Below are positions 1 through 64,000 of a stretch of 64,000 bases of DNA, in pieces; the first letter of the stretch is position 1; every line of letters begins with the position of its first letter. A program made the translations under genes and the position numbers. The stretch spans positions 620,001 to 684,000 of the forward strand of contig NZ_LN999833.1 of assembly GCF_900039485.1 (NCBI RefSeq), in the 5' to 3' direction. A model generated the notes under the pieces. That model did no database searches. It was not told the origin of the DNA and saw only the letters and a program-made list of their open reading frames with translations. This DNA is from Candidatus Doolittlea endobia (GTDB lineage Bacteria; Pseudomonadota; Gammaproteobacteria; Enterobacterales; Enterobacteriaceae).

Positions 1-1
1 C

Positions 2-688
2 ACCAGGCGTTGCCCCTTCTGCGATGTCGCGCACGGCCGTCCCATCACGCCTGATGCCAATGAGCCGGTGAAACTGGCGCAAACCATCGTTGATATGAAG
101 TTGCGTCATGTTGTGATCACCTCTGTCGATCGCGACGACTTACGCGATGGCGGCGCTCAGCATTTCGTCGATTGTATCAGTGCTATTCGCGCCAAAAATC
201 CTAATATCCGGATCGAGACACTAGTGCCCGACTTCCGAGGCCGTACGGATCGTGCGTTGAAAATCATTAACACCGCGCCACCAGATATTTTTAATCATAA
301 TTTGGAAAACGTGCCACGTTTATATCGTCAAGTACGTCCCGGCGCTGATTATCATGGGTCGCTTAAGCTTCTGGAAAACTTCAAAACGGCTAATCCGCAG
401 TTGCCGACCAAATCTGGTTTAATGGTTGGATTAGGGGAAACTAACGCCGAAATTGTTGATGTGATGCGTGACTTACGCCGTCATGGCGTCACCATGTTGA
501 CGCTGGGTCAGTATTTGCAACCCAGCTGCCATCATTTACCTGTCAAGCGTTATGTTAGTCCGCAAGAATTTGATGAGATGAAACAAGAAGCGTTAGCGAT
601 GCGCTTCACCCATGCTACCTGCGGACCTTTTGTACGCTCATCGTACCACGCGGATTTGCAAGCTGACGGGATAGAAATTAATATATAA
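2..688 (+). CDS. lipA: Lipoyl synthase, 5'-truncated by the window edge
   Basis: LipA is a radical-SAM enzyme that inserts two sulfur atoms into protein-bound octanoyl groups to make the lipoyl cofactor of 2-oxoacid dehydrogenases and the glycine cleavage system. The reading frame is open from base 2 and gives 228 residues. It begins inside the radical-SAM cysteine motif (TRRCPFCD; the first cysteine lies off the window) and continues with [36 protein letters not shown] and [10 protein letters not shown], all typical of LipA. The C-terminus matches the family apart from a slightly different last few residues. The visible part is undamaged. Only the first roughly 90 residues are missing, because of the window boundary. 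Confidence 0.95.
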
Positions 689-689
689 T

Positions 690-791
690 CATATATCATC
701 AAATGATTTTGTCATATATCATCAGTGATGATAGCAGGACAACGACACTACACCCACTATTACGTCGTGTCAATATTGAAATATATCATCA
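690..791. repeat. Three copies of an 11-base repeat between lipA and ribE
   Basis: The 11-mer ATATATCATCA occurs exactly at 691-701, 714-724 and 781-791. The first two copies share a further leading C (690 and 713). All three lie in the 155-base gap between lipA and ribE, in the same orientation. They could be operator half-sites, a decayed tandem repeat, or low-complexity drift. I know of no named site with this sequence. Confidence 0.6.
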
Positions 792-843
792 TTATAAGAT
801 ACAATGAGTATTATGACGTTTGGTGTAGCCAAATGAGGAAAGC

Positions 844-1470
844 ATGTTTACTGGAATTATTCAAGCTGCCGTGCCTATTATCGCGATTAAAGAAAAAGAG
901 CATTTTCGCACTCATTATATTCGCCTGCCGGTAGCGCTGTTGCCGGATTTAGTCGTTGGTGCTTCAGTAGCTCATAACGGTTGTTGTCTGACGGTAACCA
1001 GCATCACAGATGACGTAGTCAGTTTCGATTTAATGGAAGAAACTCTTAAGCTGACCAATTTGGGGGTGCACACGGTTGGAGATGAAGTCAATGTAGAGCG
1101 GGCGGCAAGCTCGCAGGCGGAAATAGGTGGTCACCTAATGTCCGGACATATTATGTGTACCGCTGAACTGAGCAAAATTGTCGCATCAGAAAATAGCCGT
1201 CAGATTTGGTTCACCATAGAAGAACATACGATGATGAAATATATTTTGCATAAAGGTTATATTGGCGTCGACGGTGTCAGTCTGACGATTGGAAAAGTAT
1301 TGGGAAACCGTTTTTGCGTACATTTAATCCCTGAAACGTTAACGCGCACTACCCTCGGTAAAAAACGGCTAAGCGATATCGTTAATATCGAAATCAACCC
1401 ACAGACGCAGGCTATTATCGACACCGTGGAACGGGTATTGGCGTCGCGTCAAGCGCTTTATCAAAATTGA
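844..1470 (+). CDS. ribE: Riboflavin synthase alpha chain
   Basis: This enzyme dismutates two molecules of 6,7-dimethyl-8-ribityllumazine into riboflavin and the pyrimidine precursor, the last step of riboflavin synthesis in the cytoplasm. The 208-residue product is close to the 213 of E. coli (where the gene is also called ribC). It starts with the hallmark MFTGII and holds the two tandem lumazine-binding barrels: the first contains [11 protein letters not shown] (about 40-50), the second GHLMSGHI and [10 protein letters not shown]. The ATG at 844 is the natural family start and follows GAGGAAAGC. No FMN riboswitch is visible upstream. Its neighbours lipA and the convergent lolE are not the usual E. 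coli context, so the order is rearranged. The gene is intact; riboflavin supply is a common symbiont role, but that is only inference here. Confidence 0.95.
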
Positions 1471-1562
1471 ATATTATGGCATGATTTTTGAATCCAACAA
1501 GTCCTTATATTGTATCGATCATCAACCATGCACAGGTAAGCTTTTAAAAATTGAGACTCCTT

Positions 1563-2813
1563 TTATAAACCGCTTAAGATCCGAACAGGATGAATATTGT
1601 TTGCACGCTGCGCTGGATACAAGCTCGCCAGCAAACTCAGTAAGAGTGCTGTTGTCAGCACGCCGATTACGTCCATCCAGTGCAACTCGGTAGGTAGAAA
1701 ATCGATAAAATAAATATCGCCGGACAATAACCGCTGTCCCAGCACTTTCTCCATTCTCTTCACAAGCGAAGTTAGATTGAACGATATCAGTATACCGATC
1801 GTCGAACCGAAAATTGTACCGGTCAAGCCAGACAGAAGGCCGTACCAAATAAAAATAGCACGGATCAGCCCATCTCTAGCTCCTAGAGTACGTAAAATCG
1901 CGATATCGACGCTTTTGTTTTTTACCGCTATCATTAACGTAGAAACGATATTGAAACAGGCGACACTTATTACTAATATAACCGCTAGATACATAATGAT
2001 GCGAATCATTTGAATGTCGCGATACATATAACCGTAAGTGTTAATCCAGCTGCGAATTTTAACGTAGACGTTGGTAACTTCACCTGCATCTCGCACTAGC
2101 TTATTAGCGATAAAAATATCGCTGACCTTAATAGCGATACCGCCCACATTCTCACCGAGCTGCAAATAGCACTGAGCGTCCGCTAAAGGCACCATTGCAA
2201 AACTGCGATCTAGATGACCATTTAAGACCAAAATTCCGCCGACTTGCAAGCGGATACGTTTTGGCTGCAGCAATTTCATTTGAGCATTACTGTTGTGGAT
2301 CATTAGCGTCAGCCAATCGCCGGGCTTGACTCTTAATCTATCAGCAACTCCTTTCCCCACTATTATTTTCTGTTGACCAGCCTGAAAATGCACCCAAGCA
2401 TTATCTTGAACGTAGCGCGGTAGTGCACTTAGCCGCATTTCCAGCGCCGGGTCGACACCTTTGACCTGTATTGCCTGCAATTTATCGTCACGTTCGACCA
2501 GGGCGGTGAAATTTAAATAAGGCGCGGCAGCGAGGATACCCGGCACCTGTTCAATGTGTTTTAACATGCTCTGCCAATTAGTCAACGGTGGATCTACAGG
2601 CTCGATTTCACCGTGCGGCACTACCGCCAATATACGGTTATTAAGTTCGCGCTCAAAGCCGTTCATGGCGCTAAGATCGATAATTAAGACTGCCACGCCG
2701 ATGGCGATTCCAATGATGGAGATCACTGAAATTAACGATACCATACCTCCTCGCTGTCGCCGGCGGCTGAAGCAAAGCGCGATCTGTAAAGATAACGGCA
2801 TTTTTATTGTCAT
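1563..2813 (-). CDS. lolE: Lipoprotein-releasing system permease LolE
   Basis: LolE is one of the two inner-membrane subunits of the LolCDE ABC transporter, which extracts outer-membrane lipoproteins from the inner membrane and passes them to LolA. The 416-residue product (E. coli 414) has a membrane segment near residues 22-46 ([20 protein letters not shown]), a large periplasmic domain, and three C-terminal membrane segments, ending in [23 protein letters not shown]. Its ATG overlaps the lolD stop by four bases (ATGA), so it is translationally coupled as the last gene of the lolCDE operon. It is intact. Retention of the machinery fits the retention of the lipoprotein gene dolP nearby. Confidence 0.97.
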
Positions 2814-3499
2814 TGAATGGATTCCAGTAATACGCCGTCGCGCATTTCCAACTGCCGATGCAGCCGCTGCGCCAGTTGACGATCGTGGGTCACGATCAGA
2901 AAAGCAGTACCCTGACGCAAATTTAGTTCGTTTAGAAGTTCAAAAATACTGTTGGCAGTGTGTTGGTCCAGATTGCCAGTCGGTTCGTCGGCCAACACAA
3001 GCGTTGGATGATTCACCAGCGCGCGGGCAATCGCTACCCTCTGCCGCTCGCCGCCAGATAGTTCCGCCGATCGATGATGGCCGCGTTTCTGAAGGCCTAC
3101 CGCTGCTAGCATTTCCCACGCCGTTTCTTTTGCCTGTGCTGAACGAGCGCCACCGATCAGCAGCGGCATCGCCACATTTTCCAGCGCGCTAAAGTCCGGT
3201 AATAAATGATGAAATTGATAAATAAATCCTAGCTTTCGATTACGCATCATAGCGCGCGCCGCCGATGAGAGCTTATTTATCGACTGTCCTTCAAATATCA
3301 CCTCGCCACCGGTCGGTACATCTAGACCACCAAGAAGGTGCAACAAGGTGCTTTTACCAGAACCGGAACTACCGACAATCGCTGTCATCGAACCACGCTT
3401 TATCATGAAACTGACATTACGTAATACTTCAGTGTACAACTTACCTTCCTGATAATGTTTGCTGAGTTTAGAACTGTGTAACAAAGGAGCTTCATTCAT
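2810..3499 (-). CDS. lolD: Lipoprotein-releasing system ATPase LolD
   Basis: LolD is the ATPase that powers the LolCDE lipoprotein exporter. From the chosen start it has 229 residues: Walker A GSSGSGKS at 43-50, the Lol-specific [12 protein letters not shown], the ABC signature [16 protein letters not shown], Walker [13 protein letters not shown] and the switch histidine in IVTHD. A longer frame runs upstream to 3535, but the ATG at 3499 gives the family N-terminus and overlaps the lolC stop by eight bases (ATGAATGA), the usual coupling. It is intact. Confidence 0.97.
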
Positions 3500-4694
3500 A
3501 GCGTAAAGCCTTAGCAGGATAAACAGCGGCAGCACGCCAGGAAGGATATATCGTTGAAAGCAGCGCCACCAGCATAGCAGATAGTGTAATGATTGTCACC
3601 TGAAGAGGTTCAATAGCGACCGGTATCCCGGTACCGTGAAGCAACACTCCTAGTGCCGGCATTAGCCAGTTTAGCTGGCTAGCCAATAGCACCCCAAGCC
3701 CTGTTCCCAATAGCGCACCAACAATACCAGCGCTAGCGCCTTGTACGATAAATATCAGCATTACATGCCGACGGGTTAGTCCTTGGGTTTGCAAAATTGC
3801 TACCTCGACCTGTTTTTCCATCACTCGCAGTCCAAGTGAGGTGATAATGTTAAACGCCGAAACGGCAACGATAAGGCTTAACAGCAGGCCCATCATGTTT
3901 TTTTCCATCCGCACGGCCTGGAACAATTCACCTTTACGTTCACGCCAGTCATGCCACATCAGCCCGCATGGCAAAGACTGGACGCTTAATTTATCTATTG
4001 CGAGCGGATGCTGTAGCCACAAACGCCATCCGGTGATATGATCGGCAGGATAACGCATCAAGCGCGATGCATCCTGCTGATTGACTAGCAGTTGATAACT
4101 ATCCACTTCACTATTGGCGGCGAAGGTGCCGGCTACAGTAAAGAGCCGATAGTTTGGAATCCTGCCCATCGGGGTGAATTGACTAGCGCAGGGTACCATC
4201 AGTCGTACTGTATCTCCGCGTTTTACACCGAGCGCTGCAGCCAGCGCATCGCCAAGAATCACTCGATATTTGCCGGTCAAAAGGTCATCCCGACGCGCAT
4301 CTACCAGATAATGGAACAAGGGTTCTGGATCGGTCTGGTTTACGCCTAGCATGACGCCAACCGCCACGCTACGCGCGCTTTGTAGCATCACATCACTGGT
4401 AATCAGCGGCGCTACATGCATCACGCCTGTAAACATGCTTGTCACTGAAGCTGGAATACGTTTAGGGTCTAGGCGCCCATCGGTGCTGCTCAATAGCACC
4501 TGAGGCATCAACCTGAGAATGTTGTTTTCTAATTTATGCTCGAAACCGTTCATCACCGATAATACAGTCACCAATGCCATAACACCAAGCGTGATGCCAA
4601 TGGTGGAAAACCAGGAGATAAAACAGTTGAAGCGGTCCCCTACATGACCGCGCATATAGCGCAGGCCAATACATAATATAATAGGTTGATACAT
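3492..4694 (-). CDS. lolC: Lipoprotein-releasing system permease LolC
   Basis: LolC is the second membrane subunit of LolCDE; its periplasmic domain recruits the chaperone LolA. The product is 400 residues from the ATG at 4694, matching the 399 of E. coli. The open frame extends 43 codons further upstream, but those residues have no family counterpart and are rejected. An N-terminal membrane segment ([20 protein letters not shown]) is followed by the periplasmic domain and three C-terminal segments, with the conserved [18 protein letters not shown] and the terminus [18 protein letters not shown]. It is the first gene of lolCDE and divergent from mfd across about 208 bases, as in E. coli. Confidence 0.96.
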
Positions 4695-4902
4695 TAATTT
4701 CTTGTCTGGACGCAGTTGCGAAAGCAAAATTATCAGGGATAATAAAGAATTGTATAGCATTATAGAACCATTAAGTTCCGCTATGTCTGCTTTTATTCTT
4801 GAAAGCGCGTATTTTTTGGCCATCGTCCGCCCCTGCTTCTGCAGAGCTCAACAGCAGGCTGTGCTGCGATGGGCCCCGTGATGTGAGAAAAGAGATTTAT
4901 CA

Positions 4903-7900
4903 GTGGCTATGTCAGAGCGCAATCTTTATACTTTACCTACCAAAGCCGGCCAGAATCTTTTTCTGGGTTGCCTGACCGGCGCTGCCGTATCCGTCGAATG
5001 TGCTTCCATCGTTGACCGTTATGCTGGACCGGTGCTGCTTATTACAACTGATAAGAAAAGCACGCTGCGATTACACGATGAGATTCTGCAATTTACCCGT
5101 CTTCCAGTATTAACAATGCCGGGCTGGGAAACCTTGCCTTACGACAACTTTTCTCCTCATCAAAAAATTATTTCTGATAGAATTGCCACTCTATACCGGC
5201 TACCTTTGCTTACACGCGGCATCATTATTTTGTCAGTGAACACTTTGATGCAGCGGGTTTGCCCGCGCAGTTTTTTTCATCACCACACGCTGTTGATAAC
5301 CAAAGGCCAGCATCTATCCCTGGAAACATTACGTGCGAAGTTAGAGCAAGCTGGCTATCGCAGTGCCGATCAGATACTGAGGTATGGTAACTTCGTTACA
5401 CACGAAGCTCTACTGGATTTGTATCCTATAGGCGCCGAAGAGCCTTACCGCATCAAATTTTTAAATGATAAAATTGAAAGCTTGTGCATTTTTGATGTCG
5501 AGACACAGCGTACATTACAGGAAGTACGCTCCATCAATTTACTTCCGGTGAACGAATTTCCTATCGATAAAGCTGCTATAGAACTGTTTCGCAGCCAATG
5601 GCGCGAGAAGTTCGAGGAGTGCCGAGATATTGAGCACATTTACCAGCAAGTGAGTAAATGGACGCTGCCGGCCGGCATCGAATATTGGCAGCCGTTATTT
5701 TTCAGCGAACCGCTGGTGCCGCTGTTTGATTATCTGCCGGCAAATACGCTGGTAGTCAGCATTGGTAATCTTGAGGATATTGCTGGTTATTTTTGGAAAG
5801 ACGTCTGCGCGCGGTTCGATAAGCACAACGTGAATCCTATGCGCCCGCTGCTGGTACCTACAGCACTCTGGCTGCAAGTGGATAATTTGTTTGCCGAACT
5901 TCAATGCTGGCCGCGCGTGCATCTTAGTGCGCAAACGCTATCGGAAAAAGTTGGCCACTATAATATGGATTACCAGCCTCTACCGGATTTAGCGATAGAG
6001 ACGCAGAGCAAAGCGTCCATAGATAAGCTTCGCCGGTTTTGCGAGCAATTTAACGGTCTAGTGATTTTCTCGATGGAGAATGAAGGGCGGCGAGAAATTT
6101 TGAAAGAGCTGCTGGCGCGAGTGAAAATGCTGCCGACACTGATAAATCGCCTAGAAGACGCCGTTGAACCTGGCGTTTATCTCGCCATCGGTGCCAGCAA
6201 ATGCGGTTTTATCAATGTTTCTGGCGCACTAGCGCTGATTTGCGAAAGTGATCTATTCGGTAAACGAGTCAATCGACATCGAAAAGAAAATCGCCACACT
6301 ATTTACACTGACACCTTACTTCATAATCTAACTGAACTGCATGAAGGTCATCCAATAGTCCATCTGGAACACGGTGTTGGCCGCTACGCTGGTATGACTA
6401 CGCTGGAAACATGCGGAATTAAAGCCGAGTATTTGATCCTCATCTATGAGGGTAATGACAAGTTGTATGTCCCAGTTTCCTCCCTACATCTTATTAGCCG
6501 ATACGCTGGTGGTGCTGATGAAAAGGCACCACTGCACAGGCTCGGCGGCACCGCTTGGACGCGGTCGCGGAAAAAAGCGGCCAAACAGGTACGGGACGTA
6601 GCGGCGGAGCTTTTAGATATTTCTGCCAAGCGTGCGGCGAAAAGCGGCTTTGCTTTTCGCCGCAACTGGGAAAATTATCAGTTATTTTGTAGAGGATTTC
6701 CGTTTGAGCTCACCGTAGATCAAAGTCAGGCAATTAACGCGGTTCTGAGCGACATGTGCCAACCGCTGGTCATGGATCGTCTAGTTTGTGGAGATGTAGG
6801 TTTCGGCAAAACGGAAGTGGCAATGCGCGCCGCTTTTCTAGCCATCGAAAATCATAAGCAGGTGGCCATTCTAGTGCCGACTACCTTACTTGCACAGCAA
6901 CATTTCGACACTTTCCGCGACAGGTTTGCTAATTGGCCGATACGTATTGAAATGGTTTCTCGTTTCCGCAGCGACAAAGATCAGGTGCAAGTGCTGGAGC
7001 AGACCGCCAAGGGGAAGGTGGATATTTTAATCGGTACTCATAAACTCCTGCAAAGCGAAGTCCAATGGCACGATTTGGGTTTGCTTATCGTCGATGAGGA
7101 GCACCGTTTCGGTGTGCGACAAAAAGAGCGCATTAAAGCGATGCATGCCGATATTGACAGCTTAACTTTGACTGCTACGCCTATCCCGCGCACGTTAAAT
7201 ATGGCAATGAACGGCATGCGCGATCTGTCGATTATTGTCACCCCGCCCGCACGGCGGCTTGCGCCGAAAACTTTTGTGCGTGAATACGACGCGTTGATAG
7301 TACGTGAAGCCATCCTGCGCGAGGTGCTCCGCGGCGGTCAGGTGTATTATCTTTATCATGATGTGGAAAATATTGAGAAAGCCGCCTGTCGTTTGAAAAC
7401 ACTGGTGCCAGAAGCACACATCGCTATCGGTCACGGTCAACTGCACGAACATGAATTAGAACGAGTGATGAGTGATTTTTATTATCAACGGTTTAATGTG
7501 CTGGTGTGCACTACTATCATCGAAACAGGCATCGACATCAGCAATGCTAATACTATTATCATTGAGCGGGCGGATCATTTCGGTTTAGCGCAGTTACATC
7601 AATTGCGTGGTCGGGTCGGTCGCTCACACCATCAAGCTTACGCCTACTTGTTGACTCCGCCGCCGAAAGAACTAAGTCTAGATGCCCTTAAAAAGCTGGA
7701 GGCGATCACATCATTAGCGGATCTTGGTGTAGGCTTCGCGTTGGCGACGTATGATCTAGAAATTCGCGGAGCTGGCGAGTTGCTTGGAAAAAATCAAAGT
7801 GGCCAAATAGAAACGATTGGCTTTTCTTTATATATGGAGCTTTTGGAAAGTGCAATATACGCCCTTAAAAGCGGACGCGAACCTTCGCTAAACGATCTTA

Positions 7901-8367
7901 CCCGTCAGTTGAGTGAAGTGGAAATGCGGATGCCAGCGCTACTTCCGGAAGAGTATATCCCAGATGTTAATACACGCTTGTTGCTGTATAAACGTATTGC
8001 CAGTGCTGTCGACGATCGCGAAATCGAAAAGCAAAAAATTGAGTTGATTGATCGCTTCGGTTTACTGCCCGATCCGGCGCGCTATTTGTTGGAAATAGCT
8101 GGCCTGCGACAGCAGGCGAAAAATCTAGGAATCAGGCGTATCGAGAGCAACGATAAAGGGGGGTTTATCGAATTCAGCGATACGAATCGCATAGACCTTT
8201 CCTATCTTACAGGTCTGCTTATGCATGAATCGGGAACTTATCGATTAGACGGACCAACCCGTTTGAAGTTTATTGGCGACCTGTCGGACTACAAGACGCG
8301 GCTCCAATATGTTGATGGGCTGTTGCGGAAATTACAGAAGCATACGCTAAGCGCTCAATATGAATAA
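4903..8367 (+). CDS. mfd: Transcription-repair coupling factor Mfd
   Basis: Mfd is a DNA translocase that removes RNA polymerase stalled at lesions and recruits UvrA. The product has 1154 residues (E. coli 1148) and all domains appear complete: the N-terminal UvrB-like, UvrA-binding region (YTLPTKAGQ, PGWETLPYD, SVNTLMQRVCPRSF), the RNA-polymerase-interacting domain (HLEHGVGRYAGMTTLE), and the RecG-like helicase with Walker A GDVGFGKTE near residue 630, DEEHRFG near 731, TLTATPIPRTL and the translocation motif QLRGRVGRSHHQAYAYLL. A GTG at 4903 has AGAG eight bases upstream; an ATG at 4909 is the alternative start. The gene is intact although its partner uvrC is a pseudogene in this window, so its present role may be polymerase recycling rather than repair (inference). 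Confidence 0.97.
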   Translation: MAMSERNLYTLPTKAGQNLFLGCLTGAAVSVECASIVDRYAGPVLLITTDKKSTLRLHDEILQFTRLPVLTMPGWETLPYDNFSPHQKIISDRIATLYRLPLLTRGIIILSVNTLMQRVCPRSFFHHHTLLITKGQHLSLETLRAKLEQAGYRSADQILRYGNFVTHEALLDLYPIGAEEPYRIKFLNDKIESLCIFDVETQRTLQEVRSINLLPVNEFPIDKAAIELFRSQWREKFEECRDIEHIYQQVSKWTLPAGIEYWQPLFFSEPLVPLFDYLPANTLVVSIGNLEDIAGYFWKDVCARFDKHNVNPMRPLLVPTALWLQVDNLFAELQCWPRVHLSAQTLSEKVGHYNMDYQPLPDLAIETQSKASIDKLRRFCEQFNGLVIFSMENEGRREILKELLARVKMLPTLINRLEDAVEPGVYLAIGASKCGFINVSGALALICESDLFGKRVNRHRKENRHTIYTDTLLHNLTELHEGHPIVHLEHGVGRYAGMTTLETCGIKAEYLILIYEGNDKLYVPVSSLHLISRYAGGADEKAPLHRLGGTAWTRSRKKAAKQVRDVAAELLDISAKRAAKSGFAFRRNWENYQLFCRGFPFELTVDQSQAINAVLSDMCQPLVMDRLVCGDVGFGKTEVAMRAAFLAIENHKQVAILVPTTLLAQQHFDTFRDRFANWPIRIEMVSRFRSDKDQVQVLEQTAKGKVDILIGTHKLLQSEVQWHDLGLLIVDEEHRFGVRQKERIKAMHADIDSLTLTATPIPRTLNMAMNGMRDLSIIVTPPARRLAPKTFVREYDALIVREAILREVLRGGQVYYLYHDVENIEKAACRLKTLVPEAHIAIGHGQLHEHELERVMSDFYYQRFNVLVCTTIIETGIDISNANTIIIERADHFGLAQLHQLRGRVGRSHHQAYAYLLTPPPKELSLDALKKLEAITSLADLGVGFALATYDLEIRGAGELLGKNQSGQIETIGFSLYMELLESAIYALKSGREPSLNDLTRQLSEVEMRMPALLPEEYIPDVNTRLLLYKRIASAVDDREIEKQKIELIDRFGLLPDPARYLLEIAGLRQQAKNLGIRRIESNDKGGFIEFSDTNRIDLSYLTGLLMHESGTYRLDGPTRLKFIGDLSDYKTRLQYVDGLLRKLQKHTLSAQYE

Positions 8368-8677
8368 ATGTCATGCTAAGGTAGCAGATCTAGCGCGGCA
8401 TTACAGAGTTTTAAAATTGCAATTAATTACAACTGGTTATCGCTTAATTAGGTAATTTGCCGATCTGTTTCAACAGAATTTCGATGTGCTCAAAATCTGA
8501 TTGTATAGCGCCTGTTGCTCCTTATTCGCAGGGTATACTGTACTAGCGCTGCTGTAAAAGGTGCTGATGATTGGTTTTGTAGTCGGACAACTCTTGCCTT
8601 TTAGGCTCTGTATTGCCTATCAACATACAAAGCTATTCTATCAGATAAGCTGCACAATTCCTTGCTACGAGAAAATT
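8368..8677. other. Gene-free gap between mfd and orn
   Basis: This is 310 bases without a convincing gene. In E. coli rsgA lies divergently upstream of orn, but I could not align any RsgA segment to either strand here. The frame open upstream of orn (from 8561) has no family similarity before residue 40. I see no hairpin terminator or promoter strong enough to call. Confidence 0.5.
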
Positions 8678-9223
8678 ATGCCAGTGAATGATAACAATCT
8701 GATTTGGATCGATTTAGAAATGACCGGGCTTAATCCCGAATACGATCGCATTATCGAGATAGCAACGCTAGTCACCGACGCTAATCTGGTTATTTTGGCA
8801 GAAGGTCCGATATTAACTATACACCAAAGCGACGCGCAGCTAGCGTTGATGGACAACTGGAATATTCGGACCCATACCGCCAGCGGGCTTGTTGGTCGAG
8901 TACAGAAAAGCACGCTTAACGAAAAGGAAGCGACAGAGCAAACCCTAGCCTTTCTCGTTGATTGGGTTCCCGCCGGGAAGTCGCCGATTTGTGGCAACAG
9001 TATCGGTCAGGATCGACGTTTCTTATCACGTTATATGCCAGAGCTTGAGTCGTATTTTCACTACCGTTACCTAGATGTCAGTACGCTGAAAGAATTGGCG
9101 CGCCGTTGGAAGCCAGAAATTTTGTCCGAGCTGAAGAAAAACAACACCCATCAGGCGATGGACGATATCCGCGAATCGGTAGCGGAGTTAGCTTATTATC
9201 GCGATCATTTTATCCGCCTTTAG
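8678..9223 (+). CDS. orn: Oligoribonuclease
   Basis: Orn is the 3'-5' exoribonuclease that degrades 2-5 nucleotide RNAs to mononucleotides and is essential in E. coli. The product is 181 residues, exactly the E. coli length, from the ATG at 8678. It is a DEDDh exonuclease: the first acidic pair is in IWIDLEM (D12, E14), the middle motif in [12 protein letters not shown], and the catalytic His/Asp pair in [11 protein letters not shown]. The frame continues 39 codons upstream without family similarity, so the internal ATG is preferred. The gene is intact, and the glyVXY tRNA cluster that follows it in E. coli is absent. Confidence 0.96.
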
Positions 9224-9660
9224 AGGCTGTCGTTGCAAGTTACGTTGCTGATATTGAGATACAGCACAAGTATTGAGAGTTAGGTTTAAGACTGTTTTAA
9301 TATATTTTTAAAATTAAACTAAAGCAGGTTTCCAGCAGGATAGGAATTAACGCGGTAGTCCTTATCTATTTATTCAGCAGACGAAGAAACAGGCTAGTCA
9401 AAAAACAATCCTCATTGGCTATTTTATAATTTATAATTATAAAAAGTGAGAGGAATGCATAAATGTTGCAGCAATTATGAGTACTTTGTACATGACTGAT
9501 ATAGGGCTCGTTTATGTAGTAAGTAAAATATACTCAGCGAATGAAGAGGTATCACTTTAAGTTAAAGACAACAAATGGGCGCTGTTAGTGTTAGCTGCCA
9601 GTAAAAGTCATATTAATAGAAAGTGAACATATTCAGTTGCCTGTAACAAACAGGACGGGC
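9224..9660. other. Gene-free gap before the crr remnant
   Basis: No gene is recognisable in this stretch. ptsH and ptsI would be expected upstream of crr by E. coli order, but I find no trace of either. Bases 9489-9545 resemble 33702-33784 (see the repeat entries), and 9551-9572 carries, on the minus strand, the TTGTCTTTAACT core of another dispersed repeat. Confidence 0.5.
9489..9572 (+). repeat. Dispersed repeat copy, partner at 33702-33784
   Basis: Bases 9489-9520 and 33702-33733 match at about 26 of 32 positions (TACATGA.TGATAT..GGC.CGTTTAT..AGT). After a roughly 20-base extra segment in the second copy, similarity resumes (AAAATATACTCAG versus AAAAGTATATTCAG). Both copies lie in gene-free DNA. 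They may be diverged copies of an old repeat or remnants of paralogous genes. I could not identify the parent sequence. Confidence 0.45.
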
Positions 9661-9988
9661 ACTGATGATCCAGACGACTATACTGTCTACCGCCGCTATT
9701 TTGATAGCGGTAATCTCGCTAATAACTGGCAATGTGGTACTAATGGAACAAGTGCCGGATAAAGCTTTCGCCAATCGCGCTGTTGAAGGTATAACAATAT
9801 ACCCTATCGACACAGTGATGTTGTGGCCGGCGAACAGTGCACTAATTAAAGTCTTTAATGCTCATCATGTTTTATGCTTGGAAAGCAACGAAGGCGATGA
9901 AGTTGCACTATGTGTTGGTATTGATACCGTAGCGCTTAATAAGCAAGGTTTGACCTTCCTGGTAACAAAAGGGACTAAAGTGACATAG
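9661..9988 (+). pseudogene. crr: Remnant of PTS glucose-specific EIIA (crr)
   Basis: EIIA-Glc is the phosphocarrier of the glucose PTS and a regulator of adenylate cyclase and inducer exclusion. The 107-codon frame from 9665 aligns with the core of Crr: LITGNVVLMEQVPDKAFA matches the family LSGEIVNIEDVPDVVFA, AHHVLCLESNEGDEVAL matches NHAFSIESDSGVEL, and GIDTVALNKQGL matches GIDTVELKGEGF. Two residues are missing in the active-site strand, so the phosphorylated histidine (His90, family FVHFGIDT) is gone and the text reads ALCVGIDT. The N-terminal 20 or so residues and everything after the equivalent of residue 110 are absent. It is non-functional as EIIA. An EIIA domain of another PTS permease is a less likely source. 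Confidence 0.75.
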
Positions 9989-9990
9989 GG

Positions 9991-10010
9991 GCAGCCCATT
10001 CTAGGGCTGC
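9991..10010 (+). terminator. Hairpin just after the crr remnant
   Basis: GCAGCCC (9991-9997) and GGGCTGC (10004-10010) form a perfect 7-base-pair GC-rich stem with a 6-base loop immediately after the open frame of the crr remnant. The following ATTTAAC is only a weak U-tract, so it may be the decayed terminator of the old operon. Confidence 0.4.
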
Positions 10011-10933
10011 ATTTAACTACCTGAATGTCAATAAGTATTTAATGCTTAATAAGGTGTCGCGAGTAATATGAAAGAGTTTGTCGCAACTTCTATCGCCGCC
10101 CTGAACCTGGTAGCAGGGAAAAGCTGATTTTAAAGATTATCGTCAAACAAATCACGTCTTTTATGCGATTGACAACGAAGCCCACAGACGTAATATCTGC
10201 CATGACGCAAGAGGTTTTCAATGCAATGTATGTCTTGATAGCTCTAGATTCGCTGGAAAGAGAAACCTAAAGTGGTTTTTGAAAGACTTAAAGATGTAGT
10301 CACAAGTGCAATACAGGCGTCTTTGTTAGGTAAAAGAAAATGGACAAAGTAGATGTACATCTTAGATTTAATTAAATCATTCATCATGATGGTATGTTTA
10401 GGTGCATTTTGCTTTCTTGTAAGGAACAGGATTTCTTTAATCAGTTGTGTTCAGGAAGTGCTGATTACGTTGATTTGATATTATTGTAATAATATGGATG
10501 ATGGGATAAATACTTTCACATCAAGAAGAAAACAAAAGTAACTCTTGTTAAGTTAGTTCTTCCAGACTACACTCTGGTGTATTCGAGCTAGCAAAACTAA
10601 ATCATTCTCTATGGAATTTCTCTTGCGGCTGCTATATCAAAACATAAAATATACTTGTTATTGCAAACTGAGATAGTACGGATAGTGTATAGCAGCTTAA
10701 AAATGATTTAATATTTTCAACGAATTTCTCGCCGAGAATCTTACATACTTGAAAGTAGCTTTTCACTGTATCACCAAAATCATTTGTAAGCCAAACAACA
10801 ATCAATCTGGCAGAGATGGTGCTGCTAAGCCTATTAGCTTACGCTACAACACCTCCAGTACCTATGTCTGATAAAAGCAACCTGGATCCTGCTTGAGATG
10901 CACTAATGTAGACCGCTTTGCCTTAAAGCAAGA
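10011..10933. other. Eroded gap of about 920 bases
   Basis: No intact gene is present. Bases 10160-10345 keep a less AT-rich, protein-like character (short frames reading MTQEVFNAMYVLIALDSLE and FERLKDVVTSAIQASLLGK, in different frames), suggesting a decayed coding region that I cannot identify. The rest is AT-rich with stops in all frames. Confidence 0.4.
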
Positions 10934-11509
10934 CTACTGTAAGTAAGTGAAAGCAGTGGTGACGTGCTTCACGCCGTTTACTTTGCTAGCCACTTCGGTT
11001 GCAGCTTTTCCTTCAGCGTTAGTTACAAGCCCTAAAAGGAAAACTTCGCCGTTCTCGGTGGTCAGTTTTATGTTGAACGATTTGACTACATCTCTAGCCA
11101 GCAGCTGCGAACGAATCTTTATAGTGATCCAGGTATCTATAGAAGTGCGTCTAAGCGATATCGGCTGCCCCTGACGAATTTCGTTATATACCTCGGTTAC
11201 GCTGTCGACGTTCATCGAAATCTGTTTAGCGTGTTCAGCAAGCTCTGGAGTTAGAGCTTGACCTGTCAGAAGTACTTTGCCTTGATAAACAGTATTAACG
11301 ATACGTGTATCTTTCTTTAATTGCTGATCTTTAGTCAGCGCATTGGCGACACGTACTTTAATAATGCCGTCATCGACTTGTGTACCAATGGTACGTGGAT
11401 CGGTAGCAATTTTAGTGGCGATTGCAGCAGTGCCGATCACCATTGCACCAACGCATCCTTGCAGGATTAAGGTGGTACACAGCAGGAAAACAAGTGGATG
11501 TATCTTCAT
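10934..11509 (-). CDS. dolP: Outer-membrane lipoprotein DolP (BON domain)
   Basis: DolP (YraP) is an outer-membrane lipoprotein that supports envelope integrity, BAM function and division-site envelope maintenance. The product is 191 residues, identical in length to E. coli. It has a lipoprotein signal peptide ending in the lipobox LQGC (Cys19), TDPRTIGTQVDDG, then two BON domains (about 46-115 and 124-191) with TENGEVFLLGLVT and the end GVKHVTTAFTYLQ. The start has a good Shine-Dalgarno (AAGGA). In E. coli lpoA, yraN and diaA separate it from rsmI; here only about 0.7 kb of non-coding DNA does. Lipoylated proteins of this kind depend on LolCDE, which is also kept. Confidence 0.95.
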   Translation of the reverse strand: MKIHPLVFLLCTTLILQGCVGAMVIGTAAIATKIATDPRTIGTQVDDGIIKVRVANALTKDQQLKKDTRIVNTVYQGKVLLTGQALTPELAEHAKQISMNVDSVTEVYNEIRQGQPISLRRTSIDTWITIKIRSQLLARDVVKSFNIKLTTENGEVFLLGLVTNAEGKAATEVASKVNGVKHVTTAFTYLQ

Positions 11510-12235
11510 CTGGATTCCTTGATTGGAAAACAGCTTATTATTAAATCCGTCACGCTACTTGGAAGGTGGAATTCAGTGTTGTCGGAAAATAGAAAAACAA
11601 TCCTCCTTGCAAGGATGAGGAATAGTTTTACACATGATTAAACGGTGTAGGTAATATTTCTTCTCCGAATTTTGCAGATAGCAGACCTGCTAGCTTTTAA
11701 TGGCTATCTGAGCAATAACATGAAATCCTACCGATTATCCTAGTATATGCACAGCATATCTAGCCAGTCCTGCAATATGTTGTCATTAGATTTATTGAAA
11801 CAGGAGTGGCACTAACGTTTGCCAAATTTTTTTATTTTTCTGGCATGCTGTCGAATCAGTTAGGCGCTTGGCAACGTAAGTACAAACCAACTTTGGCAGG
11901 TATCATATATCGCCTAAATGCAACGTTGAAGTTGCGAAGCAACAGCGCTCTGCAGGCACACGTGTGCTCTTTTTTGATCAGTGCGCAATAATTAGAAGGT
12001 ATCATTGCTACTTTCCTGCATCTTCTGTGGATAACAGTAAGCATTGGTGTTTACTAAAATAACCGAACGGTTGGTTAGGTTTTCGGACCATTAGCGTGAT
12101 GCTTAGAATCGATAAGCCCAGCACGATAGGAAACAGTGTCATAATTTAAAATTCAATACACCAGAAGACATCATACTGTATTCAGTTACATTTTTCTAAT
12201 ATAGTCAATATTAAATCAGCAATTTGGACAAAAGA
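11510..12235. other. Gap where lpoA-yraN-diaA are expected
   Basis: This is 726 bases without a recognised gene, between dolP (minus) and rsmI (plus). The relative orientation of the flanking genes is that of E. coli, where lpoA, yraN and diaA fill the interval. I could not align LpoA, YraN or DiaA segments to either strand, so deletion plus erosion is the likely history. Confidence 0.55.
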
Positions 12236-13102
12236 ATGAATCAATACCAACAAACGGATATTTCCGCATCAACACTGTATGTGGTACCAACTCCCATCGG
12301 TAATCTGGAGGACATCACCCATCGGGCACTGTTTATCTTGCAGGGTGTTGATCTTATTGCCGCTGAGGATACTCGTCATACTGGTTTATTTTTGCAACAT
12401 TTTTCTATAAATACGAGGCTATTCACGTTGCATAACTATAATGAACAGCAAAAAACAAACATTCTACTAGCGAAGCTACAGGACGGACAGAGTATAGCTT
12501 TGGTGAGTGACGCAGGAACGCCGCTTATTAATGACCCTGGCTATCATTTAGTACGCCGCTGCCGAGAAGTCGGTATTCGTGTAGTGCCGTTACCGGGTGC
12601 CTGCGCGGCTATCACTGCACTATCGGCTTCCGGACTACCATCTGATCGTTTTTGCTATGAAGGTTTTTTGCCGGCGAAACGCAAAGCACGTCTCGATTCT
12701 CTCCAAGCATTGAAAAAGGAACCACGTACGTTGATTTTTTATGAGTCAACTCACCGACTATTGAAGAGCCTGGAAGATATGATGAATGCCTTTGGCCCTC
12801 TTCGCTATGTAGTGCTGGCGCGGGAGCTAACTAAAACATGGGAAACGCTTTATGGCACGACGCTTGCTAAGCTTCTGGCTTGGGTGCAGGAGGATGAGAA
12901 GCGTCGTCGTGGAGAGATGGTACTTATTGTCGAGGGCTATCACGTACCGGAGGAACGCCTGCTGCCCGAAGCTTTGCATACTTTAGCGTTTTTGCAAGCT
13001 GAGTTGCCGCTGAAAAAAGCAGCGGAGCTGACGGCGAAGTTCCACGGTGTCAAAAAGAATACGCTGTATCGTTACGGCCTCAATCAGCAACACAAAGCAT
13101 AA
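12236..13102 (+). CDS. rsmI: 16S rRNA C1402 ribose 2'-O-methyltransferase RsmI
   Basis: RsmI methylates the 2'-OH of C1402 in 16S rRNA, at the ribosomal P site. The product is 288 residues from the ATG at 12236 (E. coli 286). A TTG at 12224 would add four residues and is less likely. Tetrapyrrole-methylase-fold motifs are clear: [66 protein letters not shown] and GEMVLIVEG. It is intact and lies about 80 bases before rnpB. Its methylation partner gene rsmH is outside the window. Confidence 0.95.
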
Positions 13103-13144
13103 TGTGGCGCACTAAACCATTATTATTTATAGCACAGATCGTAG

Positions 13145-13173
13145 CTGACAAGCGCTGGAAAAGTCTTTATACT
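13145..13173 (+). promoter_or_regulatory. Sigma-70 promoter of rnpB
   Basis: The -35 element CTGACA (13145-13150) is separated by exactly 17 bases from the -10 element TATACT (13168-13173). The predicted start falls about seven bases later, at 13181, which is where the RNase P RNA begins by alignment. Spacing and position make this the best-supported promoter in the window. Confidence 0.75.
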
Positions 13174-13180
13174 CCGTTTT

Positions 13181-13556
13181 GGAGTTGACAAGATAGTCGC
13201 CGCTTCATCGTCGTCCATGCAAAGGGAAACAGGTGGGGGGGAGGAAAGTCCGGGCTCCATAGGGCATGGGTGCCAGGTAACGCCTGGGGGGTGCAAATCC
13301 ACGACAAGTGCAATAGAAAGCAAACCGCCGATGGCCCGTGTACACAGGATCAGGTAAGGGTGAAAAGGTGTGGTAAGAGCGCACCGCGCGACTGGTAACA
13401 GCTTGCGGCACTGTAAACTCCACCCGGAGCAAGGCCAAAGAGGGGTTCATTGGTACGGCCCGTACTGAACCCGGGTAGGCTGCTTGAGCTAGCGCGTGAG
13501 TGCTAGCCTAGATGAATGACTGTCCACGACAGAACCCGGCTTAACAGTCAGCTCCA
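13181..13556 (+). ncRNA. rnpB: RNase P RNA (M1 RNA)
   Basis: This is the catalytic RNA of ribonuclease P, which removes 5' leaders from tRNA precursors. The sequence aligns along its whole length with E. coli M1 RNA. It holds the conserved GAGGAAAGTCCGGGCTCC, the L15 loop family element GGTAAGGGTGAAA, the core AGAGCGCACCGCGCG, CCCGTACTGAACCCGGGTAG, and the 3' block GATGAATGACTGTCCACGAC. The 5' end GGAGTTGAC pairs with the 3' end GTCAGCTCC to close helix P1. Some peripheral stems (near 13230-13240 and 13490-13505) have changed sequence but keep the ability to pair. It appears functional. The T-run starting at 13556 probably ends transcription. Confidence 0.97.
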
Positions 13557-14059
13557 TTTTTACGTTGATCAACATCTATCTTAGGCGTTTTACCTTTTGT
13601 GTACGCTGATTAATACAGCGGTTCATCATAAGCAAATCGCGATAAATTAAATACGAATCCTTGCTAGAAAATAAGGACACTCTTTTGCATATGGCACATT
13701 GAGTCGCCATTCCTTGCTGCAGCTTAATTCTTTTGTAAAGACAACAAGAAGACAGCATATGGAACACAACCATACACCACATGTCAATAAATCTGAATTT
13801 GACTTTTTTAAAACAACCAATGTTTTAGCTTGTAATGACAATGCTTCAGTCGTGAGTGTGATGCATTTAAAATGCACTGTGATGTATATATTTACAGAAG
13901 ATACTTGGTGAAGTATTGAAAATTTTACTAATAAATTGAATTTGCAGTACTGATACGTATAATTTGCACGTTTTGCACAGCTTGACTAATTTTGACAAAG
14001 ACAATTTATACTTACGACTCGTTATGCGCTATCGGAAACTTGAAAATAATGATAACGAC
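13557..14059. other. Gap between rnpB and the atp operon
   Basis: This is about 500 bases of AT-rich DNA with no recognised gene. A 15-base palindrome (TGCATTTAAAATGCA) lies at 13862-13876. The atpI reading frame becomes recognisable only after about 14060; its N-terminal half cannot be found. Confidence 0.45.
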
Positions 14060-14909
<850 letters not shown>

Positions 14910-14941
14910 TTGTTATTCACTTTAATACTGCGTTTGACTGA

Positions 14942-15175
<234 letters not shown>

Positions 15176-15253
15176 ATATTCGCCGTAGTACAAGGTATTA
15201 CATATGCAAACTAACCAACATTAAACCGTTAACGTTACAAAAGGCATGGTACT

Positions 15254-15724
15254 GTGAATCTTGATTCAACAATTTTCAGACAGGCTATCGCGTTTATCTT
15301 ATTTGTGCTGTTTTGTATGAAATATATATGGCCACCATTAATGGCTGCTATCGAGAAGCGTCAGAAAGAAATTGCTGACAGCTTAGCTTCCGCAGAACGC
15401 GCTAAAAAGATTGAGATATCGCCAAAGTCAAAGTAACAGATCATTTGAAACAAACAAAGATAAAAGCCCATACAATCATCGAAGGGGCTAACAAACGTAA
15501 AGCGCAAGTGATTCATGAAGCAAAAATCAAAGCAGAAGTAGAGCGCAAAAAAAATTTTGGCACAGGCGAAAAAGGGAATTATCGCCGAACGCAAACGAGC
15601 ATGCGAAGAATTACGACAGTAGGTTGCCATGCTGGCTTTAGCGGGCACTACAAAAATCATCGAACGTTCCGTAGATGAAACTACCAATAGCGACATCGTC
15701 GATAAAATCGTAGCTAAACTGTAA
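15254..15724 (+). pseudogene. atpF: atpF pseudogene (ATP synthase subunit b)
   Basis: Subunit b is the peripheral stator. The first 50 codons match the family ([37 protein letters not shown]), followed by a frameshift to a stop at 15434-15436. The rest can be followed in other frames: TIIEGANKRKAQVIHEAK, then [18 protein letters not shown], ending VAKL at 15724. At least two frameshifts are needed to restore the 156-residue family product. Confidence 0.92.
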
Positions 15725-15738
15725 GGTAAGAAAGGACA

Positions 15739-16277
15739 ATGTCTGAACTAGTAACTATAGCCCGACTCTACGCGAAGGAGGCTTTTGACTTTGCCGTCGA
15801 GCACCAGTTTGTAGCGCACTGACAGACAATAATGCTGAGGTTTATGCTAAAGTGAGCTGCAATGAGCGGATCGCTGTATTATTGTCAAAAGCGGTTGCAC
15901 CAGAAAAACTGGCGAAGGCATTTATCACGGTTTGTGACGAGGAACTTAATCTTGCCGGTCAGAACTTGATACGGGTGATGTCGGAAAATGGGCGCCTTAC
16001 GGTTTTCCCGGACGGGCTAAAACAGTTCATCCTTTTACGTTCGGCGCAGGAAGTAACCGTAACCGTGGATGTTATTTACGCTAGTATATTGAAAGAAAAA
16101 CAACTAGAAACAATTAGCTCCGCGATGAAACAACGTCTATCACGTAAAGTTAAGCTTAATTGCAAAATTGATAAAACTATCGTGGCCGGGATTATTATTC
16201 GTATAGGAAATATGCTGATAGACAGCAGTGTACGTGGTCGTCTGGAACGCTTGACAAGAAGCGTCTTGCAATTTTAA
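15739..16277 (+). pseudogene. atpH: atpH pseudogene (ATP synthase subunit delta)
   Basis: Subunit delta joins F1 to the stator. The start is recognisable ([20 protein letters not shown]), but a TGA interrupts it near 15821 and a frame change follows. From about 15852 a 141-codon frame continues the family sequence to the end: [42 protein letters not shown] and SVRGRLERL. It needs at least one frame correction and loss of a stop to be functional. Confidence 0.9.
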
Positions 16278-16288
16278 ATGGATTGAAA

Positions 16289-17820
16289 ATGCAATTGATT
16301 TCCACCGAAATCAGCACGCTGATCAAACAACGCATTGCTCAGTTTCATTTAGTAAGCGAACTTTATAATGAAGGTACGATTGTTTCTATCAGCGACGGGA
16401 TCATCCGCGTACACGGTCTGACCAAAGTTATGCAGGGCGAAGTAACCCTGTTACCAGGCAACCCGTTCCGCCATTGCACTAAACTTAGAACGCGCTCCGT
16501 CTGGACAGTGTTTATGGAGCCGTGTTCTGATCTATCCGAAGGCATGAAAGTCAAATGCATCGGTCGTGGCTTGTTTGACCGCGTGGTGAACACTTTTGGT
16601 GCGCCTATCAATGGTAAAGGCCAGATAGAGCACAACGGTTTTTCCGCTGTTGAAGCGATTGCGCCGGATGTGATCGAGCGTTAATCGGTCGATAAGTCTG
16701 TACAGACCGGTCATAAATCCGTCGACACCATGATTCCTATTAGACGAGCTCAGCGTGCGCTTATTATTGGCGACCGTCAGACCGGTAAATCGACGATAGC
16801 GATCGATACCATCATTAATCAACGCAACAGTAGTATCAAATATATTTATGTCGCTATTGGCCAAAAAGCGTCGACTATCTTAAATATAGTGCGCAAGCTG
16901 GAAGCGCACAACGCGTTAGTGAAATACCATCGTCGTAGTCGCCACCGCGCATCAGAAGACGCTGCATTGCAGTATCTAGCGCCGTATGTCGGGTGCACCA
17001 TGGGTGAATACTTCCGCGATCGCGGCGAAGATACGTTGATTATTTATGATGATCTCTCTAAGCAAGCTGTGGCGTATCGTCAAATCTCCCTTCTTCTCCG
17101 CCGGCCGCCTGGTCGTAAGCTTATCCAAGAGATATATTCTACCTGTATTCTTGTTTGCTAGAGCGGGCATCCTGCGTCAACGCGGAATACGTTGAAAAGT
17201 TCACTCATGGAGAGGTGAAAAGAAAAACCGGTTCGTTAATCGCGCTGCCTATCATTGAAACCCAAGCTAATGACGCTTCTTCGTTTGTTCCGACTAACGT
17301 GATTTCCATCACCGATGGTCAAATCTTCTTAGAATCGAGCCTGTTTAACGCTGGTATCCGTCCTGCCGTTAACCCGAGGATCTCGGTTTCCCGCGTCGGT
17401 GGCGCTGCTCAAACTAAGATCATGAAAAACTGTCCGGCGGTATTCATGCTGCTCTAGCGCAGTATCGTGAATTGGCCGCACTTCTCCCAGTTTGCTTCTG
17501 ATTTAGATCACGTAACCTGCAAGCAGCTGGATCATTTTCAGAAAATAGCCGAGCTGCTGAAGCAGAAATAATATGCGCCGATGTCAGTCGCCCAGCAAGC
17601 GCTGGTACTGTTTTCGGCGAAACGCGGCTATTTAGAAGATTTCGAGCTTGAAAAAAATTGACGATTTTGAAGCCAGTTGATGACCTACGTGGACCACGAG
17701 CGTGCGAATTAATACAACAAATTAACCAAACCGGTACTTATAACAATGATATCGAAGATAAGCTTAAGGGCTTTCTCGATATAAGGGCTTTTCGATACTT
17801 TTAAGGCAACCCAATCCTGG
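16289..17820 (+). pseudogene. atpA: atpA pseudogene (ATP synthase subunit alpha)
   Basis: Alpha is the non-catalytic nucleotide-binding subunit of F1. The frame starts [19 protein letters not shown], but eight or so codons are deleted near 16565 and TAA replaces the conserved glutamine codon of the family IERQSVD at 16681-16683. The next segment keeps the P-loop GDRQTGKS and [19 protein letters not shown], with frameshifts near 16925 and 17115. A third block ([39 protein letters not shown]) runs to a stop at 17455-17457, and fragments continue to TFKATQSW near 17820. Multiple independent lesions make this a clear pseudogene. Confidence 0.95.
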
Positions 17821-17875
17821 AAACTCACTATAAGCCCGCGTGACTAGTTCATAAAGTAAGTGAGGTGAAGCAGAA

Positions 17876-18712
17876 ATGGCCGGCGAAAAAGAAATGCGTA
17901 GTAAGATTACTAGTATTCAGAATGCACAAAAAATCACCAAAGTCATGGAAAGGATCGCTGTCTCTAAAATGCGTAAAACTCAGGCACGCATGGTGTCTAA
18001 TCATCCTTATGCAGAAACGATACGCAAAGTGATTGCTCATCTTGCACTGGGAAATCTGGAATATAAACACCATTATTTAGACAGCATGACGTAAAGCGCG
18101 TAGGTTACTTAGTAATCTCAACCGACCACGGGATGGCAGGCAGTTTGAACATTAATTTATTCAGAAAACTACTACCTGACATGAAGGAGTGGCAAGGAAA
18201 AAGCGTAGCAACCGAACTGGCGCTAATTGGCATTAAAGCAGTTTCTTTTTTCAATTCGGCCTAGAGTACAGTGGTTGCTCAAGTAACGAGTATGGGGGAC
18301 AACCCTACGCTGTCTGAACTAATTGGGCCGGTAAAAGTCATGTTACAAGCCTGTGATGAAAATGCTTAGATAAGCTTTATATTGTTAGCAACAAACTTGT
18401 TCATATCTTGTCTCAAGTACCGCAGATTCTGCAAATCCTGCTTCTGCCTCCTGCTGGAAAAGCAGATTTAAAAATTAAATCTTGGAATTATCTATATAAA
18501 CCCGATCCACAAACGCTGCTAGATACTCTCTTGTGTTCGTTATGTAGAATCACAGGTTTATCATGGCGTCGTTGAAAACCTAGCTAGCGAACAGGCTGCG
18601 CGTATAGTCGCAATGAAAACTGCAATGGATAACGGCGGAACCTGATTAAGGAGATGCAACTTATTTACAATAAGGCTCGACAAACCAATGTCACTCAGGC
18701 TCTCATACGTAG
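17876..18712 (+). pseudogene. atpG: atpG pseudogene (ATP synthase subunit gamma)
   Basis: Gamma is the central rotor shaft. [20 protein letters not shown] through [12 protein letters not shown] is in frame, then a frameshift gives TAA at 18092-18094. Later frames carry [58 protein letters not shown] and [18 protein letters not shown], with further stops (for example TAG in FNSA at 18262-18264). It is broken at several sites. Confidence 0.92.
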
Positions 18713-18722
18713 AGGATGCAAA

Positions 18723-19777
18723 ATGGCTACTGGAAATATTATCCAGGTTATCGGTGCCGTGGTTAATGTCGCATTCCCGCAAGACGCCGCCCCAACAGTA
18801 TACAACGCGATTGAAGTAAAAAACGGTGATAAAAAATTGGTGATGAAGGTAGAACAACAGTTGGGCGGCGGTAGCGTTCGCTGCATCGCGGTCTTAAAGT
18901 CACTGACCTCAAACGCACTATCGAAGTACCGGTGGGTAAAGCTACCCTTAGTCGCATTATGAATGTACTTAGCGAACCAGTCGACATGAAAGGAGATATT
19001 GGAGAGAAAGAGCGCTGGTCCATTCACCGTCCGGCACCGAGCTATGATGAACTAGCCAGTTCTCAGAATTTACCGGAAACCGGTATCAAGGTGATCGATC
19101 TGATGTGTCCGTTTGCCAAAGGCAGTACAGTTGGTCTTTTCGGCGGTACTGGCGTGAGTAAAACTGTAAACATGATGGAGCTTATCTGCAACATCGCTAT
19201 CGAACACTCAGCACACTCGTGAAGGTAATGATTTCTATCATGAAATGATCGATTCTAACGTTATTGATAAGGTGGCGTTGGTGTATGCTCAAATGAATGA
19301 GCCACCAGGCAACCATCTGCGGTAGGTTACCAACCGACCTTAGCGGAAGAAATGGGCGTGTTGCAAGAACGTATTACTTCCACCAAAACTGGGTCTATTA
19401 CATCAGCGCAAGCTGTTTATGTTCCTGCAGATGACTTAACCGACCTTGCGCCTGCAACCACCTTTGCTCATCTTGACACGACTGTGGTTCTGAGCCGTCA
19501 AATTGCCTTACGGGGCATTACCCGGCGATTGATCCGCTTGACTTCACCAGCCGTCTGCTAGATTCGTTAGTAGTAGGCCAGGAGCATTATGATGTGGCCG
19601 CGGCGTGCAGTCGATTTTGCAGCACTATCAGGAATTAAAAGACATCATCGCTGCGCTGAAAGACACAATCCGTGGATTTAAGGTATCATAGACGGTGAAT
19701 ACGATCATCTGCCAGAACAGGCTTTCTACATGGTAGGTTCTATCGATGAAGCCGTGGAAGAAAGTAAGACAATGTAA
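18723..19777 (+). pseudogene. atpD: atpD pseudogene (ATP synthase subunit beta)
   Basis: Beta is the catalytic subunit. [20 protein letters not shown] leads to a frameshift near 18890; a second frame then reads [20 protein letters not shown] to [20 protein letters not shown], where serine replaces the P-loop glycine before the catalytic lysine. About 50 codons are deleted at 19318 (NEPPGN joined to [14 protein letters not shown]) and about 47 at 19650 (ELKDIIAAL joined to KDTIRGFK). Frameshifts occur near 19210 and 19510. The product ends EEAVE-like at 19777. It is beyond repair. Confidence 0.95.
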
Positions 19778-19797
19778 CAATTTGAGATGAGGGTGAT

Positions 19798-20233
19798 ATG
19801 GTTGAAAAACTTACCATCTGGATTTAGTCAGAGTTGAAAAACAAATGTTTTCTGGAATGGTTAAAAATTCAGGTGACGGCAGCGAAGGCGAACTGGGAAT
19901 TTTCCCCGGTCATGCGCCCCTGCTCACCGCCATTAAATCTGGGATGATTCGTATCGTTGTTAAAGAGAACGGTGATGAAGAGTATATTTACCTATCCGGT
20001 AGTGTGCTCGAAGTTCAGCCAAGTACAGTTACCGTGCTAGCCGATACTGCCATTCGCGGTGAGGATTTGAACGCAGAAAAGCAATGGGGTCTAAGTGTAA
20101 ATCAGAGAAGCATATCCACCATGCTCATGGTGATGTTGATTATGCCAAGGCTGCTGCTGAGCTTTCCAAAACGTTGGCGAAACTGCAAATTATCGAATTG
20201 ACCAAAAGCTATGCAATTAATAAAACTATATAA
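19798..20233 (+). pseudogene. atpC: atpC pseudogene (ATP synthase subunit epsilon)
   Basis: Epsilon is the regulatory subunit at the foot of the rotor. A frameshift right after the start (ATG at 19798) leads to a stop at 19828-19830. The true frame ([17 protein letters not shown], then [17 protein letters not shown]) begins one base off. A second shift near 20095 is needed to reach [17 protein letters not shown] and IIELTKSYA, ending at 20233. An internal 118-codon frame remains open, but has no family start. Confidence 0.9.
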
Positions 20234-20635
20234 TTAATATAGTGAGCGCACGTTAAATTGTGACTTAACACCTTAGGCAAACGCTTGCTTATGTGTTATG
20301 AAATTATTCTGATATTCATAATCCTGACTTGAAAAGTTAACTAATAATGATGAAGCATCATGCGATGTCGTCACAAAATAAAAACATTAATAACATAATT
20401 AATAATATATTAATATCATATAATACACTTAGTATAAAGATATCATTCTACCTTTTGGGTTTCTCTGATCTTTGAAAAAACGTAGACGAAATGTTCATTT
20501 AATCCGCGGCGTATCCAGCTGTTGGTAAGGCACGCTGTCCAACCGGATTAATAGAACAGAAAATCAAAAATGCGCATAAAGTCGGCTAGAATGATAACCG
20601 ACGGTAAGTATGGTCAATAGCTTCTATCTCATCGG
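20234..20635. other. AT-rich gap after the atp operon
   Basis: No gene is recognised. By E. coli order glmU would follow atpC, but no GlmU segment is visible on either strand. The first 200 bases are strongly AT-rich. Confidence 0.45.
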
Positions 20636-20770
20636 CCGCGGGCGCCTAAGTCCACAGGTACCGGCGCGATGACTGATGACCACGGCGATCTAAACCGAAA
20701 CCTTGCGTTGCTGACAAGCAACAATTAACGCTTGCAAATTGCGCCTGAAATCAGTACGACGGATTTCCAC
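20636..20770 (-). pseudogene. purN: purN remnant
   Basis: PurN transfers a formyl group to GAR in purine synthesis. On the minus strand KSVVLISG (from about 20768) matches the family N-terminus MNIVVLISGNGSN. A small deletion shifts the frame, and NLQALIVACQQRKVSV followed by IAVVIS continues the family (NLQAIIDACKTNKIKG, AVFSN). The rest of the 212-residue gene is missing. Its identity is strengthened by the purM N-terminus just upstream. Confidence 0.6.
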
Positions 20771-20857
20771 AATGGAATTACCTGATGCTCTCAGCGAGCT
20801 GCACGGCAACAACAACCATTTACATTACTGGCCTGCTGTAGGAAAAAGAAAAGCCAC

Positions 20858-20926
20858 TAATGCGCTGCCAAGCGTTCATTGATATTTACACCTGCGTCTT
20901 TGTAATTAAGAGAACTTTTATCATCG
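20858..20926 (-). pseudogene. purM: purM remnant (N-terminus only)
   Basis: PurM makes aminoimidazole ribonucleotide in purine synthesis. On the minus strand, from 20926, DDKSSLNYKDAGVNIN matches the family N-terminus TDKTSLSYKDAGVDID, then the frame stops. Fewer than 100 bases separate it from the purN start, so more than 90 percent of purM has been deleted while the purM-purN order is retained. Confidence 0.6.
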
Positions 20927-21590
20927 CAAAACCTCTACGGAGGTAACTGTAGATTAAAAGCAAAGGTCGAAGAGAGTAAAAGTATAGTGAAGTGATATTA
21001 AGTATTTTCAAGCAGTATAATCAATTAGCCTCTCTTTCGAGAATGAGTAATCTGCTATCTTTCGCGATACAAAAAAGACAAAAGAAATTTCTGATCTCCA
21101 CTTGGAGATGTCGTATCAATAATTAATCTACCCATTATCAAAATAATATCATAACCTTACATTTTACGATAATATTCCGTCAGGTGTACAGCTTCCTATG
21201 TGTCTTACCTAAAAAAGAAGAACTATTGTCTTTAACTCGTGATAACGTCTCTTATGCTGAAGTCATTATCTGCTGTGAAGCAGATGACGATCTTAGTATA
21301 TGCTGGTATTCTAATAAAAAATGCGCTTTTATTTGTTTTTAGCCAGAGAAACGCACAGACATTACAGAAATTTATATGATATACAGTTTTGTTAGCTCCA
21401 CTAGAATCATCTAGCAATCAAAAGTATACTATAACATAACTTAAATGTAGGCACTTACATTAAACGTCTTGTTCGTAAAAATGAAAATAGAAAAGCATAA
21501 ATAGCCTGAGATGAAAAAATTTTATGCTGAAAGAAGAAACCTTGATACAGTCAAGCGTTTAGATTATAAAAAGGAGAAAACAGCCCTCTG
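20927..21590. other. Gene-free gap before yoaE
   Basis: No gene is recognised. It contains one copy (21209-21247) of the dispersed AAAAAAGAA...TTTAACTCGTGATAAC repeat. A Shine-Dalgarno (AAAAGGAGA) sits just before the yoaE start. Confidence 0.45.
21209..21247 (+). repeat. Dispersed repeat family, copy A
   Basis: Shares AAAAAAGAA, GAACTA and GTCTTTAACT.GT with copies at 34329-34363 and 48877-48911, with a short internal gap, and shares TTTAACTCGTGATAAC (14 of 16) with 51597-51631. All copies are in gene-free DNA. The origin is unknown. Confidence 0.5.
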
Positions 21591-23138
21591 ATGGACCTCT
21601 CAATTTGGGCGGGATTGCTGACCCTGATCGTCTTGGAGATCGTGCTCGGCATAGACAACGTAGTTTTTATTGCGATCCTGGCAGACAAACTGCCGTTTAA
21701 AAAGCGCGATCGCGCGCGTGTGATAGGTCTCTTTATAGCGCTTATTATGCGTCTTGGCCTCCTGTCGTTAATATCCTGGATCGTTACTCTAAGGCAATCG
21801 TTGTTCACTCTGGGTGGATTTTCTTTTTCCGGTCGTGGCCTGATTTTACTGCTCGGCGGGGTTTTCCTGTTGTTCAAAGCTACCACAGAGCTGCATGAAC
21901 GCCTGGAACACAAGGAACACGATAGCAGCACCACTCGTGGATATGCCAGCTTTTGGGCAGTGGTAGTGCAAATTGTTATCCTTGACGCAGTATTTTCTTT
22001 AGATGCAGTAATCACTGCGGTGGGAATGGTCAACAATCTACCAGTCATGATGACCGCTGTAGTTATCGCCATGGCAATAATGCTACTGGCGTCCCGCTCA
22101 TTAACCCGTTTCGTTGACCGTCATCAAACCGTGGTAGTGTTGTGTCTTAGCTTCTTGCTGATGATAGGTCTTAGTTTGATTGCTGAAGGATTTGGCTTTC
22201 ACATTCCGAAAGGCTATCTGTATGCCGCTATTGGTTTTTCGATTCTTATCGAAATGTTTAACCAAATAGCGCGCCGTAATTTCATTAAAAGTCAATCCGC
22301 CAAGCCGATGCGTGAACGTACGGCTGAGGCGATTATGCGGTTAATGGGCGGAAGGTCACAATGCGAAACCGGTGAGGATGATATGGCTGAAACTTTCAAA
22401 CAACAGGCGCACTTTGCCGAAGAGGAACGGCATATGATTACCGGTGTGTTGTCGTTAGCTTCGCGGACGTTACGCAGTGTTATGACCCCGCGCAATGAAA
22501 TTACCTGGCTAGATTGCCAACGGCCGGTTACAGAGTTGCGCGTAACATTAATGGACACACCGCACAACATGTTTCCAGTCTGTAACGGTGAGCTAGATCA
22601 GCTGATTGGCATAGTGCGTGCCAAAGATTTAATGGCGGCGGTTGATAACGGCGAGAAAGTCAAGGCTTACGCGGCCGCTAATCCGGCGATTGTTGTACCA
22701 GAAACTCTAGATGTGCTTAAGTTGTTGGAAGAATTGCGTAGAGCAAAAGGAAGCATGGTAATGGTATCCAACGAATTCGGTGTCGTACAGGGCTTAGTGA
22801 CACCGCTGGACGTTCTGGAAGCAATTGCTGGTGAGTTTCCTGATGAGGATGAAACGCCAGAAATCGAGGTCCATGAGGACGGGTGGCTAGCGAAAGGCAG
22901 TACCGATCTGCACGCCTTACAGCTGGCGTTGGGCACCCAAGCGCTGGCGCGCGGGCGAGAAAACGTCGCCTCTTTAGCCGGATTGCTGCTATCACAGTGT
23001 GATCAAATTCCGGTGGAAGGGGATGTGCTAATCCTTGATGAGTGGCGGTTTACTATCCGTCAAATGGTCGAGTATCGCATTGAGCTTGTATGGATTGCGA
23101 GATTGGTGCCACAGCATAGGATGGATGCGAAAGAATAA
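21591..23138 (+). CDS. yoaE: TerC/CBS/CorC-domain membrane protein YoaE
   Basis: The product has 515 residues (E. coli YoaE 518). The N-terminal half is a TerC-type membrane domain of about seven segments ([20 protein letters not shown], then [18 protein letters not shown] with the characteristic paired acidic residues). A CBS pair follows (about 290-420, [46 protein letters not shown]) and then a CorC/HlyC transporter-associated domain (430-510). Family members are linked to metal ion export or homeostasis; recent work on TerC proteins points to Mn2+ handling for exported enzymes, but the exact role of YoaE is not settled. It is a surprisingly large, intact protein in an eroding region, implying selection. 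Confidence 0.9.
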
Positions 23139-23247
23139 CTCTAAATGCTTACAGGGTTAATAATTTACTCATCAGTTACATGTACATTACGCCACTTCAA
23201 GGTCTAGGATTATGACTTAAAATCAGGTGTGATGTAAACGTGTAGTA

Positions 23248-23283
23248 AAAGAGGAAATCAAATCACGATTTGATTTCCTCTTT
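23248..23283. terminator. Perfect 16-bp hairpin overlapping the parE stop codon
   Basis: Bases 23248-23263 and 23268-23283 are exact reverse complements (arms begin AAAGAGGAAATC), with a 4-base loop at 23264-23267. It lies between convergent yoaE and parE, so it can act as a bidirectional terminator. One arm is the last codons of parE, and the parE TGA spans the loop boundary. The T-rich end (CTCTTTTAC) follows the stem on the parE strand. Confidence 0.7.
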
Positions 23284-25158
23284 GCCGCCTTTTTCCTGCA
23301 GCCACTTTCGACGGTCTTCCGAACGTCTTTTTGTTAATAGCATGTCCATCATTGATAGCGTCTTCTGCATGTTGTCTGCATCGACCGTTAACTGCACTAA
23401 TCGACGAGTATTGGGGTCAAACGTTGTTGCACGAAGCTGCAACGGGTTCATTTCACCTAAACCTTTAAAACGCTGTATATTGGGCTTGTCCTTTTTATAC
23501 TTCAACTGCTCTAGTACATCTCTTTTTTCTTCCTCATCAAGAGCGTAATACACTTCTTTACCTAGATCGATACGGTAAAGCGGTGGCATCGCTATATAGA
23601 CATGCCCCTCTTCCACTACTTTGCGAAAGTGTTGCATAAACAAAGCACATAGTAGCGTGGAAATATGCAGACCATCGGAATCAGCATCCGCCAGGATGCA
23701 GATTTTACCGTAACGTAGTTGACTCAAATCGTTACTATCTGGATCGATGCCTATCGCCACCGAAATATCATGTATTCCCTTGGAGGCTAACACTTTATCG
23801 GAAGAGACTTCCCAGGTATTAAGGATTTTCCCTTTTAGAGGCATGATTGCCTGATATTCGCGGTCTCTAGCCTGCTTAGCGGATCCACCGGCTGAATCTC
23901 CTTCTACTAGAAAAAGCTCCGTACGCACCAGATCTTGAGCATTACAGTCAGCCAGCTTGCCGGGCAGCGTCAACCCGTTAGTTAGCTTTTTACGTACCAC
24001 TTTTTTTGCCGCACGCAGGCGCCGCTTGGCACTGATGATCGCTAGTTCTACCAGTTGTTCAGCCACTTGTATATTCTGGTTTAGCCATAGAATAGAGGCA
24101 TCTTTAACCGCTCTAGAAACAAAGGCGGTGCTTCTCCGCGATGATAGGCGCTCTTTAGTCTGGCCAGCGAATTGCGGATCCTGCATTTTCACCGAGAGCA
24201 CATAAGCACAGCGTTCAAAAATGTCGTCTGCCGATAGCTTGACGCCGCGCGGCAAAATATTACGGCACTCGCAAAACTTGCGCATCGCCTCTAATAATCC
24301 TTGACGTAGCCCGTTTACGTGCGTACCCCCTTGTGGGGTTGGGATCAGATTGACATAACTTTCTGTTAGAAGCTCTCCCCCTTCCGGTAGCCATAATAGC
24401 GCCCAATCCACCGTTTTAGTGTTGTCGCTAACCGCACCGACAAAGGGCGTCTCTGGCAACGTAATCATCCCGTTAATCGTTTGATGCAGGTAGTCAGTCA
24501 GACCTGCTTCGTAGCACCAGCGCTGCTCGGTTTGATTCAATCGATTTTGAAAAACAATTGTTACGCCAGGGCATAATGCCGCTTTTGCTTTCAACAAATG
24601 GGTCAAGTGCAACACCGAAAATCGGGGATTGTCGAAAAAGCGTTCGTCTGGCCAGAAATGCACACAGGTACCGGTATGAGAATTAGGACAGGTACCGATC
24701 ACGCTCAGATCTTCGACTTTATTGCCGTTTTCAAACGCGATGCGGTATACATTGCCATTGCGGCACACCTTAACTTCGACCCGGGTTGATAGGGCATTGA
24801 CGACCGAGATGCCCACGCCGTGCAGGCCACCGGAGAATTGATAGTTTTTGTTTGAGAATTTACTGCCAGTATGTAGCTGGCACAGAATTAGTTCTACCGC
24901 CGGTATACCTTCTTTAGGATGAATATCCACCGGCATACCTCGCCCGTCGTCGGTAATTTCCAACGACTGATCCGAGTGTAAAATCACATCGATACGCCGA
25001 GCGTAGCCAGCAAGCACCTCGTCGACACTGTTATCGATAACTTCTTGCCCAAGATGATTAGGTCGTGAGGTATCGGTATACATCCCAGGGTGACGACGAA
25101 CTGATTCTAGTCCTCTGAGGACTTCTATCACGTCAGCGTTATAGCTTGATTGAGACAT
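23263..25158 (-). CDS. parE: DNA topoisomerase IV subunit B
   Basis: ParE is the ATPase subunit of topoisomerase IV, which decatenates daughter chromosomes. The product is 631 residues (E. coli 630). The GHKL ATPase holds VIDNSVDEVLAG, DDGRGMPV and GGLHGVGISVVNALS. The TOPRIM domain holds VEGDSAGGSAKQARDR (near 410), MPLKGKILN and the metal-binding DADSDG. The C-terminal RFKGLGEMNPLQL is present. The start ATG at 25158 gives the family N-terminus. The last residues (EEIKS) are encoded inside the terminator hairpin. It is intact; parC is outside the window. Confidence 0.97.
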   Translation of the reverse strand: MSQSSYNADVIEVLRGLESVRRHPGMYTDTSRPNHLGQEVIDNSVDEVLAGYARRIDVILHSDQSLEITDDGRGMPVDIHPKEGIPAVELILCQLHTGSKFSNKNYQFSGGLHGVGISVVNALSTRVEVKVCRNGNVYRIAFENGNKVEDLSVIGTCPNSHTGTCVHFWPDERFFDNPRFSVLHLTHLLKAKAALCPGVTIVFQNRLNQTEQRWCYEAGLTDYLHQTINGMITLPETPFVGAVSDNTKTVDWALLWLPEGGELLTESYVNLIPTPQGGTHVNGLRQGLLEAMRKFCECRNILPRGVKLSADDIFERCAYVLSVKMQDPQFAGQTKERLSSRRSTAFVSRAVKDASILWLNQNIQVAEQLVELAIISAKRRLRAAKKVVRKKLTNGLTLPGKLADCNAQDLVRTELFLVEGDSAGGSAKQARDREYQAIMPLKGKILNTWEVSSDKVLASKGIHDISVAIGIDPDSNDLSQLRYGKICILADADSDGLHISTLLCALFMQHFRKVVEEGHVYIAMPPLYRIDLGKEVYYALDEEEKRDVLEQLKYKKDKPNIQRFKGLGEMNPLQLRATTFDPNTRRLVQLTVDADNMQKTLSMMDMLLTKRRSEDRRKWLQEKGGKEEIKS

Positions 25159-26071
25159 CTTTTAATCATATTTTGTGACAAATTGCTGACAATCCTACCG
25201 AAAAGGCCGGCTGGCTGGAAGCAAATATTCTGCAAATACCGGATTCGACGATCTGTAGATTGCCGACTTCCGATATCCGATATCTGCTAGTCTAGCATGT
25301 CAATCTTCATCACCTTTTCATTATAGATAAAGGTACAGGTATCTACACATGTATCTTGATATCTGTTATGACTTTGCAGAATGATTGCAACCTATCTTCT
25401 GGCATGACTTGAGAAGTACATGGTCATGTACGTTTTATGTGGACACTCAAATTCAAGTTAGAACTATATAAACAGGCTATATATTATGCATATAAAAATT
25501 ATTTTATGTTACATACATAAGACCATTATTCTTCTGATTTAAAGCAGATAATGCTTTCAGCTTTAAGCTCTATGTTACCGCCACGTTCTTTAGTGGAATT
25601 TTTCATAGTAGTAAGCTGATATACTAGTGTAGTATTCCTATATTTAGGATCATTCATTACTATTTCGATGATAGTCGAGTGTATATTTTCTTGATTGCCG
25701 AGATAGAGAAAATAACGTGAAACAAACATCGCAATTATAAATTCGCACAGAACGCCATTGGATTTAATTACAAAGAGGGAAGATAATATCTATTTATATT
25801 AGATGAATTCTTTAAAAGAAGTGTTTAGAAAATTAATACATCTAAGTCACTACTCAAAGAGTAATCAAACTTCACTTAAAACTGTACCAACATGCCGAAT
25901 GATCTGATTAAATCTAATGTGTACTTTTACCTGTTTTATTCGCTTGAAGCCTAAAAAGCATCATCAATGTTTATGCCGGTAGTGGGTATGTGCTTCTTGT
26001 AACGGCTCTTGATATGTTTGAAAGCCATTTCGTTTTATATGCTCTGTTTTTAACTTGATGAGGTTAAAATA
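25159..26071. other. Gap of about 910 bases between parE and der
   Basis: The two genes are divergent here, and the gap presumably holds both promoters. No gene is recognised; yqiA (upstream of parE in E. coli) cannot be traced. A 67-codon minus-strand frame at 25526-25729 has no recognisable motif and probably is chance. Bases 25409-25427 share a 19-base sequence with 50422-50440. Confidence 0.45.
25409..25427 (+). repeat. 19-base sequence shared with 50422-50440
   Basis: TTGAGAAGTACATGGTCAT here and TTGAAAAGTACATGGTCAT at 50422 differ at one position. Here it continues into the near-palindrome GTACATGGTCATGTAC (25416-25431). Both are in gene-free DNA. Confidence 0.45.
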
Positions 26072-27544
26072 ATGATACCTGTCGTCGTGTTACTTGGGCG
26101 CCAGAATGTAGGAAAATCTACTCTCTTTAATCGACTAACGCGAACACGTGATGCATTAGTGGCGGATTTTCCTGGGCTGACACGTGACCGCAAGTATGGT
26201 CGTGTCGAATGGGAAGGCCATAAATTTATCTTTATTGATACAGGCGGTATTGATGGCACTGAAAAGGGGGTAGAAATCTGTATGACCAGTCAATCTTTGC
26301 TGGCGATTGATGAGGCAGATATTGTGTTATTCATGGTCGATGGACGTACTGGTCTGATGTCGGCCGATAAAGGTATTGCCAGGCATCTGCGTAGCCGAAA
26401 GAAAACCACGGTGATTATCGCCAATAAGATCGACGGAATTGATTCCGACAGTGCTGTAAGGGATTTTTATTCCCTAGGCATGGGAAAGATAATCCCTATT
26501 GCTGCTGCGCACGGGCGAGGCATCAATAACCTGTTAAAACAAGTTTTATTACCACTTGTGCGCAATGATTTGTCAGCAGAGGAAACAAATAACAAAGAGA
26601 TATTTGCGCTCTGGCCTGACGATAAGACAGAGACCCTAACAGGGGAAGAAGAGCTTTGTGAGCTTCAAGCGCTGCCGATAAAGTTTGCTATTGTAGGGCG
26701 TCCCAACGTAGGTAAATCCACGCTCACCAACCGCATTCTCGGCAAAGAACGCATGGTGGTCTATAGTACGCCTGGTACAACCCGCGATAGCATTTATATC
26801 CCTATGATACGTGACAAAAGGGGATATATCTTGATTGATACCGCTGGCGTCCGCAAGTCTGACAAGGTCACGGAAATCGTGGAAAAATTTTCCGTCATCA
26901 AAACGCTACAGGCGATTGAAGACGCTAATGTCGTATTACTGCTTATCGATGCTCGTGAAGGTATTGCTGATCAAGATCTGTCTTTGCTTAACTTTATTCT
27001 CAACACCGGCCGCGCGCTGGTCATTGTGGTTAACAAATGGGATGGCCTGTCCAGCGAGATGCGTAATGAAATAAAAGACGCCATGACTCATCGTCTTAGT
27101 TTTATCGATTTTGCCCGTGTGCATTTCATCTCGGCCTTGCACGGCAGCGGCGTCGGCACTTTGCTTGAATCGGTGAATGAAGCCTACCAATGCGCTACAA
27201 AGCAGATCAACACTGCTCTATTGACACGCATCATGCACATGGCTGTTGATGAACATCAACCGCCACTTGTACGTGGTCGACGCGTTAAACTAAAATATGC
27301 CCATGCTGGTGGTTACAATCCTCCAATTGTGGTGATTCATGGCACACAGGTTAAAGATTTGCCGAATGCTTATAAGCGTTATTTAATGAATTATTTTCGT
27401 CGCTCGCTAGAGATTATGGGTACGCTGATTCGTATTCAGTTTAATGAAAACGTTAATCCTTTTGCCGGACGACGTAATACCTTAACGCCGACGCAGTTAT
27501 GTAAGCGTAGGCGGCTAATGAGCCATGTCAAGAAAGTTAATTAA
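26072..27544 (+). CDS. der: Ribosome biogenesis GTPase Der (EngA)
   Basis: Der is a tandem GTPase needed for maturation of the 50S subunit. It has 490 residues, the E. coli length. The first G domain has P-loop GRQNVGKS (9-16; the usual proline is Gln), DTGG (57-60) and NKID (118-121). The second has GRPNVGKS (209-216), DTAG and NKWD. The C-terminal KH-like domain includes [22 protein letters not shown] and [17 protein letters not shown]. The ATG at 26072 follows GATGAGG. It is intact. A possible yfgJ remnant follows, as in E. coli gene order. Confidence 0.97.
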
Positions 27545-27581
27545 TATTAAATATACGGGTGAGCTATTGCTAATAGCTACG

Positions 27582-27786
27582 GGTCACTGCACGCTACAGC
27601 GATGGCTGCGCTGAAAAAAACGGAGACGTCATCTTCTCATTACCGATTAAAGTCTGATTAGGCGACGACGGTGATTCACCATTACCGTGCGTCGGTTGTA
27701 TCAGCAGTACTGTGGCGTTTTAGTGCTAAAGCCTCAAACAGAAAACTTCTGACCCGTTAACATAGGGTTAAAAGTGAAACTGTTAT
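27582..27786 (+). pseudogene. Possible yfgJ remnant (zinc-ribbon protein)
   Basis: YfgJ is a short zinc-ribbon protein encoded directly after der in E. coli. Here HCTLQRW near 27585 could be the first CxxC area. LVLKPQTENF near 27722 matches LQVLKACGAVDYFC loosely, and NIGLKVKLL near 27765 matches the terminal GLISKKRVEF, with stops and frame changes between. The match is weak and depends on gene order. Confidence 0.3.
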
Positions 27787-29885
27787 GTCGCGATAACGCA
27801 ATCACTGCATGATTATTCAAAACAAGTCACCAGCCTATACAGGCTTCTTTTGGACGCGCAATATTTTTACGCCAATCCGATAATACATTTGTTTTTGCTG
27901 CTTAACGAATCGCAATGTTGATTTTCCTGAATCTGACTGTACGGTGAGTCAAGATTTCGCTGAGCTATTGCAACAACTGGATTAGTAGGTGACAATGTGC
28001 ATTGAACACGCTCAAGTTGAGCGACTCGGGTTTCCATCCGGAGATGGCATTGCTATTTAACCCTTGGGGAATAGCGACCCAAGGGTTGCTGCAAATAATT
28101 ATTAAGTTTTTTCGTAAGATGATTCGGCATGGCTTAGTATAATATATGATATTATTGGAGTCATAGTACTGTGTACTTCCTTATGTCCTGTAAGGTTACT
28201 TGATAAGACGAATTTCTTTGCAGGAAATTGACGTATACGTCAAGTACCTGAGAGCATGCAGAGTGGATATTATTTTATCAAGATCAAAGTAAACGATATT
28301 ATTGCGCTGTAGTTCTTGCATTTTCAGAAGAGTTGCTCATCAGAATGGTAATTTTTAGTGCGCATATTTATCTATGTCAATTTTAGTATAAGTGCCATGG
28401 CACGCCATGATTGCGATTTCATGCAAATTACATGCAATAATCGTTATTACCGGCACCGCTATATTAGCCTTTTCAGTTTTTTGTTCAATTGCATTTTATA
28501 TTCCTTTGCATTTTATATTCCTTATACAGTTTTCTATGTATATTACACATATATTATAGATACGGTGACTAGGCAAGAAGTTTACTTTGTTTATCGATTT
28601 CTGGAAACGTACTTTGAAAGTCCATTGATAGACGTTTCATCAGGATCTAGAAACTTGCCGTTCTAGCTAACGGCTGCAATTTTGATTCTGAGCATTTTTC
28701 AGGACAGACGCTGTGGCGTACTTCTTAATATTAATTTTATAAACCTGCGGACGACTACTTGGCTAGCACAGTATACGCCAGAATCTGGTTTCTTAGACCA
28801 GGTCGATCCGTATTATTACGGCGACTATTAATCATCTAATGAATCTACCATAACATATATAGGCTGCTGATTTGCGACAGCGCGAAGGTCAGTTTGATGC
28901 CGTACGGCGAGAAAGCAGGCGCTCTGTTATGTTGCGGAAAGCTCGCAATCTGGTGAATAATGTCGTTGTCCAGCCTTTGGATGACCAGCGCTGAGTAGCC
29001 GCTTAAAGGTATAGCACAGGAAACGCGCTACCGTCTGAAGACCGGCCGACATCGCAGTGACTGCAGTGAGCGGTGTACCAGTATCTGGTTATAACTGTTA
29101 CAATCCGTGACGCAGGGTTCATGTGGATATTGGCCGATTGTTAGTCCGTATAGCATAAGCAATACAAGTACGGAAGGTGCCCTTAATATCGGTGGAAAAG
29201 GTTTTATCACTAGCGGTTTGAGCAATATAACGTAACCATTTTGCGAGACTTTGAACTGATTTTTCACTAGGACGCGCCGAATTGCCGGCAGCGTCCACTA
29301 ATTGACAAGATATCCACTATCGGCGCTTGGATGCGTGTGCTCTACTATTACTGATATCGATACCAAGCCTGTTCAGGCGGCCGCCGTCTTCTGGATGCGG
29401 CGCCAGAGCACATCCAAACTACACCAATCGGCCTACCTGCATCCACTTCTTGGGTGATTTCAATGCACACTCCCGCATGAAGCTAGGAACCAATAACAAG
29501 GAAAGACCTAACACTATCGCAATGCCTGCTTCATTGTATCTCCCAACCAACGCCAAAACGGCGATTAACGTGTCAGGTTAAACAACACTATATCTCTATG
29601 CTGGGTTTAAATCTTAAATCTATTACATTTTGCTAAATAGCTTTACTAAAAGCGGTCGTCACGAATGTAGTGATTCTTTTTAGACAAACGCATAGAAAAA
29701 TAGCTGTACATTTTGGGTTTGATTAGACTCCTCATCTTAACAATGGTAACAAAGCTGTAGAACCTCGTGTAAATCTTGGGTACCATAGTCGATATGAATG
29801 CAGTGACTAAGTGAATTCGCATCCTGACAAAGGTATTCGCCTTATTCGTCTTGTTACGCTAATCTTTTAAGATATAAGCTTTATT
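27787..29885. other. Longest gene-free stretch (about 2.1 kb)
   Basis: No intact gene is found between der and hemG. E. coli has trkH directly before hemG, but I cannot align TrkH. The 28358-28666 frame is low-complexity AT-rich sequence, not protein-like. Bases 28690-29330 and 29390-29580 are less AT-rich and contain broken protein-like segments (for example YARIWFLRPGRSVLLRRLL, plus strand), so they are probably old coding DNA of unknown identity. Confidence 0.45.
28059..28087. terminator. 10-bp hairpin in the der-hemG gap
   Basis: AACCCTTGGG (28059-28068) and CCCAAGGGTT (28078-28087) form a perfect stem with a 9-base loop. No U-tract follows directly, though a T-run lies about 20 bases on. 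It may be a surviving terminator of a lost gene. Confidence 0.35.
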
Positions 29886-30416
29886 GTGAAAACCTTGATT
29901 ATCTATTTAAGCCATGATGGCCAAACGCACAAAATTGCACGCGCGATTGGATCTTATTTTACCAATTGTTGTGAATGTGATGTAGTAGATCTGCGCCTCG
30001 CACAGGATCTTGATCTACAACGTTATCAACGGGTGATTGCGGGAGCATCTATACGCTATGGTCACTTTGCCGCAGATTTAGGCCGCTTCATCGTTCAGCA
30101 CCTTGATTGGCTGCACAGTATTCCCAGCGCGTTTTATGCTGTCAATTTAACAGCGCGTAAACCTGATAAATGCACACCAAATACCAATGCTTATACTCGA
30201 AAATTTCTGGCGACAACACCCTGGCGTCCCGATCTCTGTGCTGTATTTGCGGGCGCACTATGTTATCCGCGCTATCGTTGGTTTGATCGGGTGATAATCC
30301 AAATGATCATGCGCATGACCGGAGGTGAGACCGATTGTACCAAAGAAGTAGAATATACGAATTGGGAGCAAGTTTCTGCCTTTGCCGGCGAAGTGGCGAA
30401 ATTGACCGCCAAATAA
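29886..30416 (+). CDS. hemG: Menaquinone-dependent protoporphyrinogen oxidase
   Basis: HemG is a flavodoxin-like FMN enzyme that oxidises protoporphyrinogen IX to protoporphyrin IX with a quinone acceptor. The 176-residue product (E. coli 181) starts KTLIIYLSHDGQTHKIA, the phosphate-binding loop of flavodoxins, and has VIAGASIRYGHFA, FYAVNLTARKPDKCTPNTN, the HemG-specific long loop, and YPRYRWFDRVIIQMIMRMTG. The ATG/GTG region at 29886 (GTG) gives the family start. It is intact. In E. coli an rRNA operon follows hemG; here there is none. Confidence 0.93.
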   Translation: MKTLIIYLSHDGQTHKIARAIGSYFTNCCECDVVDLRLAQDLDLQRYQRVIAGASIRYGHFAADLGRFIVQHLDWLHSIPSAFYAVNLTARKPDKCTPNTNAYTRKFLATTPWRPDLCAVFAGALCYPRYRWFDRVIIQMIMRMTGGETDCTKEVEYTNWEQVSAFAGEVAKLTAK

Positions 30417-30462
30417 GCGCCAACGTGCTCTTATCAAGCTGTTTCTGAAAGAAAATGGCAAG

Positions 30463-30480
30463 TCCGATGTTAACATCGGA
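30463..30480. terminator. 18-base palindrome after hemG
   Basis: TCCGATGTTAACATCGGA is a perfect palindrome 47 bases after the hemG stop. As RNA it forms a 7-base-pair stem with a TTAA loop. There is no U-tract, so it could be a terminator remnant or a protein-binding site. Confidence 0.4.
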
Positions 30481-30554
30481 GGCTCAGCACTACATTTACA
30501 TAGATAATCAGATATACATAGATTATCATTAATAATATAATAAAATTTTGAATT

Positions 30555-30574
30555 TTGATCTTTGGAAAGATCAA
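30555..30574 (-). terminator. Possible fbaA terminator hairpin
   Basis: TTGATCTTT (30555-30563) and AAAGATCAA (30566-30574) are exact reverse complements, about 110 bases downstream of fbaA on the minus strand, followed in that direction by a T-containing AT-rich tract. Function is uncertain. Confidence 0.35.
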
Positions 30575-30681
30575 TCCATATACTTAAAATTTTAACATTA
30601 TTAAAATAATGCAACACAACTTTTTACATAACTTATGCGTAGACTATTTATGATTGTCTTTTAGGACTAAGATCTACTCAG

Positions 30682-31758
30682 TTACAGTACGTTGATAGCA
30701 TTTAGTTCTTTAAAAGCCATTTCTAGGCGCGTCCTCATAGAGGCTTGACCGGCCCGGATCCATAAGCGCGGATCGTAGAATTTCTTGTTTGGTTTATCAA
30801 CGCCTTCCGGGTTGCCTAGCTGTGTCTGTAAGTAATCTTCGTTCTTATGATAATATTGCAAAACTCCTTCCCACGTGGCCCACTGAGTATCGGTATCAAT
30901 ATTCATTTTAACCACACCGTAGCTGATAGCTGCTTTAATTTCTTTTGGTGTAGAGCCTGAGCCGCCGTGGAAAACTAAATTCAGAAATTTTTCCGGTAAA
31001 TTAAATTTTTCCGAAATATATTTCTGCAAAATATCCAGGATTTTTGGTGTTAACTGTACGTTACCTGCCTTGTAAACGCCGTGAACGTTGCCGAACGCGG
31101 CTGCAATAATAAAACTCGGGCTGATGGCATGCAGCTTTTCATAGGCATAAGCGACATGTTCCGGCTGAGTGTACAACGCGGAGTTATCTAGATGGTGATT
31201 GTTCACGCCGTCTTCTTCGCCGCCAGTGCAACCCAACTCAATTTCTAGCGTCATATTTAGTTTAGCCATACGCGTCAAATAGTTGGCGCTAATTTCGATA
31301 TTCTCTTCTAACGACTCTTCAGATAAGTCTATCATATGAGAGGAAAACAGCGGTTTGCCAGTGGCAAGAGAGTATTTTTCGCCGGCGTCTAGTAGACCGT
31401 CAAGCCACGACAGTAGTTTTTTAGAACAATGATCAGTATGCAGAATAACTGGGATACCATAATGTTCGGCTACCTGATGTACATGTAGCGCGCCGGACAC
31501 TGCGCCAAGAACAGCCGCAGTTTGGCCTTTAGTTTTTAAGCCTTTTCCCGCGATAAAAGCGGCACCGCCATTAGAAAATTGCACAATAATTGGCGCGCGC
31601 ATCTTGGTAGCCGCTTCCAGTGCGGCATTAATGGAATCAGTACCTATACAGTTAACGGCGGGTATAGCAAAGTTATTTTCTTTCGCGACAGCGAACACTT
31701 TCTGAACTTCATCACCGGTAATGACACCTGGTTTAACAAAATCTAAAATTTTAGACAT
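30682..31758 (-). CDS. fbaA: Class II fructose-bisphosphate aldolase
   Basis: FbaA is the zinc-dependent aldolase of glycolysis and gluconeogenesis. The product is 358 residues (E. coli 359). It contains catalytic Asp109 and zinc ligand His110 in LHTDHC, ELGCTGGEEDGV, the second zinc histidine in FGNVHGVYK, the third in VFHGGSGS, and the substrate loop NIDTDTQWATW. It is intact, lies 79 bases after pgk and is transcribed with it; the epd gene that leads this operon in E. coli is missing. Confidence 0.97.
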   Translation of the reverse strand: MSKILDFVKPGVITGDEVQKVFAVAKENNFAIPAVNCIGTDSINAALEAATKMRAPIIVQFSNGGAAFIAGKGLKTKGQTAAVLGAVSGALHVHQVAEHYGIPVILHTDHCSKKLLSWLDGLLDAGEKYSLATGKPLFSSHMIDLSEESLEENIEISANYLTRMAKLNMTLEIELGCTGGEEDGVNNHHLDNSALYTQPEHVAYAYEKLHAISPSFIIAAAFGNVHGVYKAGNVQLTPKILDILQKYISEKFNLPEKFLNLVFHGGSGSTPKEIKAAISYGVVKMNIDTDTQWATWEGVLQYYHKNEDYLQTQLGNPEGVDKPNKKFYDPRLWIRAGQASMRTRLEMAFKELNAINVL

Positions 31759-31837
31759 ATTACTTTCCTATTTGTATGTCATTAAAATAGGCATTCTCAC
31801 TGCGGTTTGACCAGCAGCTGCAGTGCCTCTTCAATAC

Positions 31838-32995
31838 TTATTGTTTCGCGCGTTCTTCAAGCATGACCACCGCGGGCAGCTTTTTGCCTTCAACAAATTC
31901 AAGGAAAGCACCGCCGCCAGTTGAGATATAAGAGAGTTGATCAGCAATGCCAAACAAGTCAATGGCCGCTAGGGTATCTCCGCCGCCAGCGATTGAAAAT
32001 GCTTCGCTATTGGCGATAGTACGGGCTATTATTTCGGTACCTTTACGGCAATTGGCGAACTCAAATACGCCAACCGGACCATTCCATAAAATGGTTTTGG
32101 CTTTTTTCAAAATTTTTGCTAAACGAGCAGTGGAAATATCGCCCAAATCTAGAATTTGTTCGTTGTCTTGAATTTCGCTAACGGATTTCAAGGTTACGGT
32201 CGCGGTTTCAGAAAATTCAGTAGCGACGCGAACATCGGTCGGTACAGGAATATCGTTATTTTCCAACAAGCGCTTGGCTTCTGAGATTAAGTCAGCTTCG
32301 TAGAGCGATTTACCGACATTATATCCCTGCGCCGAAATGAAGGTATTGGCAATACCGCCGCCTACAATAAGCTGATCGGCAATTTTTGCCAGCGAATCCA
32401 ATATGGTTAACTTGGTGGAAATTTTTGAACCGCCAACGATGGCGACCATCGGTCTGGCTGGATTATTGAGCGCTTTGCTCAGCACTTGTAGTTCATTAAA
32501 CAGCAGCGAACCGGCGCAAGCAATGGTTGCAAATTTACTTATTCCGTGTGTGGAGGCTTGGGCGCGATGAGCTGCCCCGAAAGCATCCATAACGAACACG
32601 TCGCACAACGCAGCATATTTTTTCGCTAGGGTTTCATCATCTTTTTTTTCACCTTTGTTGAATCGCACGTTTTCGAGAACCACTAATTCGCCCTCGGCGA
32701 TATCTACGCCATTAAGATAATCTTTAACTAGACGCACGGGCGCAGAAACTTTGCCTTTAAGGTAATTTACTACCGGTTGCAGCGAAAACTTAGCATTATA
32801 TTCCCCTTCTGTCGGGCGGCCGAGATGGGAACTCACCATAACGTAGGCGCCCTGTTTCAGGGCGGCTTCGATAGTAGGTAGAGAGGCGCGAATACGCGTA
32901 TCGGACGTCACTCTACCGTTTTCAATCGGCACGTTCATATCGGAACGGATAAATACGCGTTTACCAGCCAGATCGGTCATTTTCATTATAGTCAT
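31838..32995 (-). CDS. pgk: Phosphoglycerate kinase
   Basis: Pgk transfers phosphate from 1,3-bisphosphoglycerate to ADP, one of the two substrate-level ATP-forming steps of glycolysis. From the ATG at 32995 it has 385 residues (E. coli 387). Seen: [75 protein letters not shown] and the nucleotide loop GGGDTLAAI plus [10 protein letters not shown]. The 17 residues encoded upstream to 33046 are not family-like. It is intact. With the ATP synthase broken, this is one of few ATP sources encoded in the window. Confidence 0.97.
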
Positions 32996-33038
32996 GGCCA
33001 AGCCCTCTTGTTGAATATTTGCTAAATTGCCTAAGCGG

Positions 33039-33053
33039 TGGGGCAAAGCCCCA
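33039..33053 (-). promoter_or_regulatory. Hairpin in the pgk leader
   Basis: TGGGGC-AAA-GCCCCA is a perfect 6-bp GC-rich stem with a 3-base loop, 44 bases upstream of the pgk start. A second hairpin (GGCTCACA/TGTGAGCC, 33180-33200) lies further upstream. They may be remains of an epd-pgk intercistronic element. Confidence 0.35.
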
Positions 33054-33701
33054 TCAAACCGGATAAATAGTCGCTGTGCTCTATTTATTTAATAGCTTAT
33101 GGCCCATCCCGTTTTTTGTTATCATTAGAGGGCTAGATATTATTTTTGCTTTGCGCACTGCAGCAGAAAGATCGTCTGTGGCTCACAAAACATGTGAGCC
33201 TAACTAACTATCTTATATTATCAACTATATCATGAAACAATACTAGTCTCACTTTTCTAATCTCTTGAGAGGTAAAGTCGTACCACCATAACTTGCCTGG
33301 TCACGGCTACAACGTTGGTTAAGATAATGAATGAATATAGAATAACTGTGTGTTGCATGATTTGTGATATAAATTTTTTAAATATCGTTTCGATTGGAAA
33401 TAATAGGGACTGAGGCTGATGAGGACTAGCCGGTTTGAATGCCCGACTAAAACTCCTAGAGGATACCTCTGGATTATCGGCACCTCTCAAGGTTTCTTAT
33501 GACATCGCAGTAAAAATATCGTTGAGAAATACCTCTGTACTCAAGACAGCATACTTAGTACTACGCTTATATCTCACGATGGAAACTAGCATTGCGCGTT
33601 AAAGCCAAGCATTCATTGCTCTTTCTAGGTAAAAAATTAGAAAGTCAAGCGTACATATTAATCGAACCCAATTGGGAGGTGTAAAATTCTAAATAATCTT
33701 C

Positions 33702-33784
33702 TACATGATTGATATGTGGCCCGTTTATAAAGTCTTTTGCGTTCAGCAAGTCGTATACTTAATAAAAAGTATATTCAGTGGATA
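33702..33784 (+). repeat. Dispersed repeat copy, partner at 9489-9572
   Basis: See the partner entry: about 26 of 32 positions agree in the first block, and similarity resumes after an extra segment around 33735-33757. The surroundings are gene-free. Confidence 0.45.
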
Positions 33785-34328
33785 ACATCTTGTTCATACA
33801 ACAATTTTACGAGATATGGTAGCTATACCCCTCGTGTTCTGTTGCTACAAGATGTCTGTTCGGATCGTAATAAATCAACTATGGATGCTTGGTAGAAAAA
33901 AGGACGTCAAATAAAATTGCAATTTCTTACACTACTTAATTTTCGGAAAAGATACAATCAATAATATGATGATTTGTGTAGAAAGCATTATTAAGCTTGC
34001 AAGCACGTTTTTTGTGTTTGCGCGGTGAAATTAGAGACTATGCCACTGTATTGGGCAATAATCTACAGTTAATTTTTTGAGTAATTTTGAAGCGACTTAC
34101 TTGTACAATCAGCAATAGTATTAGATGTTAGCATTGCGCAATACACCGTATGCAGTCAGGTATAGTCTTTTATTAACATTTTTCATGTAAGTCATATTTA
34201 TGAAAGTAAGATTTTCAAGAATTAGCGACAGTAGATATTTCAATAGGCGTAACCAGGTAGCAGGTTACTCCTGGGGAGAGCCAGTTCTTAAAATCTAAAG
34301 CACTGTACGCTCCATTTCTTTTACCGAC

Positions 34329-34363
34329 AAAAAAGAACAACCAATGCCTGTCTTTAACTTGTC
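34329..34363 (+). repeat. Dispersed repeat family, copy B
   Basis: Matches copy C (48877-48911) at 28 of 35 aligned positions without gaps; the shared text begins AAAAAAGA.CAAC.AATGC and ends TGT.TTTAA.T.GT. Copy A (21209-21247) shares the two ends. Confidence 0.55.
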
Positions 34364-34643
34364 ACGACGACTTTCATGACAGATTGTTTACGGCCCTCTG
34401 ACCGTGATCCCCACTAATATTAATATAGTAGTCGACGCGATTAGGCAATATTCGATCTTACACAAAAAGGACCAGCATGATTAATACTAGTAGTACTGTA
34501 GCTACAAGTATCATCATGTGCAATCTGAACTGCTTAAACCTTACTGTTAAGCGAAATTTAAAAATGAAATATCACCACAGGGAATACCAGCGGTGTAGAG
34601 TACACCTGCGAATGGAAACGAGTATCGTTTCATCTTCCTCCTG

Positions 34644-34961
34644 TTAATTCTTCAGACGTGGGGCCTGAAGCTGTAACTTAATGGACTCCGCCAACTCATC
34701 CAGTGTCGGTTGCTCAGGATGGACGGAGAAGGATTCATAACCTAATTGTGCTTCCGCGAGATAGGCATGCACCGGTTTTCCCGCTTCATCTTCCATGACC
34801 ACGTGATACCACGGGGCCGTACGTAAACTGTTGTCAGACGCAATATCCTCCAATGCAGGCTTCTCCATAGAATACTCCGGATCTATATCAATAATTACTC
34901 CAAGATATCCCAGTAGCTTATGCCTGACCTGTTGCCCTATGCCAAATTTGCTGGAAATCAT
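34644..34961 (-). CDS. hspQ: Heat shock protein HspQ
   Basis: HspQ is a small hemimethylated-DNA-binding-fold protein that acts as a specificity-enhancing factor for the Lon protease and is itself a Lon substrate. The product is 105 residues, the E. coli length: [25 protein letters not shown], the [12 protein letters not shown] core, [20 protein letters not shown] and the end [10 protein letters not shown]. It is intact and stands alone between two long gene-free stretches, which argues for its retention by selection. Confidence 0.93.
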
Positions 34962-35710
34962 AAAACCTCCAATAAAAGTATGCTACATATCTAATGTGGG
35001 GTGATCCTTGGAGAATTCAAGGTGTTAGAGCGCAATGTAACTGGTTTAATAAGATAGTCCTTTTAAGTCATGGCTATGAATTTTAGTATCAGGGTGTTGT
35101 TGAGCTGTTGTCAGCGTAGAACAATAATTGCCGAAAGAACAATTCGGTTGAGATCTGAAAACGCAGCAGACCTGTATGCAAAACAATCTCTCAGCATTCT
35201 GAGAAGAAGATGTCATTCTTAATTCCTGGATCGCAACGCAACCAACATGCTAAAGTGGAGGATAGATCGTGAAGGTTGAATTTTCGCTATAATCTCAATG
35301 TCATCAATAAGCTGCATATGCAGGACCATGCCTTCACCACAGAGGGCACGATATGATGAAACTTCTGGATGCTTAAATTTAGTTTCATAGAGCAGGATTC
35401 AAATCTATCGCTCCACCGCTCTTACCGAGAAGAAGTTTGCTATTCGTACGGTGTCAAGATAAACGGTCACGTCTATTACGCTGCTGTTGATGCTACGAAA
35501 AGGCGACCATCCTGTTGACCAGACTGCTTGTCATTCTAGATTTTATGATAGATACGATTAACGACGCCTACAACTGCCGGCACATGAGCATCTGAAATTG
35601 CCGGAGCAACATGTCAAGTTGAGCGGATTGTGTATTTTCTGTGTCTGCTATTCTACGTCCCGCGCGTCTTTCCGATGTAACTTGATAAGTTTATCTAGAC
35701 CAGTGCAATG
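34962..35710. other. Gap before the sucD remnant
   Basis: About 750 bases with no gene recognised. sucC would be expected just before sucD, but no SucC segment can be aligned. Around 35395-35425 a string resembling a tRNA T-arm and acceptor end occurs, but no tRNA fold surrounds it. Confidence 0.4.
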
Positions 35711-35935
35711 GCATCAGTTATCTATGTGTCGGCGCCGTTTTGCAAAGACTCGATACTGGAAGCTATCGACGTCGGTATTGAGCGCACCACAGAAAGCATT
35801 CCTACGCTGGATATGCTGACGGTGAAAGCCAAGCTCGAACAAAGCCGCGTGCGTATGATCTGGCGAACTAAGTAGGCATTGTATCTCACTCTAACACCTT
35901 GACTTATGAAGCGGTGTAACAAATCACTGATATCT
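35711..35935 (+). pseudogene. sucD: sucD remnant (succinyl-CoA synthetase alpha)
   Basis: SucD is the nucleotide- and CoA-binding subunit of succinyl-CoA synthetase in the TCA cycle. [20 protein letters not shown] followed by [16 protein letters not shown] and VRMI matches residues about 65-125 of the E. coli protein, with a small deletion (family IKLIITITEGIPTLD, here [12 protein letters not shown]). After a frameshift, NTLTYEAV matches GTLTYEAVKQTTD, then a stop. The catalytic histidine region and the C-terminal half are gone. Confidence 0.85.
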
Positions 35936-36073
35936 CAGCCAGTCTAGCTTCATAAGCAGAGGAGGTGACCCAATCTCCAACTCAAATTTCATCAATGCTC
36001 GTCGATATATAATTGTTCAAAGCTTGCCATTTCCTCTAATGCAAAAATGTGTAGTATATGCCTTTTTGAGGAT

Positions 36074-36852
36074 GTGTCTATACGTATCGGACACCTCTAT
36101 TTTATTCATTGCCTGATTGCGGCACCAATTGTCGGTATGGTAGATTACATGTTCAAAGACATTATATCACCTAATGGAGGCTGGAATATTGGTAATACTC
36201 ACCTTGCGCCGAGGTGAGGTGATGCGGTAATTCGCGTTTACGCATGGTACATAATTATCAACCTGATATCTGGGTGGTGTAAATTTCCGGTTGCGATCTT
36301 GCTGAGATGATATGCCGTTTCCTTCGTCAACGTGACAAATGCCGCGTAGCTAATTGATGATATCAATTGGACGATCTAACTAAGAAAGTGTACTTGTAAA
36401 TTGACGGGCTCAGCGAAAATGCATACAGGATAGTCGCCAAATCACGATGTGATCTAATTATCTGCACGCTTGCCTGCTCAATAAACGAAATACGATAATT
36501 TTCTGGAAATTAAGCAGTGTGTTTTGATTTCAAAATGGAGATGTTAATAATCAAGAAAAGCCAAAGAAGTATGAATTATACCGTGGAGGAAATACTGGAA
36601 GATTCTAAATCTTCTAGGGGAGCCAGCGTTATTTAGATACGGCTTCCGTCGTTGCTGTTAGGCAAGTAAAACTCTTTTGATAAAAAGTATTAGAAAATTG
36701 CATCAAAGAAATTCCGGATCTCTCATAATCACGTATTCTGATTATTGTAGACGTATACCTATGACAAATAGTATAAATGCATCTTCAACGCCATAGAAGA
36801 TGATAATGAACAAGTGTCGGCGTTGGAAGCATATTTTGTAAATCTTATGTAA
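36074..36852 (+). pseudogene. dusB: dusB remnant (tRNA dihydrouridine synthase B)
   Basis: DusB reduces uridines in the tRNA D-loop and is co-transcribed with fis in enterobacteria. The N-terminus IRIGHLYFIHCLIAAPIVGM (from 36080) matches MRIGQYQLRNRLIAAPMAGI. A middle piece near 36355 (LIDDIN, then TKKV) resembles the LIDINMGCPAKKV motif. The end [20 protein letters not shown] (to about 36852) matches FNAIEDASEQLEALEAYFEN. Many stops and frameshifts lie between. The gap to fis (18 bases) preserves the operon arrangement. Confidence 0.82.
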
Positions 36853-36869
36853 AAAGAGCAGACAGAACT

Positions 36870-37166
36870 ATGTTCGAACAACGCGTAAATTCTAACGTAC
36901 TGACCATTTCTACTGTTAACTTTCAAAATCAGATAAAGCAAAAACCCCTACGTGATTCAGTAAAACAAGCACTGAAGAACTATTTTGCTCAACTGAACAG
37001 TCAGGACGCCAAGTGTCTCTATGAACTAGTGCTGGCTGAAATAGAACAGCCGTTGTTGGACATAGTCATGCAATACACCCGCGGTAATCAGACCCGCGCT
37101 GCGCAGTTACTGGGTATTAATCGTGGTACTCTACGTAAAAAATTAAAAAAATACTGTATGAACTGA
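36870..37166 (+). CDS. fis: Nucleoid protein Fis
   Basis: Fis is a DNA-bending nucleoid protein that activates stable-RNA promoters and takes part in replication and recombination complexes. It has 98 residues as in E. coli and is nearly identical: [37 protein letters not shown], the dimer helices [16 protein letters not shown]-like, and the helix-turn-helix [22 protein letters not shown] (about 74-95, given here as QTRAAQLLG and [13 protein letters not shown]). It is intact although the promoter-proximal gene of its operon, dusB, is a ruin, so its expression must now depend on leftover operon or internal promoter sequence (inference). Confidence 0.96.
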
Positions 37167-37522
37167 CATGAGCATTTATTTTATTACGTTTTTGTGAAGC
37201 GATTTTTATCGATGCTTATAAGATTATTTATACCTACTCTGTTGAACAATACTGGTTATATGATAACAACTGCACATTTAAACTCCGAAACGAAACAGGC
37301 TATTCCAATAAAGTACGGCAGTAATGTCGTTCTTTTCTTTTACTCACGACATGCTTGACTGGTTTTTACTTTGTCTGTTAAGAAAATGCTGGCGCCGTCG
37401 TTAACGTTGCCCAGATCGACAGTGAGTACGATATTCTCGGTTATTATTGGCTGACGTTCTTGCGTATTGATCCGAAGGCTATGTTGTTTACGATCCTTCA
37501 TTTGCACGTGAGGTGTTTTGTT
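37167..37522. other. Gap between fis and mnmG
   Basis: This is 356 bases. In E. coli oriC and mioC lie upstream of mnmG, but no DnaA box (TTATCCACA or close variants) or 13-mer array is visible here. No gene is recognised. The mnmG start has no strong Shine-Dalgarno (GAGGTGTTTTGTT precedes it). Confidence 0.5.
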
Positions 37523-39448
37523 ATGTTTTATCCCGATTACTTTGACGTCATTATTGTTGGTGGCGGCCATGCCGGCACAGAAGCAGCAATGGCGTCAGCA
37601 CGGATGGGTTGTCAAACTCTGTTGCTGACGCATAATATTGATACGCTTGGACAAATGTCCTGTAATCCGGCGATTGGGGGTATCGGAAAGGGACATTTAG
37701 TTAAAGAAATCGATGCTATGGGCGGTCTGATGGCTCAAGCTATCGATAAGTCCGGTATCCAGTTTAGAATACTAAACGCTACCAAAGGACCTGCCGTTAG
37801 GGCTACTCGCGCACAGGCGGATCGTGTTCTATATAGACAAATAGTACGCAGCGCGCTGGAGAATCAGCCTAATCTGATGATTTTCCAACAAGCGGTTGAA
37901 GATCTAATTGTGGAAAACAATAAGAGAGTAGTCGGCGCTATCACACAAATGGGACTCAAATTTCGTGCCAGCACCATAGTACTAACGGTGGGTACTTTCC
38001 TTAATGGTAAGATCCATATCGGCATGGCTCATTATAGAGGCGGCCGGGCTGGCGATCCGGCTTCGGTTGCTCTATCTCGCCGTTTGCGCGAGTTGTCTTT
38101 TCGGGTTAACCGGTTAAAAACCGGTACACCGCCGCGTATAGATGCGCGTAGTATCGACTTCTCACGGCTAGTAACACAGTACGGAGACGAGCCACTGCCT
38201 GTTTTTTCCTTCCTAGGCTCAATTGATCAGCATCCGCGCCAAATCCCCTGTTATATTACTTATACCAACGATAAGACCCATGAGATAATCCGCCAGAATC
38301 TTCACCGTAGTCCTATATACGCTGGCCTTATTGAAGGCGTCGGGCCACGTTATTGTCCGTCAATTGAAGATAAGGTGATGCGATTTTCCGATCGCGCTGC
38401 CCATCAGATCTTTCTCGAGCCGGAAGGACTGACCAGCAACGAATTTTATCCTAACGGCATCTCAACCAGTATGCCGTTCGACGTACAAATAAAAATCGTC
38501 CATTCTATACATGGGCTTGAAAACGCGCGTATTATGCGGCCTGGCTATGCGATCGAATATGACTTTTTTGATCCGCGAGATCTTAAACTGACACTGGAAA
38601 GTAAGCTGATCGAAGGGCTTTTTTTCGCTGGTCAAATCAATGGTACTACCGGCTATGAAGAGGCCGCCGCACAAGGCATGCTCGCTGGTCTAAACGCAGC
38701 TCGGTTGGCTAAGGGAAAAGATTGTTGGTTCCCGCGACGTGATCAAGGTTATCTCGGAGTACTAGTAGATGACTTATGCACGCTTGGCACCACAGAACCC
38801 TACCGCATGTTTACCTCGCGCGCTGAATACCGACTGTTGTTACGGGAAGATAATGCTGACCTTCGTTTAACGGAAACCGGTCGACAGCTTGGTATAGTGA
38901 ATGATGCGCGCTGGGCGCGCTTTTGTGCTAAGAAGGAGCAAATTGAGTGCGAGTGTCAACGCCTGCGTAATATCTTGGTACACCCAGGTAGCGACGACGT
39001 TGAGCATCTTAATCCGCTACTTAAAGCGTCTCTAACGCGTGAAACCAATGGTGAAGAACTTCTGCGTCGTCCGGAAATAAATTACGCGCATCTGACCCAA
39101 CTGAAACGTTTTAGCCCGGCGCTGACTGACAACCAGGCGGCAGAGCAGGTCGAAATTCAGATCAAATACCAAGGCTATATCGCCCGTCAGCAGGAGGAGA
39201 TTGCTCGCCAGATAGGCAATGAATATACCATGCTGCCAGCGGAGATGGATTTTAGCGTCGTATCTGGTCTATCCAACGAAGTGATCGCTAAACTTAATGA
39301 TCATCAACCTAATTCTATTGGTCAGGCGTCACGCATTTCCGGTATTACGCCGGCGGCGATTTCTATCTTGCTGGTCTGGCTAAAAAAAAAGAGCTACTGC
39401 GCAGAAACATCTGATAACGATGAAAAGCATAAATGCTCAAGACGCTAG
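37523..39448 (+). CDS. mnmG: tRNA uridine 5-carboxymethylaminomethyl enzyme MnmG, C-terminus frameshifted
   Basis: MnmG (GidA) with MnmE adds the cmnm5 group to U34 of several tRNAs, using FAD and NADH. From the ATG at 37523 the product is 641 residues (E. coli 629): FAD-binding GGGHAG (13-18), [87 protein letters not shown] and the C-terminal [14 protein letters not shown]. Up to LLVWLKK it matches the family. An A9 tract (39382-39390) then puts the last 20 residues in another frame. With ten A's it would read [10 protein letters not shown] and stop at 39412-39414, close to the family end. The extreme tail is probably dispensable, so the gene is likely functional. Confidence 0.95.
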
Positions 39449-39520
39449 TATCCTTGCTGACGCAGTAGGATAGATCGTTGACCACCGTGCAAAAGGATGA
39501 GAGACTCCGTCGGCTTGTTT
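39433..39520 (+). pseudogene. rsmG: rsmG remnant (N-terminus)
   Basis: RsmG (GidB) methylates G527 of 16S rRNA and directly follows mnmG in enterobacteria. [11 protein letters not shown], then a stop, then DRSLTTVQKDERLRRLV resembles the first 30 residues of RsmG ([24 protein letters not shown]). The ATG at 39433 lies just after the ancestral mnmG stop predicted at 39412-39414. The remaining roughly 180 codons are gone. Confidence 0.5.
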
Positions 39521-39609
39521 TCTAAACAGAGGCTTGTTCTCCATTCTTTTATTTATCGATAATAAAATGACGACCAGAAATTGGCCGTGCACTCTTAAGA
39601 AAAAATTTA

Positions 39610-41259
39610 TCAGTGACGCCAGGATTTATAGCGATTGATCAGACCGTTAGTGGAACTGTCATGGGCATCAATTAGATTATCCTGTGCCAATTCTGGCAAA
39701 ATGCGATTGGCGAGTTGTTTTCCCAACTCAACGCCCCACTGATCAAAGGTATAGATATTTAATATTACTCCTTGCGTGAAAATTTTATGTTCGTACAACG
39801 CAATCAGCGCGCCTAAACTGTAAGGGGTAATTTCTCGCATCAAGATAGAGTTACTTGGACGATTCCCTTGAAATATTTTAAACGGCGTAATATGCTGCAT
39901 ATGATCCGGTGATTTCCCAGCTAAGCTGAATTCCTTCTCTACCGCCTCGCGTGATTTGCCAAAAGCTAGCGCTTCGGTTTGAGCGAAGAAATTTGAGAGC
40001 AGCTTAGTGTGGTGATCAGCAAGTGGATTGTGACTGATGGCGGGCGCGATAAAGTCGCAAGGGACAATTTTAGTGCCTTGATGAATCAGTTGATAAAACG
40101 CATGCTGACCGTTAGTACCTGGTTCACCCCAAATAATAGGTCCGGTTTGATAGTTGACAGTATGACCTTCTCGATCGACATATTTCCCGTTTGATTCCAT
40201 GTTTCCCTGTTGAAAATAAGCGGCAAAGCGGTGCATGTATTGATCGTAAGGTAAGATTGCTTCTGTCTCCATACCGAAGAAATTGTTATACCAAATGCCG
40301 ATAAGCGCTAGCAGAACTGGTAAATTCTTATCCAGCGGCGTCAAAACGAAGTGGTGATCCATAGCATGTGCACCGTTGAGTAATTTTTCGAAATTGTCGA
40401 AGCCGATCGACAAAGCAATGGAGAGACCGATAGCTGACCAGAGCGAATAGCGGCCCCCTACCCAATCCCAAAACTTAAACATATTTTCAGTATCGATGCC
40501 AAATTCCGCTACCGCTTTTTCGTTAGTAGATAGCGCAGCAAAATGACGAGCGATATATTGTTTATCTCTAGCGGCTTTTAAGAACCAATTTCGAGCGCTG
40601 TGTGCGTTTGTCATAGTTTCCTGGGTAGTAAAGGTCTTAGACGCTACCAAAAATAACGTGGTGGCCGGATCCAAGTCTTTTACCGTTTCGGTAATATGCG
40701 TTCCATCCACGTTAGATACATAATGTATATTGAGGTGATTTTTATAAGACCGTAGCGCCTCAGTCACCATATATGGGCCAAGATCTGAACCGCCGATGCC
40801 GATATTAACGATATCAGTTATGATACGGCTGGTATATCCTTTCCATTCTCCGCTGATGATCCGAGCGCAAAATTGTTTCATTTTTATCAATACCGCATTA
40901 ACGTCCAGCATGACATCTTTTCCGTCTACGTTAATTGGCGTATTACTGCGGTTGCGCAGTGCAACATGCAATACCGATCGATCTTCTGTACGGTTGATTT
41001 TCTCGCCGTTAAACATGGCGCCAATAGCCTCCTTGATCCCACACTCTTCCGCTAGCGCTAGCAAATAGGTCAATGTTTCAGCAGTGATGAGGTTTTTTGA
41101 GTAGTCTACTAGCATCTGATCGTCGAAAGTGGCTGAGAAAGAGGAAAAACGCTCAGGTTCTTTCGCAAAAAGGTCACTTATCTGCACGTATTTCATCGTC
41201 GTGAAATGTTGTTGCAACGCTTTCCAGGGCGCGGTATGAGTAGGATTGATATTTTTCAT
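39610..41259 (-). CDS. pgi: Glucose-6-phosphate isomerase
   Basis: Pgi interconverts glucose-6-phosphate and fructose-6-phosphate. From the ATG at 41259 it has 549 residues, exactly the E. coli length. The frame extends 34 codons upstream without family similarity. Seen: [66 protein letters not shown], the active-site [11 protein letters not shown] and [19 protein letters not shown], and [10 protein letters not shown]. It is intact, part of the glycolytic set kept here. Confidence 0.97.
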
Positions 41260-41830
41260 AAACAAAACTCTATATAGGTAAATAAATCGTTGAACGCTGT
41301 ATAGCGCTTTCTTGTCTTGAATCAGATTCGCTACGTATACTGTGTTTAGTACACAAAACATTCTAATATCTGTCTGCTTAAGACTTCAGTAGCGCAAATG
41401 AAGATAAAATACACAGCTTCAATATAAAGAATTGAGCTTCCGATAGTGAATGAGAGTGATATCGCACCCCATCATCTTCACCGCAATGCGGTTAGATAAC
41501 ATCGAGCTTTTCATATAAATTTTTTAAAATGCAAGGATAAAATTAACACATTTAGACCATGCTTATCTGTAACAACAGCACTTCATACTGAAGTTTATTA
41601 TTTACTGAGTCTGTGAAGTAGACAGTATATACGTAACAAGGCAATGCCCGCTGGCTGTTTTGTCATATTTTTCTCTGAGCAATACATGATGTTACATGAA
41701 TTCTTCGTACCTATACAACATAGCCTATTAGTAACTAATGCATAACCATTTTAATGTTTTGTCTCAACAAGTCATGTAGAAAAAACATATTAAACGGATA
41801 GAGTTCGCCGCGTGACGAAAAACAGTTCGT
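41260..41830. other. Gap between pgi and the uvrC remnant
   Basis: About 570 AT-rich bases, with no gene recognised. The 5' part of uvrC should lie here by extension of the remnant, but no UvrC N-terminal segment (GIY-YIG nuclease) can be aligned. Confidence 0.4.
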
Positions 41831-42500
41831 TTCTGATGATTAAAAAAATATGGACATCATTGGCGTGTCTTTTGGCGTCGAGATGTTTTACGTGTATGTG
41901 TTGTTTATTCACCAGAGAAACATACTAGGCGACTGCAATTATTTTCCGAAAGCTCTAGTCAATTCCGAACTTACGGAAGCCTTAAACTGTTTGTGGTTAA
42001 TTTTAAGGAAAACCAGATGCGGACCTTGTTGGAAAGATTCTGCTGGAATTTCATACGCCAAGAAAATGTTGCTGTTAATGCAACTGTTTGTGTCGCTGTA
42101 ATCAATTAGGCGCTAGCCTGTATTAATGCAGCAACGGTGATAGCGACTAAATTATTGCAATAGTCGACGCTGAATCAGCGTTTAGTCGCTCTCGAAAAAT
42201 TTTTAGACATTCAAGTGTTCAACTGGATGATATGAATTATACATAGACGCTATTTTTAGTTACACGGTGTCGCCGAATTTACCTGAACTATATATGATAC
42301 ACAATATATTCGCGGTGCTTCACATTACTATGCACTTACCTGTTATCGCAATAAACGCTCTAAGGTAAAAATACTAGTGAACTTGTGCAAAGGCACTACT
42401 AAAATATATGGGCGGCCTGTAACTATTACGCAAGGCTAGAGCATTGAAAAATTCCTTAAGTGTCTAGCAAGAAAAAATATTTAATGCGTTGAAACACTAG
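41831..42500 (+). pseudogene. uvrC: uvrC remnant (excinuclease ABC subunit C)
   Basis: UvrC makes both incisions in nucleotide excision repair. From 41850 MDIIGVSFGVEMFYVYVLFI and NYFPKALVNSELTEAL match the UvrC central region. NAATVIATKLLQ and STLNQRLVALEKFLDI follow after a frame change. TQYIRGASHYYALTCYRNKR with SKVK matches the region before the C-terminal helix-hairpin-helix, and LLKYMGGL with QEKIFNALKH (stop 42498-42500) matches the very end, with stops inside. The GIY-YIG nuclease half and much of the RNase-H-like endonuclease domain are missing. The end lies 58 bases before pgsA, as in E. coli. Confidence 0.88.
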
Positions 42501-42558
42501 TGGCAATATAGCAACATACTGATAATTTTCACCCCAGCCAAATAGTCACTAAAGTACT

Positions 42559-43107
42559 ATGCAACTGAATATCCCGACATGGCTTACACTGTTCCGTGTC
42601 GTTACGATACCGTTCTTTGTCTTGGCTTTTTATCTGCCTTTTACCTGGGCGCCATTGTGCTGCGCGTTAATTTTCATCCTGGCTTCGGTAACGGATTGGT
42701 TCGATGGTTTTTTAGCTCGTCGTTGGAAACAGACTACCCGCTTCGGTTCGTTCCTCGATCCTGTCGCGGATAAAGTAATGGTCGCTATAGCGTTAATACT
42801 AGTAGCGGAACATTTCCATGCATGGTGGATTACGCTACCAGCAGCGACGATAATCGCTCGAGAAATCACTATATCCGCCTTGCGCGAGTGGATGGCGGAA
42901 ATAGGTAAACGCAGCAGCGTAGCGGTTTCCTGGATTGGTAAGATTAAAACTATAGCACAAATGCTCGCATTGGTGGCGCTATTATGGCGGCCAGACAATA
43001 TCGTGTCTAGGATAGGTATTGCTGCGTTATATGTCGCGGTCGTGCTAACGTTTTGGTCCATGTTTCAATACTTGTATGCTGCCAGGCACGATTTGTTTGA
43101 ACATTGA
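42559..43107 (+). CDS. pgsA: Phosphatidylglycerophosphate synthase
   Basis: PgsA condenses CDP-diacylglycerol with glycerol-3-phosphate, the committed step to phosphatidylglycerol and cardiolipin. It has 182 residues, the E. coli length, with the CDP-alcohol phosphotransferase motif D-x2-DG-x2-AR-x8-G-x3-D-x3-D clearly present ([12 protein letters not shown], then [12 protein letters not shown]46, D49, D67, D71). Four or five membrane segments are visible. It is intact. In E. coli the glyW-cysT-leuZ tRNAs follow, but not here. Confidence 0.95.
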
Positions 43108-43285
43108 GAGAAAGCTTTATTTTATATTGAGTCATACTGTGAGATCACATTAGAGTACGGTACATCAAAAGCAACCGAGAACTTGCTAATAGCTATCGTC
43201 AATATGGGAAATGAGCGATCATGACGCATAATTTACTAGTATTTACTTAATGCCACCCATTATTTTCTCTTATGTTGATAGGGAG

Positions 43286-43313
43286 CTTGAAAATTCATAG
43301 CGAATCCCAATAT
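43286..43313 (+). promoter_or_regulatory. Sigma-32 (heat-shock) type promoter of the hsp20 gene
   Basis: CTTGAA (43286-43291) and CCCAATAT (43306-43313) are separated by 14 bases. This fits the RpoH consensus CTTGAA-N13/14-CCCCATNT closely. It ends about 43 bases upstream of the hsp20 start, so the leader would be only some 35-40 bases long. Confidence 0.7.
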
Positions 43314-43327
43314 AAATAACGTAAATG

Positions 43328-43350
43328 TCTTTTGATATGTATTAAAGGAG
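43328..43350 (+). promoter_or_regulatory. Possible RNA-thermometer hairpin covering the hsp20 Shine-Dalgarno
   Basis: UCUUUU (43328-43333) can pair with AAAGGA (43344-43349) through six pairs, one of them U-G, around a 10-base loop, hiding the AGGAG Shine-Dalgarno. The arrangement recalls fourU-type elements. The stem is short and its stability was not computed. Confidence 0.35.
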
Positions 43351-43356
43351 AATGTT

Positions 43357-43848
43357 ATGACTTACCGTTCTTTCTCTCTAATGCCAACATTGAGCAATAG
43401 TCTGCTTACCGACCGTTTTACCCAGATGGATAATCTGTTTAGCCGATTGACAGGAGAAAAGCCGTTATCAGACACTCCCGCTTATAATCTGCTAAAGAAT
43501 AATGAGCGGCATAGGTTGACAGTAAGCGTTCCGGGCTATACGCAGGATGAACTAGACGTATCCATCCTCAACAATCAGCTTATGGTTCGTGGAAAACCAA
43601 ATGTCGAAAAAACTGACGAGTCAGAGGAAAAAGAAGGAATAAGATGGTTGCATCAGGGTATTAGGAAAAGTGAGTTTTCCTTAAGCTTTACCCTTGAACA
43701 CCGAATAATTATTCAACAGGCTAATCTGGCTTATGGGCTTTTGACACTGAATTTTACCTACGATATCCCTGAACAGGAAAAACCGCAGCAAATTTCCATT
43801 GATGTTAAAAATCAATCAGAGCGTCTAACTGGACATAACGCAGTGTAA
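43357..43848 (+). CDS. Small heat shock protein, Hsp20/IbpAB family
   Basis: Small heat shock proteins hold unfolding proteins in a refoldable state for DnaK and ClpB. The product is 163 residues, longer than E. coli IbpA/IbpB (137/142), and resembles an enterobacterial Hsp20 family with the N-terminus TYRSFSLMPTLSNSLLTDRF. The alpha-crystallin domain spans about residues 45-150: RLTVSVPGYTQDELDVSI, LMVRGKP, IRWLHQGIRKSEFSLSF and the hallmark ANLAYGLLTLNF (family A-x3-NGLL). The strong Shine-Dalgarno AAAGGAG is six bases from the ATG. The upstream sigma-32-like promoter supports heat-shock control. It is intact and followed by a hairpin terminator. Confidence 0.88.
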   Translation: MTYRSFSLMPTLSNSLLTDRFTQMDNLFSRLTGEKPLSDTPAYNLLKNNERHRLTVSVPGYTQDELDVSILNNQLMVRGKPNVEKTDESEEKEGIRWLHQGIRKSEFSLSFTLEHRIIIQQANLAYGLLTLNFTYDIPEQEKPQQISIDVKNQSERLTGHNAV

Positions 43849-43849
43849 T

Positions 43850-43876
43850 CCTAACGCCCAAATTAGGGGCGTTAGG
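43850..43876 (+). terminator. Terminator after hsp20
   Basis: CCTAACGCCC (43850-43859) and GGGCGTTAGG (43867-43876) form a perfect 10-bp stem with a 7-base loop, beginning two bases after the stop codon. A T-run (AATTTTTAA) lies about 20 bases further on. Confidence 0.65.
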
Positions 43877-44665
43877 GTCGCTAATCAAATAATCAATTTT
43901 TAATACTTGTATATTCGATTGTGACTTAAATTTATTGAATTTCTGTGCGCTTTTTTTAAAAGCGCATGGAAATACAATCTGTCCTTGTTGTAATGCGGTT
44001 GATGGCGTTCGATGTGATGACCATTTAGCTTGGGAGCGCGAATATGACAATAAATGATTTTGGATGGAAGAATATTGGCAGGGGCATTTAAAAAAAGCCT
44101 CATGCTATTCCAAAGCAAGTTGCTGATGTTACGAACTTCTACTGGCATAGGATAATCCTAAACTGCCAACAGTGCAGATGTTCAAAGCCCACAACATATT
44201 TGCATCAGGAAGAGGACGCTAAAATCCGCGCTTAGCAATTGCTTTGCTTCCACAGTCCCAGTAAGCATCTTTGAAATAAAGATTCGGCTCTAGTTTTATT
44301 TTGGTTGTATGTTTCGCTGTCCCAGTTGTTGTTCAATTCAATATGGTGGCAAGGCTTTAAGTAATTAGCTTTACTTCCCTGCTCGGTGGAATGAAGAGAA
44401 TCGTACGGCAAACATGTTTTCTATCTGTTTGATGTGCCGTTACACGGCCGACTAGATAATAGTGTTGCACATTTAAAACCGCGTCCACATGTTACGGCAT
44501 CGAATGCTTGGAACATCCGATAATCTAGGAATTTTATTTATTTCTTTCTGTCAACAGGGTATCCCTTTAAATTAAGCTATATTTTATAAGATTGCGTGCG
44601 AAACATTACTGTTGTGAAAATTGATTGATACTGGCGTCTACACAGTATTGTGAATAGGACAAGCT
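43877..44665. other. Gap between hsp20 and rpiA
   Basis: About 790 bases without a recognised gene. It holds a second hairpin with a perfect 9-bp stem and a TTT loop at 43946-43966 (TGCGCTTTT / AAAAGCGCA). Short overlapping minus-strand frames at 43805-44148 show no family similarity. Confidence 0.45.
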
Positions 44666-45216
44666 ATGACGCAGAATAACTTGAAAAAACGGTTTGATTA
44701 GCCGCGATCAAATATGTTCGGTCGTGGACGATTATAGGCGTTGGAACCGGTTCTACCGCTTCGCGTTTTATCGACGCGCATTGAGTTTCCGTTAAACCAA
44801 AAATCAAAGGGGCGGTAGCCACAATTCTAAGTCATCGTCTGCTCAATTGAAAAACCTAGGCATTCTTCTGTTCGACTTGAATGAGGTGGAATCCCTGGAT
44901 ATTTATGTCGACAGCGCTGATGAGATTAACGGAAGCATGCAGATGATCAAAGGAAGCAGCTGCGCTAACTCATGAAAAATTATCTCCTCCGTAGCGCGTC
45001 AATTTATCTGCATTGCTGATTCTAGCAAGCTAGTGGACGCGCTCGGTGTCTTTCCACTTCCGGTGGAAGTGATCCTTATGGCACGCGTCTGGGTATCTGG
45101 TCATTCTAGACGCGATAGCGATAGAGGAGAAAATTAATAATATCCCAGGCTTCGCGCGCCGCGGCGCCGATATAGTTCTTATCAGTAGCGAGCATGGCGT
45201 CAAAATTTTTGATTAA
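44666..45216 (+). pseudogene. rpiA: rpiA pseudogene (ribose-5-phosphate isomerase A)
   Basis: RpiA interconverts ribose-5-phosphate and ribulose-5-phosphate. The start MTQNNLKKR (44666) matches MTQDELKKAV. After a shift and stop, YVRSWTIIGVGTGSTASRFI-type sequence is readable, then [20 protein letters not shown] with ADEING and [25 protein letters not shown] matches the domain around the catalytic region, and FARRGADIVLISSEHGVKIF (given in parts) ends at 45216. A large segment before this (roughly residues 145-190) is deleted. Stops at 44699 and elsewhere rule out function. Confidence 0.85.
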
Positions 45217-45378
45217 AGCACTGAGTGTGGTTATAATTTATCATACTCATAATATCCTTCTAGTAAAATTATTTGCTTTGCAAAATTGACTGGTGAAAAC
45301 TACCTGCACCATATCTTTCTATCTATTATTGGGGCATGTGTCATAGCTCTAGCTGTTTACCAGATTGCGGAGGATGGT

Positions 45379-46257
45379 TTATTTCATACTACTGGCTAGC
45401 GTGGTGACATTATGGCGAAACGCCGCTTCATAGGTGCCCGTTAATCCATTCGCTGAAGATAATGTTTCCGGATAAAGTTCGCCGCCGAGTTGGGCGCCAC
45501 TGGCTTTAGCAATCTGTTTCACTAATCTTGGATTAGTTTGGTTCTCAATAAAATAAGTGGTAATATGCTCTTTTTTGATCTGATCGATCAATCTTGCCAC
45601 ATCATTAGCACTAGCTTCGGCTTCTGTGGACAAACCGACCGGAGAAAGGAATTGCACGCCATATTCAGCGCCAAAATAGCCGAAGGCATCGTGACTAGTT
45701 AATACTTTACGTTTCGCCTGCGGAATGGAAATAAATTTTGCTTTAGCCCATGCGTCGAGCTTTTCCAATTTCTGAATATAAGTTTCACCGTGCTCACGGA
45801 AATAATCTACGTCCTGGGGATCAATTGCTATCAGTGCCTGCATGATGTTACGGGCATATAGAGCTCCGTTGTGCGCGCTATTCCAAGCGTGTGGATCAGT
45901 CAGTGTTTTACCGTTTACTTCTATTTTGCGAGGACTGACTCCTGTAGAGACGGTGACAATTTTACTCTGAGAGCCAGAGGCAATGATCAGACGATCAATC
46001 CACCCTTCCAGTCCCAACCCACTGATAAACACCACGTCCGATTTTGCTATCGACTGACTGTCTTTTGGCGAAGGCTCAAAGACATGAGGATCACCATTGT
46101 CTCCAACTAATTCGGTGACCTTGACATGCTCGCCGCCAACATGTCGGACGATATCCGCTAGTACGGAAAAGCTGGCTACTACGCTGACAGTTTTCGCCAG
46201 CGCGGAATGACTAGCCATAATCAAAGCTATCGCGCATAACAATGTAAAACGCTTCAT
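45379..46257 (-). CDS. Zinc/manganese ABC transporter substrate-binding protein
   Basis: This is a periplasmic cluster A-I (ZnuA/PsaA/AztC-like) metal-binding protein of 292 residues. It has a signal peptide, cleaved probably after SHSALA (residue 21). Likely ligands are His58 (GDPHVFEPSP), His123 (DPHAWNS) and His189 (TSHDAFGYFG); a histidine at the third position is typical of zinc-type rather than manganese-type proteins. The fourth position, usually aspartate, appears to be Glu264 (YPETLS). There is no His-rich loop as in E. coli ZnuA. It is the last gene of a permease-ATPase-binding protein operon, 12 bases after the permease, with a Zur-like box upstream of the whole unit. The metal specificity is inference. 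Confidence 0.88.
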   Translation of the reverse strand: MKRFTLLCAIALIMASHSALAKTVSVVASFSVLADIVRHVGGEHVKVTELVGDNGDPHVFEPSPKDSQSIAKSDVVFISGLGLEGWIDRLIIASGSQSKIVTVSTGVSPRKIEVNGKTLTDPHAWNSAHNGALYARNIMQALIAIDPQDVDYFREHGETYIQKLEKLDAWAKAKFISIPQAKRKVLTSHDAFGYFGAEYGVQFLSPVGLSTEAEASANDVARLIDQIKKEHITTYFIENQTNPRLVKQIAKASGAQLGGELYPETLSSANGLTGTYEAAFRHNVTTLASSMK

Positions 46258-46269
46258 GTCTTTCCCTTG

Positions 46270-47136
46270 CTAATAACGACGCCTACGCCGGCGCAGCAGT
46301 AAAGCGATGCCGCCGCTTGGCCCTAATAATATCGAGAAAAAAAACACCAAACTAGCTGATAACACGATAGTCGGACCAGAAGGCAATGAAGTGTAAAAAG
46401 ACCATAGCAACCCGCACCATGAACAGAACATACTGATGACCGTCGCCAGCACCAGCATTTTGGGTAAGCTGATCGTCCAGCAGCGCGCAGCCACAGATGG
46501 CAACATCATCAATCCGACCGACATTAGAGTGCCGAGCATTTGAAAACCGGCCACAAGGTTTAGCACCACTAGCGCCAAAAACAGTGTTTGGATAAGACGT
46601 GGGAAACCGCTGGAATTGACGCGTAAAAAATCGGCATCAAACGCTTCGATAATCAGTGCGCGATACATCAACGCCAAACTGACGAAGGTTATGCTGGCAA
46701 TAGCACCGATGAAATGAATGGCATCGGCATCGACTGCTAGGATTGATCCAAAAAGTAAATGTAGCAAATCAAGGCTTGATCCGTGTAGCGATACCAACGT
46801 TACTCCTAGTGCTAGTGAACCTAGGTAAAAACCCGCAAAACTAGCGTCTTCTTTTAACTGAGTTATCGAACTGGCCCAGCTAGATAATACCGCTACTATT
46901 ACACCGGCGATAAAACCACCAATCCCCATGGAAATTAGTGACATACCAGACAGCAGATAGCCGGTGGCGACACCAGGCAATATGGCATGTGATAACGCAT
47001 CCCCGACTAGACTCATACGGCGCAGCAATAAGAATCCTCCCAGCGGCGTCGTACTTAAGGACAAAGCGAAACAGGCCACTAGCGCCCGTCGCATAAAGCC
47101 ATAATGAAAAAAAGGCTCGAATAATACATGTAGCAT
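46270..47136 (-). CDS. Zinc/manganese ABC transporter permease
   Basis: This is an ABC-3 family inner-membrane permease of 288 residues with about eight hydrophobic segments. The family motifs LLRRMSLVGDALSHAILPGV and the later NLVAGFQMLGTLMSVGLMML (given as AGFQMLGTLMSVGLMMLP) are present. The C-terminus ends in an unusual run of arginines ([10 protein letters not shown]), probably cytoplasmic. It lies 58 bases downstream of the ATPase gene and 12 before the binding-protein gene, so it forms the channel of this metal importer. Confidence 0.9.
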   Translation of the reverse strand: MLHVLFEPFFHYGFMRRALVACFALSLSTTPLGGFLLLRRMSLVGDALSHAILPGVATGYLLSGMSLISMGIGGFIAGVIVAVLSSWASSITQLKEDASFAGFYLGSLALGVTLVSLHGSSLDLLHLLFGSILAVDADAIHFIGAIASITFVSLALMYRALIIEAFDADFLRVNSSGFPRLIQTLFLALVVLNLVAGFQMLGTLMSVGLMMLPSVAARCWTISLPKMLVLATVISMFCSWCGLLWSFYTSLPSGPTIVLSASLVFFFSILLGPSGGIALLLRRRRRRY

Positions 47137-47194
47137 TTTTAGATACTCTGCAATCTTAGAAAGACGTCTGCACTAGCAGAATTTAGGTAAGTTG

Positions 47195-47839
47195 CTAAAA
47201 TACAAGTTTCCACGCGGGTTGTGCTGATGACAACACTAATGTCTGTGGAAAATGCTTTTCCACCAGCCGATTGTCGTGCAGTACTACAATAATTGTACGT
47301 CCCTGACGGTGTAGTTGCCCAATGATAGTCATCAGCAAACTACATGTAGGTTTATCGATACCGCTAAACGGCTCATCAAGCAGAATCAATGGTGATCCCT
47401 GCACTAAAAGTCGGGCGAACAGCATACGCTGAAACTGCCCGCCGGAAAGCGTGCTGATGACGCGATGGGCTAATGTTTCTAGGCCGACACGTGTCAGCGC
47501 CTGCCAAATAGTAGCCTGACCGACTTGAGTTATTCGGTGCAATAGGCCACTGACTGGCCAACAACCCATTGCCACGACGTCAAATACGGTTAAAGGAAAT
47601 TGGCGATCCATTATCGCTTGCTGCGGTAAATAGCTAATACGCGGCCGGCCAGCTGAGCTAAAAGCTAGTGATCCTTGAACTGGTGGTAACAAGCCTGCTA
47701 AGGTTTTTAGCAAGGTAGATTTTCCGGCACCGTTGTCGCCTACGATGGCAGTCATACTGCCGTTGTCAAAACGACCGTCCAGCGGAACACTCATACCTCG
47801 CCCCTGATATCCCGTTACTAAAGCCTGCAAGGTTATCAT
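47195..47839 (-). CDS. Zinc/manganese ABC transporter ATPase
   Basis: This 214-residue ABC ATPase powers the metal importer. Walker A is GDNGAGKST, the Q-loop is in SYLPQQ, the signature is LSGGQFQRMLFARLL, Walker B is LILLDEPFSGID and the switch region is VVLHD. The start at 47839 is chosen because its ATG overlaps the stop of the upstream 46-codon frame as ATGA, giving translational coupling. The longer frame to 47872 would start inside that small gene. It is intact, the first ATPase gene of a three-gene importer and the only metal importer seen in the window. Confidence 0.92.
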   Translation of the reverse strand: MITLQALVTGYQGRGMSVPLDGRFDNGSMTAIVGDNGAGKSTLLKTLAGLLPPVQGSLAFSSAGRPRISYLPQQAIMDRQFPLTVFDVVAMGCWPVSGLLHRITQVGQATIWQALTRVGLETLAHRVISTLSGGQFQRMLFARLLVQGSPLILLDEPFSGIDKPTCSLLMTIIGQLHRQGRTIIVVLHDNRLVEKHFPQTLVLSSAQPAWKLVF

Positions 47840-47976
47840 GGTAGAATCACTGACCAGGCGATGGTACTCCATAGTACCAAGAGAATTAAAAACACTATTA
47901 GCGTCCGTATTAGACTAGAAGTAATAAACAACTTCCGCCCCATCGTCAAGCGCCGTAAAAAAGAATGTGAAGACAT
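47836..47976 (-). CDS. Small single-span membrane peptide, leader of the metal ABC operon
   Basis: This 46-codon frame starts MSSHSFLRRLTMGRK and continues with one hydrophobic span (LIRTLIVFLILLVLWSTIAW), ending SVILP. Its TGA overlaps the ATPase ATG by four bases (ATGA), the signature of a translationally coupled operon member. Its positively charged N-terminus predicts a cytoplasmic N-terminus. The ATG at 47976 lies 22 bases after a Zur-like box. The frame is open further upstream to 48075, which would run through the operator, so the internal start is preferred. I do not recognise the family. It could be an accessory subunit of the importer or merely an upstream regulatory frame. Confidence 0.55.
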   Translation of the reverse strand: MSSHSFLRRLTMGRKLFITSSLIRTLIVFLILLVLWSTIAWSVILP

Positions 47977-47997
47977 GATATGACCTAAAATAGTAAA

Positions 47998-48012
47998 TGT
48001 TATAAGATAACA
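47998..48012 (-). promoter_or_regulatory. Zur-like operator upstream of the metal ABC operon
   Basis: TGTTATAAGATAACA is a 15-base near-perfect palindrome that fits the enterobacterial Zur core TGTTATA-N-TATAACA with one mismatch. It is flanked by AAA and TATC, also close to the extended consensus GAAATG...CATTTC. It lies upstream of the small peptide gene and the ATPase-permease-binding protein genes, where a zinc-uptake operator is expected. Confidence 0.65.
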
Positions 48013-48962
48013 TATCACGTTTTCAGATTTACCGATAAACTTTCTGCCTAACTTAAGGATTTTGTTTCTACACATAACTTACTCACCTTTGAGGCCGACG
48101 GATTGTATATGCAGTAACGTCGTTTTACTCAAACTCGATAGTATATGTCGTAAAAATCACTGTCTAAAATCTTTATTTTTACGACTAGGAATTATCGTCA
48201 CAAGTAAAGACAAGTATCAGTTGTTCTTTTTTTTATCAAAATCAATAAAAAGCAACTTTACACCTTAAGTTTTACTATGCTGGTATAGTTTTGTATAAAT
48301 TTAATTGCAGTATTTAATATATTGTTCTCGAATATTTTATTGTGGCTTGATTATTGTTACTGAGTTTCATAATGTATTTTGAATACACTACTCCCTTCTG
48401 CTAGGTGCCTTTATCTATCATGCATGATTAGATAGCATCTATCCCATGTTTTGATTCTTTCTTTTGGAAAAAAGAAACGGTTCTACAGAAAGGCATTCGA
48501 TGTGGGTATATAACGTTATCCCGCTCTTTTTTAAGAATATTGTGTACTTACTTGTATGACTAGTTGAGTAAACAAGATTGTTATAAGCAGTCTATGCATC
48601 AGTCATATAAAAGGCTATATTAAAACGTTTATACATTTCTTTCTATTTGTCCCAGCATTCCACATCTAAAACCATTCTTTCCATATCGACGATAGTCCAA
48701 TGTGTATCTGTTGAGGCCTCAATAGAAAAAATGAAACTGAAACGGTCCCAAACATAGGCTACAGATCATATCATCAACTTTCTATTCTGCAATGAGAGCA
48801 AATGACATTAATTTTTGCCATATGATTTTAAAAAATAAGAAAAATCAGTTAATTTAAGTCATAGCTTATTCTGCCTAAAAAAGAGCAACTAATGCTTGTA
48901 TTTAATTCGTAAGGTAGAATAGCGGGTAAGCCTAATCTTTGATTGTTTTCCAAGGAGCTTCT
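48013..48962. other. AT-rich gap between the metal operon and yciC
   Basis: About 950 bases, strongly AT-rich, with no gene recognised on either strand. It contains repeat copy C (48877-48911). Promoters for both divergent flanking operons should be here. Confidence 0.45.
48877..48911 (+). repeat. Dispersed repeat family, copy C
   Basis: Agrees with copy B (34329-34363) at 28 of 35 positions. It lies about 50 bases upstream of the yciC start, so this copy could overlap the yciC promoter. Confidence 0.55.
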
Positions 48963-49715
48963 ATGCCAATAAGGGCACGTACTTTGTGCAACGACATGCT
49001 AAATTTTGCTCGTAATCAGTTTACTAATATCCTTCTATTAGCGCTGTTGACGGCACTGATCAGTATCGTGTTAAGCCATGTGCTATCGCCTGGCAGTGAA
49101 CAACTAATAACCTTGAGCGACGGTCGTCATATAGACGATACTGCTAATATGAGTTTCCAGCAGCGTATACAACATATGTCAATGGAACAGCAACGAATAT
49201 TGCTGAAAGCGTCCGCCGCCAATAGCTTGGCGGGTTTAATTGGCGATGTGTTGTTGGTCGGCGGGTTGCTGACTATGATTCGCCAGGTTTCCAACCGGCA
49301 CTCCATAAGCGTATTACGCGCCATCTGCTTGTCGGCGCCGTTGTTTCCGCGCTTACTGTTGCTTATCTTTTTTACTACTTTACTGGTGCAACTAGGACTG
49401 CTGTTGATTGTTATACCAGGTATCATGCTGGCCATTGCCTTTAGTCTTTCACCGATCATTGTCACTAACGACAATCTGAGCGCAATTAAATCAATGCGCC
49501 TCAGCGCCAGCCTAGCGCTTGCTAATCTTCGTCTGTTAGCACCGGCGGTTTTGGTTTGGTTGCTAGCAAAGTCCGCGATACTTTTGCTAGCAACTCGGTT
49601 CGCTTTAGTGTCACCGTTTGTAACAGCGATATTATTGAATGGATTAAGTAATCTAATTACTATCCTGCTGCTCATTTATCTTTATCGCCTGTATATGTTC
49701 TTACGACAAGCATGA
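48963..49715 (+). CDS. yciC: UPF0259 membrane protein YciC
   Basis: The product is 250 residues from the ATG at 48963 (E. coli 247), which has AAGGAG seven bases upstream; the frame from 48939 is rejected. It is a polytopic inner-membrane protein of unknown biochemical role with about six segments. Family landmarks: FARNQFTNILLLALLTALIS, MSMEQQRILLKASAANSLAG, LLVQLGLLLIVIPGIMLAI and LIYLYRLYMFLRQ. It forms the yciC-yciB unit as in E. coli; yciA is not found. It is intact. Confidence 0.92.
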   Translation: MPIRARTLCNDMLNFARNQFTNILLLALLTALISIVLSHVLSPGSEQLITLSDGRHIDDTANMSFQQRIQHMSMEQQRILLKASAANSLAGLIGDVLLVGGLLTMIRQVSNRHSISVLRAICLSAPLFPRLLLLIFFTTLLVQLGLLLIVIPGIMLAIAFSLSPIIVTNDNLSAIKSMRLSASLALANLRLLAPAVLVWLLAKSAILLLATRFALVSPFVTAILLNGLSNLITILLLIYLYRLYMFLRQA

Positions 49716-49754
49716 TGGCTGGCCTTTACGCTCTTTACCAGTGGATTTTGTGTT

Positions 49755-50294
49755 ATGAAGCACTTTCTAGATTTTTTACCCTTAGCGATGTTTTTTATTT
49801 TCTATAAGCTCTATCACATTTACTACGCATCTGGTGCGTTAATTGTTGCCTCTGCACTAGTATTGGCTTATACCTGGTTACGTTATCGCAAGGTTAAGAA
49901 AATCGACTTAATTACTTTTGTAGTGGTAGTAATTCTAAACTCGTTGACACTTTATTATCACAACGTGGAATTTCTCATGTGGAAGATAACGGTAATTTAT
50001 GCTCTATTTTCTGCAGTGCTTCTAGTTAACCAATTTGTATTTGGCAAGCCACTTATCCATCATATGTTGCCTAAAAAGGCCCAACTCCCGACCCGGGTTT
50101 TGAATAACTTGAATATTGCCTGGTCACTTTTTTTCTTAACTTGTTGTGCAGCAAATATTTATGTTTCTTTCTGGTTATCGCAAAGCGCGTGGGTTAATTT
50201 TAAGGTTTTCGGTCTTACTGGCCTGACATTACTTGCTACAATGATCAGCGGCATTTATATCCACCGCTATATTGGTGGAAAGCAAGCAAAATAA
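49755..50294 (+). CDS. yciB: Inner-membrane septation protein YciB
   Basis: YciB (also ispZ) is an inner-membrane protein linked to cell-envelope synthesis, septation and elongation factors. It has 179 residues, exactly the E. coli length, and five predicted membrane segments. Seen: [83 protein letters not shown] and [15 protein letters not shown]. It lies 39 bases after yciC and is intact. Confidence 0.93.
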
Positions 50295-50679
50295 TCATAT
50301 CCATTAGTCTTTCGCCTTCAGCGCGGGCATCATTAAGCTAGAGAATATAAATGTAAAACGCGGGAATAGTGGTGCACTGTCATGTACCATCTCATGATGT
50401 TGTCATGTATCGATTTTGATTTTGAAAAGTACATGGTCATCACCCATAAAGTTTAGATTACGAAAGAACCAATTAAAACCATATTACCGCTGTAATCATA
50501 TCAACAACAGTAAACAGTTCAATCAGAAAAAATGCTTACATGGTTTGGCAGATGCCGAGCACTCACTGACCCAATTGATGCAAACGGTTTTTCCTGCGCG
50601 GTATCCTGAGGATTTTTTGGGCACATTGAGCACTTTGCTTTGCTTTGATTAGCGGATATGGCCGCTTTGAAACGACCTT
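50295..50679. other. Gap between yciB and gpmA
   Basis: This is 385 bases. yciA would follow yciB in E. coli but cannot be aligned. A 78-codon plus-strand frame at 50416-50652 has a protein-like end (QLMQTVFPARYPEDFLGTL) that I do not recognise; it could be a fragment of a lost gene. Bases 50422-50440 repeat 25409-25427. Confidence 0.4.
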
Positions 50680-51381
50680 CTAAGCATTGTCAAGGTAGTA
50701 ATGTTGAATAGGTTGCATATCATCGTTGAATTTATACACTAACGGCACGCCTGTCGGAATATTTAGTTCCAAAATTTCCCCTGCGCTCAGATTTTCCAAA
50801 ACTTTCACTATGGCGCGAATGGAATTACCGTGGGCAGCGATGATGATCCGCTCCCCGTTCCTCATGCGGGGAAGAATCCTTTCGTTCCAATAAGGCATCA
50901 TACGATCGATAGTCAACGCCAAGCTTTCTGTTGTCGGCAACTCTGCGGTGCTCAAGTTGGCATAATGGGGAGCATAACCAGGGAAACGCTTATCTTCACG
51001 GGTGAGCGCCGGCGGTCTAATATCAAAACTGCGACGCCACTTTTCTACTTGCTCGTCACCGTATTTTTCTGCAGTTTCAGCTTTATTTAGCCCTTGTAAT
51101 GCACCGTAATGACGCTCGTTCAAGCGCCAGGATTTTTCCACCGGGAGCCAGGCTTGATCTAGCTCGTCCAGAATGATCCAGAGAGTATGGATAGCGCGCT
51201 TTAATAGCGAAGTGTAAGCAAAATCAAAGAAATAACCATTCGTTTTCAGTATTTGGCCCGCTTGCTTCGCTTCAGTGCGCCCTTTATCAGATAGGTCTAT
51301 ATCCGTCCAGCCTGTAAAACGATTTTCATGGTTCCAGCGACTTTCGCCATGACGTATCAAAACCAGTGTAGTTATAGTCAT
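50680..51381 (-). CDS. gpmA: 2,3-bisphosphoglycerate-dependent phosphoglycerate mutase, C-terminal tail missing
   Basis: GpmA interconverts 3- and 2-phosphoglycerate in glycolysis. From the ATG at 51381 (AGGAGG seven bases upstream) it has 233 residues, against 250 in E. coli. The phosphohistidine motif [64 protein letters not shown] and the second histidine in AAHGNSIRA are intact. The protein stops right after HYYLDNA, so the flexible C-terminal tail over the active site is lost. It probably is still active; the tail length varies in the family. Confidence 0.94.
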
Positions 51382-52114
51382 TACATACCTCCTCAAATTC
51401 TTAAGAATTTCATGATAATTCTCTGCATTATATGGCTTACTTATATCAAGTGGCAACTAAGGAGTAGTTTCGACTTTAATGGATATTCTTATAAGATATA
51501 AGAATTAGAATTGGCGGTATCACAAAGAATAAAAAATTTATGAGTATTTAAAGTTTATTTTTAAAGCTGTTTGCTCTATATTTATTTTTTGTTTCAAACA
51601 AAAACTAGTACCTGTTTTAATTTGTGATAACAGTGCTAGGTCAATATCCTTGCGTTACCTGCTATTACAGGATGCAGGCTTGGCTCAAGGTCATCTCAAA
51701 CGTTCCGTCGCTCTTCACAGTTGCAGTGAATTGCTTGCCTGGGTAAGAAGACCGGCGGCTACTTTTCCTTGGTGCTCGTCGGTTCGGATAAAAACTGCAT
51801 TGAACATCTATTCCGACTGATACCGCTGACCTTCGGTATAAAGAACAGGGTAAATTACCACATACCCATTGTCTATTATGATAACTGTTAGATACAACTG
51901 GATATCCCTTTTATAAAGGCAGCGGTAAGCAAGCTAATAGCGACCAAGCAATAGTGTTTCACGTACTTGCGGCGCCGAAAGGGGTCATCCCATTTCACCC
52001 GTATTAAATTTAATCAGATTGCAGCATTCTCTATTCGCCTACAGCTTGCTGTCGTTAAGTAACATAAATAAATCGGACTAGCCTAGTTGTTTAAAGCTTT
52101 GCATAATGGAAAGA
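51382..52114. other. Gap between gpmA and rplQ
   Basis: About 730 bases between the gpmA start and the 3' end of rplQ. No gene is recognised; zntR, arfA and mscL, which follow rplQ in E. coli, cannot be traced. It contains repeat copy D (51597-51631). Bases 51660-51960 are less AT-rich and may be old coding sequence. Confidence 0.45.
51597..51631 (+). repeat. Dispersed repeat family, partial copy D
   Basis: Shares TTTAATTTGTGATAAC with TTTAACTCGTGATAAC of copy A (14 of 16) and a preceding A-rich block with CCTGT. More diverged than copies A to C. Confidence 0.4.
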
Positions 52115-52531
<417 letters not shown>

Positions 52532-52547
52532 TTAACCTGTGATCGGA

Positions 52548-53534
52548 TTATTCATCACTGATACTTGCCGGAGGCCAATTCTCAAGACGCATGCCCAAAG
52601 ATAGTCCACGGGCAGCCAGCACGTCTTTGATCTCAGTAAGAGATTTTTTACCAAGATTGGGTGTTTTCAACAACTCAACCTCAGTGCGCTGTACTAGATC
52701 ACCGATGTAGTGGATCGCCTCTGCCTTGAGACAGTTAGCAGAACGAACAGTCAATTCCAGATCGTCAACTGGGCTTAGTAGGATCGGATCGAATTCCGGC
52801 TTCTCTTCTTTCACTTCCGGCTGACGTACATCACGTAAATCAATAAAAGCTTCAAGTTGTTCAGCTAGAATGGTTGCTGCACGGCGGATCGCTTCTTCAG
52901 GATCAATGGTTCCATTGGTTTCCATTTCGATGATTAGCTTGTCTAGGTCTGTACGTTGCTCAACGCGCGCTGCTTCTACATTATAGACAATACGTTCTAC
53001 GGGGCTATAGCATGCGTCTAGTAGAAGACGGCCGATCGGGTGCTCATCTTCAGAATGAATTCGGGCAGAAGCTGGAACATAGCCACGCCCACGCTGAACT
53101 TTAATGCGCATACTGATAGTAGCATTTACATCGGTTAGATGACATAAGACATGCTTCGGTTTAATAATTTCAACACCCATATCGTGAGTGATGTCAGCTG
53201 CAGTTACAGGTCCGATACCGGATTTATTCAGGGTTAAGATAACGCTATCCTTACCCTTAATTTTCACCGCTAGCTCTTTCAAATTTAGTAGAACATCTAA
53301 AATATCTTCTTGTATACCTTCTTTAGTGCTGTACTCGTGCAGCACACCATCCATTTCAACCTCGGTCACCGCGTAACCCGGCATCGATGAAAGTAAAATA
53401 CGACGCAACGCGTTTCCTAAAGTGTGGCCAAAACCACGCTCTAAAGGCTCAAGGGTCACCTTAGCGTGCGTCACGCTAACTTGTTCGATATTTACTAGGC
53501 GCGGTTTTAAAAATTCTGTCACAGAACCCTGCAT
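52548..53534 (-). CDS. rpoA: RNA polymerase alpha subunit
   Basis: Alpha dimerises to start RNA polymerase assembly and its C-terminal domain binds UP elements and activators. It has 328 residues (E. coli 329). The N-terminal domain holds [21 protein letters not shown] and [15 protein letters not shown] linker ([10 protein letters not shown]) leads to the C-terminal domain with [20 protein letters not shown], where Arg of the 265 position in VRSANCLK is kept, and [19 protein letters not shown]. It is intact, 26 bases after rpsD. Confidence 0.98.
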
Positions 53535-53559
53535 TGTATCCTCTCTTTGCTACTCAGCT

Positions 53560-54180
53560 TTACTTGGAGTAAAGCTCGACGATCAGGTGTTCATTAATTT
53601 CAGCAGATAGATCGCTGCGTTCTGGAGTACGCTTGAACACTCCTTCCATCTTAGCAGTGTCAACGTTAAGCCAGATCGGCTTTTCACGCTGCTCAGCTAA
53701 TTCCAAAGAAGCACGAACACGAGATTGCTTTTTCGCTTTTTCACGGATGCTAACAACATCATTTGGAGCAACCTGGTAAGAAGCGACATTAACAACACGG
53801 CCGTTCACCATAATCGCCTTATGGCTGACCAACTGGCGCGATTCAGCACGGGTAGAACCAAAGCCCATGCGGTAAACAACGTTGTCGAGACGTCTTTCCA
53901 GTAACCGTAACAGATTTTCACCGGTATTGCCTGTCAGGCGCGCTGCTTCCTTATAATAATTGCGAAACTGACATTCTAAAACACCATAGATACGACGAAC
54001 TTTTTGTTTTTCGCGCAACTGTACGCCATAATCGGATAAACGCGATTTACGCGCACCGTGCTGACCGGGTGGTTGCGCAATCTTGCACTTGGAATCGATC
54101 TCACGAACACCAGATTTTAAGAAAAGGTCTGTGCCTTCACGACGGCTTAACTTAAGCTTAGGACCAAGATATTTTGTCAT
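53560..54180 (-). CDS. rpsD: 30S ribosomal protein S4
   Basis: S4 is a primary 16S rRNA binder and, in E. coli, the translational repressor of the alpha operon. From the ATG at 54180 it has 206 residues as in E. coli (four extra codons upstream rejected). Seen: [34 protein letters not shown], the S4 domain [20 protein letters not shown] and the end [20 protein letters not shown]. Intact. Confidence 0.97.
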
Positions 54181-54209
54181 TTTTTTCTCCAACTAACCTT
54201 AAAGCGACT

Positions 54210-54602
<393 letters not shown>

Positions 54603-54616
54603 TTACTCACCCCCAA

Positions 54617-54973
54617 TTATTTTTTGGTCGGTTTACGCGGACCTTTACGGGTACGGGCATTAGTTTTGGTACGCTGACCGTGAACTGGAAGACCACGACG
54701 ATGACGCAAACCACGATAAGTACTCAGGTCTATCAGACGCTTGATATTTAGGGTGACTTCACGGCGTAGATCGCCTTCGACAACAAATTTGGAAACTGCT
54801 TCACGCAGCGTGTCAAGCTGCTCTTCAGATAACTCACTGATCTTGACATGTTCAGCAATGCCCGTAGCTACGCAGATATGCTGCGAGCGGGTTTTGCCAA
54901 TTCCGTATATTGACGTTAGGGCAATAACAGTATGTTTATGATCAGGAATGTTAATGCCTGCCATACGAGCCAC
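54617..54973 (-). CDS. rpsM: 30S ribosomal protein S13
   Basis: S13 sits at the head of the 30S subunit and contacts the P-site tRNA and the 50S bridge. It has 118 residues as in E. coli: [52 protein letters not shown] and the end [11 protein letters not shown]. It is the first gene of the alpha operon, about 140 bases after rpmJ. Intact. Confidence 0.97.
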
Positions 54974-55117
54974 TATGCACTCCTAAAATTTTTTAACGGC
55001 AACACTGTTCTAAAAAGTCCGTTCCAGGATACATAAACAATGTTGCGGCCACATATAAAAGATCAGCTGGCTAATCTAGCCATCTCAATCCAGGTTTGCA
55101 AGAAAAATGCCGAAATA

Positions 55118-55234
55118 TTATCCTTGGCGTTGTTTATGTTTAGGCTCAGCATTGCAAATCACACGAACAACACCTTTACGTTTAATAATTTTACAGTTAC
55201 GACATAATTTCTTGACGGAAGCACGAACCTTCAT
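55118..55234 (-). CDS. rpmJ: 50S ribosomal protein L36
   Basis: L36 is a very small zinc-ribbon protein of the 50S subunit. The 38-residue frame (too short for usual gene length cut-offs) reads [20 protein letters not shown], then [18 protein letters not shown]. The metal ligands CxxC, C and H (Cys11, Cys14, Cys27, His33) are all present, so this is the zinc-binding form. It lies between secY and rpsM as in E. coli, and its start is preceded by GGAG. Confidence 0.96.
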
Positions 55235-55266
55235 TTTTACTCTCCGTAATTTTCAAGCATACAGAA

Positions 55267-56598
55267 TTAGCGGTTATAGTTTTTCAGATTTGCTTTCTTT
55301 AACGCGGACTCGTATTGACTTGATATCATCAGGGTCTGTGCTTGAGCAATAAAATCCATAATAACCACAACGACGATCAATAAAGACGTGCCTCCAAAAT
55401 AGAAGGGAACGTTCATTGCATCACGCATAAACTCCGGGATTAGGCAAATGAAAGTAATGTACATGGATCCGACCAACGTCAGGCGGGTCATCACTTTATC
55501 AATGTACCGTGCCGTTTGCTCTCCCGGACGCATACCTGGTACAAATGCACCGGACTTTTTCAAGTTATCTGCTGTCTCACGCGGATTGAATACCAATGAC
55601 GTATAAAAGAAACAAAAGAATATAATTGCAGACGCATACAGTAATACATAAAGCGGTTGACCAGGTTGTAAATAAAGCGCAATCGCAGTCAGCCAGTCCA
55701 AACCAGCTCCTTCTCCGAACCAGGATGCGATCGTGGCCGGTAGCAGAATGATACTGGAAGCGAAAATTGCTGGGATCACTCCGGCAATATTCACTTTCAG
55801 CGGTAAATGCGTGCTCTGGGCCGCATAAATGCGGCGTCCTTGTTGACGCTTAGCGTAGTTAACAGTGATACGACGTTGACCCCGTTCAACGAACACCACG
55901 AAAAACGTTACTGCAAACACCAGAATTGTAACAAATAGCAACACGAGAAAGTGCATATCGCCTTGTCGAATTTGTTCAATAGTGTGGCCGATGGCGGGTG
56001 GTAGACCAGCCACGATACCCGCGAAGATAATGATAGAGATACCATTACCGATACCCCGTGCAGTAATTTGCTCGCCCAGCCACATCAGGAAAATTGTCCC
56101 GCAAACTAGGCTTACTATGGCAGTAAAATAAAACGCAAAACTCGGATTAATCACCAGACCTTGCATTCCAGGTATATTTTGTAAACCTGTAGCAATACCA
56201 ATTGATTGAAATATCGCCAATGCTAACGTGCCATAGCGCGTATATTGGCTAATTTTAAGTCTGCCAGCTTCACCTTCTTTTTTTATTTCGACCAGCGTTG
56301 GGTGAACCACCGTCAGCAGCTGAATGATGATCGACGCTGAAATATACGGCATGATCCCCAACGCGAAGATAGAAGCACGGCTGAGCGCACCACCAGAGAA
56401 CATATTAAACATTTCAATGATGGTGCTGTGCTGTTGCTCGAGTAATTTCGCAAGTACGGTTGTATCAATTCCAGGGATAGGAATAAAAGAGCCAATTCGG
56501 AAAACAATAAGTGCCTCAATAACAAAAAAAAGTCTGCGTTTCAATTCATCTAAACTGCCTTTGGCACTCAGAAAGCCTGATCCCAGTTCTTTAGCCAT
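55267..56598 (-). CDS. secY: Preprotein translocase subunit SecY
   Basis: SecY is the channel of the Sec translocon in the inner membrane. It has 443 residues, the E. coli length, with ten membrane segments. Seen: [59 protein letters not shown], the cytoplasmic loop [20 protein letters not shown] and [20 protein letters not shown]. It is intact, 7 bases after rplO. Its retention fits the many exported proteins kept here. Confidence 0.98.
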
Positions 56599-56605
56599 CT
56601 CCTAC

Positions 56606-57040
56606 TTATTCCTCAATTTTACCGCCAGCAGCTTCGATTGCAGCACGCGCGCCTTTGCTAACACGCAGATCGCATATGGTTAATGCACGTTTAACTTTTC
56701 CGGATAGCATAATTTTAGCGTATTCAGTCTGAATACCAACGATATTAGCAGCTTTCAACGTATTTAGATTCACCACATTGCCTTCTATGTGTACCAAATT
56801 GGACAAACGAATTTCCGCGGTGACAATGGATTTGCGTGACGTAAAGCCGAATTTCGGCAAACGCCGATACAGAGGCATCTGGCCGCCTTCAAACCCGCAA
56901 CGCACCGCACCACCAGAGCGAGATTTTTGCCCCTTGTGACCTCGACCGCAAGTTTTGCCTAAGCCAGAACCAATACCGCGGCCTGAACGCTTAGAGGCGC
57001 GTCTAGAGCCCGCAGCCGGAGATAAAGTATTTAAACGCAT
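56606..57040 (-). CDS. rplO: 50S ribosomal protein L15
   Basis: L15 is a late-assembling 50S protein with an extended basic N-terminal arm. It has 144 residues as in E. coli: [58 protein letters not shown] and the end [16 protein letters not shown]. Its ATG abuts the rpmD stop. Intact. Confidence 0.97.
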
Positions 57041-57223
57041 CTATTGATCCTCAACTTTGACCATATAGGCGATCAAATTGATCATACCGCGGATAGCAGG
57101 TGTATCATTCCGCTTCACAGCGTGGCCAATATGGCGCAGCCCCAAACTAATCAGCGTTGCCTTATGCTTCGGTAGACAACCGATAGAACTACGAGTTTGA
57201 GTAATTTTGATAGTATGTATCAT
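57041..57223 (-). CDS. rpmD: 50S ribosomal protein L30
   Basis: L30 is a small 50S protein. It has 60 residues (E. coli 59): [40 protein letters not shown] and the end MVKVEDQ. Its codons end directly before the rplO start and begin 6 bases after rpsE. Intact. Confidence 0.95.
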
Positions 57224-57229
57224 GGTTAA

Positions 57230-57730
57230 TTATCTAAGAATTTCTTCAACGAATTTACCACGTTTCGCGGCAACCATTTCAGGAGACTTCATATGGCCAA
57301 GCGCGTCGATAGTTGCACGCACCACGTTTATCGGATTAGTAGAACCATAGGCTTTCGCCAGTACGTTGTGAACTCCTGCGACTCCCAGAACAGCGCGCAT
57401 TGCACCACCGGCGATAATACCAGTACCTTTAGAAGCCGGCTGCATGTATACACGAGAGCCCGTGTGTACACCTTTTATCGGGTGCTGAAGGGTGCCGCTG
57501 TTCAGTGCGACACGCATCATGTTGCGACGAGCTTTTTCTATCGCTTTTTGGATTGCTGCCGGAACTTCACGTGCTTTCCCGTAGCCAAAGCCAAAGCGAC
57601 CATTACCGTCACCGACAACCGTCAGTGCGCTAAAGCTGAAAATACGGCCACCTTTTACGGTCTTAGATACGCGGTTTACCGCGATCAGCTTTTCTTGAAG
57701 CTCGCCAGATTGTTTTTCGGTATGTGTCAT
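57230..57730 (-). CDS. rpsE: 30S ribosomal protein S5
   Basis: S5 shapes the decoding region with S4 and S12 and belongs to the mRNA entry site. It has 166 residues (E. coli 167): [60 protein letters not shown] and [17 protein letters not shown]. Intact. Confidence 0.97.
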
Positions 57731-57744
57731 TTTACACCTCTGCC

Positions 57745-58098
57745 TTAAAACTGAAGGCCAGCTTTACGGGCAGCATCTGCCAGTGCCTGGACTCGACCAT
57801 GATATTGAAAACCGGAACGGTCAAAGGACACATTTTTGATCCCTTTTTTTAACGCCCGCTCGGCAATAGTTATACCTATTGCGGCGGCAGCATCCTTGTT
57901 GCCAGTACTCTTTAATTTCTCCGCAATAGCCTTTTCTACTGTAGAAGCAGCCACTAAGACCTCAGAACCGTTTGGTGCAATAACTTGTGCGTAAATATGA
58001 CGCGGAGTACGGTGTAATACTAGGCGGATAGCACCTAATGCCTGTAGCTTGCGACGTGTTCGAGTTGCTCGTCGGATACGAGCTGTTTTCTTATCCAT
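57745..58098 (-). CDS. rplR: 50S ribosomal protein L18
   Basis: L18 brings 5S rRNA into the 50S subunit with L5 and L25. It has 117 residues as in E. coli: [48 protein letters not shown] and the end [23 protein letters not shown]. Intact. Confidence 0.97.
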
Positions 58099-58106
58099 AG
58101 TGTTCC

Positions 58107-58640
58107 TTACTTCTTCTTAGCCTCTTTGGTACGCACGATTTCGTCGGCGTAAGGAACACCCTTACCTTTATAAGACTCCGGACGACGATAGGCACGTAGA
58201 CTTGCCGCAACCTGGCCAATAACTTGCTTATCAGCGCCTTTCAATACGATTTCAATTTGGCTCGGGCATTCTGCGATAACACCTTCCGGCAGTCGATGAT
58301 CAATAAGGTGAGAAAAGCCCAAAGATAAATTTATCATATTCCCTTTCACTTCCGCACGGTAACCTATACCTACTAACTGTAATTTTTTGACGAAGCCGTC
58401 GGTTACACCAATTACCATACTGTTCAGTAGCGCGCGTGTAGTTCCTGCAAGTGCCCAACCGTTAGCATACCCTTTTCGAGGAGAAACAGTCAGCTGATTA
58501 TCAGTATGTTGAACATTAACAGCTGTGTGAATAGTACGACTTAGCTCACCATTTTTACCCTTAAGAGAAATAATCTGACTGTTCAGTTTTACCTCTACAC
58601 CGAAAGGTATGACAACAGGTATTTTAGCAACACGAGACAT
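58107..58640 (-). CDS. rplF: 50S ribosomal protein L6
   Basis: L6 lies near the factor-binding site of the 50S subunit. It has 177 residues as in E. coli: [59 protein letters not shown] and the end [20 protein letters not shown]. Intact. Confidence 0.97.
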
Positions 58641-58653
58641 TCTTACCTCACAA

Positions 58654-59046
58654 TTACGCTACGTAGCAGATAATCTCGCCACCCAGCCCACCTTGGCGAG
58701 CTGTACGATCAGCCATAATACCTTTAGATGTAGAAATTATCGCTATACCCATACCTGCCATAACTTTCGGTAACGCATCTTTTTTCTTATAAATACGCAA
58801 GCCTGGGCGGCTAATACGTTGAATGATTTCTATTACCGGTTTGCCTTTAAAGTACTTTAGCACCACCTCTAATATCGGCTTGATATCGTCTGAAATTTTA
58901 TAATCTTTAATAAAGCCTTCTTCTTTCAGTAAGTTAGCAATAGCCATTTTAAGCTTAGAAGAAGGCATGAAGACCGCGGTTTTATTCGCAGTCTGACCGT
59001 TTCGAATACGTGTCAGCATATCTGCAATAGGATCTTGCATGCTCAT
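58654..59046 (-). CDS. rpsH: 30S ribosomal protein S8
   Basis: S8 is a primary 16S rRNA binder and, in E. coli, the translational repressor of the spc operon. It has 130 residues as in E. coli: [40 protein letters not shown] and the end [20 protein letters not shown]. Intact. Confidence 0.97.
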
Positions 59047-59080
59047 CTGTCTTTACTCCCGTGATTCGATTCATAACAAT

Positions 59081-59386
59081 TTACCAGCTAGCTTTTCTCA
59101 AACCCGGGATTTCACCGCGCATAGCGGCTTCACGGACTTTGATACGGCTTAAGCCGAATTTTCGCAAGAAAGCGTGCGGACGACCTGTTTGGCGGCAGCG
59201 GTTTCGCTGACGAGACGGGCTGGAATCACGCGGCAGAGTCTGCAGCTTGAGCACCGCATCCCAACGGTCTTCATCGGAAGAATTCACATCGGAAATTATA
59301 GTTTTAAGCTCGATGCGTTTGGTGAATAATTTATTAGTTAATTTCACACGTTTTACTTCGCGCGCTTTCATTGATTGTTTAGCCAT
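59081..59386 (-). CDS. rpsN: 30S ribosomal protein S14
   Basis: S14 is in the 30S head. It has 101 residues as in E. coli, the long zinc-independent form: [60 protein letters not shown] and the end [11 protein letters not shown]. Intact. Confidence 0.97.
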
Positions 59387-59399
59387 TAGTCACCCTACC

Positions 59400-59939
59400 T
59401 TATTTTCGGATTGGGAAATTAAAAGCGGTCAACAGCGCACAGCCTTCATCATCGGATTTCGCAGTGGTAGTAATGGTAATATCCATGCCACGAAGGCGAT
59501 CAATTTTGTCGTAGTTAATTTCCGGGAAGATGCTTTGTTCATGTACGCCCATGCTGTAGTTGCCATTGCCGTCAAATGATTTAACGGATAAACCACGGAA
59601 ATCACGGATACGTGGTACAGCAATGGAAATCAGGCGCTCAAAGAATTCCCACATACGTTCGCCACGCAGGGTTACTTTACAACCGATCGAATAGTCTCGA
59701 CGGATTTTGAAGCTAGCAACAGATTTACGTGCTTTTGTGATAAGCGGCTTTTGACCTGAAATCACGGACAAATCAGCTGAAGCGTTATCCAACAGCTTTT
59801 TGTCGGAAATGGCCTTACCGACACCCATATTCAGGGTGATCTTCTCAACCCGAGGGACTTGCATGACAGAGCTATAACCAAACTGTTTCATCAGTTGAAA
59901 AACTACTTTGTTTTTGTAGTAATCATGCAGTTTCGCCAT
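59400..59939 (-). CDS. rplE: 50S ribosomal protein L5
   Basis: L5 binds 5S rRNA and contacts the P-site tRNA. It has 179 residues as in E. coli: [59 protein letters not shown] and [20 protein letters not shown]. Intact. Confidence 0.97.
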
Positions 59940-59953
59940 CGTACTACTCCAAA

Positions 59954-60268
59954 TTACTTAATAATTTCGCCGTTAGATTTGAAGAAACGTACCTTTTTGC
60001 CGTCTTCAATTTTAAAGCCAACACGGTCAGCTTTACTGGTCGCTGTATTAAAAATTGCAATGTTGGAAAGAGAGATGGCTGCTTCTTTTTCGAAGATACC
60101 ACACTGTTGCTTCATAGCCGGTACTGATTTTTGATGTTTCTTGACCAGATTAATCCCTTCAACAATAACCCTGTCTGAAGACAGGACAAGTTTTACTTTA
60201 CCTCGCTTCCCTTTATCTTTTCCGGTCCGCACGATGACTTCGTCATCACGACGGATTTTCGCTGCCAT
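59954..60268 (-). CDS. rplX: 50S ribosomal protein L24
   Basis: L24 initiates 50S assembly and lies near the exit tunnel. It has 104 residues as in E. coli: [40 protein letters not shown] and the end [15 protein letters not shown]. Intact. Confidence 0.97.
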
Positions 60269-60287
60269 GACTTGCTCCTTATGCTCC

Positions 60288-60677
<390 letters not shown>

Positions 60678-60721
60678 TCAACTACTTCTTCTTCAAGAAG
60701 AACCATAATACAGCATTCGGC

Positions 60722-60751
60722 ATTGTAACACCGCTCCTGGCGTATGGGTAG
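60722..60751 (-). promoter_or_regulatory. Probable spc operon promoter
   Basis: In the 132-base gap between rpsQ and rplN, the minus strand reads CTACCC (60746-60751), an 18-base spacer, then TACAAT (60722-60727), within TTCTACCCATA and GGAGCGGTGTTACAATGCC. This closely resembles the E. coli spc promoter region as I remember it, which has GCGGTGTTATAATGCC. The start would lie about 55 bases before rplN. Confidence 0.5.
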
Positions 60752-60791
60752 AAAAATTAAATGGATCAATATTTAAAGCGCAATTACTGTT

Positions 60792-61046
60792 TTACAGGAT
60801 CGCTTTTTCTACAACACGAACCAGTGTCCAAGACTTAGTTTTGGAAATCGGACGACATTCGCTGATTTCAACGATATCGCCAATATTACTATCATTATTC
60901 TCGTCATGTACGTGGAGTGTAGTTGTTCGTTTAATAAACTTGCCGTAGATTGGGTGTTTCACAAAGCGTTCAATGGCGACAACAATAGATTTCTCCATTT
61001 TATCGCTGACTACACGCCCTTGTAGGGCACGGATTTTATCATTCAT
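60792..61046 (-). CDS. rpsQ: 30S ribosomal protein S17
   Basis: S17 is a primary 16S rRNA binder. It has 84 residues as in E. coli: [40 protein letters not shown] and [20 protein letters not shown]. Its start overlaps the rpmC stop by eight bases. Last gene of the S10 operon. Intact. Confidence 0.97.
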
Positions 61047-61235
61047 TATACACCGCCTTCTCAGCCAATAACGTCTTTACACGCGCAATATCGCATCGTA
61101 CCTTCTTTAATAAGTGGGTCTGCTGCAGTTGGCCATTGGCTGCCTGTATACGTAAGTTGAATTGTTCGCGCAACAGATCCAAAAGTGCCGTGTTCAATTC
61201 TTTAGCGTTTTTTTCACGCAGCTTATTTGCTTGCA

Positions 61236-61236
<1 letters not shown>
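61039..61236 (-). CDS. rpmC: 50S ribosomal protein L29
   Basis: L29 lies at the tunnel exit beside L23 and helps dock targeting factors. It has 65 residues (E. coli 63): [40 protein letters not shown] and [15 protein letters not shown]. It overlaps rplP by one base and rpsQ by eight. Intact. Confidence 0.96.
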
Positions 61237-62707
<1,471 letters not shown>

Positions 62708-62721
62708 CTCTTCCTCCTACT

Positions 62722-63003
<282 letters not shown>

Positions 63004-63016
63004 TTATCCTCTAATA

Positions 63017-63856
<840 letters not shown>

Positions 63857-64000
63857 CTACTCTTTTCCGCCGATGAAGTCCAAGTTTTGGCCTTTTGTCA
63901 GTGTGACGTAAGCTTTTTTCCAATCGTTACGACGTCCGATACACTGTCTGTGACGTTTGGTTTTTCCTTTTATGACTAGGGTGCGCACGTTATTGACTTC
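63857..64000 (-). CDS. rplW: 50S ribosomal protein L23, 5' part off the window
   Basis: L23 is the tunnel-exit docking site for trigger factor and SRP. Only the last 47 residues are in the window: [40 protein letters not shown] and IGGKE, ending at the TAG 63857-63859. This matches the C-terminus of E. coli L23. It is upstream of rplB as in the S10 operon. The visible part is intact. Confidence 0.95.

Follow-up and report, generated by a model that had tools for sequence, protein, structure and literature searches.

A conserved single-span membrane protein encoded first in the zniCBA operon: a candidate fourth subunit of the zinc importer

Introduction

Bacteria resist zinc starvation in hosts by high-affinity zinc import. 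In the stretch of 64,000 nucleotides of the symbiont Candidatus Doolittlea endobia analysed here (the window), the genes of a metal ABC importer are preceded by a short open frame, in a genome of 846,562 bases whose size and gene decay point to an insect endosymbiont of the Sodalis group. Is this frame a gene, and if so, does its product belong to the importer? The original prediction, made from the letters of the window, had taken it for a real small gene of 46 codons with one membrane span, placed behind a Zur-like box and coupled to the importer, perhaps as an accessory subunit.

Results

The ATPase, permease and binding-protein genes are all on the minus strand and run in one direction. 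The ATPase gene (47195–47839) encodes 214 aa, reads MITLQALVTGY at its N-terminus, and matches PF00005 (6e-26) and the AztA model NF040873 (200 bits, cut-off 220). The permease gene (46270–47136, 288 aa) matches PF00950 (8e-51), and its AF2 model resembles PsaC (7kyp) with a Z of 33. The best PDB match of the binding protein (45379–46257, 292 aa) is 8svc, ZniA of K. pneumoniae (E 1.6e-106), and all four published zinc ligands, H58, H123, H189 and E264, are kept at the same numbers. Because the binding protein matches K. pneumoniae ZniA and keeps its four ligands, the operon is, as judged from sequence, ZniCBA; zinc import itself is inferred. This identifies the metal ABC importer to which the frame had been said to be coupled. 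Window ZniA is the only ZnuA-family binding protein in the genome. Just one Fur-family gene is present, and it encodes Zur (NF008646, 287 bits; cut-off 167). For high-affinity zinc uptake the symbiont thus appears to depend on this one importer under Zur control.

The small frame, gene 1 of the operon, consists of 46 codons and a TGA on the minus strand, from 47976 to 47836, with the product MSSHSFLRRLTMGRKLFITSSLIRTLIVFLILLVLWSTIAWSVILP. Its stop (TGA, 47836–47838) overlaps the ATG of the ATPase gene (47837–47839) as ATGA, so the predicted overlap is confirmed by the coordinates. An AGGT Shine-Dalgarno-like stretch is present at the 46-codon start. A longer start at 48075, giving 79 aa, was rejected because the frame would then run through the Zur box. 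Upstream of the operon are yciC- and ispA/yciB-type genes.

The 15-mer TGTTATCTTATAACA at 47998–48012 is a near-perfect palindrome, and the 13-base Zur-type core GTTATCTTATAAC (47999–48011) ends 22 bases before the ATG of the small frame. The bare 13-mer was discarded as evidence since it is not rare in the window (GTTATN3ATAAC with at most one mismatch gave 3 matches, 3.3 being expected), and a 23-base weight matrix was used instead, built from 111 sites that precede this operon in relatives, with the window excluded. The 23-base site GATATGTTATCTTATAACATTTA (47994–48016, minus strand) scored 23.0 bits; the runner-up in the window scored 5.8 bits and the top score in 30 random 64-kb sequences was 17.8 bits. 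The Zur-like box is thus backed by its matrix score and by a true Zur gene in the genome. Elsewhere zniCBA is zinc- and Zur-regulated, being zinc-repressed and, in Rhizobium, Zur-dependent (PMC10797113, PMC12183173). Zur control of the window operon is inferred; there are no binding data. A perfect 13-base Zur-type core is also found at 37255–37267, about 200 bases before an mnmG/gidA-like frame; it scores 3.0 bits with the 23-base matrix and is therefore probably a chance match.

Selection on the small frame was estimated over 42 independent pairs by the Nei-Gojobori method. The dN/dS was 0.21, with 0.14 for ZniC, and the two shifted frames gave 0.90 and 2.13. A 59-row alignment covering Alpha-, Beta- and Gammaproteobacteria shows no variation at R24 and W41, and L35 and W36 occur in 90% of its rows or more. 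A point against the subunit reading is that in the window genome the small protein changes faster than ZniC, with a pN/pS of about 0.57–0.72 against 0.15–0.18 for the three nearest relatives.

The frame was found before the ATPase gene in nearly all of 161 loci with a ZniC/AztA-like ATPase, drawn mostly from Enterobacterales. A profile of 23 members matched 147 of 392 family genomes and 60 of 154 genera. A second profile, of 59 members, matched 64 of 398 phylum genomes at E ≤0.01, and in 59 of these matches (all of the top 30 and 29 of the remaining 34) a ZniC/AztA-like ATPase gene followed immediately in the same orientation. As the profile holds no ATPase sequence, this position is an independent test; the phylum set does include the window's own genome and some others from which profile members came. 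The same position, mostly with the same overlap, was seen in Sodalis-like genomes, Yersinia, Klebsiella, Enterobacter, E. coli 536 and beyond Enterobacterales: in the Alphaproteobacteria Thioclava, Bartonella, Azospirillum and Methylobacterium, and in the Betaproteobacteria Comamonas and Neisseria gonorrhoeae. The overlap with the ATPase start is exactly 4 bases in 144 of 194 distinct members; members that stop 20–50 bases short of that start, with no overlap, retain the conserved Arg, span and Trp. Of the 13 genomes below 1.5 Mb in which the operon was read, 12 have an intact frame, a fraction biased towards presence since the small frame itself served in part to find these loci. The remaining genome, that of a symbiont with 980 kb (L245, G015), keeps the ZniC gene without the small frame and without a Zur core upstream.

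Mapped onto a tree of 128 ATPases, absence of the frame is confined to a well-supported clade of 16, the AztABCD type, and two further single rows, one Bradyrhizobium and one symbiont. Genomes with both systems (e.g. G022, G067, G285) carry the frame at the Zni copy only. A fusion of the small protein to the ATPase was considered for Bradyrhizobium and rejected, the N-terminal extension of its ZniC-like protein (L283) being no membrane span.

These comparisons essentially establish, within what sequence data allow, that the small frame is a genuine coding gene, conserved and tied to the ZniC/ZniB/ZniA operon. The claim of a real small gene is borne out: the search for the same frame before homologous ATPase genes in Enterobacterales, proposed with the original prediction, gave the opposite of the refuting outcome, and the dN/dS estimate proposed with it points the same way.

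Annotation of the gene is uneven. It is entered as a hypothetical protein in a few records and is unannotated in others, e.g. E. coli 536 and Enterobacter hormaechei. The zni-type operon of E. coli 536 lies near hlyCA (unannotated small frame at 2165–2278 of locus L113); similar permease and binding-protein DNA was found in 23 of 5,426 complete E. coli genomes. In Neisseria gonorrhoeae (L288) the small frame, MTPSLLLSGLTFRLFLALIAVFLLWGVYLWAVSV, lies beside a ZniC-like ATPase gene and its stop overlaps the ATPase start region.

The small protein was modelled with AF2 from an alignment that excluded rows from plasmid records. The model is a single helix over residues 5–44, with pLDDT 93–96 at residues 21–40, in agreement with the one membrane span that had been predicted. 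At 46 aa and one helix the product meets the size and span test for small accessory membrane subunits. The 15 residues up to the Arg carry a net charge of +1.6, against about 0 after the Trp; because of this difference across the span, the N-terminus should be cytoplasmic. This orientation would put the invariant Arg where the span meets the cytoplasm, and an L-W-x(4)-W motif close to the periplasmic end. At least nine distinct members, from other proteobacterial families, have His-rich stretches (at least five His) before the Arg and the span, suggesting metal handling; such loci include L313, L315, L322, L323, L332, L341, L347 and L348.

Covariation between the small protein and ZniB was analysed in a pilot with 204–213 operons (74–101 effective sequences). 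The strongest coupling of the small protein joined I39 to ZniB G144; it ranked 2 of 96,141 long-range pairs and was the top pair between the two proteins under three settings. Size compensation is seen at these positions, with I paired with G 103 times and V paired with A 52 times. The second coupling joined T38 to ZniB V20, and enrichment was highest at ZniB helices 1 (13–38) and 5 (137–166). When volume covariation was corrected for the tree by independent contrasts, 39–144 ranked 7th of 4,602; the top pair of that analysis, W41–C22, was set aside as a probable alignment artefact of a nearly invariant column. In an analysis of co-changes per branch over 6,900 pairs, 38–20 ranked 6 and 39–144 ranked 75, and neither survived correction for multiple testing. 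Some couplings, e.g. 22–138, clash with the proposed geometry. If ZniB follows the BtuC fold, the orientation fits, since helices 1 and 5 both start at the periplasmic side and residues 37–40 of the small protein would be periplasmic. Direct contact between the small protein and ZniB is likely but is not shown; its support is weak, and there are no interaction or expression data.

Discussion

We consider it probable that the product of the first gene is a small fourth subunit with a single span and a cytoplasmic N-terminus, which sits on ZniB and supports the Zur-controlled ZniCBA importer. The role is proposed because of the operon position, the clade specificity and the weak coevolution with ZniB helices 1 and 5. 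The small protein would pack against these two helices and would support assembly, stability or coupling of the importer under zinc starvation, and its frame may be translationally coupled to the ATPase start, as inferred from the overlap in the sequence. The suggestion of an accessory subunit made in the original prediction therefore stands as the best supported reading, yet it is still an inference.

A tentative extension, which we regard as possible and no more, is that the permease's first transmembrane helix is a separate, detached chain, namely the small protein, so that ZniCBA would be a split ten-helix importer. In type II importers with ten helices (BtuC, HmuU, BhuU), the first helix has a cytoplasmic N-terminus. 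The ZniB model aligns with them over almost its whole length, starting from about residue 28 of BtuC (1l7v) and residue 23 of HmuU; ZniB therefore would lack their first N-in helix. The small protein has the predicted topology of that missing helix, and its strongest couplings fall at the periplasmic starts of ZniB helices 1 and 5, which correspond to BtuC helices 2 and 6. A published model of the related MntC likewise has nine rather than ten helices, the N-terminal one being extracellular (PMC8487065). If the extension is true, a detached helix would explain why these permeases have fewer helices than other type II importers.

It is unlikely, in our judgement, that the small protein senses or handles zinc instead of being a structural subunit, for example by taking the metal at the inner face of the permease or by shutting the pump when zinc is plentiful. 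Such a function would account for the His-rich stretches before the Arg in at least nine distinct members; against it, the window member and nearly all enterobacterial members have no such stretch, and the conserved part of the protein is the span and not a metal-binding tail.

Slightly less credit is given to a leader frame, the translation of which would open or couple translation of the ATPase while the peptide has no function. The exact 4-base overlap in 144 of 194 distinct members is the classical arrangement for translational coupling. A functionless peptide, however, would not be expected to show an amino-acid sequence under purifying selection (dN/dS 0.21) or an Arg and a Trp that are invariant across classes, and the members that end 20–50 bases before the ATPase gene keep Arg, span and Trp without any overlap. 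That a chance open frame lies beside a chance palindrome is refuted by the conservation, selection, position and Zur matrix score, although 46 codons make a short frame and matches to the bare 13-mer core are not unusual in the window.

The proposal of a fourth subunit on ZniB bears on published ZniCBA work, which deals with a three-protein system and seems to have overlooked a conserved fourth member, the product of the first gene. Work on ZniCBA without the small protein, be it reconstitution, structure determination or transport assay, may be incomplete. Carriers of the gene include Klebsiella, Yersinia, Neisseria gonorrhoeae, some E. coli and insect symbionts with highly reduced genomes; the invariant Arg and Trp are directly testable residues.

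The family had not been recognised in the original prediction, and no model in Pfam, NCBIfam or PHROGs was matched by more than one member of two family alignments. The window protein itself had no match in Pfam or NCBIfam, and the family none among PDB sequences. A literature search returned no paper naming a small protein in the zni operon. The Entero67K set of intergenic small frames of Enterobacteriaceae (PMC11188072), of which only a part was available, may contain the gene unnamed. The small-protein family attached to ZniCBA is apparently undescribed.

The closest known systems are ZniCBA of K. pneumoniae and R. leguminosarum, which have the same C-B-A gene order and the same binding-protein ligands as the window (PMC10797113, PMC12183173). 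In the portions available, both papers describe three genes, against four here. Term searching of the Klebsiella paper, as far as its text was accessible, returned no small protein, and the accessible passages of the Rhizobium paper mention none. Klebsiella records have the small gene upstream of the ATPase gene, as in the window. The Zur box reported 153 bp before Rhizobium zniC leaves room for one.

AztABCD of Paracoccus and relatives has the same subunit types and provides the nearest NCBIfam models for all three window proteins. Membership was rejected, the scores being AztA 200, AztB 246 and AztC 252 bits against cut-offs of 220, 280 and 350, and that clade being without the small gene. 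In the AztABCD clade some 60 bases separate the Zur box from aztA downstream of it, and aztD, the gene of a periplasmic zinc chaperone, is part of several operons. The clade (L267–L276, L282, L284, L286, L291, L146) is nested among systems that bear the small gene, which has been lost from it.

Among cluster A-I importers, PsaBC and MntBC (manganese) and ZnuBC (zinc) have a permease fold like that of ZniB; PsaC (7kyp) has the same fold as the ZniB AF2 model, at 2.8 Å over 274 residues. The homologous PsaBC and ZnuBC transporters have PDB entries. To our knowledge, no small membrane subunit has been described for PsaBC, MntBC or ZnuBC, and for the homologous PsaBC and ZnuBC this counts against the subunit reading. 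In size and build the small protein resembles AcrZ, KdpF and CydX, each below 50 aa with one membrane helix. KdpF and CydX are also co-encoded with their partner. From AcrZ, for which a structure with AcrB is available (PMC7267776), from KdpF and from CydX (PMC4325964), the protein of the zni operon differs in its proposed partner, in its pattern of invariant Arg and Trp, and in its predicted control by Zur.
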